NCBI RefSeq assembly: GCF_900104645.1
Contig: NZ_FNWE01000002.1
Location: forward strand, 573,289-637,288
From: Alterileibacterium massiliense
GTDB lineage: Bacteria > Bacillota > Clostridia > Peptostreptococcales > Anaerovoracaceae
Length of the DNA stretch: 64,000 nucleotides
Direction of reading: 5' to 3'
Each line of letters opens with the position of its first letter. Position 1 is the first letter of the stretch. The notes below the pieces were generated by a model. That model was not told the DNA's origin, ran no database searches, and worked only from the letters and a program-made list of their open reading frames with translations. Below, in pieces: positions 1 through 64,000 of this stretch. Both the position numbers and the translations under genes were made by a program.

Positions 1-736
1 GCTTAGCTGGATCACCTGACTTGAAGATACCTGAACCTACGAATACACCTTCAGCTCCAAGCTGTACCATTAGAGCAGCGTCAGCAGGAGTAGCAACTCC
101 GCCTGCAGAGAAATTAACTACTGGAAGTTTGCCATTGTCATGAACATATTTAAGGAGTTCATAAGGAACCTGCAAATTTTTTGATGCTTCAAATAGCTCA
201 TCTTCTCTTAAAGTTGTGACCTTTCTCATCTGAGAGTTAATCATTCTCATATGCCTAACCGCTTGAACAACATCACCTGTTCCTGCTTCGCCTTTTGTCC
301 TTATCATTGCCGCACCTTCAGCAATTCTTCTAAGAGCTTCACCTAGATCTCTTGCACCGCATACAAAAGGAGCTTTAAAAGCACTCTTATCAATATGATG
401 CACATCATCTGCAGGAGAGAGCACCTCAGACTCGTCAATGCAGTCGATGTTTATAGCTTCGAGAATCTGAGCTTCTACAAAGTGACCGATACGGCATTTT
501 GCCATAACAGGAATACTTACAGCGTCCTGTATTCCCTTTATCATCTTAGGATCACTCATTCTTGATACACCACCGCACGCCCTTATATCAGCAGGGATTC
601 TCTCTAGTGCCATAACAGCCTTAGCACCAGCTTCCTCAGCGATTTTAGCCTGCTCAGGAGTTGTTACATCCATGATAACACCACCCATAAGTGCCTTGCC
701 GATGTCCTTATTGAATTTATGCTTATCTCTATTCAT
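1..736 (-). CDS. pdxS: Pyridoxal 5'-phosphate synthase lyase subunit PdxS (3' end missing)
   Basis: PdxS, with the glutaminase PdxT, makes PLP from ribose 5-phosphate, glyceraldehyde 3-phosphate and glutamine-derived ammonia in the cytosol. The reading frame on the minus strand starts at ATG 734-736 with a GGAGGT ribosome site about 10 nt upstream, and gives [20 protein letters not shown] followed by the (beta/alpha)8-barrel sequence. Visible family landmarks are [10 protein letters not shown] with the Schiff-base lysine, [16 protein letters not shown] and the phosphate-binding [10 protein letters not shown]. About 245 of the usual roughly 290 residues are present; the gene runs off the left edge, so whether pdxT follows cannot be seen. 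It is divergent from a MocR-type regulator, which probably controls it. Confidence 0.97.
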
Positions 737-788
737 TGTAATTTATACCTCCTTACAAATTGAGTATTTACATTAATATAAATAAGAT

Positions 789-815
789 GATATATTTAAA
801 CTGGATATATTTAAA
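789..815. promoter_or_regulatory. Direct repeat, candidate PdxR operator between pdxS and its regulator
   Basis: The 12-mer GATATATTTAAA occurs twice (789-800 and 804-815), 15 bp apart start to start, in the 122-bp gap between the divergent pdxS and MocR-type genes. MocR/PdxR proteins typically bind directly repeated sites near the genes they control. That this pair is the operator is inferred from position only. Confidence 0.4.
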
Positions 816-858
816 TACCCAGAATAACATATATTTTTATGCCAGTTAGGAGGAGCTC

Positions 859-2322
859 GTGCTTACCTATAATTTTGAAAACATAGACTCGCCCTTATAT
901 GAACATATTTATAAATGTATAAAGTCAGATATTGTGAATGGAATTATAAAACGAGGTGAAAAGCTGCCATCTAAGAGAGCCTTTGCAAAAAACAATGGTA
1001 TAAGCAGTATAACGGTAGAAAACGCATATAACCAGCTCATTAGCGAGGGGTATATCTATTCGCTTCCAAGAAAAGGATATTATGTATCCAACAATTTAAT
1101 AATAAGAGCATATAATAGACCTTCCGAAAATCAGAACATAAACATAGAATATGGCAATATTGATAATGATGATAGAGAAAATATTTACAATAAAAATTTG
1201 CTTTATAAAAATAATCTTTCAAATAATAGTATGCCTGCATCTGGATTTCCATTTTCAGTGTGGGCAAAATTGATGAGAGAAACGCTATCAGGAAATAGAG
1301 AAAATCTCATGAAGCCATCACCGACAGGAGGTATATTTGAATTAAGGGAAGCTATATCTGAGCATCTAAGGTCTTTTCGTGGAATGAGCGTTCACCCTAG
1401 CCAGATTATAATAGGTGCTGGAACGGAATATCTATATGGACTTCTTATTCAGCTTCTTGGAAGAGATAAAACATATTGCATAGAAAATCCTGTATATAAG
1501 AAGATTCCTATGATTTATGAAAAAAATAAGGTGGTTTATAAATATGCAAATATGGACGAAAAGGGGATAATTCCAGAGGAAATTAGAAATACTGAAGCAA
1601 ATATCGTCCATATAAGCACTGCCCACCATTTTCCAACTGGAATTACAATGCCTGCCTCTAGGCGGTATGAGATAATTTCATGGGCAAATGAAAAAGAAGG
1701 AAGATATATAATTGAAGATGATTATGATAGCGAATTTCGCTATAGCGGAAAACCAATCCCTCCGCTTTTTGCAATAGATGATAGCGAGAAATCAATATAT
1801 ATCAATACTTTTTCCAAATCGCTTGCATCTACAATGAGAATAAGTTATATGGTTTTACCTAGGCATCTTATAGACGAGTTCTATAGAGAGCTTTCATTTT
1901 ATTCATGCACAGTCTCGAATTTTGAACAATATACACTTGCAAAATTCATAGAGCGTGGATATTTTGATAAACACATAAGCAGAAGAAGAATTCATTATTC
2001 AAAGAAAAGGCAGGAAGTGCTATCGAGAATTTATGATAACCCAATTGCAAAAAAATGTGAGATTATAGAAAATGACTCAGGATTGCATTTCCTTATAAAG
2101 CTTTATACGAAGATGGGAGATAGAGAATTAATAGAAAAATTAAATAAAAAAGGGATAAGCATTTCCGCACTTTCAGAATATTATTCAAAAGAAAAGATAA
2201 AAAATAAAGAAAAAGAGGAAGATATGCACATCTTCCTCGTAAACTACTCAAATATTGATATAAAAAATCTTGATGAAGTATTAAATATAATTTATCAGAT
2301 TATAGACTTCGACTCTATATAA
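859..2322 (+). CDS. pdxR: MocR/PdxR-type regulator (GntR HTH fused to aminotransferase-like domain)
   Basis: This is a cytosolic transcription regulator. Residues about 10-80 form a GntR winged helix (YEHIYKCIKSDIVNG, then LPSKRAFAKNNGISSITVENA). Residues about 115-480 form a fold-type I aminotransferase domain that binds PLP as effector. The lysine-containing motif NTFSKSLASTMRISYM is visible and the length of 487 residues is normal for the family. The start is GTG with AGGAGG 5 nt upstream. It is divergent from pdxS, the usual arrangement for PdxR, which activates or represses B6 synthesis according to PLP level. Its 3' end overlaps the convergent DUF1015 gene by 28 bp. The exact target is inferred from context. 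Confidence 0.9.
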   Translation: MLTYNFENIDSPLYEHIYKCIKSDIVNGIIKRGEKLPSKRAFAKNNGISSITVENAYNQLISEGYIYSLPRKGYYVSNNLIIRAYNRPSENQNINIEYGNIDNDDRENIYNKNLLYKNNLSNNSMPASGFPFSVWAKLMRETLSGNRENLMKPSPTGGIFELREAISEHLRSFRGMSVHPSQIIIGAGTEYLYGLLIQLLGRDKTYCIENPVYKKIPMIYEKNKVVYKYANMDEKGIIPEEIRNTEANIVHISTAHHFPTGITMPASRRYEIISWANEKEGRYIIEDDYDSEFRYSGKPIPPLFAIDDSEKSIYINTFSKSLASTMRISYMVLPRHLIDEFYRELSFYSCTVSNFEQYTLAKFIERGYFDKHISRRRIHYSKKRQEVLSRIYDNPIAKKCEIIENDSGLHFLIKLYTKMGDRELIEKLNKKGISISALSEYYSKEKIKNKEKEEDMHIFLVNYSNIDIKNLDEVLNIIYQIIDFDSI

Positions 2323-3599
2323 TAACGCTTTTCATTCGCCTCACCCATTGAAAATGTTTTTCTTGGGAGAGCACCGCTATCAGCTATTGCAGGGAAAAGC
2401 TTTCCCTTATCCATAGGCGGAAGAATAAAACCGATATTTCCTTTGATATTGCCAAGTTTTCGTGTCATGTCCTCACCGTGAATATAATCAATATCAGCAA
2501 GTTTTAAATCCTTAACTATAATATCGAGTGCATTTTGCAATGTACCAACTTCAAGATTGTGTGACGGATTCTCAATTATCAAAAGTTTTTCATCATCTTC
2601 CATTATAAAAGGTATTGCAAAGGTATTATCTTGAGGAATAAATCCTTTGTCCTTAATATATGCCTTGCCATTCTGCTCATTTAAGATATTAAGTAGCTTG
2701 CTAATAATTAAATCAGTAGAATTTCCATCTTTAGAAAAGATGACCCTGTGTATAGCTTCGAAGATAATTCCCTCATCGTGGATATTTTCTATTTCACATA
2801 GAGCAAATCTTGCAGGGTGGGATTTTTGTTCTTCTATAGAGAGGTCTTTTTTAACCTCCTCCCAGTATGCCTTAGCTGTTGCAAGAGAATGATTACCATC
2901 GCCGACAGCATATAGAATCGCCTTGTCCTTCCCATATTTTTTGAGGGCATTTTCATATAGGTTTGAAATACCATCTCTAAGCTCAGATAAATCTTTCTCC
3001 TCTATAAAAGAGCCGTAGATATGACCGCCATTTTTCATAAGTTCAAAATCATATATTTCTGTGCTTTCGAGCGTAACAAGTGGTTCGATAATCGAGTGAC
3101 TTGGGTCATCTATGAGCACTATGATATGAGGTATTTCAATTCCAGCTCCTTGACGGACTTTTAACCTAGGCGGAATCCTTTCAATTACAGTGCCCTCAGT
3201 AGCACGGATAAGAGATGTAGAGCCTTCCGAGTAATCATATTCTTCGAGGTCTACAGATATAACAAAGCCAAGCCTGCTTCTCCCCTCGGCAATTCTCTTT
3301 ACAAGCATTATTCCTCTAGGAAATTTTTCAAGTGTTCCATTATCTATATATTCTTTCATCTTTGAGTGAATCGTGGAAATTTTATCTTCTTCTCCATCTC
3401 TACCAAGGTAAACCTCAGGCAGAATCATATTAAGAGTTGATGGAGCGTCACCTGTAATTTTTTCTACATCATTCCAGTAGTCTTCATCAGAAGTAAATTG
3501 ATCGCAGGCAATTACAGCCCATTTAGAGTAATCAGTTCCGTATGCGGGTAGCAAAATCTCAGGTATATTTAATCCCAAAGAAGAAAAATCAATTGACAT
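2295..3599 (-). CDS. DUF1015 family protein
   Basis: This 434-residue soluble protein is of the DUF1015 family, widespread in Clostridia and often found beside serine biosynthesis genes. The family hallmark GDGNHSLATAK is at residues 233-243 and SLIRATEGTVIERIPPR at about 128-144. The family is thought to be related to the ParB/Srx-like nucleotide-binding fold, some members of which are free-serine kinases; activity of this protein is unknown. The start at ATG 3599 has AAGGAGATGA just upstream. No ser genes are seen nearby. Its end overlaps the end of the pdxR-like gene on the other strand, with no terminator between them. Confidence 0.85.
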   Translation of the reverse strand: MSIDFSSLGLNIPEILLPAYGTDYSKWAVIACDQFTSDEDYWNDVEKITGDAPSTLNMILPEVYLGRDGEEDKISTIHSKMKEYIDNGTLEKFPRGIMLVKRIAEGRSRLGFVISVDLEEYDYSEGSTSLIRATEGTVIERIPPRLKVRQGAGIEIPHIIVLIDDPSHSIIEPLVTLESTEIYDFELMKNGGHIYGSFIEEKDLSELRDGISNLYENALKKYGKDKAILYAVGDGNHSLATAKAYWEEVKKDLSIEEQKSHPARFALCEIENIHDEGIIFEAIHRVIFSKDGNSTDLIISKLLNILNEQNGKAYIKDKGFIPQDNTFAIPFIMEDDEKLLIIENPSHNLEVGTLQNALDIIVKDLKLADIDYIHGEDMTRKLGNIKGNIGFILPPMDKGKLFPAIADSGALPRKTFSMGEANEKRYYIESKSII

Positions 3600-3845
3600 A
3601 TAAAATCATCTCCTTATTTTTATATTTATTTTTCTATTATGTATTAATTAATAATATAATTGTTAAAATTAATATTAATATATTTATTATTATATTATTT
3701 TTGATATGAACATCAATATTTACTTATAATTGTCATCTTTTAATTTATATTGAATGGTATAATTAAATAATATACATTTTTATATTTATAATTCTTTATA
3801 ATTAGTCAAAAGCATTCAACAGGTATTCCTTAAGGAGGTAGTCCT

Positions 3846-5819
3846 TTGCCAAAATTTGAAGTACATTCTGATTTTGAAATGATGGGAGATCAGCCAAGGG
3901 CGGTTCGTCTTATTTCACAAAATATTAAAGATGGTAAAAAGCATCAGACTCTTATGGGTGTAACGGGTTCAGGTAAGACTTTTACTATGGCAAAGATTAT
4001 TGAGCAAGTTCAAAAACCGACGCTTGTAATTTCTCATAATAAGACCTTGGCAGCCCAGCTTCATGGAGAATTTAAGGAGTTTTTTCCAAATAATTCTGTT
4101 GAATATTTCGTCTCCTATTATGATTACTATCAACCAGAGGCATATGTTCCATCCACAGATACCTATATAGAAAAAGATGCGGATATAAATGACGAGATTG
4201 ATAAGCTTAGGCATAGTGCGACAGCTGCACTTCTTGAGAGGAGAGATGTTATAGTAGTTGCCAGTGTTTCCTGCATATATGGAATAGGTAGCCCTAGCTC
4301 ATATAGAAATCAAATTCTTTCCATAAGAGAGGGAGCAATGATGGGTAGAGACGAGATGATTCGTAAGCTCGTCGATATGCAATATGAAAGAAATGACATA
4401 GATTTTCACAGGGGAACATTCAGAGTAAGGGGAGATATTCTTGATATTTATCCTGCAGGGGGAGAAGAAGCTGTTAGAGTTGAATCCTTTGGAGATGAAA
4501 TTGAATCTATCAAGGAGATGAATCCTTTGACTGGAGAGATTACAGGAGTTAGAACGCATATATCTATTTTTCCCGCTTCTCACTATGTTACATCAAAAGA
4601 AGATATGGAAAAGGCAGAACTTACAATAAGAAAGGAACTTGAGGAAAGGCTGAGATTTTTTAGAGAAAATGGTAAATTATTAGAAGCTGAAAGACTTGAG
4701 CAGAGGACTAATTATGACCTCGAGATGATGAAAGAGGTCGGAACCTGTAAGGGAATTGAGAATTATTCGAGGCATATCAACTTTTTAAAGCCTGGTGAAA
4801 GACCATACACCTTGCTAGACTATTTTCCTGATGATTTTCTCCTCATAATAGATGAAAGCCATGCAATGCTCCCGCAGCTTAGAGCGATGTATAATGGAGA
4901 TAAGGCAAGGAAAACATCACTTGTAGAATATGGATTCAGGCTCCCGTCAGCCTTGGATAATAGACCTCTTAAATTTAGAGAATTTGAATCACTCGTGAAT
5001 CAGGCCTTATATGTTAGTGCAACCCCTTCGGCATATGAGATAGATAAGTCATTAGGGATAACGGCAGAGCAACTGATAAGACCGACAGGGCTCCTCGATC
5101 CGACTATAGAGGTAAGACCGATTGAGGGTCAGATAGATGACTTAATTGGAGAAATATATAAGACCACTGAGAGGCGTGAAAGAGTTCTCATAACCACGCT
5201 CACAAAGAGAATGGCGGAAGATCTTTCAAAATTTTTGAAAAACGATGGGATAAAGACACGCTATCTTCATTCAGAAATAGATACCTTTGAAAGACTTGAA
5301 ATAATAAGAGATTTAAGAATGGGAAAATTTGATGTCCTAGTTGGAATAAATCTCCTAAGAGAGGGGCTTGACCTTCCAGAAGTTTCGCTTGTTGTAATTC
5401 TCGATGCAGACAAAGAAGGTTTCCTAAGAAATAACACATCATTAATGCAGACTGTTGGAAGAGCGGCACGAAATTCTAATGGTAGAGTAATAATGTATGC
5501 GGATTATATAAGCAAGGCAATGAAATATACAATAGGCGAGAGCAAGAGAAGGCGTTCGATACAAAATGAATATAATAAGGAAAATGAAATAACTCCTAAG
5601 ACTATTATAAAACCTATAAGGTCTGTGATTGAGGCTACGAGAGCATATGATGAGAGTGAAGAGTTAAAAAATCCTAGTGAAATGACGAGCAAGGAAATAA
5701 AAGAAGCAATTAAGAGACTAGATAAAGAGATGAAGATAGCTGCTAAGGATTTACAATTTGAAAGGGCAGCAGAGCTTAGAGATATATTGTTCGAGCTAAA
5801 AGCGAGCATGAGAGCATAA
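3846..5819 (+). CDS. uvrB: UvrABC excinuclease subunit UvrB
   Basis: UvrB is the damage-verification subunit of nucleotide excision repair; it is loaded by UvrA and recruits UvrC. Walker A GVTGSGKT is at residues 38-45, the tyrosine-rich beta-hairpin [20 protein letters not shown] at about 91-110, the DESH helicase box near 336, helicase motif VGRAARN in the second RecA-like domain, and the C-terminal UVR motif ([12 protein letters not shown]) at about 630-650. Length 657 is typical. The start is TTG, fixed by AAGGAGGT at 3832-3839. It is followed 51 nt later by uvrA, an evident operon. No clear SOS box was seen in the AT-rich 246-bp leader. Confidence 0.98.
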
Positions 5820-5870
5820 ATATTAAATTAAAACAGAATTAATAAAGAATGAGGATAGACTAAAGAAAGT

Positions 5871-8756
5871 ATGGAAAAAAATATAATAATTAAGGGAGCA
5901 AAAGAGAATAATTTACAGAATTTAGATTTAACAATTCCAAGGGATAAGATGATCGTTTTCACAGGTCTGTCAGGCTCGGGCAAATCATCGCTTGCCTTTG
6001 ATACGATATATGCAGAGGGACAGAAAAAATATATGGAAAGCCTTTCTTCATATGCTAGGCAATTCCTCGGAATGATGAAAAAGCCGGATGTTGAATCAAT
6101 TGAGGGTTTATCTCCAGCAATTTCAATAGACCAAAAGACTACAAGTAAAAATCCAAGGTCAACTGTAGGCACGGTTACAGAGATATATGATTACCTGAGA
6201 CTAATTTACGCCAGAATTGGAATCCCGCATTGTCCAATATGCGGAAGGGAAATTAGCAGTCAGTCTGTAGATACAATAGTGGAAAAAATTAATAGTGAAA
6301 AAGACGGAACAAGGGTCATAATAATGGCTCCTGTTGTGCGAGGCAGAAAGGGCGAGCATAAGAATGTAATATCGAGGATAAGGCGTGACGGATATATGCG
6401 TGTCAGAATCGACGGGGAAATTATGAGGCTCGATGAAGACGATATAAATCTTGAAAAGCAGAAAAAACACAATATTGAAATAGTAATAGACAGAATTGTT
6501 GTCAAGGATTCAAGCAGGAGCCGTATGGCGGAAGCAGTTGAACTCGCCATAAGAGAGGGAGAGGGACTTGTATATGTCGAGATAATAAATAAGGCGTCTA
6601 TTCAAGTTTCTGAGGAAGACATGAGCACGAACTCTGAACCAAGCTCAAGAGAGGAAGTTTTCAGCACGAAGTTCGCTTGCCCCGAGCATGGAGCAGGAAT
6701 TCCCGAGCTTGAACCTAGGACTTTTTCGTTCAACAGCCCTTTTGGAGCCTGTGATAAATGCACTGGTCTTGGTTTTACACTTAGAATTCCAGAAGAAAGA
6801 CTCGTTTTGGACGAGAAGCTCAGCCTAAGAGAGGGAGCACTCGGAAATGTTTTTGGAAATCTCGATTCAATGGGCTGGTACAGACATATGCTTAACAGGC
6901 TTGCGATAGATGATGGAACAAATCTCGATGTGCCATATAGCGAGCTTCCGGATATTTTTAAGAAGGACCTTCTCTATGGAACGGGAAAAAGAAAGATAGA
7001 ATACACATATACCAGCTCATCTGGTCATAAGTCGCATATGAATCATACCTTTGAGGGGATTATTCCTAGCCTTGAGAGGCGATATGGGGAAACAAATTCA
7101 GATTTTGTAAAAAATAAAATAGAAGAGATGATGGTTCAGAGGAAATGCCCTAAATGCGGGGGAAGAAAATTAAGACCAGAAGTTCTTGCGGTTACAATAG
7201 GCGGAAAGAATATTATTGAGGTTACGGAGATGTCTGTAAAAGAGGAGCTTGAATTTTTTAACAATTTAAAGCTCAGCGATACAGAAGAAAAAATATCCGG
7301 AATGGTTTTAAAGGAAATCAGGCAAAGGTTACAATTTTTAAAAAATGTCGGGCTTGGTTATCTCACTTTATCAAGGCAGAGTGCAACGCTTTCCGGAGGA
7401 GAATCTCAAAGGATAAGGCTTGCCACGCAGATAGGCTCAGGGCTGGTTGGAGTATTATATATTCTAGATGAGCCAAGCATCGGTTTACATCAAAGAGATA
7501 ATGACAAATTGCTGATGAGCCTTAGAAAATTGACGGATATGGGTAACACCCTTATAATCGTTGAACACGACGGGGACACCATGAGAATGGCAGATCATAT
7601 TGTTGACATAGGACCGCTTGCAGGAATTTCAGGTGGTAAGCTAGTTGCTCAAGGAAGTATAGAAGATATTATCGCTTGCGAGGAGTCAATTACAGGGCAG
7701 TATCTCTCCGGCAAAAAGTTTATTCCTATCCCGGATAAGAGGAGAGAGGGAAGTGGCAAGATATTAAAAATCTTAGGAGCTAGTGAACACAATTTAAAAA
7801 ATATAGATGTCGATATTCCGCTTGGTAAATTTGTGTGCATTACAGGAGTATCGGGTTCAGGGAAAAGTAGCCTCGTAAATGAAATTATTTACAAGGGAGT
7901 AAAAAAAGAGCTAAATAGGAGCACGCAGGAGGCAGGCAAGTATAAGGAAATTAAGGGCATAGAAAATTTCGATAAGATAATTGACATCGACCAAAGCCCA
8001 ATTGGTAGAACGCCACGATCTAACCCTGCTACATATACAGGAATGTTTACGCAGATAAGGGAAATCTTTGCTCAGATGCCTGAAGCCAAGGCTAGAGGAT
8101 ATAAGCCTGGCAGGTTCAGCTTTAATGTCAAGGGAGGAAGGTGCGAGAGCTGCCGAGGAGATGGCATTATCAAAGTGGAGATGAATTTTTTGCCGGATGT
8201 ATATGTGCCTTGTGAAGTCTGCGGAGGGGCAAGATATAATCACGAAACCTTGGAAGTAAAATACAAGGGGAAGAATATTACCGAGGTCTTAGATATGACC
8301 GTAAGCGAGGCACTTAATTTTTTCGATAATCACAGGGGAATTAAGAGGTACTTAAAAACGCTAAGCGATGTAGGGCTTGGGTATATAAAGCTCGGGCAGC
8401 CGTCAACCCAGCTTTCAGGTGGTGAAGCACAGAGGGTAAAACTTGCAACAGAGCTATCTAAGCGTGGTACGGGAAATACCTTATATATACTCGATGAGCC
8501 GACAACGGGGCTTCATTTCGCAGATGTAAAAAAATTATTAGATGTAATCAATATGCTAACCGATCAGGGAAATACAATACTCGTGATTGAGCATAACCTC
8601 GATGTCATAAAGCAGGCAGACTATATCATAGACCTTGGCCCTGAAGGCGGAGATGAGGGCGGAGAAATAATAGCGAAAGGAACGCCTGAAGAGGTTGCTA
8701 ATATTTCAAAATCTTATACAGGAAAGTATCTTAAAAAAATGCTGAATAATCACTAA
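5871..8756 (+). CDS. uvrA: UvrABC excinuclease subunit UvrA
   Basis: UvrA is the dimeric ABC-type ATPase that finds bulky DNA lesions and loads UvrB. Two ABC modules are visible: Walker [10 protein letters not shown] at residues 32-40 and GVSGSGKSS near 658, and signature LSGGES near 505 and LSGGEAQR near 848. Zinc-binding cysteine pairs include CPICG near 121, CPKCGG near 425 and the CESC/CEVC finger near 757-785. Length 961 is slightly longer than usual. The ribosome site is weak (AAGAAAG), consistent with coupling to uvrB upstream. The last codons form the left arm of a terminator hairpin shared with the convergent pncB. Confidence 0.98.
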
Positions 8757-8773
8757 AGATTATTCAGCATTTT
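8736..8773. terminator. Bidirectional terminator between uvrA and pncB
   Basis: A perfect 15-bp inverted repeat (arms 8736-8750 and 8759-8773, loop CACTAAAG) covers the uvrA stop codon. On the minus strand it is followed by seven T residues, so it looks strongest for pncB transcripts; on the plus strand the T run is only four. Confidence 0.75.
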
Positions 8774-8833
8774 GGTTATTCGTAAATTTAGTTATTCAAT
8801 ACTTTATTTATTCACAAAATCTCTATTCAGCAT
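8761..8833. repeat. Degenerate 16-bp tandem repeat between uvrA and pncB
   Basis: TATTC recurs at 8761, 8777, 8793, 8809 and 8824 (period 16, 16, 16, 15), inside units such as GTTATTCGTAAATTTA and GTTATTCAATACTTTA. The first and last copies are identical over 10 bp (TATTCAGCAT); the last one encodes the end of pncB. Confidence 0.7.
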
Positions 8834-10259
8834 TATATTTGTGAAGCAATTCATGCTTTAAATTCCAAAGGGAATTAGATAAATCGACATAGTATTTCTG
8901 AGGATTGTCAAATCTAAGCATCGTACCCCAGAGCGTATCAAGCTGCATAGTGCAATATTCCTGTATTTCTTTAAGCGAAGGAGTTTTATATACGCATTTT
9001 CCCTTGTCGAATATTTTTACGAGAAGCTCCTTTGCTGTATAATTTGAAAGACGCTTTTTCTTCCATACGGCATCAGGGTCAAATATTGTAATAGGATCGC
9101 CATTTGGTGCGGGTTCATCTCTTAATGTTATCAAATCTGCAATCGCCTTGCCCGTCTCGTTGTCGAAAAATCTATATACATTTTTAAAGCCGGGGTTAGT
9201 AATCTTACCCACATTTTCAGAAATCTTCATCTTAGGAATCAATTTTCCGTCTTTTCCCTCAATTGCAGCAAGCTTGTAGACACCTCCAAATACAGGCTCG
9301 GACTTTGCAGTGATTAACCTCTCTCCGACTCCAAATGAGTCAATTACAGCTCCTTCAAGAATTACATCTCTTATCAGATACTCATCAAGTGAATTTGATA
9401 TTACAATCTTGCAGTCCTCAAGGCCGTTCTCATCAAGTATTTGTCTTGCCTTCTTTGTCAGATATGTGATGTCACCGCTGTCTATTCTGACGCCCATCTT
9501 TTTTGGCTTTAACTCTTTAAATACCTTGATTGCGTTAGGTAGACCTGAGCTTAGTACATTATAGGTATCAATTAGTAAGGTTGCGTTATCTGGATAAAGC
9601 TCCGTATATTTTCTAAAGGCTTCATATTCAGTATCGAAGGACTGAATCCAGCTGTGTGCCATAGTTCCAAGTGCAGGGACGCCATATTCCTTATCGCAGA
9701 TAGTGCAGGCAGTACCGACGCAACCAGCAATATAAGAGGCACGAGCACCGTAGATTGCACCTGAAGCACCTTGAGCACGCCTAGTACCAAATTCCATAAC
9801 CGGCCTTCCCTGAGCAGCTCTTACAATTCTATTTGATTTGGTAGCTATCAAGCTCTGGTGATTAATTGTAAGAAGAAGATAACTTTCAATAAATTGAACC
9901 TGCATAATTGGTCCCTTTACGGTAACTATAGGCTCGTGAGGAAATATTGGAGTTCCCTCTGGAACAGCATATACATCGCAGGTAAACTTGAAATTTTCAA
10001 GGTATTCAAGAAAATCCTCTGAAAAACAGCCCTTGCTCCTGAGATATTCTATATCCGCCTCTTTGAATTTAAGATTGTTCATATAATTAATGAGCTGCTC
10101 TAGACCTGCCATAATTGCAAAACCGCCGTCATCAGGAACCTCTCTAAAGAACATATCAAATACCGCCTCTTTATCACGAACATCTGAATGAAAATATCCA
10201 TTAGCCATCGTAAGCTCATAGAAGTCGGTAAGCAGGGTAAAATTAATAACATTTTCCAT
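8823..10259 (-). CDS. pncB: Nicotinate phosphoribosyltransferase
   Basis: It converts nicotinate and PRPP to nicotinate mononucleotide, the entry step of NAD salvage (Preiss-Handler route). The N terminus TDFYELTMANGYF, the GTRRAQGASGAIYGARASY segment, the histidine in LGTMAHSWIQSFD that the family phosphorylates during turnover, and the phosphate-binding RIDSGDI are all present. At 478 residues it belongs to the long bacterial type. The start at ATG 10259 has AAGGAGATAT directly upstream. A GC-rich hairpin sits 27 nt upstream of the start, between this gene and the small membrane protein gene before it. Confidence 0.97.
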   Translation of the reverse strand: MENVINFTLLTDFYELTMANGYFHSDVRDKEAVFDMFFREVPDDGGFAIMAGLEQLINYMNNLKFKEADIEYLRSKGCFSEDFLEYLENFKFTCDVYAVPEGTPIFPHEPIVTVKGPIMQVQFIESYLLLTINHQSLIATKSNRIVRAAQGRPVMEFGTRRAQGASGAIYGARASYIAGCVGTACTICDKEYGVPALGTMAHSWIQSFDTEYEAFRKYTELYPDNATLLIDTYNVLSSGLPNAIKVFKELKPKKMGVRIDSGDITYLTKKARQILDENGLEDCKIVISNSLDEYLIRDVILEGAVIDSFGVGERLITAKSEPVFGGVYKLAAIEGKDGKLIPKMKISENVGKITNPGFKNVYRFFDNETGKAIADLITLRDEPAPNGDPITIFDPDAVWKKKRLSNYTAKELLVKIFDKGKCVYKTPSLKEIQEYCTMQLDTLWGTMLRFDNPQKYYVDLSNSLWNLKHELLHKYNAE

Positions 10260-10285
10260 AATATATCTCCTTTTTTATACACAGA

Positions 10286-10309
10286 ACCGCACCCATTCTT
10301 TGGTGCGGT
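10286..10309 (-). terminator. GC-rich hairpin just upstream of pncB (weak terminator or attenuator)
   Basis: ACCGCACC (10286-10293) and GGTGCGGT (10302-10309) form a perfect 8-bp stem with an 8-nt loop. Read on the minus strand it is not followed by a U run, so a simple intrinsic terminator is unlikely. It lies between the upstream gene's stop and the pncB ribosome site. Confidence 0.45.
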
Positions 10310-10333
10310 AACAGTCAATTTAAAGATTTAAAA

Positions 10334-10774
10334 TTATGTCGTAGTAAGGTCTTTCAAAACGGTTTCAACAGAAGTTCCCTTGCTAAAGCCCATTGTGCCT
10401 GTCTGAACACTGTCAAGAGTGAGATTAAGTGCATTTAAGGCATCTAAGAATTGGTCATAATTATCAAATAACTTCTTGTCGAAAATATCCTTAAAAGCGG
10501 TCTCATCAGTGCCTTCGAGAATTGTAATATTTACATCATCTCTAAGCTTTCCATTTTTAAAAGCAGTGCCCATTTTTATGGCAGAATTATTAGCTAAATC
10601 ATCTTGCTCTTTGTTATTTTCCATAGCAATTTCTCTTTTTGCATTGCCCTCTGCAAGCTTATCAGGATATTTCATAAGAATATGAAATCTCCACAGGATA
10701 ATAAGAGCTACTGCTAATATAATTATCAAAGCTAAGACGAGGTCATTAATGCTATGCCATTTGTTTTTCATCAT
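10334..10774 (-). CDS. Small single-pass membrane protein of unknown function
   Basis: I do not recognise this 146-residue protein. It has a short basic N terminus, one strong membrane segment at about residues 11-30 (DLVLALIIILAVALIILWRF), a charged linker rich in Asn, Glu and Lys, and a soluble C-terminal part ending GFSKGTSVETVLKDLTTT. The phrase KGTS with following hydrophobics is faintly like the N-terminal repeat of MltG-type proteins, but no catalytic domain is present. Two adjacent ATGs occur at 10774 and 10771, with an AAAGGGG ribosome site. It is upstream of pncB on the same strand, separated by a hairpin. Expected topology is C-terminal domain outside. Confidence 0.6.
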   Translation of the reverse strand: MMKNKWHSINDLVLALIIILAVALIILWRFHILMKYPDKLAEGNAKREIAMENNKEQDDLANNSAIKMGTAFKNGKLRDDVNITILEGTDETAFKDIFDKKLFDNYDQFLDALNALNLTLDSVQTGTMGFSKGTSVETVLKDLTTT

Positions 10775-10839
10775 AAGCCCCTTTCATGCAGGCTAAATAT
10801 CTCAAATTTGATAATGATTATACACATTTATTTATGATT

Positions 10840-10867
10840 TTGCAACGGTAGCGAGGTGTGATATAAT
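10840..10867 (+). promoter_or_regulatory. Promoter for the RluD-like / lepB / smpB group
   Basis: -35 TTGCAA (10840-10845), 16-bp spacer, -10 TATAAT (10862-10867), about 40 nt before the pseudouridine synthase start. Confidence 0.65.
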
Positions 10868-10909
10868 ACCGCAGGTGACGAGAGAAATAGCAATTTAAAA
10901 TAGATAAAG

Positions 10910-11920
10910 ATGAAAGAATTAGTAATTAGAGAAAATGATGGAGACCAGAGGCTTGATAGATTTTTAAAGAAATTATTTAAAAGGGCTTCGCTTGGTACAA
11001 TTTATAAGATTATCCGAAAAGATATTAAGGTTAATGGAAAAAGGGTAGGCGAATCATATCTGCTCAAAGATGGCGATTTGATAAGCATTTACCTTAATGA
11101 CGATTTTTTCTCAGCCTATACTGCAAAAGATAATTCGAGAGATAGGATAAGGAGCAGAGCTAGAAGAAACTTTAAGATTGAATATGAAGATGATAATATT
11201 TTGATTGCTAACAAACCTTTTGGATTGCTAACGCATGGTGATTCAAAGGAGAAGAAAAATCATCTTGCAAATCAAGTGGTTGACTATTTAATTGAAAAAG
11301 GAGATTACAATCCAAGAGAGAGAACTTTTACACCGGCACCTGCTAATAGGCTTGATAGAAATACAACGGGGCTTGTTATTTTCGGGAAAAATGCGGTGGC
11401 AATGCGAGAATTAAATCGCATGATAAAGGGAGATTTTATAAGGAAGTTTTACAAGACAATTGTAATTGGAATTATAGAAGAGGAAAGTGTTCTTCGTGGT
11501 TACCTTTATAAAGATGAAAGATCAAATATGGTATTTATAAAGCCGAAAATCGATAAAAACCTTGAAAATTCAGACCTTAGCAGTGGAAAAGAAGTTATAA
11601 CGGTGGTTAAACCTATCGAAAGATTCAGAGATAAGACCCTTGTCAGAGTTGAACTTGTTACAGGAAGAACGCATCAGATAAGAGCACATTTAGCAAGCAT
11701 AGGTCATCCGATAATTGGCGATGTAAAATATAGTGGCAAGGAACTTTATTTGCAGAAAAAATTCAATTTAAATACCCAGCTTCTTCACAGCACGAGAATA
11801 GAATTTAAAGAGGAAATTAGAAATGAATTTGTTAGGCTTGGCTACTTAGCAGGAAAATCTATTGATGCAAAGCTACCAGATGAGTTTAAAAAAATAGAAG
11901 ATTATCTTAGGAGAGTTTAG
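10910..11920 (+). CDS. RluA/RluD-family rRNA pseudouridine synthase
   Basis: It converts specific uridines of large-subunit rRNA (or tRNA) to pseudouridine. The N-terminal S4 RNA-binding domain spans about residues 1-75 ([20 protein letters not shown], then VNGKR). The catalytic domain follows with the aspartate motif [12 protein letters not shown] near residue 149 and the conserved [20 protein letters not shown] near 250. Length 336 fits RluC/RluD-like enzymes; the exact target uridine cannot be read from sequence. It starts at ATG 10910 behind a good promoter, and the signal peptidase gene follows after 4 nt, so they are co-transcribed. Confidence 0.9.
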
Positions 11921-11924
11921 ATAG

Positions 11925-12446
11925 ATGAGTGAATTTATGAAGAGTTTGTTAAAGGATATATTGATAGCGATTGTTTTAGCAACGATTATCTTATTTTTTA
12001 TTAGGCCTACTATAGTTAAGCAGACCTCAATGCAGCCTACATTTAATCCGAACGATTATGTTATCCTTTACAAGAGAGCTTATGCGAAAAAAATGCCTAA
12101 GAGGGGTGATGTCATAGTCTTTCAGAGCAAGCTAAAGGACGAAAAGGGCAAGGATAAATTACTGATAAAGCGTGTGATAGGGCTTCCGGAAGATGTGATT
12201 AGTGTAAGGGATAATAATCTTTATATAAATGGGAAATTGTATAGTGAAGATTATTTAAATGACGGAATAACGCCCGGATTCGTCGATGATTTAAAGGTTC
12301 CTGACGGAGAATATTTCGTGATGGGAGATAATAGGGTAGTCAGCCTTGACAGCAGGTCACCTGAGGTTGGAACTATTAAAAAGAGTCAAATCAAGGGGAA
12401 AGCCGTACTTAGATTATTCCCATTTAATAAGATAAAGAGGTTTTAA
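11925..12446 (+). CDS. lepB: Signal peptidase I
   Basis: This membrane-bound serine protease removes Sec/Tat signal peptides on the outer face of the membrane. One N-terminal membrane segment spans about residues 10-27. The catalytic serine is S35 in QTSMQPTF and the general-base lysine is K82 in LLIKRVIG, with the later box GDNRVVSLDSRSPEVG also intact. At 173 residues it is the short Gram-positive SipS type. It starts 4 nt after the pseudouridine synthase stop and is followed 21 nt later by smpB. Substrates in this window include the two large secreted surface proteins. Confidence 0.96.
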   Translation: MSEFMKSLLKDILIAIVLATIILFFIRPTIVKQTSMQPTFNPNDYVILYKRAYAKKMPKRGDVIVFQSKLKDEKGKDKLLIKRVIGLPEDVISVRDNNLYINGKLYSEDYLNDGITPGFVDDLKVPDGEYFVMGDNRVVSLDSRSPEVGTIKKSQIKGKAVLRLFPFNKIKRF

Positions 12447-12467
12447 TATTTTAGTATTTTTAAGGAT

Positions 12468-12932
12468 ATGAGCAGTAAATATAAAAAGACAGTAGCAAAA
12501 AATAAAAAAGCTTGGCATGATTATTTCGTAGATGAAAAACTTGAAGCCGGTATTGTGCTTACAGGTACAGAAATAAAGTCAGTTAGAATGGGAAAAGTCA
12601 GCATAAAGGAGAGCTATATAAAAATCGATAAAAAGGGTGAGCTCATAGTATATGGAATGCACATTTCGCCATATGAACAAGGGAATATTCACAATGTCGA
12701 TCCTCTTCGTGAGAGAAAACTCTTGATGCACAAGAGAGAAATTGCAAGATTTCAAGGTAAAATAAAATTAAAAGGTGTGACAATTATACCTCTTGAAATG
12801 TACATAGATGAGAATGGCAGAGCAAAGCTTGAAATTGGAGTTTGCAGAGGAAAGAAGAATTATGATAAGAGGGAATCAATTGCGAAGAAAGATGCAAAGA
12901 GGAAGATGGATAGAGCGATAAAGCGTCACTAA
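12468..12932 (+). CDS. smpB: SsrA-binding protein SmpB
   Basis: SmpB binds the tRNA-like part of tmRNA and brings it to stalled ribosomes for trans-translation. The OB-fold sequence contains [20 protein letters not shown], the tmRNA-binding GTEIKSVR and SYIKI motifs, and a basic C-terminal tail ([15 protein letters not shown]) that mimics the mRNA path. Length 154 is standard. Its RNA partner, ssrA, follows directly downstream, a common clostridial arrangement. Confidence 0.98.
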
Positions 12933-13038
12933 ATCAACTTGAAAATAGCATAATCGCATATTATAATGCACATAGAGTCAAAATATAATTTCAGCGAAAT
13001 ATAAAAACTGAAGTGAAATGTAATTTACAATTAAATAT

Positions 13039-13395
13039 GGGGATGCACCGGTTTCGACAGGGGTATGGAACAAGGATAAGCGAGTCGTGGAGCCGAGTCC
13101 ACGCTAAAAGCGGCCGTTAAATATAAACGCTAAAAATAACAACAACAATTTCGCACTAGCTGCTTAATTACAGCACAGCGAGTAAGCCGTTTTTCGCCTG
13201 CAGGAAGCGAGTCTTACAGGATATGCAGGAAACTCTTATGTGATTTCTCGGTAGCATAGGAGTATTAACGAGATAGCTAACCGGAAGTCTGCTGAATTGA
13301 CGCTCGGAAGGCGAATATCAAAGAATCAGATACGCTCGTAGAAAGTCCTTCGGAAATATTTTTGGACATGGGTTCGAGTCCCATCATCTCCACCA
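13039..13395 (+). ncRNA. ssrA: tmRNA (SsrA)
   Basis: The 5' GGGGATG pairs with 3' CATCTCC to give a 7-bp acceptor stem, followed by the discriminator A and an encoded CCA (13393-13395). GGTTCGAGTCC forms the T arm. The tag reading frame starts at the resume codon GCT 13129 and ends at TAA 13165-13167, encoding AKNNNNFALAA; the ALAA end is the typical ClpXP degron. It lies about 100 nt after smpB, so both parts of the trans-translation system are together. Confidence 0.97.
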
Positions 13396-13403
13396 TAAGA
13401 AAT

Positions 13404-13437
13404 AACCGCTGAATTTTCAGCGGTTTGATTTTTATTT
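13404..13437 (+). terminator. Intrinsic terminator of ssrA
   Basis: Stem AACCGCTGA (13404-13412) with TCAGCGGTT (13417-13425), 4-nt loop, followed by a T-rich tract. It begins 9 nt after the CCA end of tmRNA. Confidence 0.85.
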
Positions 13438-13499
13438 AGTAAGCATAGCCAAAATACCATTACATATAAAACATAACAAAAAACCAAAAGAGGTAAATT

Positions 13500-14180
13500 A
13501 TGATGTCAATAAGGGATAAACTCATAGAACTCGAGGACAAAGAATATGCTGATTTTCAGAGTAAATTGGTGCCAAATATTTCAAGGGAAAGAATTATCGG
13601 AGTTAGAATACCTAAGGCAAGAAAACTCGTCAAAGAAATTAGAGAGGAAGAAGCTAAGGAATTTTTGGCTGACTTACCTCACTATTATTATGACGAAAAT
13701 ATATTGCACGGGCTGTTAATTTCAGAGATTAAGGACTATACATCCACCATAAAGGAGCTTGATAGATTTCTTCCATTCATTGACAACTGGGCGGTTTGCG
13801 ATATTATTTCACCAAAGGTTTTTAGGAAAAAAGAAAATAGAAAAGAATTGATAAGCGATATAAGAAGGTGGTCAAAATCAAAGCCTACATATACTGCTAG
13901 ATTTGGACTTGAGATGCTCATGAGTCATTTTCTAGGCGATGATTTTAAAAAAGAATATCTTGAAATTCCATTGTCAATAAAAACAGATGAATACTATTTA
14001 CAGATGATGATTGCTTGGTTTTTTGCAACGGCTTTGTCTAAACAGTGGGAAGAAACGATCAAAGTTTTGACAGAGAAAAAACTTGATACTTTTATCCAAA
14101 ATAAGACAATACAAAAAGCCCGTGAAAGCAGGAGAATTACAAGAGAGCAAAAGGAATTTTTAAAAAGATTAAAGAAATAA
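13500..14180 (+). CDS. AlkD-like DNA alkylation repair protein
   Basis: This is a HEAT-like-repeat DNA glycosylase of the AlkC/AlkD family, which excises N3- and N7-alkylated purines without base flipping. The key segment PFIDNWAVCDIISPK carries W97 and D101, spaced as the catalytic Trp/Asp pair of Bacillus AlkD. Further family sequence includes RFGLEMLMSHFL and MMIAWFFATALSKQWE. Length 226 is normal. Tandem ATGs at 13500 and 13503 share a GAGGT ribosome site. It stands alone, behind the tmRNA terminator. Confidence 0.9.
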   Translation: MMSIRDKLIELEDKEYADFQSKLVPNISRERIIGVRIPKARKLVKEIREEEAKEFLADLPHYYYDENILHGLLISEIKDYTSTIKELDRFLPFIDNWAVCDIISPKVFRKKENRKELISDIRRWSKSKPTYTARFGLEMLMSHFLGDDFKKEYLEIPLSIKTDEYYLQMMIAWFFATALSKQWEETIKVLTEKKLDTFIQNKTIQKARESRRITREQKEFLKRLKK

Positions 14181-14208
14181 TTACAAACAAAATACTAACA
14201 AAACACAG

Positions 14209-14263
14209 AAAAAATACAGAGGAAATACAAAGGAAATATGGAGGATATGTAGAGAAAATATAT
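14209..14263. repeat. Five degenerate copies of an 11-bp A-rich unit
   Basis: Units AAAAAATACAG, AGGAAATACAA, AGGAAATATGG, AGGATATGTAG and AGAAAATATAT follow each other with exact 11-bp spacing. A-tracts phased near the helical repeat suggest bent DNA; function unknown. Confidence 0.65.
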
Positions 14264-14336
14264 AAGTATATATAGAGGGAGCGAAAAAAATAAAATAGAT
14301 ATAATTTAATTCAGAATTTAATCAAAAATTTTTTGC

Positions 14337-14368
14337 AAAAAAGAGCATTTTTTCATGTTCTTTTTTTA
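14337..14368 (+). terminator. Probable terminator after the AlkD-like gene
   Basis: AAAAGAGCAT pairs with ATGTTCTTTT (one G-U pair) around a T-rich loop, followed by a T run. It is distant (about 160 nt) from the stop codon. Confidence 0.5.
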
Positions 14369-14525
14369 ATAATATATTGAATTATCTTTCTAAAAATTAT
14401 ACTATTACAGTAATGATTTAATCTGCTCATACTGGGTAGATTTTACGGCTAGGATTTATATGTCGAGTGATGACAAATGATGTAAAAAGTCAATTTATTT
14501 ATAAGGTTAATTATAAGGAGAAGGT

Positions 14526-17500
14526 ATGGATTTTGTGAGAATTGCAAATGTAAAACTAAGGAGGGCAGTGGTTTTAATCTTGACGATTATGATGATTATG
14601 ACCTCCTTGCCACTCAATGTTTTTGCGGGTTCAGATTTTAATTATGACAAGATACCCGATGAGAAGGCAAAGTTCTTAAATAAGGAGCCTGCTGACAATC
14701 CCGCTGATTTTGGAAAGGATCCGGCTACTAAGGAAGAAGCAAATGCTCAAATTAAGAATTCTGCTATGCCTATGCTTTACAATATTAAGGCTGAATACAA
14801 GGCAAATAAGGATGATGAACTCGTTCATCTTTATAATCCTTATGAGGCAACTGTAGGAGATGATCAATATACTTATAAGGATTACAAGGGTAATGTTCGT
14901 AATGTTTTGACTGAGGCTGATAAGAAAAAGATAAAGAAGATAGTAGATCTCCCTGAGATAGACGGATATACCAGCCCTACGAAATCTACGGATATTAATT
15001 ACGACTATGTAAAGAAATACGCACAAGACATAGGAAAGATGAAGCCAGGGACCTACAAATGGATTGGAGTCAAACCATACATTTATGAACCTATCGAGAG
15101 CACTGTTAGGGTAAAACATATCTTCCAAGACTTATATGATAAGAACAAATATGGTCTTAAAGATGGAGAAACTGAAATAAGATATACAACGGAAACAGGG
15201 CTTGTAGGTTCTGAGATTACTGTGCATCCACTTAATGAAAGAGATAGAAAGGGATATATCCCTGAAAAAACAGTAATCAAGACCAGAGTACCTGATAATA
15301 GAGATGACATAATTATCGAATATAGGTATAACAGGGACTCGTTTGCAATTAAGTATGATATGCAGGGTGGAAGTGATATTCCTTCACAGAAGCTTTACTA
15401 TGGACAGACAATACCTAATCTGAATGTAAAACCGAAGAAAGTCGGCGGTATATTTGAAGGCTGGATGTCGGATACGGACTTAAATTACAAAGATGCTAGT
15501 GGCAATATTAAAACCTTGCCTAAAAATACAAAGTTCGACATGAAGGATTTCAAAGATGGAATCAAGGATGCTATGCCTGCTCGCGACATTAAATTTACGG
15601 CTTTATGGAAAGACGAGCCTAAGGCAAATTACACAATTCAATTCTGGACAGAGAAGGCTGACTCGGTAGGATATGATTACATAGGAGCTAAGATTGTTAA
15701 AGATGCTGATACTGGGACTAGACCTGATCTATCACTTATGATGCCTTCTGGAATTAAATTTCCAGAAATAGATAAGTCTTTAACCGAAGATGCTAAAGTA
15801 AAAGAGTTAAATAAATACTATGTAAGAAATGAAGACAAGATAATTAAAGAAAATACAGAGAAGGTTAAGCAAGATGACGGGACAAATCTTGCTATGTCTA
15901 AGAAGGTTCAGCCTGACGGTAGAACCACATATAATATCTACTACGATCGCCAGACATATACAATGCTATTTGAAAAATTCTGTATAGATGAACCTGAGGC
16001 AGGTTTCCCAGCTAAAGAAGCAAAGATGGTACTTCCTGATGGAACAAAATATGATTCTACTAAGGACGTGAACAATCCATATAAATTTAAAGCTAAGTTT
16101 GGCGAGAGAATGAAAAAATGGCCTAACGATATGTGGCTCATAGGGGAAGGTGGAATTGACTTTGATCCAAATATGAGTTTTATAGGCTGGCAGTTAAATT
16201 CAGAAAATAATGGAAATCTCGACCAAAGTCTATATCTTGACACTCCGCCGTACTGGCTAACATCAAAGGATTTTATAGATAGAGATTTTACTGAACTAGA
16301 CCCAGCTGTAACGCCTGCAACTCACTCAACTTCAACAGGAGAAAAATTACCTGAAAGAACTATTTCTCTTGGCCCTTGTTCAAGTGCAGAGTATCAATTC
16401 GCTATATATTATATGGAATATTTGTTTGAGGGCATCGATGGTGCGTTACACTACGATCCTGATATGTCATATACCAAAATTGACACAATCGTTCCATACG
16501 AATATCCTTCTCCGGGTATTGTAGGATTTAAGCCTAAGTATGAGGGAATTAATCCTGTAGAAGATGCGTTACTGCGCCCTGAAATGAAAACAGGATATAC
16601 GGAGGATCTCTCGAAAGAGTCTTTTGATGAGCTTGGCAATAAATTAGATGAATATGAAAAAAATAGAAAAAATAATGAGAAGTCATTCTTTGATCCTATT
16701 GCTCAGAATGGAATAAATGGTGTTCCTTTCAAAGATATTCCTAAATACCGCTTTGCATTTACATATGAGCGTGAGAAATACAAGATATATCTTGATACGG
16801 ATTCGTCAGATATAAATGAACAATCTGAGCTTGCAAAGAAAAAGCTTGCAAGTGGTAAAGATGCAACTGTTTCTGATGTATACTATGATATGCCTCTAAG
16901 AAAACTAAATCTTGATGAAAAATATAAGCTCACTGAGGCAGATAGACCTGCCAATGTGCCTGAAGACTTTGTATTCAAGGGATGGGCAATGGACCCTCAG
17001 GGCACCAAATTGATTAAAGATACCATTGAGCCAGCTGAAAAACTTGAGGCTGAAATTGCTGATAAGTATGAAGAACTTGCTAAGAATTCTAAGGATAAAG
17101 ATAAGAAATTCAAAATACAGAATGAAATAAAAGAATTAAAGGCTAAGCTTGGCGATGCTGACGCTAATATGCCTAATTATGATATAGTTCTTTATGCAAA
17201 ATGGGGTGAGCCTGATAAGAACTATAAGGTGAAATTCGATCCTAATGGCGGAACACTCAAGGACCTAGATCCTCTTGATATTGCTGCATTTAAAGATGGC
17301 GAAATGATTAAAACATCTGTAGATAATCTTACTTATTCACTTCCTAAGAAGCTTGGTAACGAGGGAGATGTACAGGTATTTAGTGTTAAGAGCAGAATGA
17401 GCATTAAATATCCACCTGAGCCTAAGAGAAAGGGATATGATTTCCTAGGCTGGGAACTTGTAAGGCATAATAAAGACGGCTCAGTAGACACATCATTTGT

Positions 17501-20500
17501 TGATAAATATGATGTCCCTGAACTATATGCTTTTGGAAATGAAGTGGTTGAAGATAGCTATCTAAAGGCTATATGGGTTAAGAATGACCTAGTTGATATT
17601 CCGGCAATTCATATTTTCCTCGATGAGAATTTCAAAGAGAAGAAAGATGAGAGAAAACCTTTAACTGTTCCTAATAGAAGAGTTGGAGAATATGCTGAAG
17701 CTATTGCTAAATATCAGGGTCAAACTAAGCTGACAATTCCTAAGGCTGAATGGGAGAAATTAGAGAGGAAGTCAAGCGAGTACAAAGAATATGTAGATAA
17801 AACCGGTAGACATAATACATATAGTCAGGAATTAAAGGTTGAACCAAAGACCCTTAAGAAAGCTGGCAAGGAAGTAGCTAATCCTAATGTTGAAAATAAT
17901 ATATTCAAATTCTTCTATAGAGATTTTACGAAGAGACATTATAAGGTTAATTATTTAAGCACAACTGAAAAAGATGCTGAAAAACTGCCTGCAATAGGTA
18001 ATATGCCAGCTGGTAGCTTCAAGATAATAGATACTGAAGAAGTTACAAGCGGATGCACGGATTATGATTCAGTAAATTATAGAGAGATACCGGGCTGGAA
18101 GATAATAAGCACGCCACAAAGACAGCTTTTCTATGATATTAATGCTGATAATGAAATGGAAGGAATTAATGGAATTAAATCAGACGAGGTTAATTTCTAT
18201 TATCAAGATGTTCGTGTAATTAAGCGTAAAACAAGTGATGCTATAACTCCTGACGGATACCACAGAGTTGTATTCAAAGCTGATAGGGATGGCTCATTTG
18301 GAGTAGATGCTGATGGAAAGAAGATTAAAGAAGTAGTATATGATGTAATTGACGGTCTTGAGTTTAAAAATATTGAGGTTCCACCAGAGCAAAATATTGG
18401 CGGAACGCTAAAGGCACCAGTAATTACACCAGATCCTAATGCTAAGTTTGTTGAATGGAATGATTCAAGACTGCTTGATAAAAATACAGTTATAAGACAG
18501 GATTATACATTTACTGCTAAGTTTAAGCCTATCAGTGATGTAATCGAGATAAAGACTGGTAAAGAAAAGGTTCAAGATTATTTCGTAGATGTTTATGTCG
18601 ATACTACTGATAGGGCTGACGCGGATGTTAATGATAACCAATACACCGGTGATAAGAAATTGCATTTCAAGGTCAATCCGGAAAAACAGGTTGTAATTCC
18701 AGTAAAAGAACCTAAGGGTGCAGTTATAAAGGATAAGAATGGAAATCCTATTACAAATGCCTTTGGAATTAAACAGCGTTGGCAGTTTAAGGAATGGCAG
18801 GTTGAAAACAAGGATAAGGTATGGACTAAGGGTGAAAAGATAGAAGATAAGTTCACTGATAAAGTCACAACAATCGTTGCTAAATACAATTTGAAAGGGA
18901 CACCTATAGATCCTATTCTTACAGCAAATACCATTCCTGCATTTGAATCATCTAAGGACGGTCAAGGCGGGTGGATTAATAACTTCGTGCCTACTAAGGA
19001 TAAGTACGATGAAGCTCTTAAAGATATAATGAAGAAGGATGGTTATAAGTCATATAAGATAATAACCTCTGATAATGAGATCTATAATAATCTAAAGGAA
19101 GATGGAAAGCCTGTAGCTGACGACCAGCCAAGGACATTTAATATCAAGGCTGAGGTAAGCTTTGAAGATGGTAGAAAGACTATAGTAAATATTCCTATAA
19201 AGGTATTTAAGAATGTTTATCGCAGTCTAAATGATGGAGAAAAGCCTGATGTTGTCAAGAATAATGAGGAGCTAAAGGATTATGTAAAAGTTACAGTAAA
19301 TCCTACAGATTTGGCAAAGGATAAGACTAAGAAGGTTTATTATGTAAATCCTAAGGCTAAGGTTATAATACCTGAGAAAGACCCTACGCCAATTGATAAG
19401 CATACTTTTAAAGGCTGGTATTATATAGATAAGACAAAGATTACAGAGGATAATCCTACAGGAAGAGTGGAGGTTGACTTATCTAAGTTACAAAATATTC
19501 CTAAGGACACAGAGATAATCGCTTCTTATGAAACTCCTGCTACGCCGATTATTCCTCTTAAGCCTGAGGCAAAGCAGATAGTTAAGAATATCGGAGATAC
19601 TCTGACTGTTGATGATTATGAAAAGGCTATAACTCCGCCTAAGGACAAAAATGGCAAAGAGCTGAGAAAGATTAAGGCTGTAAAGATTGTTAATCCTATT
19701 GATAAAAGGGTAACAACAAAGGAATCAGGTAATTTCAAAGAGTTAATTGAAGTTATATATGAAGATGGTGCAACATATAAGATTAATGTTGATGTTAAAG
19801 TTCTTCCTGATTATGTAGAGCAGACCGGAAATGACAAGCCTGATGTTCCTGATAATTATGTAAAGGTAGTATTTAAGCCTACGGATAAGGCAGAAGATAG
19901 CAAAGAAGTTATCTACTGGGTAAATCCTAAGAAAGAAGTAGAGCTACCTATTACAGAACCTAAAGGAAAGAAAGCGGTTATAGTAGACGGAAGAAAGACC
20001 GATTATGTATTTAAGGAGTGGCACTTTGAAGCTGATGATAAAGTATTCGATGTGAAAGATAAGCATCAGTTCAAGGATGAGACAGTATTTATAGCAAAAT
20101 ATAAGAAGGTCATAGATGCGGGAATAATTACTCCAGTACCTAATATCAAATCTACCGGAATAACTGTAACTGAGTCACTCAAGGATGGAGATAAGTGGAT
20201 AAATAATTTTATTCCTAGTGAAGATGATTTAAGAAAAGGCATCAAGATTGAGAACAAAGATGGCAAACTTGAGGGAATTCCTGACGGAGCTAAAGTCGAA
20301 TTTGGTGACGGTAATACTGACACATGGAAGAAATATGATGACCTTGAAAAGGTACTCTACGAAAAGCTCAAGGAGAAGGATGATGGAAATAATCCAAGCC
20401 GTAAAGAGAGCATAAAAGCAAAGGTAACAATAGATGGAGTCTCTAAGATTGTTGAAATTCCTATAAATGTTAATAAGAACATTTATGAGGCTAAGACCTC

Positions 20501-21962
20501 TGGTGATAAACCTAATTATGTTCCTGATGGATTTGTTAAGGTAGAGCTTGATCCAACAAAGGACGCGGTAGATTCACAAAAGAAATTCTACTATGTAAAT
20601 CCTAAGGCTTTAGTAAAAATCCCAGGCAAAGATCCTTCGCCTGCAACTGATAAGGTATTTACAGGCTGGGTACTTAAGGAAGGGAATAATGATGAGAAGC
20701 CATACAGCTTGCCTGACAGATATAAATTTACAGAGAATGAAAATGTAATAAAGGCTGTCTTCGTACCTGATGTAGTAGAGCAAACAGGTAAGGACAAGCC
20801 AAATGTTCCTGATTACTTCGTTCAGGTAATTGTAGATTATACTAATAAGGCAAAGCTAAAGGACGGAGAAAAGTCAGTTCGCACATTCTGGGTAAATCCA
20901 AATAAGGAAGTTACGATACTTGACAAGGACCCTGTGCCTGAAGATAATTGGACCTTTGAAAAGTGGACCAAGGGCGATGAAAAAATTAATATGACAAGCC
21001 CTAATAAGTTCACAGAAAAGGTTACAAAGGTTACAGCAAGATACTCACGAGAGATGACACCTATCGAAGATCTTGATCCTAAGATTAGCGAAGTCGAAAC
21101 ATATGTAGGAAAGACGCCTGAAAATAATGACTACATCAAAAAACTTGTTCCGCCTAAGGGTAAGGAGATAGATAAGATAAAAGTTATCACAGTTCCTGAT
21201 GTAACAAAGCCTGGTAAGACAAAGACTACGGTAGAAATTATATATAAAGATGGCTCTGGAACAACAGTAGACATTCCTGTAATCGTTAAGGATAATATCT
21301 ATCCTGCAGATGGAAATGGCAATAGAACGCCTGATACACCTGATAATTATGTTAAAGTTGTAGTAGATCCAACTGACCATGCTAAGGATTCAAAGAAGAA
21401 GATTTTCTATGTAAATCCTAAGGTTGAAATAGGACTACAGATAGACGATCCTGAGGGACTTGAACACTGGAACTTCCTAAATTGGAAAGTGGATAATGAT
21501 ACATTTGATACCAAAGCAAATCATAAATTTGATAAGGATACTACAATTTATGCGGTTTGGAATAAGGATCCTAACTTAAAAGTTAAGGATATTACAATCA
21601 CAAAGGGAGACGACTTAGATTTAAAAACTCTGATTGTTAAGGCTGACGACCAAGAGGACGGAAATCTAATTGATAAGGTTGAGATTGTTTCCACAGGTGG
21701 ATTTGATAAAGACAAACTTGGAAAATATGAGATTGTCTTTAGATTAACCGATAAGAATGGTGCTGTAACAGAAGCAAGGGCATTTGTAACAGTAGCTTCT
21801 AAGCCTATCAAGCCGGACGGAAGTACTTCGACAAATGGTGGTAAAAATTCACCAACTACAGGCGATAGCACTTCTAATGGATTCTTATATCTAGGCACCT
21901 TGGGAATAGCTCTGCTCCTCGCTATCCTAGGCAAAAGAAGAAAAAATGATAGCAATAATTAG
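14526..21962 (+). CDS. Giant repeat-rich, wall-anchored surface protein (2478 aa)
   Basis: This is a secreted surface protein, probably an adhesin or wall-structure protein. A signal peptide spans residues 1-34 (cut after NVFA). Throughout there are InlB B-repeat-like modules, recognisable by F-x-G/E-W motifs (FEGWMSD, FKGWAMD, FLGWELV, FKGWYYI) followed by a YAKW or AKY strand. From about residue 1300 to 2330 these alternate with Rib-like domains of the YEDGATYKINVDVKV type. Six copies of a VNPK-centred core start near 18671, 19341, 19919, 20593, 20890 and 21409. A DUF5011/Ig-like domain lies at about 2355-2425. The C terminus has SPTTG (2442-2446), a hydrophobic stretch and KRRK, a sortase signal with S in place of L. 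No sortase gene is in the window. Confidence 0.88.
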   Translation: MDFVRIANVKLRRAVVLILTIMMIMTSLPLNVFAGSDFNYDKIPDEKAKFLNKEPADNPADFGKDPATKEEANAQIKNSAMPMLYNIKAEYKANKDDELVHLYNPYEATVGDDQYTYKDYKGNVRNVLTEADKKKIKKIVDLPEIDGYTSPTKSTDINYDYVKKYAQDIGKMKPGTYKWIGVKPYIYEPIESTVRVKHIFQDLYDKNKYGLKDGETEIRYTTETGLVGSEITVHPLNERDRKGYIPEKTVIKTRVPDNRDDIIIEYRYNRDSFAIKYDMQGGSDIPSQKLYYGQTIPNLNVKPKKVGGIFEGWMSDTDLNYKDASGNIKTLPKNTKFDMKDFKDGIKDAMPARDIKFTALWKDEPKANYTIQFWTEKADSVGYDYIGAKIVKDADTGTRPDLSLMMPSGIKFPEIDKSLTEDAKVKELNKYYVRNEDKIIKENTEKVKQDDGTNLAMSKKVQPDGRTTYNIYYDRQTYTMLFEKFCIDEPEAGFPAKEAKMVLPDGTKYDSTKDVNNPYKFKAKFGERMKKWPNDMWLIGEGGIDFDPNMSFIGWQLNSENNGNLDQSLYLDTPPYWLTSKDFIDRDFTELDPAVTPATHSTSTGEKLPERTISLGPCSSAEYQFAIYYMEYLFEGIDGALHYDPDMSYTKIDTIVPYEYPSPGIVGFKPKYEGINPVEDALLRPEMKTGYTEDLSKESFDELGNKLDEYEKNRKNNEKSFFDPIAQNGINGVPFKDIPKYRFAFTYEREKYKIYLDTDSSDINEQSELAKKKLASGKDATVSDVYYDMPLRKLNLDEKYKLTEADRPANVPEDFVFKGWAMDPQGTKLIKDTIEPAEKLEAEIADKYEELAKNSKDKDKKFKIQNEIKELKAKLGDADANMPNYDIVLYAKWGEPDKNYKVKFDPNGGTLKDLDPLDIAAFKDGEMIKTSVDNLTYSLPKKLGNEGDVQVFSVKSRMSIKYPPEPKRKGYDFLGWELVRHNKDGSVDTSFVDKYDVPELYAFGNEVVEDSYLKAIWVKNDLVDIPAIHIFLDENFKEKKDERKPLTVPNRRVGEYAEAIAKYQGQTKLTIPKAEWEKLERKSSEYKEYVDKTGRHNTYSQELKVEPKTLKKAGKEVANPNVENNIFKFFYRDFTKRHYKVNYLSTTEKDAEKLPAIGNMPAGSFKIIDTEEVTSGCTDYDSVNYREIPGWKIISTPQRQLFYDINADNEMEGINGIKSDEVNFYYQDVRVIKRKTSDAITPDGYHRVVFKADRDGSFGVDADGKKIKEVVYDVIDGLEFKNIEVPPEQNIGGTLKAPVITPDPNAKFVEWNDSRLLDKNTVIRQDYTFTAKFKPISDVIEIKTGKEKVQDYFVDVYVDTTDRADADVNDNQYTGDKKLHFKVNPEKQVVIPVKEPKGAVIKDKNGNPITNAFGIKQRWQFKEWQVENKDKVWTKGEKIEDKFTDKVTTIVAKYNLKGTPIDPILTANTIPAFESSKDGQGGWINNFVPTKDKYDEALKDIMKKDGYKSYKIITSDNEIYNNLKEDGKPVADDQPRTFNIKAEVSFEDGRKTIVNIPIKVFKNVYRSLNDGEKPDVVKNNEELKDYVKVTVNPTDLAKDKTKKVYYVNPKAKVIIPEKDPTPIDKHTFKGWYYIDKTKITEDNPTGRVEVDLSKLQNIPKDTEIIASYETPATPIIPLKPEAKQIVKNIGDTLTVDDYEKAITPPKDKNGKELRKIKAVKIVNPIDKRVTTKESGNFKELIEVIYEDGATYKINVDVKVLPDYVEQTGNDKPDVPDNYVKVVFKPTDKAEDSKEVIYWVNPKKEVELPITEPKGKKAVIVDGRKTDYVFKEWHFEADDKVFDVKDKHQFKDETVFIAKYKKVIDAGIITPVPNIKSTGITVTESLKDGDKWINNFIPSEDDLRKGIKIENKDGKLEGIPDGAKVEFGDGNTDTWKKYDDLEKVLYEKLKEKDDGNNPSRKESIKAKVTIDGVSKIVEIPINVNKNIYEAKTSGDKPNYVPDGFVKVELDPTKDAVDSQKKFYYVNPKALVKIPGKDPSPATDKVFTGWVLKEGNNDEKPYSLPDRYKFTENENVIKAVFVPDVVEQTGKDKPNVPDYFVQVIVDYTNKAKLKDGEKSVRTFWVNPNKEVTILDKDPVPEDNWTFEKWTKGDEKINMTSPNKFTEKVTKVTARYSREMTPIEDLDPKISEVETYVGKTPENNDYIKKLVPPKGKEIDKIKVITVPDVTKPGKTKTTVEIIYKDGSGTTVDIPVIVKDNIYPADGNGNRTPDTPDNYVKVVVDPTDHAKDSKKKIFYVNPKVEIGLQIDDPEGLEHWNFLNWKVDNDTFDTKANHKFDKDTTIYAVWNKDPNLKVKDITITKGDDLDLKTLIVKADDQEDGNLIDKVEIVSTGGFDKDKLGKYEIVFRLTDKNGAVTEARAFVTVASKPIKPDGSTSTNGGKNSPTTGDSTSNGFLYLGTLGIALLLAILGKRRKNDSNN

Positions 21963-21966
21963 AGCT

Positions 21967-22002
21967 ATAATTTAAACCGTTATTTAAACCATTATTAAGT
22001 TT
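21967..22002. repeat. 12-bp degenerate tandem repeat just after the giant gene stop
   Basis: ATAATTTAAACC, GTTATTTAAACC and ATTATTAAGTTT, exact 12-bp period, starting 4 nt after the stop codon. A separate 7-bp inverted repeat (ATGGCTA at 22012-22018, TAGCCAT at 22026-22032) follows. Confidence 0.6.
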
Positions 22003-22080
22003 GCTATCAACATGGCTATTAAACTTAGCCATCAAAACCATTATTAAAACTGTGATTTAGGCAGGTACTTAATCATAGCG

Positions 22081-22116
22081 AAGCCTCTTTATCCGAATGG
22101 ATTAAAGAGGCTTTTT
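22081..22116 (+). terminator. Intrinsic terminator of the giant surface protein gene
   Basis: AAGCCTCTTTATCC pairs with GGATTAAAGAGGCTT (one bulged T) around GAAT, followed by five T residues. Confidence 0.9.
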
Positions 22117-22150
22117 ACATATTTTAGTATTTTCTACAGAAGATGAAAAT

Positions 22151-22189
22151 TTGACAACTATAACAGTGTGTATTACAATGAAATACACA
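22151..22189 (+). promoter_or_regulatory. Toxin-antitoxin promoter with overlapping palindromic operator
   Basis: -35 TTGACA (22151-22156), 17-bp spacer, -10 TACAAT (22174-22179). A perfect inverted repeat TGTGTATT (22167-22174) / AATACACA (22182-22189) straddles the -10 and probable start site. This is where an RHH antitoxin would bind to repress its own operon; the binding itself is inferred. Confidence 0.75.
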
Positions 22190-22206
22190 AAGGAGGAAAA
22201 TATATT

Positions 22207-22428
22207 ATGGCTATTTCAGTAAGATTAAATCCTCAAGATGAAAAATTGTTTAGGTCTTATGCAAAGACAAATAATATTTCGCTATCTGAACTATTTAGAA
22301 CTGCTGTTTTTGAAAAAATAGAAGATGAATATGACCTAGCTGTATATCGTGAAGCACTAGAGGAGTATGACAAAAATCCAATTTCCTACTCTCACGAAGA
22401 AGTGTGCAGAATCTTAGGTATTGAATAA
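22207..22428 (+). CDS. RelB-like antitoxin (ribbon-helix-helix, DUF6290 type)
   Basis: This 73-residue antitoxin begins MAISVRLNPQDEKLFRSYAK, a ribbon-helix-helix DNA-binding strand followed by a helix (NNISLSELFRTAVFEKIEDE) and an acidic C-terminal tail that would wrap the toxin. An upstream in-frame ATG at 22168 is rejected because it lies within the promoter and operator; AAAGGAGGA at 22189-22197 fixes the start at 22207. Its stop codon shares one base with the toxin start (TAATG), so the pair is translationally coupled. Autorepression through the palindrome is likely. Confidence 0.88.
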   Translation: MAISVRLNPQDEKLFRSYAKTNNISLSELFRTAVFEKIEDEYDLAVYREALEEYDKNPISYSHEEVCRILGIE

Positions 22429-22688
22429 TGTACACTTTAAAATATAGTGAAAGGGCAATAAAACAATTAAAGAAGCTCGATAAAGGCACACAGAAGTTGA
22501 TTTTAACTTGGCTAGGGAAGAACCTAGAAAACTGCGATAATCCTAGAATAAAGGGCAAAGGACTTACGGCAAATCGAAGTGGAGAGTGGCGATATAGAGT
22601 GGGCAACTATCGAATTATATGCGATATAAGGGATGAGGAGTTAATTATACTTGCCTTATCCATTGGACACAGGAGAAATATTTATTAA
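22428..22688 (+). CDS. RelE/ParE-superfamily toxin
   Basis: An 86-residue toxin of the RelE type, which cuts mRNA on the ribosome in studied relatives. Visible family features are YSERAIKQLKKLDKGTQKLI at the N terminus, the basic core GEWRYRVGNYRIICDI and the end LALSIGHRRNIY with conserved Arg and a terminal Tyr. These fit RelE rather than ParE, but activity is not proven by sequence. It starts within the antitoxin stop codon and is followed by a terminator. It sits between a surface protein and a transporter with no mobile element nearby. Confidence 0.88.
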   Translation: MYTLKYSERAIKQLKKLDKGTQKLILTWLGKNLENCDNPRIKGKGLTANRSGEWRYRVGNYRIICDIRDEELIILALSIGHRRNIY

Positions 22689-22769
22689 ATGCTAGTTTAA
22701 AAAGTTAAAAAAATATAAAAAATTATATATGATAATATCAGAGCAGATTGAATTTAAGATATGAAAAAT

Positions 22770-22792
22770 CACGGTTAATTCCGTGTTTTTTT
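22770..22792 (+). terminator. Intrinsic terminator of the toxin-antitoxin operon
   Basis: CACGG / CCGTG 5-bp stem with a TTAATT loop followed by seven T residues. Confidence 0.75.
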
Positions 22793-22896
22793 ATATAAAA
22801 ATAAGATAAAAATTTTAAAATACAATCTAAAACAATAAATTCATGTAACAGCCCATAAAATATATTATAATCATAATATAAAAGGAGATGGCTAAA

Positions 22897-23637
22897 ATGA
22901 TTTCTTATAAAAATGTGTCAATGGAATATCCTGAAAGTGGAAAGGTTCTTGATAATCTCAATTTTAATATTGAAAAGGGAGAATTTTTTGTAATTGTTGG
23001 ACCTAGTGGAAGTGGAAAGACGACAAGTTTAAAACTCATTAATAGATTGATTGAACAGACAGACGGAGATATTTTTTTTAATAATAAAAAATTGAAAGAT
23101 TATAATTTGAGGGAACTTAGGCTTAAAATTGGTTATGTTTTACAAGAAATTGCACTTTTTCCTAATCTTACTGTTTTTGAAAACATCTCACTTATACCTG
23201 AAATGAAAAAAATGGATAGAGAAATAATAGATGAAAAAATAGATTTTCTTTTAAATAAAGTAGGACTTGAGCCAAATAAATATAAGGATAGATTTCCAGA
23301 AGAATTATCAGGAGGAGAAAAGCAAAGGGTTGGAATATTAAGAGCGATAATTTCGGGTCCTGAAATTTTACTTATGGACGAACCATTTTCTGCACTAGAT
23401 CCAATAAGTAGGATTAATCTTCAGGATTTGATAAAAGAACTTCATGATGAGTATAAGATAACAACCGTATTTGTCACACATGACATGAGTGAAGCTATAA
23501 AGCTGGCAGATAGAATCTGCTTTATGAAAGAGGGTAAGGTAATTCAGATTGCTACTCCTGAAGAAATAGTTAAAAATCCTGAGAACAAATTTGTTAGCAA
23601 GTTCTTAGGTAATGAAAGTGAGATAGGCTATGAATGA
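22897..23637 (+). CDS. ABC transporter ATPase, OpuCA/EgtV type
   Basis: This is the energising subunit of a quaternary-amine-type importer. Walker A is GPSGSGKTT, signature LSGGEKQRVG, Walker B EILLMDEPFSALDP and the switch histidine VFVTHDMSEA. At 246 residues it lacks the C-terminal CBS pair found in classic osmosensing OpuCA. An ATG at 22888 directly abuts AAAGGAG and is too close; ATG 22897 gives a proper 9-nt spacing and the start MISYKNVSMEYP. It overlaps the downstream permease/binding protein by 8 nt. The substrate may be a betaine or choline-type compound or ergothioneine; see the next gene. Confidence 0.88.
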   Translation: MISYKNVSMEYPESGKVLDNLNFNIEKGEFFVIVGPSGSGKTTSLKLINRLIEQTDGDIFFNNKKLKDYNLRELRLKIGYVLQEIALFPNLTVFENISLIPEMKKMDREIIDEKIDFLLNKVGLEPNKYKDRFPEELSGGEKQRVGILRAIISGPEILLMDEPFSALDPISRINLQDLIKELHDEYKITTVFVTHDMSEAIKLADRICFMKEGKVIQIATPEEIVKNPENKFVSKFLGNESEIGYE

Positions 23638-25153
23638 TTTGATTAGAACATTTACAGAGAGAAAATCGGAGTGGTTTATAGCTCTATTTGAGCATCTTCA
23701 AATTTCAATGCTATCCCTAGTTATCGCAGTTATAATTGCTGTACCTTTGGCAATATTTTTTACAAATAAGAAAAGGGTTAATGAATTTATACTCCAGATA
23801 ACAGGCATTTTTCAGACCATACCCTCCCTTGCACTCCTAGGTCTTTTTATACCATTAGTTGGAATAGGCAAGCTTCCTGCAGTTATAGCTCTGATAGTTT
23901 ATGCAATATTTCCAATATATCAGGGAACTTCAACCGGTTTTTCTGAGATTGACCCTTCGCTTGAAGAAGCAGGAACAGCATTTGGCATGACTGAATGGGA
24001 GAAATTAAAAAAATATAAGCTCTCCCTTGCCATGCCCGTTATCATGTCTGGAGTGAGAACCTCAGCAATCATGATTATTGGAACTGCAACACTTGCAGCC
24101 CTAGTTGGAGCAGGAGGGCTTGGCTCTTTTATTCTACTGGGTATCGATAGAAATAATTCATCATTAATACTTATCGGTGCTATTTCATCAGCCTTGCTTG
24201 CAATCATATTTGGAATACTAATAAGGATATTACAAAATAAAAAGCCGAGGATAATTTTTATTTCAATTCTCATAGTAATATCATTAACAATGGCAAGCCT
24301 TATTCCCTTTGCCAGAATGGGGCAGAATAAAATAGTTATAGCAGGAAAGCTTGGTGCAGAGCCAGAAATTATTATCAATATGTATAAAGAACTTATAGAA
24401 GATGAGATGGATATTGATGTTGAAATTAAGCCCAATTTTGGGAAAACAAGTTTTTTATATGAAGCACTAAAGTCAAGGAGCATCGATATATATCCTGAAT
24501 ATACGGGCACGGTAATAAGTTCACTTTTAAAAGAAAATACAAAACTTAATTCAAATGACGAGAAAGAAGTATATAGGATTGCAAGAGATAAGATATTTGA
24601 ACAGGACAAACTCGTCTATCTAAAACCCAGTAAATTTCAAAACACATATGCACTAGCAGTGAGAAAAGATTATGCCATAGATAATAATCTTGAAAAAATC
24701 ACAGATTTAAAAAAAGTAGAAAATAAAGCAATTGCGGGATTTACTTTAGAATTTAATGATAGAGAAGATGGAAATCTAGGATTAAAAAAAGACTATGATT
24801 TAAATCTAGATGTTAAGACAATGGAACCAGCTCTTAGATATAGGGCAATATCAAATGGGTCAATTGATTTAACAGATGTTTATTCAACTGATAGTCAAAT
24901 AATAACAAATGATTTAAAGGTATTAATAGATGACAGAAATCTATTTCCGCCATATCAGGTTGCACCGATAATGCGTGAGGATACGCTCATCAAATATCCG
25001 AGATTAAAAGAGGTTTTGTCAAAACTAAGTGGCAGGATAAGCTCAGAAGAGATGGCTAAGATGAATTATGAAGTCGATGTAAATGGTAAATCTGCGAATG
25101 AGGTTGCAAGGGAATATCTAATAAAACAGAAGCTAATTAAAAAGTTTAGGTAA
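23630..25153 (+). CDS. Fused ABC permease and substrate-binding protein (OpuCB-CC / EgtU type)
   Basis: One polypeptide of 507 residues combines an integral-membrane permease (about residues 1-200, with the EAA-like loop EEAGTAFGMTEWEKLKKY) and, after a further membrane helix at about 206-226, an extracellular ligand-binding domain (about 232-507) starting IVIAGKLGAEPEIIINMY. The motif IDIYPEYTGT is typical of choline/betaine/ergothioneine-binding domains. This architecture and size match the ergothioneine importer EgtU as well as fused osmolyte systems such as BusAB-like proteins, so the ligand is open. It is translationally coupled to the ATPase. Its last codons are part of a 39-bp tandem repeat. 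Confidence 0.87.
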   Translation: MNDLIRTFTERKSEWFIALFEHLQISMLSLVIAVIIAVPLAIFFTNKKRVNEFILQITGIFQTIPSLALLGLFIPLVGIGKLPAVIALIVYAIFPIYQGTSTGFSEIDPSLEEAGTAFGMTEWEKLKKYKLSLAMPVIMSGVRTSAIMIIGTATLAALVGAGGLGSFILLGIDRNNSSLILIGAISSALLAIIFGILIRILQNKKPRIIFISILIVISLTMASLIPFARMGQNKIVIAGKLGAEPEIIINMYKELIEDEMDIDVEIKPNFGKTSFLYEALKSRSIDIYPEYTGTVISSLLKENTKLNSNDEKEVYRIARDKIFEQDKLVYLKPSKFQNTYALAVRKDYAIDNNLEKITDLKKVENKAIAGFTLEFNDREDGNLGLKKDYDLNLDVKTMEPALRYRAISNGSIDLTDVYSTDSQIITNDLKVLIDDRNLFPPYQVAPIMREDTLIKYPRLKEVLSKLSGRISSEEMAKMNYEVDVNGKSANEVAREYLIKQKLIKKFR

Positions 25154-25245
25154 TCAATACCCCAAATTTGAAAAAAACAAAAGTTTAGGGAGTACATACC
25201 CCAAACTTGCAAAAAATAAAAGTTTGGGGAATCGAAACCCCAAAA
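25140..25245. repeat. 39-bp tandem repeat, nearly three copies, spanning the transporter stop codon
   Basis: CCCC boxes at 25160, 25199 and 25238 and AAAAGTTT boxes at 25140, 25179 and 25218 show an exact 39-bp period. CCCCAAACT (from 25199) can pair with AGTTTGGGG (25221-25229), so the second copy forms a perfect 9-bp hairpin. The first unit includes the last four codons of the permease/binding-protein gene. Confidence 0.85.
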
Positions 25246-25249
25246 ATGA

Positions 25250-25276
25250 TAAGAGAGCTTGCTCTCTTATTTTTTT
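25250..25276 (+). terminator. Intrinsic terminator of the importer operon
   Basis: TAAGAGAGC / GCTCTCTTA stem followed by seven T residues. Confidence 0.85.
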
Positions 25277-25387
25277 AAAAGAGTAAATTGTATTGAAAAA
25301 GGTACATAAATTGGATATGATTAGGGCAAAGATTAAGATATAGGAAAATATAGAAAAAGTTAGTGTTTTTTAGAAAAGGAGTGCATT

Positions 25388-27442
25388 ATGGATAAGCAAT
25401 TAGAGCCTTTATTTACACCATGGAAGATTGGAAATTGTGAAATCAAAAATCGCTTCGTTTTAACATCCATGGGTGGAACCAATATTTTTGGCTGGATGGA
25501 AAAAAATCATTTCGACAAAGCTGGAGCTGAATTTCTTATGGAGGTTGCAAAGAACAATGCAGGGCTTCTTTTGCCAGGCTGCCAACCGATATATAATCCG
25601 ATGTTTGGGCAGTGGCTTTATAAAAATGATCAGATGTATAAGGATCTTGCAAAGTGGATGCCTGAATTTCATAAGACAGGAGCAAAGCTATTTATTCAAT
25701 TAACTGCCGGCTTTGGTCGCTCTTTTACTATAAGCAAGATGATGGAAACGCTTTATACGAATAAATTCTTGAGATTTATATCAAAACCCGTAATGGATCT
25801 CGACAAGATAACTGCAGCACCTAGCCCATCTCCTAACCGCTGGTCTGACAAGGTGCCATCAAGAGAGATGACAAAAGAAGAAATTTATGAGTTTGTTCTT
25901 GCTTTTGCGAAGACAGCAAAGAAGTTAAAAGAAGCTGGAGTCGATGGTGTTGAAATTCATGCGGTCCATGAGGGATACCTACTTGACCAATTCACACTGA
26001 AATATATAAATAAGAGAGATGACGAGTATGGAGGCTCATTTGAAAATCGATACCGTTTTGCTGTAGACATTGTAAAAGCGATAAAAAAGGTCTGCGGAAA
26101 GGATTTCCCTGTGTCGCTTAGGTATAGCGTTATTTCAAAGACAAAAGGATTTAGACAGGGAGCACTACCGGGTGAAGATTATATCGAAGCAGGTCGTGAT
26201 ATGGAGGAATCCGAGAAGGCTGTAAAATATTTAGAGGAAGCCGGATATGATATGCTTAACTGCGACAATGGTACATATGACGCTTGGTACTGGGCACACC
26301 CACCAATCTATATGCCTGAGAATTGCAATCTTAATGATGTAGAACATATAAGTAAATTTGTGGATATTCCGGTAGTATGTGCAGGAAGAATGGACCCTTA
26401 CACGGCAGCTAAGTCAATTGAATCTGGAAAACTTGACGGAGCAGGTTTTGCTAGAAATTTCCTCGCTGATCAGGAATGGATAACAAAACTCAAAGAAGAT
26501 AGGAAGGAAGATATTAGACCTTGCATTTTATGCCATAATGGTTGCTTTAATATGTGCCATTATAAAGGTGTACCTAACGACCAGCCACTTGAAGATAGCT
26601 TGCATCTTGCGAGATGTGCTGTCAATGCAGAAACCATGCAGACTGACAAGCATTATATTAAAAAGACGGATACTCCTAAGAAGGTAATTATAATAGGAGC
26701 AGGCATCGGTGGAATGGAAGTGGCGAGAGTTCTTAAATTGAGAGGTCATGAGCCAGTAATTTATGAGAAAACAGGCTTGCTTGGTGGAACCTTTATTGCT
26801 GCAAGCAGTGAAAGCTATAAGGGAAAACTTAGGGATTTGCTTAAATGGTATGAGCGTCAGATGAAGGAAATGGATATAGAGATTCATCTAAATGAGGAGA
26901 TTACAGACCTTTCAAGGTTTGACGGAATGGAAATAGTTATCGCAACAGGAGCAAAACCTCGCGTCCTAAGCAAGATAAAAGGACATGAAAAGATGATTGA
27001 AGCGTGTGAATACCTGCTTGGCAAGGAAGTAGGAGAAAAGGTTGCAATTATAGGGGGAGGGCTTACAGGCTGTGAAATTGCTTACGAACTTGCACTTCAG
27101 GGCAAAAAACCAATAATCGTTGAGATGAAGGATGACTTAATTTCTCAGACGGGAGTATGCCTTGCAAACAGCTCATATCTTCGTGAATGGTTTGAATTAA
27201 ACAAAATCCCAGTATACCTTGAGACAGGGCTTAAAGAAGTTCAGGATAATAAAATTATTTGCCAAGATAAAAATGGGAAAGATTTTTCAATCGACTGCGA
27301 TTCTGTTATAAGCTCAACAGGATATGTTCCAAATCCTTTAGTTAAAGATTCAAAGGAAGCAAAGTTGGTCGGAGATTGTAAAAAAGTTGGAAATTTAAGG
27401 ACGGTAATTTGGGAAGCCTACGAAGTGGCAATGAAAATTTAG
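25388..27442 (+). CDS. Old-yellow-enzyme / enoate reductase-like Fe-S flavoprotein
   Basis: This 684-residue enzyme has the layout of 2,4-dienoyl-CoA reductase and 2-enoate reductase: an FMN-binding TIM barrel (about 1-360, with GVDGVEIHAVHEGYLLDQF), a 4Fe-4S site, and an FAD/NAD(P)H half with Rossmann motifs IIIGAGIGGMEVA (near 435) and VAIIGGGLTGCEIA (near 555). Fe-S cysteines C379, C382 and C386 are clear; the fourth is probably the Cys in LARCAVN near 410, giving a longer last spacing than in FadH. It reduces an activated C=C bond with NAD(P)H in relatives. The aconitase X genes follow 8 nt later, so its substrate is probably the product of that dehydratase. Confidence 0.88.
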   Translation: MDKQLEPLFTPWKIGNCEIKNRFVLTSMGGTNIFGWMEKNHFDKAGAEFLMEVAKNNAGLLLPGCQPIYNPMFGQWLYKNDQMYKDLAKWMPEFHKTGAKLFIQLTAGFGRSFTISKMMETLYTNKFLRFISKPVMDLDKITAAPSPSPNRWSDKVPSREMTKEEIYEFVLAFAKTAKKLKEAGVDGVEIHAVHEGYLLDQFTLKYINKRDDEYGGSFENRYRFAVDIVKAIKKVCGKDFPVSLRYSVISKTKGFRQGALPGEDYIEAGRDMEESEKAVKYLEEAGYDMLNCDNGTYDAWYWAHPPIYMPENCNLNDVEHISKFVDIPVVCAGRMDPYTAAKSIESGKLDGAGFARNFLADQEWITKLKEDRKEDIRPCILCHNGCFNMCHYKGVPNDQPLEDSLHLARCAVNAETMQTDKHYIKKTDTPKKVIIIGAGIGGMEVARVLKLRGHEPVIYEKTGLLGGTFIAASSESYKGKLRDLLKWYERQMKEMDIEIHLNEEITDLSRFDGMEIVIATGAKPRVLSKIKGHEKMIEACEYLLGKEVGEKVAIIGGGLTGCEIAYELALQGKKPIIVEMKDDLISQTGVCLANSSYLREWFELNKIPVYLETGLKEVQDNKIICQDKNGKDFSIDCDSVISSTGYVPNPLVKDSKEAKLVGDCKKVGNLRTVIWEAYEVAMKI

Positions 27443-27450
27443 GAGGAGCT

Positions 27451-28725
27451 ATGAATTTAACTGATGAGCAAAGAAAAATATTGAATGGAAGCCAAGGCGA
27501 GATTATGGCAAAGGTTATGGAAACGATGATGAGATATGGAGAGCTTTTCGGTGCGGATTCAATGGTTGAAATTACAGGAAAGTACAATCATCTTGTAACT
27601 TCCTTTGGACTTAAGGGAATTGCAGCCGTTTATGAGCTTATGGATAAATTGATTGAAGCAGGCATATCTTCATCGCAAAAGTTTTCAATGGATCCAAGAC
27701 CTCTTGACCCAAATGTTCCATCTAATTTTCTGCAAGATTTCGTCTTTAAGAAGATTATGTATACCAGGCAGGATAGTTACGAAAAGCAGCTGAGAAAACT
27801 TGGAGCTTTGAGTGATGATGCCTATACCTGCACCTGTTATATGGACGAGGTCGGAAATGTGCCAAAGGAGGGCGATGTCCTTTCTTGGGCAGAGTCATCT
27901 GCGGTCGTATATGCGAACTCGGTCTTAGGTGCTAGATGCAATCGAAATTCTGGAATAATTGACCTTATGGGCTCAATACTTGGATATGTTCCTAAGTTCG
28001 GTCTTATCACTGATGAGGGGAGAAAGGCTAAGTGGATTGTAGAAATAAAAACCAAGAAAAAGCCTGAGGCACAGCTCCTCGGCTCTGCAATAGGAATGAA
28101 GGTCATGGAAGATGTTCCATATATCATTGGACTTGATAAATGGCTAAAGGTATTAGATGATGATGCAAAGACCTATCTTAAAGACTTCGGTGCGGCAACT
28201 GCATCAAATGGCTCTGTAGGACTTTATCATATAGAAAATCTGACACCTGAAGCTAAAAAGCAGGGAAGAGATTTGATAAATAAAGATGCTAAGGTATATG
28301 TAATTGATGATGCTGAGCTAAAAAGGGTATATGATAACTATCCTATAATGTGGAAAAAGACGAATGCAAAACCTAAGATGTGCTTTATGGGCTGTCCTCA
28401 TATGAGCATATCACAGCTCAAAGACTGGGCAAAAAAGATAGATTTATCACTTAAAGAAAACAATTTAAAAAAGGTAACAATTCCAACTGTATTTACAGCA
28501 GCACCTCAGGTTCTTGATAAATTTAGAGGCACTGAAGAATTTGAGATTTTGGATAATGCGGGAGTGATTTTATCCTATATTTGCCCGCTTATGTATATGA
28601 ATAATCCTCTATGTGCTAGAATGCCCGTAATAACTTCAAGCAATAAGCTCAGGACATATACAACAGCAAGGTATTATACAGATGAGGAGATATTGAAACA
28701 GATTACAGGAGGTAGTAAGTTATGA
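27451..28725 (+). CDS. Aconitase X large (catalytic) subunit
   Basis: AcnX (DUF521) enzymes are Fe-S dehydratases; characterised members are cis-3-hydroxy-L-proline dehydratase in bacteria and phosphomevalonate dehydratase in archaea. The family blocks are present: CTCYMDEVGNVP near residue 127, SWAESSAVVYANSVLGARCN, MCFMGCPHMSISQLKDW, and the C-terminal ICPLMYMNNPLCARMPVITS with cluster-type cysteines. The start is ATG 27451, fixed by AGGAGG at 27441-27446; longer in-frame starts would overlap the reductase gene. 424 residues. The small subunit overlaps by 4 nt. The substrate here is unknown; no proline racemase or hydroxyproline gene is nearby. Confidence 0.88.
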   Translation: MNLTDEQRKILNGSQGEIMAKVMETMMRYGELFGADSMVEITGKYNHLVTSFGLKGIAAVYELMDKLIEAGISSSQKFSMDPRPLDPNVPSNFLQDFVFKKIMYTRQDSYEKQLRKLGALSDDAYTCTCYMDEVGNVPKEGDVLSWAESSAVVYANSVLGARCNRNSGIIDLMGSILGYVPKFGLITDEGRKAKWIVEIKTKKKPEAQLLGSAIGMKVMEDVPYIIGLDKWLKVLDDDAKTYLKDFGAATASNGSVGLYHIENLTPEAKKQGRDLINKDAKVYVIDDAELKRVYDNYPIMWKKTNAKPKMCFMGCPHMSISQLKDWAKKIDLSLKENNLKKVTIPTVFTAAPQVLDKFRGTEEFEILDNAGVILSYICPLMYMNNPLCARMPVITSSNKLRTYTTARYYTDEEILKQITGGSKL

Positions 28726-29168
28726 AAACTTTTCAGGGAAGAGTAGTCGCAAAAGGTAAGGTAACTGCACCTGCACTTGTTTCGCACCAGGGTCTTAACA
28801 CGCTAGCATCATTTCAGAAAGCATTGCAATTCGGAGATAAAGACGCAACCTGCGGAGATCAGGATAATAAGGATTTATTTGGGAAAAAGATGGCAGGAAA
28901 AGCCCTATGCCTACCGAGGACGATAGGCTCTACAACAGGCGGACTTGTAATTTACTGTGCCTGCTCATTAAAGAGGCAACCGGCGTGCATGCTTTTTTCA
29001 GAGCCAATTGATTCGCTTGCAGCAGCAGGGGCAATTTTATCAGATGTTTGGCTTGATGATGTATCGATGCCGGTCATAGATTCACTTGGTGAGGAATTTC
29101 TGAGCTATGTCAAAGACGATATGGAAATCATGGTAGAAGATGGAGGAGTTGTTAAAGTTAAGGGATAA
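28722..29168 (+). CDS. Aconitase X small subunit (swivel domain, DUF126)
   Basis: This 148-residue swivelling-domain partner of the large subunit completes the active site. The hallmark serine loop is LPRTIGSTTGGLVIY near residues 64-78, and the opening FQGRVVAKGKVTAPALVS matches the family start. Its ATG overlaps the large-subunit stop (ATGA), so the two are made in equal amounts. It is the last gene of the operon; 14 nt further on the convergent ABC permease gene ends, with no terminator visible between them. Confidence 0.88.
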   Translation: MKTFQGRVVAKGKVTAPALVSHQGLNTLASFQKALQFGDKDATCGDQDNKDLFGKKMAGKALCLPRTIGSTTGGLVIYCACSLKRQPACMLFSEPIDSLAAAGAILSDVWLDDVSMPVIDSLGEEFLSYVKDDMEIMVEDGGVVKVKG

Positions 29169-29182
29169 GAATAAGCAATATT

Positions 29183-31462
29183 TTACTCCTGATATTTTAA
29201 AGCTTCGACCATATCGATTTTTCTATTTTTGCGAGCTATCATTCCACTTACAAAAAGTGACATAGACAGGGTTAAAATTATAGTAAATAAATAAGATGGA
29301 ATACCTATAGACATCTTCATCTCATATTCAGATGCGAGAGATTTTAACATGGAAGATAGTGTTAATATCCCCAAAGGTATTCCTATTATTATGCCCATAA
29401 TGGAAATAAGGAGATTTTGGTTATATAGAATCTTGCCTATTTTATTGTCGCGAAAGCCGACAACCTTAAGCGTTGCCATTTCACGGTACCTCTCAACATA
29501 GCTCATTGTTCCTAGGTTATAAAGGACTATAATACCTAAAACTAATGCTCCTGCCACATAGAGATAGAGCATATTATTCATTATTGAAAGGAAAACCTCA
29601 AAAGAATCCATTATCATCTTCTTTGAGTGAACGGATTTTATATTATTTGATAATTCTATATCGCCTTTTTTTACATCTGTATAAACAGAATCAATCTTAT
29701 ATGGAATATTTAATTTTTGAGCATATTTATCTGAAATAATAATATTTTTACTCGTGCTTCTAAATATTCCATTAACTACCATATCAAACTTTTCATTACC
29801 GCCATATGGACTGATTGAAAATGTATCTCCCTCGTGAAGATTAAATTTTTCTGAAATACGCATACAAATATATGCTCCGTCATTTTTAATCTTGAATTGC
29901 TTAGAGTTTTTGTCAATTGTTTGAATTTTGCCATTTTCTAAGTTGTATATATCTAGATTTACATTTTTTTCTTTGAGTTTGACATTTGTTGAAGCTCCAT
30001 AATCTCCATTATATCGTTTGATAATATCAAATCTCTCATCATCGCTCGCATTTTCAGATAGGTAAATTTTTGAAGAGTAATTCAATCCATTTTCATAATA
30101 CACATCGAGGAAATCATTCATAGTTTCCTTTATACCGAAAGAGGCTATAGTTATAATTGTACAACCAATTATTCCAACGAGACTCATAGCAGTTCTAGTT
30201 TTGTGCCTTACAATATCTCTTAAATTCCAGCGAGTGCCAAAGGGAATTAGTTTAAAAATTTTTGTTTTTTCTATTAACATAGGTTTTACCTTCTTAGGAA
30301 TATATGGAGAAAGTGCTTCTGAGGCAGTCCCTTTTAACATATTTCTTACTGATAGGTATCCAATAAATGTTAATGTAAATATAATAATAATTATAAGTGG
30401 ATAACAATACCAAGGGCTTACTAACTTCCATTCAGGCAAATCAAGATATGTGCCCATCATTCCTTTTGGATTCATGATAATCCAAGCTAGAAAATAACCT
30501 AGAGCAATTCCTAGAATCGAACCGAGCGAAGATATGATAAATGCTAATGATGTATAGTGAAATACAATTTTACTGTCATGAAAACCAAGAGCCTTTAGTG
30601 TGCCAATCTGAGATTTTTCTTTTACAGTCAAACGGTGCATGGTGCTAATCATTGTTAACAGGGCAATTAAAAGAAATAATGCTGGGAGTATACTTCCCAT
30701 TGCCTTACCCTCGCTAACCTCGCCTTCAGCTTGAGAATAAGAAAGCGTATCCTCTTTAGGAATAATTAAATTTGTATTACCAAGAGCCTTATCAGCTTCC
30801 TTAGAAAAAGTTTTTGCATCAATATTTGAGAGGACATTTATATTAGGATAGTAAGGAAATCCCAAGGTTTCCTCATATAAAGCAGGAGATATGTATGCAA
30901 AACCGTGAGATTTAAAATCTGGCATTATCTGAGTTTTATCGCTGACGCATATCATCTGTTCTCCAGCCTTTATTAAACCTCTGACCCTACCTTTTAATTT
31001 GATATTATTATATGTAAAATACAGGCTGTCACCAATTGAGATTTTATTCTTTTTTGCATATTGATCGGATAACCAAATTCCGTCATCACTATTTTTATTA
31101 TATTTTTCACCATCGATTAGAACAAATGATGATACATCAAAATTGGTTGTAATCGAGATAGCTACCGTATCTCCTGATTTTTCATTTACATCTGCATTGA
31201 TTGTTATAAATCTTGAAGCATTTTTAACGCCTTTAATATCGAGGATATTATTTAAATCTTCTTCTGAAAATCCATTGCTATTTATGAGCCTGTAATCAGC
31301 ATAATTGCTATTTTTAAAAAGAGAAAACATATTATATTCAATACTTTTCCATTCAATATTAAAGCAGGTAAACATACCAATACCCAGCATAACCATTAAT
31401 ATCATTGAAATAAATTGGACTTTATAAAGCCAAAAAGTCCTTAACATTTTTTTTCTCAGCAT
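29183..31462 (-). CDS. MacB/FtsX-family ABC transporter permease
   Basis: This 759-residue membrane protein has one N-terminal helix (FISMILMVMLGIGMFTCF), a large extracellular domain, three central helices (near 245-390), a second extracellular domain after another helix (TAMSLVGIIGCTIITIASFG), and three C-terminal helices with the FtsX-type cytoplasmic TLKVVGFRDNKIGKIL loop. Such double-FtsX permeases move lipoproteins, peptides or antibiotics outward, or work mechanically. The start is ATG 31462, set by AAAGGAGCT; an in-frame ATG at 31519 would overlap the ATPase gene. It follows the ATPase by 10 nt. The substrate is unknown and no sensor kinase pair is adjacent. Confidence 0.88.
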   Translation of the reverse strand: MLRKKMLRTFWLYKVQFISMILMVMLGIGMFTCFNIEWKSIEYNMFSLFKNSNYADYRLINSNGFSEEDLNNILDIKGVKNASRFITINADVNEKSGDTVAISITTNFDVSSFVLIDGEKYNKNSDDGIWLSDQYAKKNKISIGDSLYFTYNNIKLKGRVRGLIKAGEQMICVSDKTQIMPDFKSHGFAYISPALYEETLGFPYYPNINVLSNIDAKTFSKEADKALGNTNLIIPKEDTLSYSQAEGEVSEGKAMGSILPALFLLIALLTMISTMHRLTVKEKSQIGTLKALGFHDSKIVFHYTSLAFIISSLGSILGIALGYFLAWIIMNPKGMMGTYLDLPEWKLVSPWYCYPLIIIIIFTLTFIGYLSVRNMLKGTASEALSPYIPKKVKPMLIEKTKIFKLIPFGTRWNLRDIVRHKTRTAMSLVGIIGCTIITIASFGIKETMNDFLDVYYENGLNYSSKIYLSENASDDERFDIIKRYNGDYGASTNVKLKEKNVNLDIYNLENGKIQTIDKNSKQFKIKNDGAYICMRISEKFNLHEGDTFSISPYGGNEKFDMVVNGIFRSTSKNIIISDKYAQKLNIPYKIDSVYTDVKKGDIELSNNIKSVHSKKMIMDSFEVFLSIMNNMLYLYVAGALVLGIIVLYNLGTMSYVERYREMATLKVVGFRDNKIGKILYNQNLLISIMGIIIGIPLGILTLSSMLKSLASEYEMKMSIGIPSYLFTIILTLSMSLFVSGMIARKNRKIDMVEALKYQE

Positions 31463-31472
31463 ATTAGCTCCT

Positions 31473-32189
31473 TTACCATTCAATTTCATCTGGAGAAAGT
31501 GGGATTTCCTGCTCATCAATGCTTAGAATCCTACCATTTTTTACATTCATAACTATATCAGCCATTTTTGCAATGTTTTGATTATGAGTTACGATAATAA
31601 TGGTTTTACCATAATCCTTTGAAAGTTTCTTAAGATGCTTTAAAATAAGAACACCGGTTTCAGAATCAAGGGCTCCGGTAGGCTCGTCGCAAAGCAGAAT
31701 TTTAGGATTTTTTGCTAGAGCCCTTGCTATAGAAACACGCTGTTGTTCACCACCTGATAGCTCAGATGGGAAATTATTTATATGATCTAATAATCCTACT
31801 GCTTCAAGCATTTTGTCAGCTGAAAGTGAATTATCAGATATTTCATCAACGAGTGCGATGTTTTCATATACGGTTAGGGTTGGTATTAAATTATAAAATT
31901 GGAAGATAAAGCCGACAGTTTCTGCACGATAATCGGCGAGCTCATTTTTATCTAAGGTTGAAATATCTTTACCAAACACCCGTATCTTACCGTTTGTGGG
32001 GCTGTCAAGGCCTCCAAGCAAATTTAGGAGGGTACTTTTACCTGCACCGGAAGGACCCAAGATAACCACAAAGCTACCTTCGTCGAGCTTGAAATTTATG
32101 CTATCCAAGGCTTTAAGCTCATGGTCACCGCTTTTATATATTCTGCTAACATTATCAAATTCAATCGCTTTATATTCAGCCTCAGTCAT
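31473..32189 (-). CDS. MacB/LolD-type ABC transporter ATPase
   Basis: This 238-residue ATPase has Walker [14 protein letters not shown]-loop [17 protein letters not shown], signature [19 protein letters not shown] and Walker [17 protein letters not shown], the set seen in lipoprotein, peptide and bacitracin-type exporters. The start at ATG 32189 has GGGAGGAATATA upstream. It forms a two-gene operon with the FtsX-like permease and is divergent from exonuclease III. Confidence 0.93.
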
Positions 32190-32411
32190 TATATTCCTCC
32201 CATATTAATGATTTTATCGGTCGCTTATGTTAGACCAAGCTAACTACATTCGTTATTATACTACAAATATTAATCAATTTGCATATTTTTTCTTGATAAA
32301 TTGATATAGTATTCTTATTTAATTAAGTGTATGATATTAGTAGAAAAAAGATACAATATAAAATTTAATAGATAATAGTTAGTAGATAGGAAAGGAGTTT
32401 TCTTAAAATAT

Positions 32412-33164
32412 ATGACGAAATTTATATCGTGGAATGTTAATGGTTTTAGGGCTATTTTGAAAAAAGGTTTTGATGAAATTTTTAAAGATATTGATGCTGA
32501 TTTCTTTTGCCTTCAGGAAACGAAGATGCAGGAGGGTCAGGCGGACTTTCATCCAGAGGGATATTTTGAATATTATAACTATGCAATTAAAAAAGGGTAT
32601 TCAGGAACAGCGATTTTTGCAAAAAAAGAACCTCTTGATGTCAAATATGGGATAGATGGAAAGCATGATGACGAGGGCAGGGTGATAACTCTTGAATACG
32701 AAGATTTCTACCTAGTATGTGCTTATGTTCCAAACGCACAGCCGGCTTTAAAAAGAATAGATTATCGCATGGAATATGAGGACGATTTGAGAAATTATCT
32801 GACTTCATTAGATGCAAAAAAGCCTGTAATATACTGTGGAGATTTAAATGTTGCACATAATGAGATAGATTTAAAAAATCCTAAGTCAAACCGTGGGAAT
32901 CCGGGATTTTCAGATGAAGAGAGAGGAAAGTTTTCTAATCTTCTGGATTCAGGCTTTACCGATTCGTTCAGGCATCTATATCCAGATAAAGAGGGAGTCT
33001 ATTCTTGGTGGTCATACCGCTTTAATGCCAGAGCAAACAATGCCGGCTGGCGTATCGACTACTTCGTCATATCTGACAGACTAAAGGATAGAATTGAGGA
33101 AGCTTCTATTTTGACAGATATTTATGGTAGCGATCACTGCCCAGTTTGCTTGGTTTTAAAATAG
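32412..33164 (+). CDS. xth: Exodeoxyribonuclease III (AP endonuclease)
   Basis: It cuts at abasic sites and trims 3' blocked ends in base excision repair. The exonuclease-endonuclease-phosphatase fold is seen in full: KFISWNVNGFRA at the start, the catalytic glutamate in CLQETKMQ, YCGDLNVAHNEIDL, the WSYRFNARANNAGWRIDYF block and the final GSDHCPVCLVL histidine. 250 residues is normal, and the sequence type resembles Bacillus ExoA. GAAAGGAGT is the ribosome site. It stands alone before the glutaredoxin-like gene, with a 12-bp tandem repeat just after the stop. Confidence 0.96.
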   Translation: MTKFISWNVNGFRAILKKGFDEIFKDIDADFFCLQETKMQEGQADFHPEGYFEYYNYAIKKGYSGTAIFAKKEPLDVKYGIDGKHDDEGRVITLEYEDFYLVCAYVPNAQPALKRIDYRMEYEDDLRNYLTSLDAKKPVIYCGDLNVAHNEIDLKNPKSNRGNPGFSDEERGKFSNLLDSGFTDSFRHLYPDKEGVYSWWSYRFNARANNAGWRIDYFVISDRLKDRIEEASILTDIYGSDHCPVCLVLK

Positions 33165-33166
33165 GA

Positions 33167-33214
33167 TTGGTTATACAATTGGCTTTAAAAAAGCTATACA
33201 AATAGGCTATAAAA
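33167..33214. repeat. Four degenerate copies of a 12-bp unit after the exonuclease III stop
   Basis: TTGGTTATACAA, TTGGCTTTAAAA, AAGCTATACAAA and TAGGCTATAAAA with exact 12-bp spacing, starting 2 nt after the stop codon. A related 12-mer (TTGGTTTTAAAA) forms the end of the gene at 33150-33161. Confidence 0.7.
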
Positions 33215-33300
33215 TTTTTATAAAATAGTCCCGTTATTCAATAAAAAACAAAATAGCTATAAGTAGATGTTAAATTATTAAATGAAATAAAGGAGAGAAA

Positions 33301-33579
33301 ATGAAAAAGATTACAGCATTTGAATACGAGGGTTGTCCATATTGTGAGCAAGGTAAAAAGGCTATAGATGAGCTTATAAAAGAAAATCCTGAATATGGCA
33401 AAATCGAAATAGAATGGATTGAGGAGCACGAGCATCCCGAAATAATAGCAAATTATGATTATCAGGCAACGCCATCTATGTTTATTGGAAAAGAAAAATT
33501 ATATGAGGCACATCTCTATGAAAAATATGAGGAGTGCAAGGAAAATATAAGGAAGGTCTTTGAAAAGGCTGTCAAATAG
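33301..33579 (+). CDS. Glutaredoxin/thioredoxin-like small redox protein
   Basis: This 92-residue thioredoxin-fold protein has an active-site CPYC motif (residues 14-17 in YEGCPYCEQGKKA) and a cis-proline segment ATPSMFIGKEKLYE near 58-71. CPYC is the classic glutaredoxin motif, though the protein may be reduced by thioredoxin reductase, since no glutathione genes are seen. GGAGAG is just upstream. It precedes the Nudix gene by 20 nt, probably co-transcribed. Confidence 0.88.
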   Translation: MKKITAFEYEGCPYCEQGKKAIDELIKENPEYGKIEIEWIEEHEHPEIIANYDYQATPSMFIGKEKLYEAHLYEKYEECKENIRKVFEKAVK

Positions 33580-33599
33580 ATTAAAAGTTAGGAAGAAAA

Positions 33600-34073
33600 A
33601 TGTATAAACTCAGCACACTCTGTTATATTAAAAGAGACGACAGCATCTTAATGCTCCACAGGGTAAAAAAGAAAAATGACATAAATAAGGGCAAATGGAT
33701 AGGAGTCGGAGGGCATTTTGAGGATGGCGAAAGTCCGGAGGAATGCCTTATTAGAGAGGTGTTAGAGGAAACAGGGCTAAAGCTCACATCATATAAATTT
33801 AGGGCGATAATTACATTTATATATGATAAAGACATTACCGAATATATGCACTTATATACGGCAGATGAATTTTTCGGAGAGATGATAGAATGTGACGAGG
33901 GGAATCTATCTTGGGTTCCAAAGAGTAAACTTTTAGACCTCGAGCTCTGGGACGGCGATAAGATATTTTTAAAACTGCTTGATGAAAGAGATGATTTTTT
34001 CTCTTTAAAGCTCATATATGATAAAAATGATAACTTAGTAGAGGCTGTCCTTGATGGCAATAGAATAAAATAG
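33600..34073 (+). CDS. Nudix hydrolase, MutT / 8-oxo-dGTPase-like
   Basis: This 157-residue hydrolase of nucleoside-diphosphate-linked compounds has the Nudix box intact: GHFEDGE followed by CLIREVLEETGL (about residues 39-61), matching GX5EX7REUXEEXGU. The opening LCYIKRDDSILMLHRVKK and the tail LWDGDKIFLKLLDE resemble Gram-positive 8-oxo-dGTP diphosphatases. It follows a redox protein and exonuclease III, so a role in oxidative nucleotide and DNA damage is likely but inferred. Confidence 0.88.
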   Translation: MYKLSTLCYIKRDDSILMLHRVKKKNDINKGKWIGVGGHFEDGESPEECLIREVLEETGLKLTSYKFRAIITFIYDKDITEYMHLYTADEFFGEMIECDEGNLSWVPKSKLLDLELWDGDKIFLKLLDERDDFFSLKLIYDKNDNLVEAVLDGNRIK

Positions 34074-34092
34074 AATATGTGAGAAATTGTAT

Positions 34093-34116
34093 AAGAAAAT
34101 AAGAATACAAGAAAAG
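34093..34116. repeat. 8-bp tandem repeat after the Nudix gene
   Basis: AAGAAAAT, AAGAATAC, AAGAAAAG: three units of exactly 8 bp, 20 nt after the stop codon. Confidence 0.5.
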
Positions 34117-34141
34117 AGCTTAGCGGGTACGCTAAGCTCTT
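34114..34141. terminator. Bidirectional terminator (Nudix gene / transporter gene)
   Basis: Perfect 12-bp stem AAGAGCTTAGCG / CGCTAAGCTCTT with loop GGTA, between convergent genes. T-rich sequence follows on both strands. Confidence 0.85.
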
Positions 34142-34163
34142 AATTATTAAAATTTTAAAGTAA

Positions 34164-35351
34164 TTATGCTTCGTTATCTAATTTATTATCTCTTGCTTTA
34201 ATCTTCTTAAATCCTATGAACCATAGTGGAAGAATGATTATGAACCAGTTGACAATACCAAGATACCTATATGCTGTTGCTACGATAACCATGAGTCCGA
34301 GCTTAGATACAGCATAGCATACTGCAAGGCATAAAACGCTGATTATTGTTTTCTTTAATAGAGGTTTCTTTGTATCTTTCATTACATATGGGTCAATTCT
34401 CTGTACCATTCCAAATATAAATCCTACAGCTGTTGTTATTAGAGCTAGGAATAGAAGTATTGGATATAGAACAGCAAGTGATTTGATATGTAGCTGATTA
34501 ACAATGTATATAGTTGGAAGAGTTCTAGCTACCTGATCAGTGTAAATATCAGGCATTCCTGAGAAGATAAGTAGGCAGATTCCAACGAGCATCAATATAT
34601 TCATTATCGCTCCAAGAATCATAGAACCCTTTGCTTCATTTTTATATATACCGCCTTTGAAAGATGAAGTTATTCCGCCTATAGCTGCAACTTGGAAGCC
34701 TGCATATGTGAGAGCCCACATAAGTGCATTTCCAAAATTACCTGGAACAGTGCTTGCAGAACCCTTGATGCTCCACTTTGTCGCATTAGGATTTACATAT
34801 CTTTCGGACATAAGCTTTGAAATCTGAGGTGCAAATTTAATAAGACCTGCGATTAAAACTATCGAAATTATTATGAGAATAATCGCTGTCATAACCATTG
34901 CGTTCTTTCTTACAACATTCTCTCCGAATATTACAAGCAAGGTGATAATTACGAACATCATTAGAGAACCGACAAATACCGGAAGTCCAAGATATTGCTT
35001 GCCTAAAAGACCGCCCGTTGCGATAGTAGCCGCAGTAGCTGCTATTGTAGTGATGATAATACTTACATCAAGAGCTGGAGTCAAAATCTTAGATGCACCT
35101 CCATAAGCTTCTTTTGACCAAGCATCATATCCCCACTTATCAGTCTGTCTTGCTGTCTCAAGTGCTACATAATATGTAACAGCTATGATGATAAATGTTA
35201 AAATTGGTAAAAAGACGCCAAACCATCCATGGTTGGCAAAATATTGAAGTTCTTGAGTTCCTGATGCGAAACCCGCCCCGCAGTGAGTTGAAAACCATAC
35301 GGTTGCAACACCTACACTGATAGAGGTTAAATATTTTCCGTTTTTATTCAT
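34164..35351 (-). CDS. YkvI-like integral membrane transporter (LeuT-fold superfamily)
   Basis: This 395-residue protein has about ten to eleven hydrophobic helices. The first helix contains the family motif GAGFASGTQELQYFANHG, the unwound substrate/ion site expected in APC/LeuT-fold proteins, and further conserved segments include WALTYAGFQVAAIGG and IFGMVQRID. YkvI-type proteins are predicted secondary transporters, but their substrate is not established. It starts at ATG 35351 after a GGGGGTATT ribosome site, 63 nt after the purine nucleoside phosphorylase gene on the same strand, so nucleoside or base transport is possible but unproven. Confidence 0.8.
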   Translation of the reverse strand: MNKNGKYLTSISVGVATVWFSTHCGAGFASGTQELQYFANHGWFGVFLPILTFIIIAVTYYVALETARQTDKWGYDAWSKEAYGGASKILTPALDVSIIITTIAATAATIATGGLLGKQYLGLPVFVGSLMMFVIITLLVIFGENVVRKNAMVMTAIILIIISIVLIAGLIKFAPQISKLMSERYVNPNATKWSIKGSASTVPGNFGNALMWALTYAGFQVAAIGGITSSFKGGIYKNEAKGSMILGAIMNILMLVGICLLIFSGMPDIYTDQVARTLPTIYIVNQLHIKSLAVLYPILLFLALITTAVGFIFGMVQRIDPYVMKDTKKPLLKKTIISVLCLAVCYAVSKLGLMVIVATAYRYLGIVNWFIIILPLWFIGFKKIKARDNKLDNEA

Positions 35352-35414
35352 GGTTAATACCCCCTATATATAAAAAATATTTAAAGCAACTTACTTGATA
35401 TATTTATAACACTT

Positions 35415-36281
35415 TTATGCGTTGATTGCAATAAAAATAATTTCAGAAAATGATAGCATAGCCCTCTTGCCGGCTTCGATTACCTCATCTCCGCTTAGAG
35501 GTTTATCGAGGATTCCGGAAGCCATATTTGTAATACATGAAATTCCTACAATTTCCATTCCTGAATGTCTCGCAACTATTGCTTCAGGAACTGATGACAT
35601 ACCCACGCAGTCAGCTCCTAGAGTTCTAATCATTCTAACCTCAGCCGGCGTTTCGTAGCTCGGACCCGTCATAAAGGTATAAACACCTTGACGGAGCAAA
35701 ATTCCCTTTTTATCAGCCTTTTCTTTGATTTTTTTTATCAGTTGAGGGGAATATGTATAAGTCATATCGGGAAATCTCGGACCAAGCTCATCAAAATTCG
35801 GACCAATGAGCGGATTATCACCCGATAAATTAATGTGGTCCTCAATAAGCATTAGGTCGCCCGCTTTATAATTCTCATTTACCGCACCTGAGGCATTTGT
35901 AATTATCAACCTCTTAATTCCAAGGATTGCCATAACTCTTATAGGAATTGTTATTTCTTGAAGCGAATATCCCTCATAATGGTGAAATCTACCTGACATT
36001 ATCAATATATATCTGCCGGCGTCATCATTGCTAGTGTCGTAATTGCCGGCTTCATCTTCGCGTTCACATAAGATTAACTTTCCCTTATGACCGGGAGCTG
36101 TAGAAACAGGAAATTCAGGAATATCTGAGTAATTAATCTCCCTTTTGTTTTTAAAATTATTCTCAAAACCGGATAAGCCACTGCCAAGAATAATAGCGGT
36201 ATCTGGCTTAACGCCCATCCAGTCCCTTATAAATTCTGCCGAGATTTCCGCACGATTTTTTAAATTATCCATATCATTCAC
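35415..36281 (-). CDS. punA: Purine-nucleoside phosphorylase (trimeric type)
   Basis: It splits inosine and guanosine with phosphate to the base and ribose 1-phosphate in purine salvage. Typical class II blocks are present: AIILGSGLSGF, FPVSTAPGHKGKL, MSGRFHHYEGYS, ITNASGAVN, the base-binding TGPSYETPAEVRM and GADCVGMSSVPEAI. Length 288 is slightly above normal. The start is GTG 36281 with AAGGAATAAAAGT upstream; an ATG nine bases later is possible. A short stretch of Asp/Asn/Gly (EAGNYDTSNDDAGR, near 73-86) appears as an insertion in a loop. Confidence 0.95.
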   Translation of the reverse strand: MNDMDNLKNRAEISAEFIRDWMGVKPDTAIILGSGLSGFENNFKNKREINYSDIPEFPVSTAPGHKGKLILCEREDEAGNYDTSNDDAGRYILIMSGRFHHYEGYSLQEITIPIRVMAILGIKRLIITNASGAVNENYKAGDLMLIEDHINLSGDNPLIGPNFDELGPRFPDMTYTYSPQLIKKIKEKADKKGILLRQGVYTFMTGPSYETPAEVRMIRTLGADCVGMSSVPEAIVARHSGMEIVGISCITNMASGILDKPLSGDEVIEAGKRAMLSFSEIIFIAINA

Positions 36282-36558
36282 TTTTATTCCTTTTTTTTAA
36301 TTATATTCACAATTTGCTATTATCTCTTTTAAAAAAATATTAATACAACTGACTATTGTTCTTTTTAAAACATTAATTTTAAGAAAATTGATTTTAAAAC
36401 TATGAAAAAACATAAGTATTTAATTTTATGTATAGACTATCTTAATAAATGTAAAACTTGCATATTTCTTTGAAAAATCTTATCATATAGGCGAGATGTA
36501 TTCAAGAATTGAAGAGGTATCGAAGTATATTTACACCCATATTATAAGGAGATAATTG

Positions 36559-38262
36559 ATGGAAAATCTTAGGGATTTAATAACTGATTCGGTGGAAAAG
36601 CACGGAGCGAAAGATGCTTTCATAGTAAAGAATAAAAAAGGAGAGCATATACATATATCATATATAAGATTTTATGAGGAGATAAGGTGCTTAGTTGAGG
36701 TATTTGCTTCAAGAGGCTATCTAGGCAAGAGGGTAGCGATAATAGGCAAAAATAGCTACGAGTGGTTTTTGGCTAATATGGCTATTCAGCTTATGGGTGG
36801 AGTAACGATTCCATTAGACAAGGAATTAAAAATCTTAGAGCTTGAAGAATGTCTTGAAAGAAGCAAGGCCGATATTATTTTCTGCGACGAAAAAACTGAG
36901 CCAATGATAAGGAAGATTGGGGCAGGTGACAGAGTTAAATTTCAGTCAATTTTCAACCTATATACTGGAGAAAAAGAAGACATCAGAGATCTCGTTAACG
37001 AGGGTAAAAATCTCATCGACCACGGAGCAAATGAGTTTGAAAAGGTGGAAATATCTGAAAGAGCAACATCATTTCTGATTTTTACATCGGGAACGACCTC
37101 TAATTCAAAGGTAGTAATGCTAAGCCAGAGAAATATTTATAAAGATGTTGAAAACACCTTACTCATCGCTGATATAAGCCATAAAGATGTGAATTTTTCT
37201 CTTCTCCCTTACCATCATATGCTAGGTTCAATTGCGACATATTTAACGCTTGCTACGGGTGGCACAACTGTTTTCTGCGATGGACTTAAATATCTTCAGA
37301 AAAATATGAAGGAATATAAGGTCACAAATTTCCTCGCAGTTCCACTTATCTTGGAAGCGATGTATAAGAAGGTCATGAAAACCGTTGAGAGCAATGGAAT
37401 GGCAGGAAAATTAAATGCGATAAGAGGAATTACAAGAGGTCTTAACTTAGCAGGAATTAGACCTAATAGGAAGATATTTAAGGGAATTTTGGAGGCGTTC
37501 GGTGGAGAGCTTAGATTTTTATTTGTTGGAGGAGCACCTTGCAATCCTGAAGTAATCAAAGGATTCCAAGATTTTGGTATTCAGGTAATTCAGGGTTATG
37601 GCTTAACAGAAACATCGCCAATCATAGCAGGAGAAAGACCTAAGCAAAGGAAAATCGGTTCTGTGGGATTTCCTCTCAGAGATAATGAAATTGTTATTGA
37701 AAATCCTAACGAAGATGGAATAGGAGAGATTGTTGTCAGAGGTCCTAATGTCATGCAAGGCTATTATGAAAATGATTCTGCAACGAAGGCTGTATTAAAT
37801 GACGGCTGGTTACGCACGGGAGATCTAGGATATTTTGACAAGGATGGCTTCCTATTTATCACGGGAAGAACTAAGAGCGTAATCGTTCTAAAGAATGGAA
37901 AGAATGTATTTCCTGAAGAAATGGAAGTCAAGATAAATGACCTGCCATATTGTAAAAATAATATTATTGTTGGACTTCCAAACGACGGTGATAAGCTAGA
38001 CCTAGTTGTAAGCTTAAAAATTGAATATGATGGAGAATTTTTCAAAGGAAAAAGTGAGCCTGAGATTAGAGAGATTATAAAGGCTGATATTGAAAAAATA
38101 AATGATACAATGCCTTCTTATAAAAGAATAAAGAGGATTTTTATCACCGATAAGCCTATGGTAATGACAACGACTTCCAAGGTAAAAAGACATATCGAAA
38201 TAGAGAAGATGCTCGAAGAAGAAGCATCGAGAAATAGCGAAAAAAATTTGCAAGATAAATAA
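36559..38262 (+). CDS. AMP-forming acyl-CoA synthetase / ligase
   Basis: This 567-residue enzyme of the adenylate-forming superfamily has P-loop motif FLIFTSGTTSNSKVVMLSQRN (near 170-190), adenine motif QGYGLTETSP (near 350), core motif WLRTGDLGYFDKDGFLFITGR (near 417-437) and hinge lysine region GKNVFPEE. The sequence resembles long-chain fatty-acid CoA ligases, but the acyl substrate cannot be fixed. The start is ATG 36559 with AAGGAG 7 nt upstream; the preceding TTG is not needed. It is monocistronic, with a 275-bp AT-rich leader and no recognised operator. Confidence 0.88.
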   Translation: MENLRDLITDSVEKHGAKDAFIVKNKKGEHIHISYIRFYEEIRCLVEVFASRGYLGKRVAIIGKNSYEWFLANMAIQLMGGVTIPLDKELKILELEECLERSKADIIFCDEKTEPMIRKIGAGDRVKFQSIFNLYTGEKEDIRDLVNEGKNLIDHGANEFEKVEISERATSFLIFTSGTTSNSKVVMLSQRNIYKDVENTLLIADISHKDVNFSLLPYHHMLGSIATYLTLATGGTTVFCDGLKYLQKNMKEYKVTNFLAVPLILEAMYKKVMKTVESNGMAGKLNAIRGITRGLNLAGIRPNRKIFKGILEAFGGELRFLFVGGAPCNPEVIKGFQDFGIQVIQGYGLTETSPIIAGERPKQRKIGSVGFPLRDNEIVIENPNEDGIGEIVVRGPNVMQGYYENDSATKAVLNDGWLRTGDLGYFDKDGFLFITGRTKSVIVLKNGKNVFPEEMEVKINDLPYCKNNIIVGLPNDGDKLDLVVSLKIEYDGEFFKGKSEPEIREIIKADIEKINDTMPSYKRIKRIFITDKPMVMTTTSKVKRHIEIEKMLEEEASRNSEKNLQDK

Positions 38263-38318
38263 TATCAAGCAAATATATAAAAAGAAAATAATATAAACAA
38301 TTTAATTATTGCTACATA

Positions 38319-39308
38319 TCATATAAGCAGTTCAGCTATCTGGACTGCATTTGTTGCGGCACCTTTTCTAACCTGATCTCCGCAGCACCAGAGGTTTATT
38401 CCTCTAGGGTTTACAAGGTCTTTTCGTAATCTGCCTACATAGACGAGGTCTTGACCGCTTGTTTCAATAGGTGTAGGGAAATTATCTTCAGGATATAATT
38501 TACAGCCTTTAGCATCAGAAATTGCCTTTTTTGCCGATTCGAGGTCTATCTCATCTGAAAGAATTACTGAGGCTGAAATTGAATGAGATCTTTCGACAGG
38601 AACGCGAACGCAGGTACAAGAAACATTCAGCTCCGGCAGGTGGAGAATTTTACGCCCCTCATTTTGAAGTTTCATCTCCTCAGAAGAATATAAATTATCA
38701 CCAAAATTTCCAATTTGCGGAATTAGATTATAGGCAATCTGCCTTGAAAATATCCTTGGTTCAAAATCTCTATTATTTATTATATCCTCTGTCTGCTTGT
38801 ACATTTCAACTGGGCCACTTGCACCTGCACCGCTTGTAGCTTGGTAAGTTGAAGCATAAATTCCTTCAATTTTTGACAATTTAGATAGACCATTGATGGC
38901 AACCAATGTTATTATTGTAGAACAATTTGGATTTGAAATAATGCCTTTGTTATTTTTAATATCATCAGGATTTATTTCAGGCACTATTAGAGGAACATCG
39001 TCATCAAGCCTGAAAGCACTTGAGTTATCTATGAAAATTGCACCTGACGATTTAATATCATCCGCAAATTTCTCAGCTATATTATTTTCTGATGCACCTA
39101 GAACAATGTCTGAACCCTTGAAAGACTCTTTAGAGGCTTCTTCGACAGTTAGCTTGCCAAAAGGCGTGTCAAGAACTTTTCCGGCACTTCTTGCACTTGC
39201 AAGCAGTTTAAGATTTTGAATAGGAAAATTTCTTTCATATAAGACCTTAATCATCTCCTGACCAACAGCACCTGTTGCACCCAGAATAGCAATATTTATC
39301 TTGTTCAT
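38319..39308 (-). CDS. asd: Aspartate-semialdehyde dehydrogenase
   Basis: It reduces aspartyl phosphate to aspartate semialdehyde, the branch point for lysine, methionine and threonine. NADP-binding GATGAVGQEM is at residues 10-19, catalytic cysteine in SNPNCSTI (near 130), and QATSGAGASGP and RVPVERSHS blocks are in place. 329 residues, normal. It starts at ATG 39308 after GGAGGTAAAGAGGT. It lies downstream of lysC and hom on the same strand, completing the upper part of the threonine route, though the 117-bp gap suggests it may have its own promoter. Confidence 0.97.
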   Translation of the reverse strand: MNKINIAILGATGAVGQEMIKVLYERNFPIQNLKLLASARSAGKVLDTPFGKLTVEEASKESFKGSDIVLGASENNIAEKFADDIKSSGAIFIDNSSAFRLDDDVPLIVPEINPDDIKNNKGIISNPNCSTIITLVAINGLSKLSKIEGIYASTYQATSGAGASGPVEMYKQTEDIINNRDFEPRIFSRQIAYNLIPQIGNFGDNLYSSEEMKLQNEGRKILHLPELNVSCTCVRVPVERSHSISASVILSDEIDLESAKKAISDAKGCKLYPEDNFPTPIETSGQDLVYVGRLRKDLVNPRGINLWCCGDQVRKGAATNAVQIAELLI

Positions 39309-39343
39309 TTTTACCTCTTTACCTCCGAATTATCTAACGAACA

Positions 39344-39379
39344 TTTAGAACATTTAGAAAATTTAGAAAATTTAGAAAA
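39344..39379. repeat. Four copies of a 9-bp unit between lysC and asd
   Basis: TTTAGAACA once, then TTTAGAAAA three times, exact 9-bp period, about 47 nt downstream of the lysC stop on its strand. Confidence 0.75.
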
Positions 39380-39425
39380 TCATATAATTTAAAATCTCAA
39401 AGAGCTAATCAATAATTATTAATCA

Positions 39426-40751
39426 TTAATTATTTATTGCAAAGCTGTCATATAGGATTCTTATCGCTTCTTCAAAATCTTCAGTCGCAACGCCTATCAT
39501 AATATTGATTTCATCTGAACCTTGCTCAATTGTTCTAATATTTATTCCGCTTGAACCTAGGGCACCGAAGATTTTACCGGATATTCCTAGGTGATATGCC
39601 ATCTGTCTACCTATTATAGCAATCAGGCTTATTCCGTCTGTGACATCAATATTATCTGGTTTGCAGGCTTCTTCAATAGAAGATACAAGCTTAAATTTTT
39701 TATTTTCAAGTGATTCAGATGGAATTACAAATGAAAAGCTATCTATACTGCAAGGTATCTGTTCGACAGTAACCTCATATCTTCCGCAGACCTCAAGTGC
39801 TGTCATCAGCATTTTAACCCTGTCCATTCCATTTTTATATAGATTAATTATTGTATAATTTCTGCGTCCTGTTATGCCAGTGATAAACTTCTCTTTTTTA
39901 TCATCATTATCATCTTCAAAGACTTCCCTTATAAAGGTTCCGGACGCTTCTGGATTATTTGTATCCTTTATATTTAAGAGAATATTTTTTGCTCTTACAG
40001 GGAAAACCGTATCCTCATGGAGAACTGAAGCACCCATGTGAGATAACTCTCTAAGCTCTGAAAAAGTAACCTTTGGGATTGCCCTTGGATTTTCGACTAT
40101 AGATGGGTCTGCCATAAGTATTCCCGGAACATCTGTCCAGTTCTCATATACATCAGCATCAAGAGCAGCTGCTGCAATAGCCCCTGTAACATCTGAGCCA
40201 CCTCTAGAAAATACTTCAATGCTTCCATCTTTAGCCATTCCATAAAACCCGGGGATAACTATATGAGAGTCTACACTAAATCTCTCCTGAAGCTTTGAGA
40301 AAGACTCTTTGTAATCAACTGTTCCATCATAATTAAAAGTAATCCAGTCCTTTGCATCGACGAAATCATAGCCAAGATAATCTGCCATCAATTTTGCGTT
40401 GAGATATTCTCCCCTTGATACGAGATATTGAGAGGAAACGCCCTTGTCCATTTCTTTTCTTATATCAGCTAATTCACTTTCAATATCTATTTTGATATTG
40501 CATTCATTTTTTATCTGGATAAAACGCTCTTTTACCTTGTCAAATATTTCATCTGCCGAAACATCATATTTAATATGGGCCATGCAAAGGTAAAGTAGGT
40601 CTGTAATTTTGCTATCACCCGCATTTCTTCTACCGGGAGCAGATACGATAACGACACGCCTACCTGCGTCGGACTCGATAATCCTTTTAACTTTTTCAAA
40701 TTGCGTCCCATCGCTTAGAGATGAGCCTCCAAATTTAACAACTTTTAACAT
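39426..40751 (-). CDS. lysC: Aspartate kinase
   Basis: It phosphorylates aspartate as the first step towards threonine, lysine and methionine. The kinase domain starts VVKFGGSSLSDGTQF and has the substrate motif FSRGGSDVTGA (near 200) and the block GILMADPSIV. Two ACT domains (about 300-441, including ALGSSGINIRTIEQGSDEINIMIGV) give amino-acid feedback control. Length 441 fits the monofunctional class. It begins 16 nt after hom with AAAGGAG inside the end of hom, so it is co-transcribed and probably inhibited by threonine, which is inferred from context. Confidence 0.95.
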   Translation of the reverse strand: MLKVVKFGGSSLSDGTQFEKVKRIIESDAGRRVVIVSAPGRRNAGDSKITDLLYLCMAHIKYDVSADEIFDKVKERFIQIKNECNIKIDIESELADIRKEMDKGVSSQYLVSRGEYLNAKLMADYLGYDFVDAKDWITFNYDGTVDYKESFSKLQERFSVDSHIVIPGFYGMAKDGSIEVFSRGGSDVTGAIAAAALDADVYENWTDVPGILMADPSIVENPRAIPKVTFSELRELSHMGASVLHEDTVFPVRAKNILLNIKDTNNPEASGTFIREVFEDDNDDKKEKFITGITGRRNYTIINLYKNGMDRVKMLMTALEVCGRYEVTVEQIPCSIDSFSFVIPSESLENKKFKLVSSIEEACKPDNIDVTDGISLIAIIGRQMAYHLGISGKIFGALGSSGINIRTIEQGSDEINIMIGVATEDFEEAIRILYDSFAINN

Positions 40752-40767
40752 ATCTTACAATGCTCCT

Positions 40768-41868
40768 TTATTCGCTTATAGAAGCCATGAAAACACTGCT
40801 TTCTTTTTCTAGGGCTACTTGATATAGCTTGTGTGCAGCTGCAACTGTCATAGGCTCTGTTACGGAAGAACCCTTATCACTTCTGAAATAATAAGATCTC
40901 TTAACCATGTCATTATCGATTACAGCTTCTGAAAGCACTCCAGTTCTCAGAACTTCTCCTCCTGCTGCAATATCTAGAGCGTCCTGAATTACAGAAGTTC
41001 CCGTCGGCATCTTTCCTGCACCCTCACCATAAAAACTTTGAATACCTAGATTCTTTCCGTGCAAGGTGATGAGATTGTTATTTTTGTGAACATTAGCTTC
41101 TATTCTATCTTTAGGAATCAGGGTAGGCTCAACAAAGGCGAAGAATTTATCATCTATTTTACCCGCACGCATCATGAGCTTGCATACGCAGCCACTTTCT
41201 TCAAACATTTTAATATCAGAAGATGTAATATTTCTTATGCCGGCAACTGGGATCTTTGACTCTTTAAACAGTTTCCCAAAAGCCAGATTTGCTGATATTG
41301 AGCATTTGTGGAGCGTATCGTAGCCGTCAATATCGGAAGATGGATCAGCTTCTGCATATCCTGCCTGCTTAGCGTCAGAGAGTGCTTCGTCAAACTCAGC
41401 TCCTTCTTCCGTCATTCTGTCAATTATATAATTAGAAGTACCATTTATAATTCCGGAGATTTCGATTATCTCATCACATCTCTTCGTCCTAAGCAGGTTA
41501 AATAACCACGGGATTCCTCCGCCTGCAGCAGCCGTATATCTAAGCAAAACACCATTTGTATCAGCACAGTGCGTGAGCTCACGGTAGTAGGTGCTGATAA
41601 GCTCTTTATTAGGAGTTACGATGTGCTTTCCTTTCTGCAGAGCTTCCATTACATATTCATATGCAGGATGAAGACCGCCCATACATTCGCATACGATGTC
41701 GATGTCAGGATCGTTTATGATTTCTTTATAATTCGTAGTTGTTATCTTTTCAAATCCAGGTTTTGGATTGCGAATCAGAGCTTTTTTTACATTTAATGAT
41801 TCGGTATTATTTGCGGCTTCAAAAGCACCCATTCCTACTGTGCCAAGCCCAAGAATTGCAATATTCAT
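40768..41868 (-). CDS. hom: Homoserine dehydrogenase (short form, no ACT domain)
   Basis: It reduces aspartate semialdehyde to homoserine. NAD(P)-binding GLGTVGMGAFEAA is near the N terminus and the catalytic region includes GIINGTSNYIIDRM and AGYAEADPSSDIDGYD with the conserved acidic and lysine residues (DAKQAGYAE). At 366 residues it lacks the C-terminal ACT domain of the usual 400-430 residue enzyme; a separate ACT protein is encoded at 44419. The start is ATG 41868, set by GGGAGGAATAG; an upstream TTG at 41886 is rejected because the ribosome site would lie inside the gene. It is divergent from thrC. Confidence 0.93.
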   Translation of the reverse strand: MNIAILGLGTVGMGAFEAANNTESLNVKKALIRNPKPGFEKITTTNYKEIINDPDIDIVCECMGGLHPAYEYVMEALQKGKHIVTPNKELISTYYRELTHCADTNGVLLRYTAAAGGGIPWLFNLLRTKRCDEIIEISGIINGTSNYIIDRMTEEGAEFDEALSDAKQAGYAEADPSSDIDGYDTLHKCSISANLAFGKLFKESKIPVAGIRNITSSDIKMFEESGCVCKLMMRAGKIDDKFFAFVEPTLIPKDRIEANVHKNNNLITLHGKNLGIQSFYGEGAGKMPTGTSVIQDALDIAAGGEVLRTGVLSEAVIDNDMVKRSYYFRSDKGSSVTEPMTVAAAHKLYQVALEKESSVFMASISE

Positions 41869-41994
41869 TTTGTCTATTCCTCCCAAGGAAATGTCCTTCT
41901 AAGCATTTGTCCGCATAGCAAAGACACTTGTTTTTATAATATGAATAATGTATCATAACGAAAACTGGTTTTCAATTATAAAGAGGTAAATAAG

Positions 41995-43536
41995 GTGAGA
42001 TATTTAAGCACAAGAGATGAAAAAATTAGTGTATCTCCGTCGGAAGCGATCATTATGGGATTGGCACCTGATGGAGGTCTTTTTGTTCCTGACGACTTAG
42101 ATGAAATCAGGGTAGATTATAAGAAGATGATAAAAAAGTCATATAAGGGTATGGCTAGGGAAATTTTTGCAAAATTTTTTCCTGACCTCATCATAGAAAT
42201 TCCTGATATCGTAAATAAGAGTTATGACAATAAATTTATTTCTAAAGAAATTACACCTTTAAAGGGAAATGATGATATTTTCTTTCTTGAAGTCTTTCAT
42301 GGCCCTACCTGTGCTTTTAAAGATGTAGCTCTATCTGCCTTGCCAAATTTAATGAAATCTGCTGCAAAGAAAATAGGTTTTAAGGACAAGATTCTCATTT
42401 TAACAGCAACAAGTGGTGATACGGGAAGTGCCGCGATGAAAGGTTTTTCAGATGTATCAGGAACGGGAGTAATTGTTTTTTACCCGAGAGAGGGAATATC
42501 TGACATTCAAAAACTTCAGATGATTACGCAGGAGGCAGGTAATGTCAGAGCTTGTGCTATAAGGGATAATTTTGATGCTGCCCAAAGAGGGGTAAAGAAG
42601 ATTCTTTCTGAAGAGAAGAATATTGCTTGCGGAATTTCCCTATCGAGTGCAAATTCAATTAACATAGGAAGGCTGGTTCCACAGATTGTCTATTATTTTT
42701 CAGCATATAAACAGCTAGTCGAAATGGGGAAGATTAAGATAGGTACTAAGATTTCTTTTACAGTACCGACGGGAAATTTTGGAAATATAATGGCAGGCTG
42801 GTTTGCAAGAGAAATGGGACTTCCGATTGGGAGGCTAATATGTGCATCTAACAAAAATAATGTGCTTACCGATTTTCTTTTGAGCGGACTTTATGATAGA
42901 AAAAGAGAGTTCTATAAGACATCGTCACCGTCAATGGACATACTCGTATCCAGCAACCTTGAGAGACTTCTCTATTTCACCGCTGGTTCTCAAAAGACAT
43001 CAGAATATATGAGGGAGCTTGAAACCAAGGGCGAGTATAGAATTAACATGGAAGAACTTGAAAAGATTAAGCAGATTTTTTATGGCTGCTATGCGGAAGA
43101 TGATGAGGCAAGATATGCGATAAGAGACTCATTTTATTCAAATAATTATCTACTTGATACCCATACGGCGGTTGCTTACGCAGGATATAAGAAGATGCTA
43201 GATGAGGCTAAAGAGCCAAGGATACCAAATGTCATTCTTGCGACTGCATCACCATTTAAATTTCCAAAGGCAGTCCTTACAGCCATTTATGACAAAAAAG
43301 AAGGTAGCTTTAATGGCGAAGAAGGAGCATTTACTCCTTATAATAAAAAAGAAAATAAACTTACCGATGAGGACTGCGTTAAATATCTTAGCAGATTAAC
43401 AATGATTGAACCGCCTTCACAGCTATCCGGTGTTTTCACAAAAAAGATTAAAAATGATGATCTTATAGATAAAAATGAAATGAAAGATTATATAAGAAAA
43501 AAACTCCAAGATGTTATGGGAGATGAATATGAGTGA
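41995..43536 (+). CDS. thrC: Threonine synthase
   Basis: It is the PLP enzyme converting O-phosphohomoserine to threonine. The N terminus MRYLSTRDEKISVSPSEAI and the PLP lysine in FHGPTCAFKDVALSAL (near 107-122), TATSGDTGSAAMKGF and SFTVPTGNFGNIMAGW match the long (class I) bacterial type at 513 residues. The start is GTG 41995 with GAGGT 7 nt upstream. It is divergent from hom across 126 bp and overlaps thrB by 8 nt. Confidence 0.96.
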   Translation: MRYLSTRDEKISVSPSEAIIMGLAPDGGLFVPDDLDEIRVDYKKMIKKSYKGMAREIFAKFFPDLIIEIPDIVNKSYDNKFISKEITPLKGNDDIFFLEVFHGPTCAFKDVALSALPNLMKSAAKKIGFKDKILILTATSGDTGSAAMKGFSDVSGTGVIVFYPREGISDIQKLQMITQEAGNVRACAIRDNFDAAQRGVKKILSEEKNIACGISLSSANSINIGRLVPQIVYYFSAYKQLVEMGKIKIGTKISFTVPTGNFGNIMAGWFAREMGLPIGRLICASNKNNVLTDFLLSGLYDRKREFYKTSSPSMDILVSSNLERLLYFTAGSQKTSEYMRELETKGEYRINMEELEKIKQIFYGCYAEDDEARYAIRDSFYSNNYLLDTHTAVAYAGYKKMLDEAKEPRIPNVILATASPFKFPKAVLTAIYDKKEGSFNGEEGAFTPYNKKENKLTDEDCVKYLSRLTMIEPPSQLSGVFTKKIKNDDLIDKNEMKDYIRKKLQDVMGDEYE

Positions 43537-44413
43537 AAAGATTATTATAAAGGCACCTGCAACATCAGCGAATGTAGGACCGGGCTTTGATGTATTCGCT
43601 TTTGCCTTGGATATGTATAATGAAATTATCTTTGAAAAAATTGATAGTGGACTTGAGATTGAGGGATGCCCTGATGAGTTCAGGAATGAAAAAAACCTAG
43701 TATTTAGGGCGTATAAGGCTGTATTTGATGTAATTGGAAAAGAGGTAGGTGGGCTAAGATTCACAGAAAAAAGCAAGATTCCATTTTGCAGGGGACTTGG
43801 CTCATCAGCTGCGATGATTGCGGGAGGGGCTATAGGAGCTAATGAAATGTTAAACTCTCCTTTAAGTAAGAAGGAATTGCTTGAAATATGCCTAAAGATA
43901 GAGCCACATCCGGACAATTTAGCCGCTTCAATTTATGGCGGTTTTACATCAGCTGTAACGGCAGGGGAAGAACATATAGTTAAAAATACAAAGGTTAATG
44001 ACAATTTAAATTTTTATGCGGTAATAACGGAGCAAAAAGTTGAAACAGAAAAGTCAAGGCTTGTTCTATCTGATATGATTGCATTAAAAGATGCTGTATT
44101 TAACATTTCGAGAGCTTCAATGCTTCAAGATGCTTTTGAATCTGGAGATAAAGAGCTTTTATCCAAGCTATTACATGACAAAATCCATGAGCCATATAGG
44201 AAGGATTTGATAGATGATTATGACGAAGTTAGAGCTATAGCTTTGTCCGAGGGTGCATATGCTTTTTATATCAGTGGCTCTGGCTCGACCTGCATTGCGA
44301 TGAGCGATGAGGAAAAATTTATAGAAAAAATAAATAGAAGATTAGAAAAATCTAAAATTAAAAGAGAAATAGTAAAACTTAAGGCTTCAAATGAGGGAGC
44401 AAAGAGGGTTTAA
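43529..44413 (+). CDS. thrB: Homoserine kinase
   Basis: This GHMP-family kinase makes O-phosphohomoserine for ThrC. The opening IIIKAPATSANVGPGFDVFA and the ATP loop PFCRGLGSSAAMIAGG (near 84-99) are diagnostic, and the C-terminal GAYAFYISGSGSTCIAM is the third GHMP motif. 294 residues. Of three in-frame ATGs, 43529 is chosen: GGAG lies 8 nt upstream and it gives the usual thrC-thrB stop-start overlap of 8 nt. The ACT-HTH gene follows after 5 nt. Confidence 0.95.
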   Translation: MSEKIIIKAPATSANVGPGFDVFAFALDMYNEIIFEKIDSGLEIEGCPDEFRNEKNLVFRAYKAVFDVIGKEVGGLRFTEKSKIPFCRGLGSSAAMIAGGAIGANEMLNSPLSKKELLEICLKIEPHPDNLAASIYGGFTSAVTAGEEHIVKNTKVNDNLNFYAVITEQKVETEKSRLVLSDMIALKDAVFNISRASMLQDAFESGDKELLSKLLHDKIHEPYRKDLIDDYDEVRAIALSEGAYAFYISGSGSTCIAMSDEEKFIEKINRRLEKSKIKREIVKLKASNEGAKRV

Positions 44414-44418
44414 GATTT

Positions 44419-44856
44419 ATGGAAAGCAAATTTGTACTTGTGGATAGGTCGCTACTCCCAGATTATTATGAAAAAGTCATGGAAGCAAAACGCCTAATTG
44501 AAAAGGGAGAAGCAAGAAATGTTGGCGAGGCGAGCTCAAGGGTAGGTATTTCACGAAGCACATATTATAAGTATAAGGACAGCATAATGACTGTCGCTGA
44601 GGCAAATATAAGCAGGCGTGCAAATATTTCCATGATGCTCGACCATAGGTCGGGTATTCTAGCAGAGATTCTGAATTTTTTTAAAGAATGTAATTGCAGT
44701 ATTTGGACTATTAACCAAAGTACACCAATCGATAATGTCGCAAATGTAGTCTTGACGATTGAGCTGATTGATTCCATTATGAGCATTGACGATATTATAG
44801 AAAAACTCAGTCAAAAAGATGGCGTATTTAAGGTTAGGCTAATGGGCGTTGAATAA
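44419..44856 (+). CDS. ACT-domain protein with N-terminal HTH (UPF0735/PheB family)
   Basis: This 145-residue protein joins a helix-turn-helix-like segment (NVGEASSRVGISRSTYYKYKD, about residues 37-57, written here in parts: VGEASSRVGIS and RSTYYKYKD) to a C-terminal ACT domain (about 70-145, MLDHRSGILAEILNFF). The family is known as PheB/UPF0735, and members sit near amino-acid biosynthesis genes. Here it ends the thrC-thrB operon, so it probably senses threonine and regulates this locus; that is inference. It also might supply the ACT function missing from the short homoserine dehydrogenase. It starts 5 nt after thrB. Confidence 0.85.
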   Translation: MESKFVLVDRSLLPDYYEKVMEAKRLIEKGEARNVGEASSRVGISRSTYYKYKDSIMTVAEANISRRANISMMLDHRSGILAEILNFFKECNCSIWTINQSTPIDNVANVVLTIELIDSIMSIDDIIEKLSQKDGVFKVRLMGVE

Positions 44857-44992
44857 GTTGTGATATTTTTATGTCCTAATATGAAGAATTTCTCATAATT
44901 TTTCACAATTAAAAACACCTAAGCAAAAATAAATAGTGTACAATTTAAATATAAGTTGATTACAAAGAAAAGATTACAAAGGAGAATGTGAT

Positions 44993-45532
44993 ATGGCTAA
45001 CAAATATAAAGGTACAAAGACAGAGAAAAATCTAATGGAAGCTTTTGCAGGTGAGTCACAGGCAAGAAATAAATATACATATTTTGCTTCAACAGCTAAG
45101 AAAGAGGGATACGAGCAGATTTCGGCAATCTTTCTAGAGACAGCAAATAATGAGAAAGAGCACGCAAAGCTATGGTTTAAGGAGCTTGGAATGCTCGGAG
45201 ATACAGCTGAGAACCTAGGCTCTGCTGCAGATGGCGAAAACTATGAGTGGACTGATATGTACTCACGCATGGCAGATGAGGCTGATGAGGAGGGTTTCCC
45301 TGAATTAGCTCGCAAATTTAGAAATGTAGCTGCAATTGAAAAGACACATGAGGAAAGATATAGAAAATTACTTCACAATGTTGAAGCCCAAGAGGTATTC
45401 AAGAAGAGCGAAGTTAAGGTATGGGAGTGCAGAAACTGCGGACATATCGTAGTAGGCAAGAAGGCACCTGAAGTTTGCCCAGTATGCGACCATCCACAGT
45501 CATTCTTTGAAGTACACAAGGAAAATTACTAA
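44993..45532 (+). CDS. rbr: Rubrerythrin
   Basis: This non-haem di-iron peroxidase protects anaerobes by reducing hydrogen peroxide to water. The ferritin-like four-helix domain carries the iron-binding glutamates in [24 protein letters not shown] and IEKTHEERY. The C-terminal rubredoxin domain has CRNCG and CPVCDH pairs (about 143-164). 179 residues, typical. AAAGGAG is the ribosome site. The superoxide reductase gene follows 111 nt later, after a 14-bp tandem repeat, so the two act in one detoxification line. Confidence 0.97.
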
Positions 45533-45541
45533 TTAAAAATT

Positions 45542-45597
45542 ACAAATTATAAAGCACAAATTATAGAGCAATAATTAAAAAGCGTTAATTATAGAAT
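45542..45597. repeat. Four copies of a 14-bp unit between rubrerythrin and desulfoferrodoxin genes
   Basis: ACAAATTATAAAGC, ACAAATTATAGAGC, AATAATTAAAAAGC, GTTAATTATAGAAT: exact 14-bp steps beginning 9 nt after the rubrerythrin stop. Confidence 0.7.
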
Positions 45598-45643
45598 AAA
45601 GTGTTAATTATTTAGATATTTAAAATTTATGGAGGTAGAGTTT

Positions 45644-46012
45644 ATGTTGATTTACAAATGTGAAGAATGTGGAAGCTTATTAAATTTCTTGACCGATGGG
45701 GATAAGGAAGTATGCAAGAGCTCTTTTAAGGAGCTAACTGCAAATACCGAAGATGCAGCAAAGGAAAAGCATGTTCCAGATGTCAAAGCAGATGGAAAGC
45801 ATATTGAAGTAACAGTAGGTTCTACTCTTCACCCAATGGAAGAAGAACATCATATAGAATTCATCATTTTGGAAACAAAGAAGGGCTATCAGTTTAAGAA
45901 ATTAAATCCTGGAGATAAGCCTTATGCTGAATTTGAAGTAAGTGCTGATGATGAAGCTGTTGCTGCTTATGAATATTGCAATCTTCATGGATTATGGAAA
46001 AAGGAAATCTAA
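45644..46012 (+). CDS. Desulfoferrodoxin-like superoxide reductase with incomplete Center I
   Basis: It reduces superoxide to hydrogen peroxide in anaerobes. The catalytic iron site is complete: E41-K42-H43, H63, H69, C112 and H115 (in KHVP, LHPM, EHHIE and CNLHGLW). The N-terminal desulforedoxin-like part keeps C6 and C9 (YKCEECG) and C24, but the fourth Cys of the usual CC pair is Lys25, so the structural Fe(Cys)4 centre looks broken. The start is ATG 45644, placed by GGAGGT at 45631-45636; the ATG at 45629 overlaps that site. 122 residues. Next to rubrerythrin. Confidence 0.85.
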   Translation: MLIYKCEECGSLLNFLTDGDKEVCKSSFKELTANTEDAAKEKHVPDVKADGKHIEVTVGSTLHPMEEEHHIEFIILETKKGYQFKKLNPGDKPYAEFEVSADDEAVAAYEYCNLHGLWKKEI

Positions 46013-46062
46013 TAAGACAGAGGGCTTAACAACAGAGCTTATAAGAGCATATTAGAATTTAG

Positions 46063-46114
46063 ATGACAAATCACTCCTTAAATGGTATTATGACAGATGA
46101 TAACATTTAAGGAG
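46063..46114 (+). promoter_or_regulatory. Promoter with 11-bp palindrome upstream of the lipoprotein gene
   Basis: -35 ATGACA (46063-46068), 17-bp spacer, -10 TATTAT (46086-46091). A perfect inverted repeat CTCCTTAAATG (46074-46084) / CATTTAAGGAG (46104-46114) flanks the -10; the right arm contains the ribosome site. It could be a repressor operator or, if transcription starts further upstream, a hairpin hiding the ribosome site. Confidence 0.55.
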
Positions 46115-46122
46115 GATTTTTT

Positions 46123-46707
46123 ATGAAAAAAAGCATCAAGAGAATTGCAATTATTTTAATGTCATTTGCTATAATATTCAGTTTTACAGCTTGCAAGAAA
46201 ACATCTCCAAGCGAGGTGGTTGAAAAAGACTTAAAGGAACTACAGTCAGAATCAGTCAAAGAGGTTGAGGTACCTTATGTTAATAAGGATAATGCAGATA
46301 GTAAAGAGTTGGAAGATAAATACCTTAAATGGATTAATATGATTCAAAAATTCGATTATAAGATTCAAGATGAAAAGATTAGCAAGGACGGCAAGACGGC
46401 TACTGTTAGAGTGAAGATAAGCACATATGACTTTGGTAATACATATAAAGAAGTTGCACAGGAGATTAAAGAGGGAATTGATGAGGGTAAAATCAATAAG
46501 GATACAGATATTGACAGCTATGTCATAGATCAATTCTTAACCAAGGCACTTCAGCTTAAAGATAAGAAATATACAAAGGAAGTTATTATAAATTGCAAAA
46601 AGGCGAGCAAGGACTGGGAAGACGATATATATAATAACGAAGATTTCCAAGATGCAATACTAGGTGGTATGCTGACGGAAGCTCCTAATCTGACATCAAT
46701 TTTGTAA
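46123..46707 (+). CDS. Predicted lipoprotein of unknown function
   Basis: A type II signal peptide (KKSIKRIAIILMSFAIIF) ends in the lipobox FTAC with the lipidated C24, placing this 194-residue protein on the outer face of the membrane. The mature part opens KKTSPSEVVEKDLKELQSE, then is rich in Lys, Asp and Glu, with strand-like segments such as KTATVRVKISTYDFGNTYKE. Similar small clostridial lipoproteins carry DUF5105-type domains, but I cannot assign it firmly. AAGGAGG lies 7 nt before the ATG, inside a palindrome. A terminator follows. Confidence 0.75.
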   Translation: MKKSIKRIAIILMSFAIIFSFTACKKTSPSEVVEKDLKELQSESVKEVEVPYVNKDNADSKELEDKYLKWINMIQKFDYKIQDEKISKDGKTATVRVKISTYDFGNTYKEVAQEIKEGIDEGKINKDTDIDSYVIDQFLTKALQLKDKKYTKEVIINCKKASKDWEDDIYNNEDFQDAILGGMLTEAPNLTSIL

Positions 46708-46779
46708 TAATTTATAATAAAAATTATTATAAACAACGATAAAAAATATAATCAAAAAATAATATCGCTTATAATAAAA

Positions 46780-46809
46780 CCCCACGCATCTGCGTGGGAT
46801 TTTATTTTA
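46780..46809. terminator. Bidirectional terminator between lipoprotein gene and htpG
   Basis: CCCACGCA / TGCGTGGG stem with A and T tracts on both sides (AAAACCCC... and GGGATTTTATTTT), between convergent genes. Confidence 0.85.
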
Positions 46810-46844
46810 GTAAATGATATATTAGTCTTCATTATAGCAATATA

Positions 46845-46896
46845 AATTTACAAACAGTATCAATCTACATAACAACATCAATTTACAAATTTACAT
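46845..46896. repeat. Three copies of a 17-18 bp unit covering the htpG stop codon
   Basis: Units start AATTTACAAACAG (46845), AATCTACATAACA (46862) and AATTTACAAATTT (46880). The last one contains the htpG stop codon on the minus strand. Confidence 0.6.
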
Positions 46897-48894
46897 GAGG
46901 CGACATATCCTCTTGCTAAATTCGACGCTATCCTCAATTGGAAGACCTTCAATCAAGAGAGCTTGGTCATACAATAGCATTGCATAATCTTTAATTCTTT
47001 CTTCATCTCCATCTGAAACAGCCTTTTCTAAATTGCCATAAAATGGAAGATTTCCATTGATTTCTAGTACCACATCGGCATTAAAATCTGCCATTCCGCT
47101 ATTTCCTGTTACCTCGGCTTGAGCCTTCAAAATCTTTGTCATTTCAAGTGAAATACCATTGCTGGTAGATAGGCATACTGGATGCTCTTTTAATCTGTTA
47201 GAAAGAATTACAGATGTGACTTTTTCGTCGAGAGCATCTTTTACCGCATCAAGCACCTTTTTTGCATCTTCATTTTTCTTATCTGACTTTTCTTTTTCTT
47301 CATCAGAAATATCGAAGCCAAGGTCGTTATCTCCAATATTCTTAAATTCCTTGCCGTCATACTCTCCTAAAATCTTGAGTGCAAACTCATCGACCTCATC
47401 AGTGCAGAAGAATACCTCATAACCCTTGTCCTTAAAAATATCCATATGAGGCATAGCTTCAAGCTTGGCTACTGATTCGCCTGTAGCATAGTATATATAT
47501 TTTTGCTCGCTAGGCATTCTTGAAATATATTCTTTTATTGTGCTTAATTCATTTGTTGAAGAACTTTGGAACATAATAAGGTCTTTCAATTTATCCTTGT
47601 TCATTCCAAAATAGTCATATACACCGAATTTTAGCTGTATCCCAAAAGCCTTAAAGAACTTATTATAATTATCTCTATCATTAGTTAACATTTCGTTTAA
47701 CGATTGAGAAATCTTTTTTTCTATCCTTTGTGCGATGGCTTTTAACTGCCTATCCTGCTGAAGCATCTCTCTGGAAATATTGAGAGAAAGGTCCTGAGAG
47801 TCAACAAGTCCTTTAACAAAACCGAAATACTGAGGAAGTAAATCTTCACAGTTATCCATAATCATTACACCGCTTGAATAAAGCTGAAGGCCGTGCTTAT
47901 AGTCTTTTGTATAATAATTAAAAGGAACCTCTGATGGAATGAATAATAGTGCATCATATGATATAACGCCTTCAACCTTGGTATGTATTACTTTTAGAGG
48001 GTCGCTCATATCATAGAATTTGCTCTTGTAAAATTCGTTATAATCATCTTTTGAGATTTCACTTTTTTTCTTTTTCCAAATAGGAATCATGCTATTTAAG
48101 ATTTCGTCCTCATAAAATGTTTCATATGTAGGCTTATAACCATCAGCATTTTTTTCTTCCTCAGTAGCTGGCTTTTCACGAGATTTCTCAACGCTCATAA
48201 CGATAGGGTATCTTATATAATCTGAATATTTAGCGATGAGCCTCTTTATCGTCATTTCTTCAAGATATTTAGAATAATTTTCTCCATCAGGTTCATCATT
48301 ATCATCTCTTAGCGTCAAGATAATTGTTGTTCCAACTTCCTCTCTATCTGATTCTTCAATTCTATATCCGCTGGCTCCGTCGCTCGTCCAGCTATATGCT
48401 TTTTCTTCACCCTCAGCAAGTGAAATTACTTCTATTCTCTTGCTTACCATGAAAGCGGAATAAAATCCTACGCCGAACTGACCAATTATGTCAGGTAGAT
48501 TAGAAGCATCGTCATTAACAAAATCACTAGAAAGGTCAGCACTGCTCTTTTTATCTGTTTTTACTGCCTGCTCAATGCCCTGCTTAAAGTCAAGAGAACC
48601 GCTATTAGCTATTATTCCAAGGTTTTCATCGAGCTCCTTTTCACTCATACCAATACCATTATCAGAAATTGTTAGGGTTCTATTATCTTTATCAGCTTCA
48701 ATTCTAATGCTGTAATCATTGCGAGATAATCCACTCTTTCCTGCTGAAGCCGATTTATAATATCTCTTGTCAATTGCGTCGCTTGCATTGCTTATTATCT
48801 CTCTGAGAAAAATTTCTTTATTTGTATATATGGAATTAATCATCAAATCAAGCAAGCGTTTCGATTCTGCCTTAAATTGCTTTTTTCTACTCAT
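46891..48894 (-). CDS. htpG: Hsp90-family chaperone HtpG
   Basis: HtpG is a dimeric ATP-dependent chaperone. The GHKL ATPase domain shows EIFLREIISNASDAIDKRYY, ISDNGIGMSEKELDENLG and IGQFGVGFYSAFMV; the middle domain contains YSSGVMIMDNCEDLLPQYF and the catalytic arginine region LNISREMLQQDRQLKAI; the C-terminal dimerisation domain follows. 667 residues, slightly longer than Escherichia coli HtpG. The start at ATG 48894 has AAGAGGTC upstream. Unlike Bacillus subtilis htpG, it has a CIRCE operator at its promoter, so it should be repressed by HrcA. Confidence 0.97.
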   Translation of the reverse strand: MSRKKQFKAESKRLLDLMINSIYTNKEIFLREIISNASDAIDKRYYKSASAGKSGLSRNDYSIRIEADKDNRTLTISDNGIGMSEKELDENLGIIANSGSLDFKQGIEQAVKTDKKSSADLSSDFVNDDASNLPDIIGQFGVGFYSAFMVSKRIEVISLAEGEEKAYSWTSDGASGYRIEESDREEVGTTIILTLRDDNDEPDGENYSKYLEEMTIKRLIAKYSDYIRYPIVMSVEKSREKPATEEEKNADGYKPTYETFYEDEILNSMIPIWKKKKSEISKDDYNEFYKSKFYDMSDPLKVIHTKVEGVISYDALLFIPSEVPFNYYTKDYKHGLQLYSSGVMIMDNCEDLLPQYFGFVKGLVDSQDLSLNISREMLQQDRQLKAIAQRIEKKISQSLNEMLTNDRDNYNKFFKAFGIQLKFGVYDYFGMNKDKLKDLIMFQSSSTNELSTIKEYISRMPSEQKYIYYATGESVAKLEAMPHMDIFKDKGYEVFFCTDEVDEFALKILGEYDGKEFKNIGDNDLGFDISDEEKEKSDKKNEDAKKVLDAVKDALDEKVTSVILSNRLKEHPVCLSTSNGISLEMTKILKAQAEVTGNSGMADFNADVVLEINGNLPFYGNLEKAVSDGDEERIKDYAMLLYDQALLIEGLPIEDSVEFSKRICRLM

Positions 48895-48944
48895 TTCTAA
48901 GACCTCTTTTCTTTCTAATTTTTATTTGTTCATTTAATATTCTT

Positions 48945-48995
48945 AAATTTTTACGAGCTTAATGTTTTTACGACCACAAAATTTTTACAAGCTTG
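48945..48995. repeat. 17-bp triple repeat in the htpG leader
   Basis: TTTTTAC recurs at 48948, 48965 and 48982, giving three 17-bp units. The outer copies match at 18 of 20 positions (48945-48964 and 48979-48998). It lies in the predicted htpG 5' untranslated region. Confidence 0.7.
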
Positions 48996-49004
48996 ATGTC
49001 GCTG

Positions 49005-49031
49005 TTAGCACTCCTATCAGATGACTGCTAA
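49005..49031 (-). promoter_or_regulatory. CIRCE operator at htpG (one mismatch)
   Basis: TTAGCACTC, 9-nt spacer, GACTGCTAA. The consensus right arm is GAGTGCTAA, so there is one mismatch. It sits at the predicted htpG start site. Confidence 0.88.
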
Positions 49032-49036
49032 ATAAT

Positions 49037-49064
49037 ATAATAGTCCATAAAAAAATTTTTTCAA
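49037..49064 (-). promoter_or_regulatory. htpG promoter
   Basis: On the minus strand: -35 TTGAAA (49064-49059), 16-bp spacer, -10 TATTAT (49042-49037), immediately followed by the CIRCE. Confidence 0.65.
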
Positions 49065-49254
49065 TGAAAAGTTTTAAATATCACATAAAATTCATAATAC
49101 TTTTGTCTAGAAACAAGTTGTTTACAATTATTTATGCTAAAATCTCTATATACATTAAGTTTAAATGAGCATGAATTAAATATAAATTAAATAAGTATAA
49201 ATTAAAAAAGAAATACTTTGATTTGTTTATATAAATCGGCAGTGGAGGTATGTT

Positions 49255-50205
49255 ATGAGTGCTAAAAAATATGATGTTGCAATAATAGGAGCGGGACCTG
49301 CTGGCATGACGGCTGCGATATATTCGGCAAGGGCTGGTAAGAGCGTTTTGGTAATAGAGAAGAAATCCCCCGGCGGTCAAATCGTAAACACGCTTGAAGT
49401 TGATAATTATCCTGCAACTCCAGGAATAAGCGGTGTAAAATATGCGATGACGCTTCAAAAGCAGGCACAGGATTTTGATGCAGTTTTTCAATTTGATGAG
49501 ATTAAGTCTATAGATGAGCCAAAAAAAGAAGGAGATTATTTTGTAATTCATGGTAAAAATGATGAATATGAAGCTTTATCAATAATCTTGTCAACCGGTC
49601 TTGAGAATAGAAAAATCGGTCTTGAAAATGAGGATAAACTTGTAGGACATGGTATTTCTTTCTGTGCAGCCTGCGACGGGGCATTTTTCAAAGGTAAAGA
49701 TGTTGCAGTTTATGGTGGTGGAAATACAGCACTTGAAGACGCTTCCTATCTTGCGACAATCTGCAAATCCGTCACTATAATTCATAGAAGAGATAGATTT
49801 AGAGGAGAGCAGGCCCTTGTTGATGCGTTAAAAAAATATGATAATGTAAATTATATTATGGAATCTACAATTGTCGAATTAAAGGGTGATAAGCTTATTG
49901 AATCTGTTGTAGTAAAGGATAAAAATACAGGCGAAACTAAGGAAGTTAAGATAAATGGTCTATTTCTAGCGATCGGACAGATACCTAGTGGAGCGGATTT
50001 TGCAAACCTAGTAAAAGTTGATGAAAGAGGATATTATGAGGTTGACGAATCCTGTGCTTCTAAGCTTGTAGCAGGTGTCTTTGTCGCAGGCGACGGAAGG
50101 AGCAAGAAGATAAGACAGCTCACAACGGCTGTTGCTGATGGCTCGGTTGCAGGAAGCAGTGCGGCTGCATATATTGACCGTCTAAATGGCAGAGAATATG
50201 TTTAA
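49255..50205 (+). CDS. trxB: Thioredoxin-disulfide reductase
   Basis: This NADPH-dependent flavoenzyme reduces thioredoxin and similar proteins. FAD motif AIIGAGPAGMTAAIYSARAG is at the N terminus, the redox pair is C-A-A-C in SFCAACDGAFF (near 135-139), and the NADPH motif VYGGGNTALEDASYLA follows. The C-terminal FAD motif is GVFVAGDGRSKKIRQLTTAVADG. 316 residues, standard. GGAGG lies 9 nt upstream. No thioredoxin gene is adjacent, but a CPYC protein is encoded at 33301. Mrp follows 75 nt later. Confidence 0.96.
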   Translation: MSAKKYDVAIIGAGPAGMTAAIYSARAGKSVLVIEKKSPGGQIVNTLEVDNYPATPGISGVKYAMTLQKQAQDFDAVFQFDEIKSIDEPKKEGDYFVIHGKNDEYEALSIILSTGLENRKIGLENEDKLVGHGISFCAACDGAFFKGKDVAVYGGGNTALEDASYLATICKSVTIIHRRDRFRGEQALVDALKKYDNVNYIMESTIVELKGDKLIESVVVKDKNTGETKEVKINGLFLAIGQIPSGADFANLVKVDERGYYEVDESCASKLVAGVFVAGDGRSKKIRQLTTAVADGSVAGSSAAAYIDRLNGREYV

Positions 50206-50241
50206 AATTTTTATAATAAAGAAAATAGGATAACGGGAAAA

Positions 50242-50269
50242 AATAGCTAAAATAGAATAGTTAAAATAG
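50242..50269. repeat. 14-bp tandem direct repeat between trxB and mrp
   Basis: AATAGCTAAAATAG (50242-50255) and AATAGTTAAAATAG (50256-50269), one mismatch, 36 nt after the trxB stop and close to the mrp ribosome site. Confidence 0.7.
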
Positions 50270-50280
50270 GAGAGTGAAAA

Positions 50281-51102
50281 ATGGTTAATCCCATGGAAAA
50301 TCCAAGAGTTCGTGAAGAGATGAAAAAGGCTATGATAAAACCTTTAAATGATAAAAGCAAGGTAAAGAAAGTTATAGGAATAGTTAGCGGTAAAGGCGGA
50401 GTAGGAAAATCTCTCGTGACAGGACTATCTGCTGTATCTGCATCTAGAGCCGGATATAAGACGGCAATAATGGACGCCGATATAACTGGTCCATCTATTC
50501 CTAAGATGTTCGGAGTTCATCAAAAAGCTGAGATAAAGACAGGAGAAATATATCCACTTGTAACAAACTCTGGAATAGAGATTATTTCTCTAAATCTGCT
50601 TACTGATAATGAAACCGATCCTGTAATATGGAGAGGACCGATTATCGGTGGAGTTGTCAGCCAATTTTGGACAGATGTGGTCTGGGGCGACATAGATGTT
50701 ATGTTTATAGATATGCCACCTGGCACAGGAGATGTTGCCCTTACAGTTTTCCAATCAATCCCACTAGATGGTATAATCGTTGTTACATCACCTCAGGACC
50801 TTGTTTCTATGATAGTAATGAAGGCGATTAACATGGCAGAGATGATGGATATTCCTGTGCTTGGAATTGTAGAAAATATGAGCTATCTTGAATGTCCAAG
50901 CTGTCAGGAGAAAATTGAAATATTCGGGCCTAGCAGGGCTTCTGAGGTTGCACATCAGAATAAGACTGTAGTTTTAGATAGAATACCTATTGACCCTGAT
51001 TACGCTCATCTTACAGATCAGGGTTTGATAGAGTTTTATCTGACAGATGCCATGAAGGGTATACCAGATTTGATTAAGGAGCTAATGGAAAAGAATGAAT
51101 GA
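50281..51102 (+). CDS. mrp: Mrp/NBP35-family Fe-S cluster carrier ATPase
   Basis: This P-loop ATPase of the MinD/ParA group holds a bridging Fe-S cluster and delivers it to apo-proteins. The deviant Walker [10 protein letters not shown] is at residues 36-44, [20 protein letters not shown] is the switch region, and the cluster-binding CPSC pair lies near 205-208 in [15 protein letters not shown]. 273 residues, without the N-terminal DUF59 domain. The start at ATG 50281 has GGAGAG upstream. It overlaps potA by 8 nt, an unusual pairing with a polyamine importer. Confidence 0.93.
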
Positions 51103-52177
51103 GTTAATAAGACTCGATAATATAAGCAAATCCTTTGGGGATAATCATATCCTCGAAGGATTGTCGCTTTCCATAAATAAGAACGAATTTGTAACAATTC
51201 TCGGTCCCTCTGGTTGCGGAAAGACTACTCTCCTAAGAATAATAGGAGGCTTTGAGATGCCAGATAGCGGGCGAGTTTTTTTTGATGGTAAAGATATTAC
51301 AAATATTCCTGCAAATGAGCGTCATGTAAATACAGTTTTTCAAAACTATGCACTTTTTCCGCATATGAATGTTTTGGATAATGTCGCCTTTGGGCTTAGA
51401 GTTTTAGGACTTCCCGAAGATGAGATAGGAGAGAGGGTGAATGAAGCTCTTTCCATGGTGAAATTATCAGGGTATGAAAAGAGGACAATTGACAAATTAT
51501 CAGGAGGTCAGCAGCAGAGAGTTGCTATGGCTAGAGCTATTGTAAACAGACCAAGGGTATTATTACTTGATGAACCTCTTGCCGCACTTGATTTGAAATT
51601 AAGGCAGGAGATGCAATATGAACTTGTCAGGATAAAAAATGAACTTGGAATCACCTTCCTATTTATAACTCATGATCAGGAAGAAGCTCTGACAATGTCA
51701 GATACTGTAGTAGTAATGAACGATGGTGTTATCCAGCAGATGGGCAGTCCGGAGTCGATATATAATGAGCCTATCAATGCCTTTGTAGCTGATTTCATAG
51801 GCGATAGCAATATTCTTGACGGAATAATGAGAGATGACAGGGTTATAGAGATAGGTGGCACCATATTTGAATGTGTTGATACGGGGTTTGCCAAGGATGA
51901 GCCAGTCGATGTGATGATAAGACCTGAAGATATAGAGATAAGACCTTATGGTAAAGGAAATTTAAATGCTGTCATCACAAGTTCTCTTTTTATAGGAATG
52001 CATTATGAGATGCTCGCTGAGAGCGAGTTAAATACCGGATTTGAATGGCTAATTCAAAATTACAATTCATATGAGGTAGGATCTAAGGTCGGAATGTATG
52101 TAAAACCGGAGAATATACAGATAATGCACAAGCCTAAAACTGAGGATGAGAAAGCTCTCGATATTGAAATATATTAA
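51095..52177 (+). CDS. potA: Spermidine/putrescine ABC transporter ATPase PotA
   Basis: It energises polyamine uptake. Walker [13 protein letters not shown], signature [19 protein letters not shown], Walker [16 protein letters not shown] and the histidine switch [10 protein letters not shown] are present, followed by a TOBE domain (about 280-345, [11 protein letters not shown]). 360 residues, normal for PotA. Its start lies inside the end of mrp (8-nt overlap), so translation is coupled. PotB, PotC and PotD follow in order. Confidence 0.96.
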
Positions 52178-52234
52178 TTTTAAGCATATAAACAAATTGA
52201 TTTCAAATTTACAAATTTTGCCTTGGAGGTTAGG

Positions 52235-53050
52235 TTGAAAAAGCAGGGAAGATGGACAATGCCTTTTATAATTTGGATTGTAATAGGCACTATAATTCCA
52301 ATATTATCCATTGCCTACTATGGCTTTACATCAAGCCATGGCGGTTTTACCATGGAAAATATTTTCGCAATAAGAAGTCCTGAACATAGCAAGGCACTTC
52401 TTTTATCACTAATACTCTCTGCGATATGTACTCTTGTCTGCTTATTTTTAGCCTTTCCGATGGCTATGATTTTAAGAAATGCAAAGCATGGAAAGGGCGG
52501 ATTTATAATATTTGTCTTTATTCTTCCGATGTGGATGAATTTTTTGCTTCGCACTATGGCATGGCAGGTTCTTTTGGAAAAACAAGGTGTTATAAATGGA
52601 ATTTTTGAAGCAATTGGCTTACCTAGGCAGGGGCTTATGAATACGCCGGCTGCCATAGTGCTCGGCATGGTATATGATTTTTTGCCATTTATGATATTGC
52701 CAATTTATAATGCTGTGACTAAGATAGATGAACATTTTATTGAAGCGGCATATGATCTAGGTGCAAAGCCACATACCATATATTCTAAGATAATAATTCC
52801 TCTTGCAATACCTGGCATAATAAGCGGAATTACCATGGTCTTTATACCAGCACTTACGACCTTCGCAATATCAAATATGCTTGGAGGAGGAAAGATTAAT
52901 TTAATAGGAAATATTATAGAGCAGGAATTTATAGCCAGCTCAAATTGGTACCTAGGTTCCGGCTTATCCTTGATAATGATGACTTTTATCATCATAAGCA
53001 TGGTTATTCTTCAGCATTTTGATAAATCTGAGGGAGGTAACCTGATATGA
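52235..53050 (+). CDS. potB: Spermidine/putrescine ABC transporter permease PotB
   Basis: A membrane permease with about six helices (for example PFIIWIVIGTIIPILSIAYYGF at the start, written without its flanks: WIVIGTIIPILSIAYYGF) and the cytoplasmic EAA loop EAAYDLGAKPHTIYSKIIIP near 170-190 that docks PotA. The start is TTG 52235 behind GGAGGT at 52225-52230; an in-frame TTG at 52223 precedes the ribosome site. 271 residues. It overlaps potC by 4 nt (ATGA). Confidence 0.94.
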   Translation: MKKQGRWTMPFIIWIVIGTIIPILSIAYYGFTSSHGGFTMENIFAIRSPEHSKALLLSLILSAICTLVCLFLAFPMAMILRNAKHGKGGFIIFVFILPMWMNFLLRTMAWQVLLEKQGVINGIFEAIGLPRQGLMNTPAAIVLGMVYDFLPFMILPIYNAVTKIDEHFIEAAYDLGAKPHTIYSKIIIPLAIPGIISGITMVFIPALTTFAISNMLGGGKINLIGNIIEQEFIASSNWYLGSGLSLIMMTFIIISMVILQHFDKSEGGNLI

Positions 53051-53835
53051 AAAAGGTAGTAAGCAGAGCCTATGTAATACTTATAGCGATTTTTCTATAT
53101 TTACCTATAGCAACCCTCATAATCCTTTCTTTTAACAAGAGCAAGTCTATGTCGGTTTGGACAGGATTTACTTTTGACTGGTATAGCGAGATGATTCACG
53201 ACAGATTGATGATGAATGCGATACTAAATACATTTTCAATTGCATTAATATCAGCTCTGATCGCAACCATAATTGGAACGATGGCTTGCATAGGCATGAA
53301 AAATATGACAAAACGCGTTCAAAATTTACTGCTTGGATTTAATAATATACCTTTGCTAAATGCGGATATAGTTACCGGAATTTCACTCATGCTATCCTTT
53401 CTTGCATTTGGAATTTCGCTTGGATATACGACCATTCTTATATCTCATATAACTTTTTCAATACCATATGTAATACTTTCGGTTAGACCTAGAATGAATA
53501 AAAAAACTGAGGGCTTATATGAGGCGGCACTTGATTTGGGAGCTTCTCACTCATATGCTTTTAGAAAGGTTGTCCTGCCGGAGCTTATTCCCGGAATCAC
53601 TTCGGGATTTCTCCTTTCATTTACGATGTCTGTAGATGATTTTATTATCACTTATTTTACAAGGGGAGCAGGAATTAACACCATTTCGACTAGGATATAT
53701 AGCGAGATAAAGGTGGGAATAAGACCTTCGCTTTTCGCACTTTCTACGGTAGTTTTTCTCACCGCACTGATAATTCTTCTTATAATTAATTTCAAAACTC
53801 AAAGAGGAGGAGAAAGAGAAATTGAAATTTTTTAA
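53047..53835 (+). CDS. potC: Spermidine/putrescine ABC transporter permease PotC
   Basis: The second permease of the polyamine importer, 262 residues with about six helices, beginning VVSRAYVILIAIFLYLPIAT. The EAA loop is EAALDLGASHSYAFRKVVLP (near 158-177). The substrate-channel block SMSVWTGFTFDWY matches the PotC family. Its ATG overlaps the potB stop, and the potD start lies 14 nt inside its 3' end, so all four pot genes are translationally linked. Confidence 0.95.
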   Translation: MKKVVSRAYVILIAIFLYLPIATLIILSFNKSKSMSVWTGFTFDWYSEMIHDRLMMNAILNTFSIALISALIATIIGTMACIGMKNMTKRVQNLLLGFNNIPLLNADIVTGISLMLSFLAFGISLGYTTILISHITFSIPYVILSVRPRMNKKTEGLYEAALDLGASHSYAFRKVVLPELIPGITSGFLLSFTMSVDDFIITYFTRGAGINTISTRIYSEIKVGIRPSLFALSTVVFLTALIILLIINFKTQRGGEREIEIF

Positions 53836-54904
53836 GGATGGAAGCAAAGTTTATAAATACTTTTTTCTGATTTTTTCTATCTCAATTTTTATGTCCCTAT
53901 TTACTTCATGCAGGCACGCAGGGGAAAATGGCTCGGTGTATGTATATAGCTATGGTGATTATTATGACCCTGAGATTATAAAGGAGTTTGAAGCTAAGAC
54001 GGGAATAAGCGTTATTCAGGACTCATATGACACGGCTGAAGAAATGTATCATGTAGTTAAGAAAAGCACAGCTAGGTATGATGTTATATGTACATCTGAC
54101 TATATGATTGATAAGCTGAGGAAGGAAGAATTGCTATCCCCTCTTAATAAGGCAAATATTCCAAATATTGCAAATATGGATCCAATATATATGAAGAAAT
54201 CAGAAGAATTTGATCCTGATAACAAATTTTCCGTGCCCCATGTTGCAGGTGTTGCAGGAATTGTCTACGACAAAAAAAGGGTGGATGAAAAAGACATCGA
54301 CTCGTGGAATGTGCTATGGGATAAAAAATATAAAAATGAAATAATCATGCCTGATAGCGTTAGAGATGCTTTTATGATTTCACTAAAAAGACTTGGGTAT
54401 TCTGAGAATAGTGTAAATGAGAAAGAGATTAAAGAAGCTACGAGAGAGCTTATAAAACAAAAGCCTCTAGTTTATAAATATGCAAATGACAGTGCCAGAG
54501 ATTTGGTAGCGGACGGTTCTGCAAAGCTTGGCATAATATGGAATGGAGAATACTATTATACTCATGAACTTAATAAAGATGTCTCATTTGTAGTTCCAAA
54601 AGAGGGAAGCGAGAGTTTTATAGATTCTTGGATAATACCAAAATCTGCACAGAATAAAGAAAATGCAGAAAAGTGGTTAAACTACCTCTGCGAGGCAAGG
54701 GTTGCCAAAAAGAATTTCGATTACCTCTATTATACGATTCCTAATCTTGGAGCGATGAGGTTGATAGATGACGAGTATATTAATAATGAATCAATTTTCC
54801 CAACAGAAGAAACACTCGAAAGATGCAATGGATTAAAATCCCTTGGTTCAGAAGCTGATCTCATGTATGGAGAATACTGGAAAAAGGTAAAATCAGCAAG
54901 ATAG
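53822..54904 (+). CDS. potD: Spermidine/putrescine-binding lipoprotein PotD
   Basis: This is the extracellular ligand-binding part of the importer. A signal peptide ends in the lipobox LFTSC with lipidated C30. The mature protein has the PotD fold: VYVYSYGDYYDPEIIKEFEA, DVICTSDYMIDKLRKE, SVPHVAGVAGIVYDKK and IIWNGEYYYTHEL. 360 residues. The start is TTG 53822 with GAGGAGGAG about 10 nt upstream; it overlaps potC by 14 nt. Whether it prefers spermidine or putrescine cannot be told. Confidence 0.94.
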   Translation: MKFFKDGSKVYKYFFLIFSISIFMSLFTSCRHAGENGSVYVYSYGDYYDPEIIKEFEAKTGISVIQDSYDTAEEMYHVVKKSTARYDVICTSDYMIDKLRKEELLSPLNKANIPNIANMDPIYMKKSEEFDPDNKFSVPHVAGVAGIVYDKKRVDEKDIDSWNVLWDKKYKNEIIMPDSVRDAFMISLKRLGYSENSVNEKEIKEATRELIKQKPLVYKYANDSARDLVADGSAKLGIIWNGEYYYTHELNKDVSFVVPKEGSESFIDSWIIPKSAQNKENAEKWLNYLCEARVAKKNFDYLYYTIPNLGAMRLIDDEYINNESIFPTEETLERCNGLKSLGSEADLMYGEYWKKVKSAR

Positions 54905-54948
54905 GCTGGAATATCACATAAAAAACATAAAATTACTCCATTATTTCG

Positions 54949-54977
54949 TTGACATAGGTGAAGTGATGGGGTATATT
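54949..54977 (+). promoter_or_regulatory. Promoter of the hrcA-grpE-dnaK-dnaJ operon
   Basis: -35 TTGACA (54949-54954), 17-bp spacer, -10 TATATT (54972-54977), with CIRCE 12 nt further on. Confidence 0.88.
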
Positions 54978-54988
54978 ATTGATAGTGA

Positions 54989-55015
54989 TTAGCACTCTTT
55001 AGCAATGAGTGCTAA
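54989..55015 (+). promoter_or_regulatory. CIRCE operator (perfect)
   Basis: TTAGCACTC, 9-nt spacer, GAGTGCTAA: an exact consensus match, between the promoter and hrcA, the HrcA repressor binding site. Confidence 0.97.
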
Positions 55016-55042
55016 TAAAACAAGAACTTAGGAGGCGATAAG

Positions 55043-56095
55043 ATGGCATTAAGTGAAAGAAAATTAAAAATTCTTCAAGCGGTTATAAATGACTATGTCT
55101 TAAATGCTGAACCTGTCGGCTCTAGGACCTTATCAAAGCATCACGATCTCGGAATAAGTCCGGCTACGATAAGAAATGAGATGGCTGACCTTGAGGATAT
55201 GGGATATTTAACCCATCCGCACACATCTGCCGGTAGAGTTCCGTCTGATAAGGCATATAGATTATATGTAAATAATTTAATGGAGAGGGATGCGATAGAC
55301 CCCGCTGAGAAGCAGATAATAAATGAAAGACTTAGGCAGGATTTAGGAGAATTTGATGCGACATTAAGGCACGCGGCGGCACTTTTAAGCGAAATAACAA
55401 ACCTTGCATCTTTTGCAATGACACCTCAGTCTTCGCAAGACAAGCTTAACTTCATTAAACTAATGCCATTCGATGATGATTCTGTTGTACTTATGATAGT
55501 ATCTGAAAGTGGTAATATTACAAATCAAAGGCTTAAAATCAATATGCCTTATACGAATGAATCACTTGATATTTTGTCTAAGAGTATGACTTATCAGTAC
55601 AAAGGGACGACGATAGATGAAGCCCTTAAGTCGAGAGTAATTATCGATGCACAAGATGATTTGAATGCTATGAGTATGCTGGCTGACAGCGTTATGCCTA
55701 ACTTTATCAAGAGCCTTGAGGATATGCTCAATGTAAATCTCTATATGGAAGGGCTTTCTAATATATTCAATATACCTGAATATAGCAATATAGATAGAGC
55801 AAAAGCATTTATAGATTTAGTAAGCAAGAGAGAGGAATTTGCAAGAGACCTTCTTCAAAGAGATGATGGAGTAATGGTCACGATAGGAAGCGAAAATGCA
55901 GAAGAAGCAATGCAAGACAGCACTTTAATAACAGCGACCTATCATGTAGATGGAAGACTTGTCGGTAAGATTGGTGTAATTGGTCCGACTAGGATGAAAT
56001 ATAGCAAGATAACCTCAATAGTAGAATATTTGACTGATAATCTCAGTGAATCATTTAGTTTAATTAGTGGAAAGGACGATAATAAGGATGGCTGA
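55043..56095 (+). CDS. hrcA: Heat-inducible transcription repressor HrcA
   Basis: HrcA represses class I heat-shock genes by binding CIRCE and is kept active by GroEL. The N-terminal winged helix contains LKILQAVINDYVLNAEPVGS and SPATIRNEMADLEDMGYLTHPH; the GAF-like central and C-terminal domains follow, with GVMVTIGSENAEEAMQDSTL near 272. 350 residues, normal. AGGAGG lies 7 nt before the ATG. It overlaps grpE by 8 nt. No groESL genes are in the window. Confidence 0.98.
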   Translation: MALSERKLKILQAVINDYVLNAEPVGSRTLSKHHDLGISPATIRNEMADLEDMGYLTHPHTSAGRVPSDKAYRLYVNNLMERDAIDPAEKQIINERLRQDLGEFDATLRHAAALLSEITNLASFAMTPQSSQDKLNFIKLMPFDDDSVVLMIVSESGNITNQRLKINMPYTNESLDILSKSMTYQYKGTTIDEALKSRVIIDAQDDLNAMSMLADSVMPNFIKSLEDMLNVNLYMEGLSNIFNIPEYSNIDRAKAFIDLVSKREEFARDLLQRDDGVMVTIGSENAEEAMQDSTLITATYHVDGRLVGKIGVIGPTRMKYSKITSIVEYLTDNLSESFSLISGKDDNKDG

Positions 56096-56777
56096 TGAGA
56101 AGAAATATGACAAAGGTCTTGGAGAAAAAAAGGAAGCGATGAAAGAAAATTCAGAACTATCAGGAAATGAAGAAAAAGTAGAATCTAAAGAGGCTGTAGA
56201 TGCTAAGGAAGCTAAGAAAGATAAGGAATTGAAGGAAGATATGAAAGCTGAAGAAAGCATATCCAAAGAAGCTAAATCAAATGAGAATAAAGAGGTAGCT
56301 GACGAAGATATTAGCGAAGAAATCAGCGTTGAAGATTTTAAAAAGCAAGCTGACGACAGATATGCAAGGCTTATGGCTGAATTTCAAAATTTTAAAAAGA
56401 GATCTGCTAAGGAAAAGCAGGATATTCATTCTTATGCAAATGAGAAGATAATAAAGGATTTGCTAGATGTTCTAGATAATTTTGAAAGAGCAATATCGCT
56501 TATGGAAAATGGAAATCCCGATGTAAAATCTGATGAAAATAATGCCATGCAAGAAGGAATAAGCCTGATATTAAGCCAGCTTTTAGAAGTTTTGACAAAG
56601 GCGGGATTAGAAGAAATAGAAGCACTTGGGCAAGAATTTGATCCTAAATTTCATCATGCAGTCCTAAATGAGCCGTCAGATGAATTTAAAAGCGGTGAAG
56701 TTAGTAAAGTTTTACAAAAAGGATATAAGCTTAATGACAGAGTGATAAGACCGGCAATGGTCGTTGTCTCAGAATAA
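56088..56777 (+). CDS. grpE: Nucleotide exchange factor GrpE
   Basis: GrpE releases ADP from DnaK. A long acidic/lysine-rich N-terminal region (about residues 1-80) leads into the coiled coil (YARLMAEFQNFKKRSAKEKQ) and the C-terminal beta domain with GQEFDPKFHHAVLNEPSDEF. The start is ATG 56088, overlapping the hrcA stop by 8 nt; the ATG at 56067 lies deeper in hrcA and adds residues unlike the family. 229 residues. Confidence 0.96.
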   Translation: MADEKKYDKGLGEKKEAMKENSELSGNEEKVESKEAVDAKEAKKDKELKEDMKAEESISKEAKSNENKEVADEDISEEISVEDFKKQADDRYARLMAEFQNFKKRSAKEKQDIHSYANEKIIKDLLDVLDNFERAISLMENGNPDVKSDENNAMQEGISLILSQLLEVLTKAGLEEIEALGQEFDPKFHHAVLNEPSDEFKSGEVSKVLQKGYKLNDRVIRPAMVVVSE

Positions 56778-56870
56778 ATTTATAATAAATATTGAATAAA
56801 TAAAAAATATATAACACGAAAAATTATTAATAAAAAGAGTAAAGGAAAATTAGAAAGGTAGGAAATAAAA

Positions 56871-58718
56871 ATGAGCAAGGTAATAGGAATTGACTTAGGA
56901 ACAACAAATAGCTGCGTTGCAGTATTAGAGGGCGGAGAGCCTACAGTTATAGCAAATGCTGAGGGATCGAGGACAACTCCTTCAGTGGTTGCATTTACAA
57001 AGGACGGAGAAAGACTTGTAGGTGAAACAGCTAAGAGGCAGGCTGTAACGAATACAGAAAGAACGATAGCATCGATCAAAAGACATATGGGAGAAAATTT
57101 TACCGTAGATATTGATGGCAAAAAATATACTCCACAGGACATCAGTGCTATGATTTTAGGCAAGCTAAAGAGCGATGCTGAAGCATATCTTGGAGAAAAG
57201 GTAACAGAGGCTGTAATAACAGTTCCTGCATATTTCTCAGATGCACAAAAGCAGGCTACAAAAGATGCCGGAAAGATTGCAGGACTAGATGTAAAGAGAA
57301 TTATCAATGAGCCGACTGCAGCATCTCTTGCATATGGACTAGATAAAGACACTGGTTCACACAAGATCTTGGTTTATGACTTGGGTGGCGGCACCTTTGA
57401 TGTATCAATTCTCGAGCTTGGAGATGGAGTATTTGAGGTTCTTGCAACAAATGGAGACACACAGCTCGGAGGAGATGACTTCGATAATAAGATAATTGAT
57501 TTCTTGGTAGATGAATTTAAGAAGCAAAACAATGTGGATCTTAGAACAAATAATATGGCTATGCAGCGTCTAAAGGAAGCAGCAGAAAAGGCGAAGAAAG
57601 AGCTTTCAAGTGCATTGAACACGCAAATCACATTGCCATATATCTTTGTTAATGACAATGGACCTTTGAATCTAGACATTTCACTATCAAGAGCAAAATT
57701 TGAACAGCTCACATCAGGCCTTGTAGAAAGAACAATGGATCCAGTTAAGAAGGCTATAAAGGATGCAGGTGTAAGCAATTCAGATATTAGCAAGGTAATC
57801 TTGGTTGGTGGTTCAACAAGGATTCCGGCTGTTCAGGAAGCAGTAAAGAAGATTACAGGAAAGGATCCATTCAAGGGAATTAACCCAGATGAGTGCGTAG
57901 CTGTTGGTGCTGCTATTCAGGCAGGCGTTTTGACAGGAGAGGTTAATGATGTTCTTCTACTAGATGTAACACCTCTTTCACTATCAATAGAAACTCTTGG
58001 AGGAGTTGCAACAAAGCTAATTGAGAGAAATACTACTATACCTACAAAGAAGAGCCAGATTTTCTCAACAGCTGCTGATAATCAGACTGCAGTAGACATT
58101 CATGTTATGCAGGGTGAGAGAGAGATGGCAAATGACAATATAACACTTGGTAGATTCCAGCTGACCGGTATAGCACCAGCTCCAAGGGGCATTCCTCAGA
58201 TTGAAGTTACCTTTGATATAGATGCAAATGGAATAGTAAATGTAAGTGCTAAGGACATGGGAACAGGTCAGGAGCAAAGGATTACAATTACATCATCTAC
58301 AAAGCTGACAGAGGAAGAAATCAACCAAAAGGTAAAGGAAGCAGAGCAATTTGCTGAAGAGGATAAGAAGAAGAAAGAAGCTGTAGAGGCTAAAAATCAA
58401 GCTGAAACAATGATATTTGAAACGGAAAAACAGCTTGATGAACTCGGAGATAAGGTAACAGATAGTGAAAAAGAGAGCATTAATAATGCAAAAGAAGAAT
58501 TAAAGAAAGCTGTAGAGTCTGGAGATACAGAGGAAATAAAGAAAAAGACTGAGGAATTGACAAACGCTTTCTATCCTGTTTCTAGCAGAATTTATCAGGA
58601 GGCTCAGCAGGCACAGCAAGCACAGCAGGATTCGGCTTCTGCTCAGAATGCCGGTCCTAATTCGCAGGACTCAAATACTGTAGATGCTGATTACGAGGTT
58701 GTAGACGAAGACAACTAG
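56871..58718 (+). CDS. dnaK: Chaperone DnaK (Hsp70)
   Basis: DnaK is an ATP-dependent chaperone. The ATPase domain begins [19 protein letters not shown] and holds [30 protein letters not shown] and [14 protein letters not shown]; the substrate-binding domain starts about residue 365 ([17 protein letters not shown]), and the tail ends [11 protein letters not shown], close to the EEVD-like acidic ending of bacterial DnaK. 615 residues. It lacks the extra ATPase-domain segment of Gram-negative DnaK, as expected. AGGAAAT-type ribosome site. A hairpin follows before dnaJ. Confidence 0.98.
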
Positions 58719-58726
58719 TTTTAACA

Positions 58727-58749
58727 GGAGGTGGGTTATTCCCACCTCC
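58727..58749 (+). promoter_or_regulatory. Strong hairpin between dnaK and dnaJ
   Basis: GGAGGTGGG / CCCACCTCC, 9-bp perfect stem, TTATT loop, 8 nt after the dnaK stop. There is no U run after it, so it is more likely an mRNA stabiliser or partial read-through site that sets the DnaK to DnaJ ratio than a full terminator. Confidence 0.6.
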
Positions 58750-58784
58750 ATGATAAGTGTACGGAAGGATAAGGATATTTAATA

Positions 58785-59903
58785 ATGGCTGACAAAAGAG
58801 ATTATTATGAGGTGCTTGGCTTAAAAAAAGGTGCTTCAGATGAGGAGATAAAAAAAGCCTTCAGAAAGATGGCTATGAAATATCACCCCGACAGGAATCC
58901 AGACAATAAAGAGGCTGAGGAAAAGTTTAAGGAAGTAAATGAGGCTTATGCAATCCTGTCAGATCCTGATAAAAAAAGTAAATATGATAGGTTCGGCCAT
59001 GCGGGTGTAGATCCTAATGCAGGTTTTGGCGGAGGCGGATTTGGTGGCTTCGGAGGATTTGACTTTGGAGATATTTTTGGAGATATGTTCGGTGGATTTG
59101 GAAGAGGAAACTCTGAGAATAGAGGACCTCAAAGAGGAGCAGATCTTCAAAAACAGATAGTTATAGATTTTAAAGAAGCAATATTTGGTTGCAAAAAAGA
59201 AATTCAAATTACCAAAAATGTTAGGTGCAAGACTTGTAATGGTGAGGGAAATGCTCCAGGTACATCTAAGAAAACCTGTGATCAGTGCAATGGAACTGGT
59301 AGAATAACTACTATCAGACAGACAATTTTGGGACAGATGCAATCACAATCAGTCTGCTCTAAATGTGGTGGAAGCGGAGAAATCATTGAAACACCTTGTA
59401 AGGATTGCCATGGAACAGGAATAAAGAGAAAGACTGTAAAAATCAATATTGATATACCTGCTGGTGTTGACAATGATAGTGTTATTCCAATTAGAGGACA
59501 GGGTGAGCCAGGCCCACATGGAGGACCATCTGGAGATTTATATGTTGTAATAGGAGTAAGACCTCATAGCACATATAAACGAAAAGGCGATGATTTATAT
59601 CTTGAAATGCCAATAAGCTTTGAGCAAGCTGCACTTGGCTCTAAGCTAACGGTACCGGGATTTGGAGAAACATATACTTATACTCTACCTGCAGGTTCTC
59701 AGAGCGGTCAGAATTTCAGGCTTAAGGGTAAGGGCGTTACAAATCCAAGGACGGGAAGGCGTGGCGACTTATATGTTACTATAAAAGTCGAAGTACCTAC
59801 CAAGCTAAGCCCTAAGGAGAAGAAAGCCATAAGAGAGATGGCAGATGCGATAAAAGATTCTTCATATGTTAAGAAGAGTAGGTTTGATAATTTAAAATTC
59901 TAA
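58785..59903 (+). CDS. dnaJ: Chaperone DnaJ (Hsp40)
   Basis: DnaJ is the co-chaperone that delivers substrates to DnaK and stimulates its ATPase. The J domain (about 1-70) has the HPD motif in [12 protein letters not shown]; a Gly/Phe-rich linker ([17 protein letters not shown]) follows; four CxxCxGxG zinc motifs span about 146-210 ([32 protein letters not shown]); then the C-terminal beta domains. 372 residues. It is the last gene of the operon and is followed by a terminator. Confidence 0.98.
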
Positions 59904-59952
59904 AAAATAAACTTGATGATAATGAGCAAAATTCCAAAACTTGGACAGCTTA

Positions 59953-59978
59953 ATCAAACAAATTGATCAAACAACTAA
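59953..59978. repeat. 13-bp tandem pair after dnaJ
   Basis: ATCAAACAAATTG and ATCAAACAACTAA, adjacent, sharing the first nine bases, 49 nt after the stop. Confidence 0.5.
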
Positions 59979-59982
59979 AAAG

Positions 59983-60019
59983 GACTGGAACCTGCATTAC
60001 GCAGGAATCAGTCTCTTTT
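59983..60019. terminator. Terminator after the dnaJ operon (bidirectional)
   Basis: CCTGC / GCAGG stem continued by GACTG / CAGTC across a small internal loop, followed by TCTTTT; faces the convergent muramidase gene. Confidence 0.8.
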
Positions 60020-60034
60020 AATTTGCTCTCAAAT

Positions 60035-60068
60035 GAAGCCTAATCTTCATAGAAGCCTAGTCTTCATA
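60035..60068. repeat. 17-bp tandem duplication covering the GH25 stop codon
   Basis: GAAGCCTAATCTTCATA (60035-60051) and GAAGCCTAGTCTTCATA (60052-60068), one mismatch. The second copy includes the stop codon (60064-60066) of the minus-strand muramidase gene. Confidence 0.85.
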
Positions 60069-61149
60069 TCCATTTTTTTATTATGAAATCGTCAAAGATA
60101 CTATCTTTGTATTTACCTTTACCTGTTATGACAACATATCCTGTTCCCTCATGGGAATTTTTAATATATGAAATACCATAATCTTTTCCCTCACGAAGCC
60201 TTTTAATGCCATATTTTACATACACTCTAGGCTTAATAGGCTTGTTTAAATATCTAAAAATACGATCTTCTTTATTAAATACAATCTTTGCATCTTTTAA
60301 AGATTTCCTCTTTGAATTTTCTGGGACATGAGACCTTAAATGTTTTGATGGTTTTAAATACATGAAGTTCATGTCCGTATTACCATCTATTCCATTGATT
60401 TTCCCCTCGTCAGACGACTGCCATATTAGATATGGATATTCTAAATCGGTTTCACTGCTGTAGTGAGCAATCCATATATTTGTTCTCTTGCTATTAGCAT
60501 TAATATCTAAGGTTTTTGTAAGAAAATTATAATTTCCATATAACATTGAATCGTAACCGGCATCCTCTACAGCCCTGCAAAATGAATCAACTATCTTTGA
60601 AGTTTTTCCATCGAGAGTGCCTTCATTTAATGCCTTTTCAAGACGGCCCCCTGTGACGAGTTCATAATCCATAACCAAGGGTAGCTGAATTTCATGTTCA
60701 TTTGCAATATCGACTAAAAATTCAGCTTCGTCCTTTGCCTCCTCTTTAGAAGTTGCCTGCGAAAACATATATGCACCAATCATAAGCCCTGCTTTTCTCG
60801 CATCTTCTGAATTTTTATCAAACATTATATCTTTGTGAAATTTGCCAGTATCATAGTCGGAATAACCTGCCCTCAGTATTACGAAATCAATTCCTGACGA
60901 CTTTACCTTATTCCAATCAATATTTTTCCCCTGAATCGCACTGACATCAATGCCATTTAAAACGATATGTTTTTTAAAAGATTCACTATGCTTAAATTGA
61001 GAGGTATTTATTTTTGGAAGTTCTTCGCTATGCTTATTAAGGAAGATAAGTACGGATATAATTGCTATTATTAAAATAATCCCACCTATGACTATAGGAG
61101 TTTTTATAAGTGCTTTTTTGGAATTTCTTGTTTTATTTTTGCTTTTCAT
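60064..61149 (-). CDS. Membrane-anchored GH25 muramidase (lysozyme)
   Basis: It is a predicted cell-surface peptidoglycan hydrolase. After a basic N terminus, one membrane helix (about residues 20-40, IVIGGIILIIAIISVLIF) anchors it. The GH25 domain (about 62-265) shows GIDVSAIQGKNIDWNKV with the first Asp, AGLMIGAYMFSQATS, and the catalytic VMDYELV. A C-terminal beta domain of about 90 residues ends GKDYGISYIKNSHEGTGYVV then ITGKGKY, like repeats in clostridial surface proteins. The start is ATG 61149 with GAGG upstream; a TTG at 61164 overlaps that site. 361 residues. No phage genes are nearby, so a cell-wall role is likelier than a prophage endolysin. Confidence 0.88.
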   Translation of the reverse strand: MKSKNKTRNSKKALIKTPIVIGGIILIIAIISVLIFLNKHSEELPKINTSQFKHSESFKKHIVLNGIDVSAIQGKNIDWNKVKSSGIDFVILRAGYSDYDTGKFHKDIMFDKNSEDARKAGLMIGAYMFSQATSKEEAKDEAEFLVDIANEHEIQLPLVMDYELVTGGRLEKALNEGTLDGKTSKIVDSFCRAVEDAGYDSMLYGNYNFLTKTLDINANSKRTNIWIAHYSSETDLEYPYLIWQSSDEGKINGIDGNTDMNFMYLKPSKHLRSHVPENSKRKSLKDAKIVFNKEDRIFRYLNKPIKPRVYVKYGIKRLREGKDYGISYIKNSHEGTGYVVITGKGKYKDSIFDDFIIKKWI

Positions 61150-61374
61150 TAAGATGAACCTCAAAATACTCGTGATAATACAATTAAGTTATAATAGATA
61201 AATTCATGCAAATTATACCATTATATGGAGTTATATTTAATATATTGAGATAAATAAATAATTATTTCACATATTTAACTACAAACTATTTTTCTTTGTG
61301 TTATAATAGCATAAAGAAAGAATTCTAGGAATCGTAAGACTAATTTAATGTTTCTGAAAGGAGATTTTTTCGAA

Positions 61375-62559
61375 ATGGTTAATGAAAAGTATTATGGCTA
61401 TGGTACAGCCCCATCTGTAATTAGAGATTTATTCGCTTATGGACTTGAGGCTGCAAAGAAGGTAGGCAAGGAAAATGTATATGATTACTCACTAGGTAAT
61501 CCAAGTATTCCTGCTCCTGCAAAGGTTAATGAGAAGATTAAAGAATATGCTGATGGAGATTCAATTGCTCTACATGGCTATTCAGTAGCTGCTGGACATG
61601 AAGATGTTCGTCAGAAGCTTGCTGACAACCTAAATGAGAGATTTGATGTAAATGCAAAAGCTTCAGAGCTATTCATGACTTGTGGTTGTGCACCTGCACT
61701 TATTTCTACAGCTAAGGGTATTGCAGCAGATGAGAATAGCGAATTTATCGTTATCGCTCCATATTTCCCAGAGTACAATATCTTCTTTGGTGCTGCTGGA
61801 AAAGTTAAGGTAGTTCCACCTGACACAGAGCATTTCCAGATTAATATGCCTGAGCTAGCAAAGGCTGTTAATGAAAAGACAGTTGCTGTTGTTATCAACA
61901 CTCCTAACAACCCATCAGGTGTTGTTTATACAAGAGAAACGCTACAGAAGATTGGTGACTTCCTCAAGAAGAAGGGTGAGGAATTTGGACACCCAATCTA
62001 TATCTTAGCTGATGAGCCATATAGAGAGCTTGTATATGGTGGCATAGAAGTACCATTTATTCCAACTATCTATGACAACACAATCGTTTGCTATAGCTGG
62101 TCTAAGTCACTATCTCTTCCTGGAGAGAGAATTGGTTATGTTTATGTTCCTGAAAAATGTGCAGATGGCAAAAAGGTATATGCTGCTGTTGCAGGTGCTG
62201 CAAGAGAGCTTGGACAGGTTTGCCCTCCAACATTGATTCAGAAGGTTGTAGGCGACTGCGTAGGTTGTATGCCTGACCTAGAAGCATATGATGTTAATAG
62301 AACTCTTCTATACAACAGCTTGATTGAATATGGTTATGAAGTTGCTAAGCCAGACGGTGCATTCTATATGTTTGTTAAGGCTCCAAATGGTGACGCAAAT
62401 GCTTATAGCGAAAAGGCTAAGCTTGAGCACAACTTGCTCGTAGTTCCTGGAGATGGATTCGGATGCCCTGGATATTTCAGACTATCATACTGCGTATCTA
62501 AGAAGACAATCGAAGATTCACTTCCAGCATTCAAGGCAATGATTGAAAGCTACAAATAG
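61375..62559 (+). CDS. PLP-dependent aminotransferase (class I/II, aspartate aminotransferase-like)
   Basis: This cytosolic fold-type I aminotransferase has the PLP lysine in CYSWSKSLSLPGERIGYVY (near 240-258), the NNPSG motif in INTPNNPSGVVYTRE, the aspartate in LADEPYRELVYGG, and the C-terminal arginine in YFRLSYCVS. The amino-acid partner is not fixed by sequence. The start is ATG 61375 with AAAGGAG at 61357-61363; an ATG at 61348 lies before that ribosome site. 394 residues. Codon choice is noticeably more uniform than in neighbours (favouring AAG, GGT, GTT and CCA), suggesting high expression, as expected for an amino-acid-fermenting anaerobe. Confidence 0.88.
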   Translation: MVNEKYYGYGTAPSVIRDLFAYGLEAAKKVGKENVYDYSLGNPSIPAPAKVNEKIKEYADGDSIALHGYSVAAGHEDVRQKLADNLNERFDVNAKASELFMTCGCAPALISTAKGIAADENSEFIVIAPYFPEYNIFFGAAGKVKVVPPDTEHFQINMPELAKAVNEKTVAVVINTPNNPSGVVYTRETLQKIGDFLKKKGEEFGHPIYILADEPYRELVYGGIEVPFIPTIYDNTIVCYSWSKSLSLPGERIGYVYVPEKCADGKKVYAAVAGAARELGQVCPPTLIQKVVGDCVGCMPDLEAYDVNRTLLYNSLIEYGYEVAKPDGAFYMFVKAPNGDANAYSEKAKLEHNLLVVPGDGFGCPGYFRLSYCVSKKTIEDSLPAFKAMIESYK

Positions 62560-62600
62560 TAGTTTCTGATTATTATCTAGAATAGAAAATTTTAGCTTTT

Positions 62601-62636
62601 AAAGAGGTATGGGAAATCCTATGCCTCTTTTTTATT
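62601..62636 (+). terminator. Intrinsic terminator of the aminotransferase gene
   Basis: AAAGAGGTATGGG pairs with CCTATGCCTCTTT (with G-U pairs) around a short AAAT loop, followed by a T run. Confidence 0.85.
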
Positions 62637-62640
62637 TTCT

Positions 62641-62720
62641 AATTAATTCTATTTAATTCTGATTAATTCTTGCTATCTCTGATTAATTTTTGCTAATGAT
62701 GATTTAATTCTGATTGATTC
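62641..62720. repeat. Degenerate 10-bp tandem repeat, about eight units
   Basis: AATTAATTCT, ATTTAATTCT, GATTAATTCT, TGCTATCTCT, GATTAATTTT, TGCTAATGAT, GATTTAATTC, TGATTGATTC in strict 10-bp steps. A 20-bp higher-order repeat (62658 and 62678) is also visible. Confidence 0.65.
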
Positions 62721-62846
62721 TGGTTTTTTGTTAATCAGTATTCTTTTGAAATTTATCTCTATGAGAAATTTGAGATTTTTATTAAATTCACTGGTGATAA
62801 CAAAATATTTATAATTAGTTTAGACTAAAAAAATTTAAAAAAAGAC

Positions 62847-62874
62847 TTGCAAAATTATCTAAAAATATTATACT
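62847..62874 (+). promoter_or_regulatory. Promoter of the terminal secreted-protein gene
   Basis: -35 TTGCAA (62847-62852), 16-bp spacer, -10 TATACT (62869-62874), about 50 nt before the start codon. Confidence 0.55.
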
Positions 62875-62925
62875 TAATTCGGTTAGTTAAATATAACAAT
62901 TTAAATAAATATTTGGGAGGAATTT

Positions 62926-64000
62926 ATGGAATTAAATTTTTGCAAGTCAAAGCTACTTTCTTTGATAGCTATGGTAATCATGGTCTTATCTTTAGCACCA
63001 TTTAATGTTTTTGCTAATGATACAAATGCAAATGATGTAAATCCTATTGATAATAATGGTGAAAAATTTGTTATGATGAATGTTCCATATAGTGATTTTT
63101 ATGGAGAGCAAGTTGATGCTGTAACTTCTGCAACAAAGAAAAAGACACAAAATGAAAGATTGGTTGCTGGTTCTTATCACACACAAGATGGAAGCAAAAT
63201 TTTGGGAGTTACCTGCCCGGTTAAGATATCTGATGGAATTGATTTAAGTAAATATAAAAAAGTAAATTCTGAAGCAGAGCTTTTCTCAGCCGAGGATTAT
63301 TCTTATGCCGATATTAATTATGTTCCAAGCTTTTATCTTGAAGCAACAAACAATGCTGGAGCATTAAAATTTAATATTCCTAAGAGCGTTGAAGACGCAA
63401 AGAAAGAAGTAAATCCTGATGTTGGTGAAGTCATTACAGATGATCATCATGTAGATTACGCAATCAAACTTAAAAATGCGGAAACATTTTTGCTAGATAG
63501 CACAAAGGTATTTGGAGTAAAAATTAAGGGATACGGAAGTGGTTATTCCAAGAAAACAAAGAATTTAACTCAGCTAAATAATATCTTCGCAAAAAACCAA
63601 ATAGGTGGTTCTAAGGAAGATTTTGGAGACTTTATTGGTGGAGTAATTGAAAAGATTATCTATTATACATCTGACGGAATCTATGAAATTAATAATATAA
63701 GATTGAATGTTCCTAAGATTGTAGATAATAAGAATGGAGAAGCTCTTAAGGTCGATGACGCACCTTATGGCACCGGCAGTACAAAGGTTAAAGTAAATTT
63801 ACCTCAACACTACATAGCAACCTATTATCTCGATGGAAATGAAATAGAAATTGATAATGGTAGAATTGTGACTAAGAATCTTTCAATTGGAACGCATAAG
63901 TTAACTGCAAAGGACAGGTTTAAAGAATTTTCTAATATTGATGCTATATTTACAATTACAACTGATAAGATGCCCGCTAAATACGACGGAAGTAAAGCAA
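62926..64000 (+). CDS. Secreted surface protein, 5' part (runs off the window)
   Basis: The frame from ATG 62926 (GGGAGG 5 nt upstream) stays open to the right edge, 358 codons. A signal peptide (LLSLIAMVIMVLSLAPFNVF, then cut after FNVFA) is very like that of the giant surface protein (both end NVFA). The mature part has MMNVPYSDFYGEQVDAVTSA followed by TKKKTQN, a motif I associate with clostridial proteins annotated as carrying Tp47-like domains; this link is from memory and weak. Later comes NIRLNVPKIVDNKNGEA and a strand-rich region. The C terminus, where a wall anchor would be, is not in the window. Confidence 0.75.
   Translation, partial: MELNFCKSKLLSLIAMVIMVLSLAPFNVFANDTNANDVNPIDNNGEKFVMMNVPYSDFYGEQVDAVTSATKKKTQNERLVAGSYHTQDGSKILGVTCPVKISDGIDLSKYKKVNSEAELFSAEDYSYADINYVPSFYLEATNNAGALKFNIPKSVEDAKKEVNPDVGEVITDDHHVDYAIKLKNAETFLLDSTKVFGVKIKGYGSGYSKKTKNLTQLNNIFAKNQIGGSKEDFGDFIGGVIEKIIYYTSDGIYEINNIRLNVPKIVDNKNGEALKVDDAPYGTGSTKVKVNLPQHYIATYYLDGNEIEIDNGRIVTKNLSIGTHKLTAKDRFKEFSNIDAIFTITTDKMPAKYDGSKA

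Follow-up and report, generated by a model that had tools for sequence, protein, structure and literature searches.

A conserved operon pairing an OYE-type flavoenzyme with aconitase X probably encodes a CoA-independent dehydroxylation module

Within the window, the 64,000-nucleotide stretch of DNA analyzed in this study, a three-gene operon on the + strand (25388-29168, defined from its ORFs) encodes an OYE/4Fe-4S/FAD flavoenzyme, followed by the large and small subunits of an aconitase X (AcnX). We consider it probable that this operon is a two-enzyme, CoA-independent module removing the β-hydroxyl group from a small carboxylic acid, and the module probably works as an electron sink. In the proposed mechanism, the large and small subunits would form an AcnX with one [4Fe-4S] cluster, the free iron of which would bind the hydroxyl, while Ser70 of the small subunit would take the α-proton, so that water would be expelled and an α,β-unsaturated acid formed. 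The FMN/4Fe-4S/FAD reductase, with electrons from NAD(P)H, would then turn the double bond into the saturated acid, and this enoate reduction would both pull the AcnX step and reoxidize fermentation NAD(P)H. The logic of dehydration followed by reduction, put forward in the first-pass annotation, was supported, while the AcnX reaction, its direction, and the electron-sink role are what we infer.

The three genes of the operon were as follows:

25388..27442, + strand: OYE-type flavoenzyme (OYE), 684 aa, a predicted enoate (ene) reductase (Pfam, NCBIfam, alignment, and model)
27451..28725, + strand: AcnX large subunit, 424 aa, a predicted [4Fe-4S] β-hydroxy-acid dehydratase
28722..29168, + strand: AcnX small subunit (swivel domain), 148 aa, with the predicted catalytic base Ser70 in the motif GSTTGG

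An 8-nt spacer (27443-27450) separates the OYE ORF from that of the AcnX large subunit, which in turn shares 4 nt (ATGA, 28722-28725) with the small-subunit ORF; coordinates, ORFs, and Pfam matches all agreed with the gene identities and layout first assigned. In the mechanical ORF list, the AcnX large subunit begins earlier, with TTG at 27409, but ATG at 27451 was preferred because it agrees better with both the ribosome site and the homologues. A Shine-Dalgarno-like, purine-rich stretch lies ahead of every start in the operon, and further candidate signals lie upstream:

25248..25271, + strand: terminator-like hairpin (10 pairs, loop of 4, followed by a T run), between the operon and the upstream osmoprotectant-type transporter genes
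25293..25321, + strand: sigma-70-like promoter candidate for the operon, TTGAAA-17-TATGAT, a match to the consensus only
25374-25381: Shine-Dalgarno-like stretch of the OYE gene, AAAAGGAG
27441-27446: Shine-Dalgarno-like stretch of the AcnX large-subunit gene, AGGAGG
28707-28712: Shine-Dalgarno-like stretch of the AcnX small-subunit gene, AGGAGG

Neither terminator-like nor sigma-70-like sites were clearly commoner than in shuffled sequences. Since four terminator-like sites were found against 2.6 ± 1.6 expected, the terminator evidence is weak, and the sigma-70-like sites numbered 9 against 13.5 expected.

The flavoenzyme has an FMN domain (residues 8-374; PF00724, 168.7 bits) and a FAD/NAD(P)H domain (431-653; PF07992, 120 bits). 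Among 18 aligned reductases, C379, C386, and C410 were invariant and C382 nearly so; from knowledge of the family, we take these four cysteines to be the 4Fe-4S ligands. The OYE barrel, the four cysteines, and the pyridine nucleotide domain expected of an FMN/4Fe-4S/FAD enoate reductase were thus all found, and the AlphaFold model (pLDDT 89) gave 2-naphthoyl-CoA reductase and 2,4-dienoyl-CoA reductase as its best structure matches. The protein resembles BaiCD, bilirubin reductase, and 2-enoate reductase over its whole length and in identical domain order. However, it scored far under the cut-offs for both BaiCD (NF041087; 333.7 bits against 825) and the long form of bilirubin reductase (NF045599; 329.4 bits against 750), and belongs instead to a subfamily that often accompanies AcnX. 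Its predicted reaction is the NAD(P)H-dependent reduction of a free enoate. Many OYEs use plain enoates poorly.

Both AcnX domains were recognized, with 305.6 bits for the large subunit (PF04412; cut-off 31.5) and 46.2 bits for the small one (AcnX_swivel_put, PF01989; cut-off 27). The large-subunit model (pLDDT 93) best matched the phosphomevalonate dehydratase TkAcnX (7cnr; E 9e-28, TM 0.79/0.87), so that both the domains and the fold place the protein in the aconitase X family. The alignment columns contain the catalytic serine base and the Glu/Ser/Lys/Tyr core, with Glu148, Ser149, Lys399, and Tyr403 as predicted catalytic residues and Cys127, Cys315, and Cys378 as predicted ligands of a [4Fe-4S]-type cluster.

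The window AcnX belongs, on tree and residues, to a separate clade, apart from both the cis-3-hydroxyproline and the phosphomevalonate dehydratases, which settles the placement called for in the first-pass annotation as outside the former. In the tree, whose bootstrap had not fully settled, the six hydroxyproline-motif rows and the 26 rows of the OYE-associated clade each made up one side of a branch (group table, 100/100), and the fork of the six rows had 99/99. With the type IIb phosphomevalonate dehydratases (Aeropyrum pernix; Thermococcus kodakarensis TkAcnX, 7cnr/7cns), the window enzyme has the two-subunit form in common, and it retains all three cluster cysteines (110, 283, and 342) as well as TkAcnX Glu129, Ser130, Ser131, Lys361, Tyr365, and small-subunit Ser62-Thr63. 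In contrast, the phosphate-binding Gly48-Val49-Ser50, Asn53, and Asn79 are replaced by Thr-Ser-Phe, Lys, and Asp, and an ene reductase takes the place of the decarboxylase as partner. With the cis-3-hydroxyproline dehydratases it shares the AcnX fold, the catalytic core, and small-subunit Thr72, but this threonine is the only one of four landmarks kept (Trp35 is Leu, the amine-binding Asp203 is Val, and Ile206 is Phe), and a cysteine occupies the Ser449 position.

The residues specific to the clade are Val49, Thr50, Ser51, Asp81, and Arg401, one of which aligns with a phosphate binder of TkAcnX:

27691..27693, + strand: codon of Asp81, aligned with TkAcnX Asn79, the residue that contacts the phosphomevalonate phosphate

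Aspartate at this position, valine in place of the amine-binding aspartate, and Arg401 were each found in 97/97 clade rows, and Phe is the usual residue where TkAcnX has Ser50. The model puts Arg401 on a short helix, flanked by Lys399 and Tyr403, from which it may point out of the pocket. Judged by its residues, a pocket of Asp81, Thr50, Ser51, small-subunit Thr72, and perhaps Arg401 would disfavor phosphate and favor a distal group that is polar and possibly cationic or hydroxylated.

The pairing of OYE and AcnX is real. The survey of gene-pair conservation recommended earlier covered the 80 AcnX loci closest to the window AcnX, with an OYE counted if it lay within 600 nt on the same strand. 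An OYE gene (29-80% identity) adjoined AcnX in 60 loci, 17 were without it, and 3 were cut by contig ends, while the small subunit adjoined the large one in 79/80. Ten genomes lacking an OYE at AcnX were searched (8 of the 17 loci and 2 of the 3 cut ones), and eight of these carried a similar OYE elsewhere (54-78% identity), so that split pairs still co-occur; the exceptions were L032, with no match, and L029, with a match of only 34%. No fixed partner was seen at the OYE loci of those eight genomes, and no gene consistently replaced the OYE in 13 OYE-less loci that were read. One order was surveyed in 246 genomes, of which 6 had AcnX (E ≤ 1e-60), 10 had the OYE (E ≤ 1e-180), and 4 had both (one-sided Fisher P 2e-5, or 3e-4 with the centre genome left out); in G857, a fifth genome with AcnX, a different OYE adjoins it. 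Because the gene pair is conserved, the operon is not a product of chance.

The OYE does not serve AcnX alone in every genome, since 6 of the 246 genomes have an OYE (51% identity or more) with no AcnX detected. In four of these it is 78-79% identical to the window OYE, and therefore it either draws its substrate from elsewhere or is a generalist. Some of these genomes carry several OYE paralogues of the window type, and some of the adjacency could therefore be inherited rather than selected.

Farther out, a PAS/sigma54-type regulator stood with OYE and AcnX in three genomes of deeper members (family scan for L107 only), a different family combined AcnX with an OYE at 28-31% identity, and the outgroup L110 (39%) also had an OYE. 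Gut loci L076 and L192 combine an OYE of the deeper-lineage type with a gut-clade AcnX, a mismatch that implies at least one exchange of partners. At L193, AcnX is followed, in place of an OYE, by an overlapping fumarate-reductase-like operon encoding a membrane-type protein, an FrdA/SdhA-like flavoprotein, and an FrdB-like protein; the flavoprotein retains FHPT, RGEGG, HxxMGG, and RLGGNS, presumably the active-site motifs of the FrdA/SdhA type. Sixteen distant AcnX loci, two of which are truncated by contig ends, had no neighboring OYE, and there was no OYE match on the plasmid that carries the Rhodococcus AcnX, a member of the window clade. In Actinomycetota, 1 of 296 genomes was positive, namely the centre genome itself. 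The best reading is that the OYE-AcnX module is patchily spread among Clostridia.

Beyond the pair, the flanks varied, and no fixed third gene or adjoining transporter was seen. Neighbors of the cassette included MarR (L008, L014, L066), a PanE-like dehydrogenase (L017, L022), an OPT transporter with a PqqD-like protein (L033, L043), C69-type dipeptidase and D-serine ammonia-lyase-like genes (Mogibacterium-type loci), an amino-acid ABC transporter with LysA (L002), a xanthine/uracil permease (L135), a phosphoribosyltransferase (L134), and a proline-racemase-family gene (L107). Outside the window, 10 neighbors were scanned with Pfam and 5 with NCBIfam, and the other names were assigned by eye. 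Inferring the substrate from such contradictory neighbors was rejected. The next upstream genes in the window encode an osmoprotectant-type (OpuAC) ABC transporter, the permease/binding protein of which had no Blast match at E 1e-10 in any ORF of the 80 other loci with their flanks; with the terminator-like hairpin in between, its inclusion in the system was not supported.

Several substrates were weighed for the module. A dicarboxylic or branched β-hydroxy acid (malate enantiomers, citramalate, 3-hydroxy-3-methylglutarate, or the like), giving a succinate- or glutarate-type acid, is unlikely, though it would suit the overlap of AcnX with FrdA/SdhA-like, FrdB-like, and membrane-type genes at L193 and the invariance of Arg401; citramalate and 3-hydroxy-3-methylglutarate also have the β-methyl-β-hydroxy centre of mevalonate. 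However, the fumarate-reductase-like partner occurs at one locus only, Arg401 may be oriented outward in the model, and Asp81 would repel a carboxylate.

A CoA-free route from free carnitine to crotonobetaine by AcnX, and on to γ-butyrobetaine by the OYE, is decidedly unlikely. Carnitine is an acyclic β-hydroxy acid with a cation where phosphomevalonate carries its phosphate, in keeping with the change of Asn79 to Asp and the usual Phe at the Ser50 position. The OpuAC transporter lies next upstream, and general osmolyte carriers might make a dedicated transporter needless. Against this, that transporter is unmatched elsewhere and set off by the hairpin, no carnitine gene was recognized in the annotated Rhodococcus stretch, and neither Arg401 nor the partner at L193 suggests a cation.

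Improbable, too, is hydroxyproline catabolism, in which AcnX would dehydrate a 3-hydroxyproline isomer and the OYE would replace pyrroline-2-carboxylate reductase to yield proline. The bacterial AcnX enzymes characterized in the literature found act on cis-3-hydroxyproline (PMC5144071, PMC8184944), Thr72 is retained in the window enzyme, and at L107 the proline-racemase-family gene (541 bits, cut-off 556) is convergent with the operon; its close relatives L132 and L133, however, show no such gene. The separate clade and the three lost landmarks also argue against this route, and its dehydration product would tautomerize to an imine, an odd choice for an OYE. The absence of known AcnX partners, noted in the first reading, held for the home assembly (about 89.5% complete), in which a search for these two families found neither proline racemase (PF05544) nor the OCD/mu-crystallin type of pyrroline-2-carboxylate reductase (PF02423), whereas four of five distant bacterial AcnX keeping the motif sit with such genes (L115, L118, L119, and L121, but not L124; names by eye).

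Equally improbable is the conversion of aryl β-hydroxypropionates, such as 3-hydroxy-3-(3-hydroxyphenyl)propionate, to cinnamates that are then reduced. Cinnamates are reduced by enoate reductases of the family of the window OYE, and the AcnX on a Rhodococcus opacus plasmid is 48.7% identical to that of the window (motifs HVVTSMG and DPRP against HLVTSFG and DPRP), in a stretch with 3-carboxyethylcatechol dioxygenase, flavin monooxygenase, hydrolase, and meta-cleavage end genes. That AcnX, however, is transcribed divergently from a LysR gene, and some 5.5 kb separate it from the dioxygenase; genes for an LLM-class flavin enzyme and for a cysteine hydrolase lie closer. The window pocket, moreover, is polar.

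It is very improbable that OYE and AcnX are neighbors without a shared pathway; six of the ten OYE genomes had no AcnX match and the flanks otherwise vary, but the adjacency in 60/80 loci, the co-occurrence of split pairs, and the swap for another OYE type oppose this. An isoprenoid (modified mevalonate) role as in archaea is the most improbable of all, for although the archaeal enzyme is the best match in sequence (148.7 bits) and fold and all three cluster cysteines agree, the phosphate site is lost and the reductase would presumably destroy the intermediate.

Returning to the CoA-independent module, an undescribed pathway, as originally suspected, is likely. Only two reactions have been assigned to the AcnX family in the literature we found, and a search of titles and abstract openings (no preprints, subscription papers sparsely covered) returned neither a description of an AcnX-ene reductase pair nor AcnX in the gut. 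We put at somewhat less than even the chance of a third functional class, namely a cassette of fermenting Clostridia for CoA-independent reductive dehydroxylation, in which a [4Fe-4S] AcnX would dehydrate free β-hydroxy acids and the enoate would be the electron acceptor for an interchangeable reductase (several OYE lineages, and a fumarate-reductase-like complex in one bacterium of a gut-rich order). In its boldest form, this would be an unrecognized route by which an abundant compound from host or diet, for instance carnitine, is converted in the gut. A third AcnX clade with a conserved redox partner opens the way to a third reaction that can be tested directly, and it predicts CoA-free use of hydroxy acids as electron acceptors by fermenters; should the substrate come from host or diet, aconitase X/DUF126 genes in gut genomes would become markers of its conversion. 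The window clade may be one of the bacterial types IIc-IIf, which PMC8184944 describes as unclassified and without both sets of landmark residues.

The three-gene layout proposed in the first-pass annotation was borne out by ORF and domain assignment:

25388-27442, + strand, old-yellow-type (OYE) reductase combining an FMN barrel with an FAD/NAD(P)H domain and carrying four Fe-S cysteines
27451-28725, + strand, large subunit of aconitase X (AcnX)
28722-29168, + strand, AcnX small subunit

The AlphaFold models of the AcnX large subunit and the OYE reductase were confident (pLDDT 93 and 89, respectively). The structures nearest to the former were the AcnX of Thermococcus kodakarensis (TkAcnX), then that of Agrobacterium (AtAcnX), and those nearest to the latter were 2-naphthoyl-CoA reductase and 2,4-dienoyl-CoA reductase, followed by histamine and trimethylamine dehydrogenases. 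The window's own assembly (1,450,823 bases, 2 contigs, 89.5% complete) held one AcnX copy. An osmoprotectant-type ABC transporter (22888-25153), made up of an ATPase and a permease fused to an OpuAC binding protein, terminates upstream of the operon, and the ORF list also contained a 2478-aa surface-type repetitive protein (14526-21962) with a sorting-signal-like tail at its end.

When one genome per species was scanned for AcnX, at least 592 stretches matched, of which at least 583 encoded a relative, many of them possibly distant AcnX, and the best 80 (70-77% identity) were analyzed. These were labelled as Lachnospiraceae, Oscillospiraceae, Mogibacterium, many further Clostridia, frequently from gut samples of animals, and Collinsella massiliensis. 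The small subunit directly followed the large one in 79 of the 80, and 60 had a same-strand OYE gene no more than 600 nt away; 17 lacked one, and 3 loci were cut by contig ends. Under the same rule, 11 of 19 further loci of the window's AcnX clade carried an OYE, while 6 had none and 2 were cut by contig ends; one of the six (L148) had an OYE approximately 30 nt downstream by ORF reading. By contrast, no OYE adjoined AcnX in the 16 distant AcnX loci, 2 of which were cut by contig ends. The pairing is thus conserved, and the window operon is a real two-enzyme module.

Of the 20 loci that lacked an adjoining OYE or were cut, 10 had their genomes searched for one (L011, L018, L029, L032, L047, L049, L056, L067, L073, and L075), as well as the OYE-bearing genomes of L024 and L060 and a Rhodococcus plasmid. 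Eight of the ten genomes held an OYE elsewhere (~55-78% identity); this search found none in the L032 genome and a single one, of 34% identity, in the L029 genome. Within a single order (246 genomes), AcnX was detected at E ≤ 1e-60 in 6 genomes and the OYE at E ≤ 1e-180 in 10, with 4 genomes carrying both (one-sided Fisher test, P = 2e-5; 3e-4 without the centre genome). The 6 OYE-bearing genomes without an AcnX match at this threshold count against an exclusive partnership. By eye, the OYE of these six genomes stood beside patatin-like and FIST-domain-like genes in three (L180-L182) and beside other genes in three (L184, L189, and L190). Of the two AcnX genomes without the window-type OYE, G857 had another OYE type adjoining AcnX (L192), and in G844 AcnX lay at a contig end (L191). 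The OYEs of L180-L184, with no adjoining AcnX, were 78-79% identical to that of the window; L183, whose genome has an AcnX match elsewhere, shared the patatin-like and FIST-domain-like neighbors. These AcnX-remote homologues raise the question of a second role for the window's reductase type.

In a 43-row AcnX tree, in which the bootstrap had yet to converge completely and both AtAcnX and TkAcnX were long branches, the 26 OYE-clade rows (window, gut loci, deeper loci, Rhodococcus L142, and the outgroup L110) were set apart from all others by a branch supported at 100/100. The six hydroxyproline-motif rows split off on a branch of their own, and TkAcnX fell outside both, so the window's AcnX was placed apart from the cis-3-hydroxyproline dehydratases, a placement that the first-pass annotation had proposed to check. 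L142 (15001-16730), on a Rhodococcus opacus PD630 plasmid without an OYE match, encodes a 48.7% identical clade AcnX within a region for the aerobic degradation of aromatics. In an OYE tree of 35 rows, built by a quick method, the AcnX-adjoining reductases formed three groups, and the window's group also included OYEs without AcnX beside them. The gut loci L076 and L192 combined a reductase of the deeper-lineage group (L108/L110) with a gut-clade AcnX, and therefore at least one partner exchange has occurred.

With clade members defined as AcnX of at least 56% identity, clade AcnX was present in 5 of the 299 genomes sampled from the phylum and 4 of 61 in the relatives set (own genome included in both), 6 of 246 in the order of Faecalicatena orotica (G380, itself included), 6 of 17 in G167's order, 3 of 22 in G176's order (identity measured to the window's protein), and 1 of 296 Actinomycetota genomes, the survey's centre genome itself. 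It is an accessory trait of patchy distribution.

The clade was aligned with TkAcnX and AtAcnX, using the residue roles given in PMC8184944. Conserved residues were the cysteines of the [4Fe-4S]-type cluster, three in number (Tk 110, 283, and 342), Glu129, Ser130, Ser131, Lys361, Tyr365, and the small-subunit Ser62-Thr63. However, the amine-binding Asp203 of AtAcnX was replaced by Val, its Ile206 by Phe and its Trp35 by Leu, and the phosphate-binding Asn79 of TkAcnX by Asp; therefore, neither known substrate fits. Across 97 rows (the window and 96 distinct sequences; 113 minus 17 duplicates), Val49, Thr50, Ser51, Asp81, and Arg401 were invariant. All 113 clade ORFs carried SNKLRTY, and the small motif was DPRP in 95, DPKP in 17, and DPQP in 1. 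L110 still has Asn where the others have Asp81, and its sequence does not show the SNKLRTY form, so these changes mark the inner clade only. We infer that the distal group of the substrate is cationic or hydroxylated. Arg401 is predicted to lie within a short helix and may face away from the pocket.

Neither proline racemase (PF05544) nor an ornithine-cyclodeaminase/mu-crystallin reductase (PF02423, the one pyrroline-2-carboxylate reductase family covered) was found in the 89.5% complete assembly; as far as tested, hydroxyproline is not the AcnX substrate in this organism. Among five distant AcnX with the hydroxyproline motif, a proline-racemase-like gene adjoined three (L115, L118, and L121) and a mu-crystallin-like gene three (L118, L119, and L121), with neither in view at L124 (all by eye). 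Across the AcnX literature found (including PMC8184944, PMC10040528, PMC5144071, and PMC7862272), cis-3-hydroxyproline and phosphomevalonate dehydration were the only reactions assigned to AcnX, types IIc-IIf having neither landmark set and awaiting study (PMC8184944). The literature searched yielded no account of AcnX paired with an ene reductase.

At L193 (3977-8648; G768, order of F. orotica), AcnX runs into an overlapping membrane-type gene, its product without a family match, which is followed by FrdA/SdhA-like (PF00890, PF02910) and FrdB-like (PF13085) genes; this genome holds the usual OYE at another site. A different double-bond reductase behind AcnX, at this one locus, fits a reading in which AcnX would form an enoate from a free β-hydroxy acid and the reductase would saturate it. 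The fumarate-reductase-like complex makes dicarboxylic acids candidate substrates, the 3-carboxyethylcatechol dioxygenase on the Rhodococcus plasmid stretch would favor an aromatic acid, and neighboring proline-racemase-like, dipeptidase-like, and amino-acid-transporter genes would favor amino-acid-like compounds. A cationic substrate such as carnitine would suit Asp81 and the transporter upstream of the window operon, but this transporter was not found near the other 80 AcnX loci. None of these neighbor types was seen recurring across lineages. Chemoreceptor-like genes lay divergent and upstream in the G167-type loci L108, L145, L146, and L148, and as two pieces in L147. Upstream of the cassette in L107, L132, L133, and L110 were sigma54-PAS-type regulators (the family scan confirming L107 alone). 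These neighbors suggest an external catabolic substrate.

Distant AcnX with the motif H[SM]PG (L111 3794-5137, L112 4284-9137, and L122) lay near UbiD-like (L111), UbiX-like (L112), RraA-like, and aldehyde-ferredoxin-oxidoreductase-like genes (by eye), perhaps representing a bacterial dehydrate-then-decarboxylate pathway resembling the archaeal one. The distant pair of L123 (4045-10395), amid urocanate hydratase-, imidazolonepropionase-, and amidohydrolase-like genes (by eye), is possibly histidine-related. On a Paroceanicella profunda plasmid (L144 4987-9688), a distant AcnX pair 3′ of a dihydroxy-acid dehydratase overlaps an annotated FAD-dependent oxidoreductase and is a further, non-OYE pairing of AcnX with an oxidoreductase.
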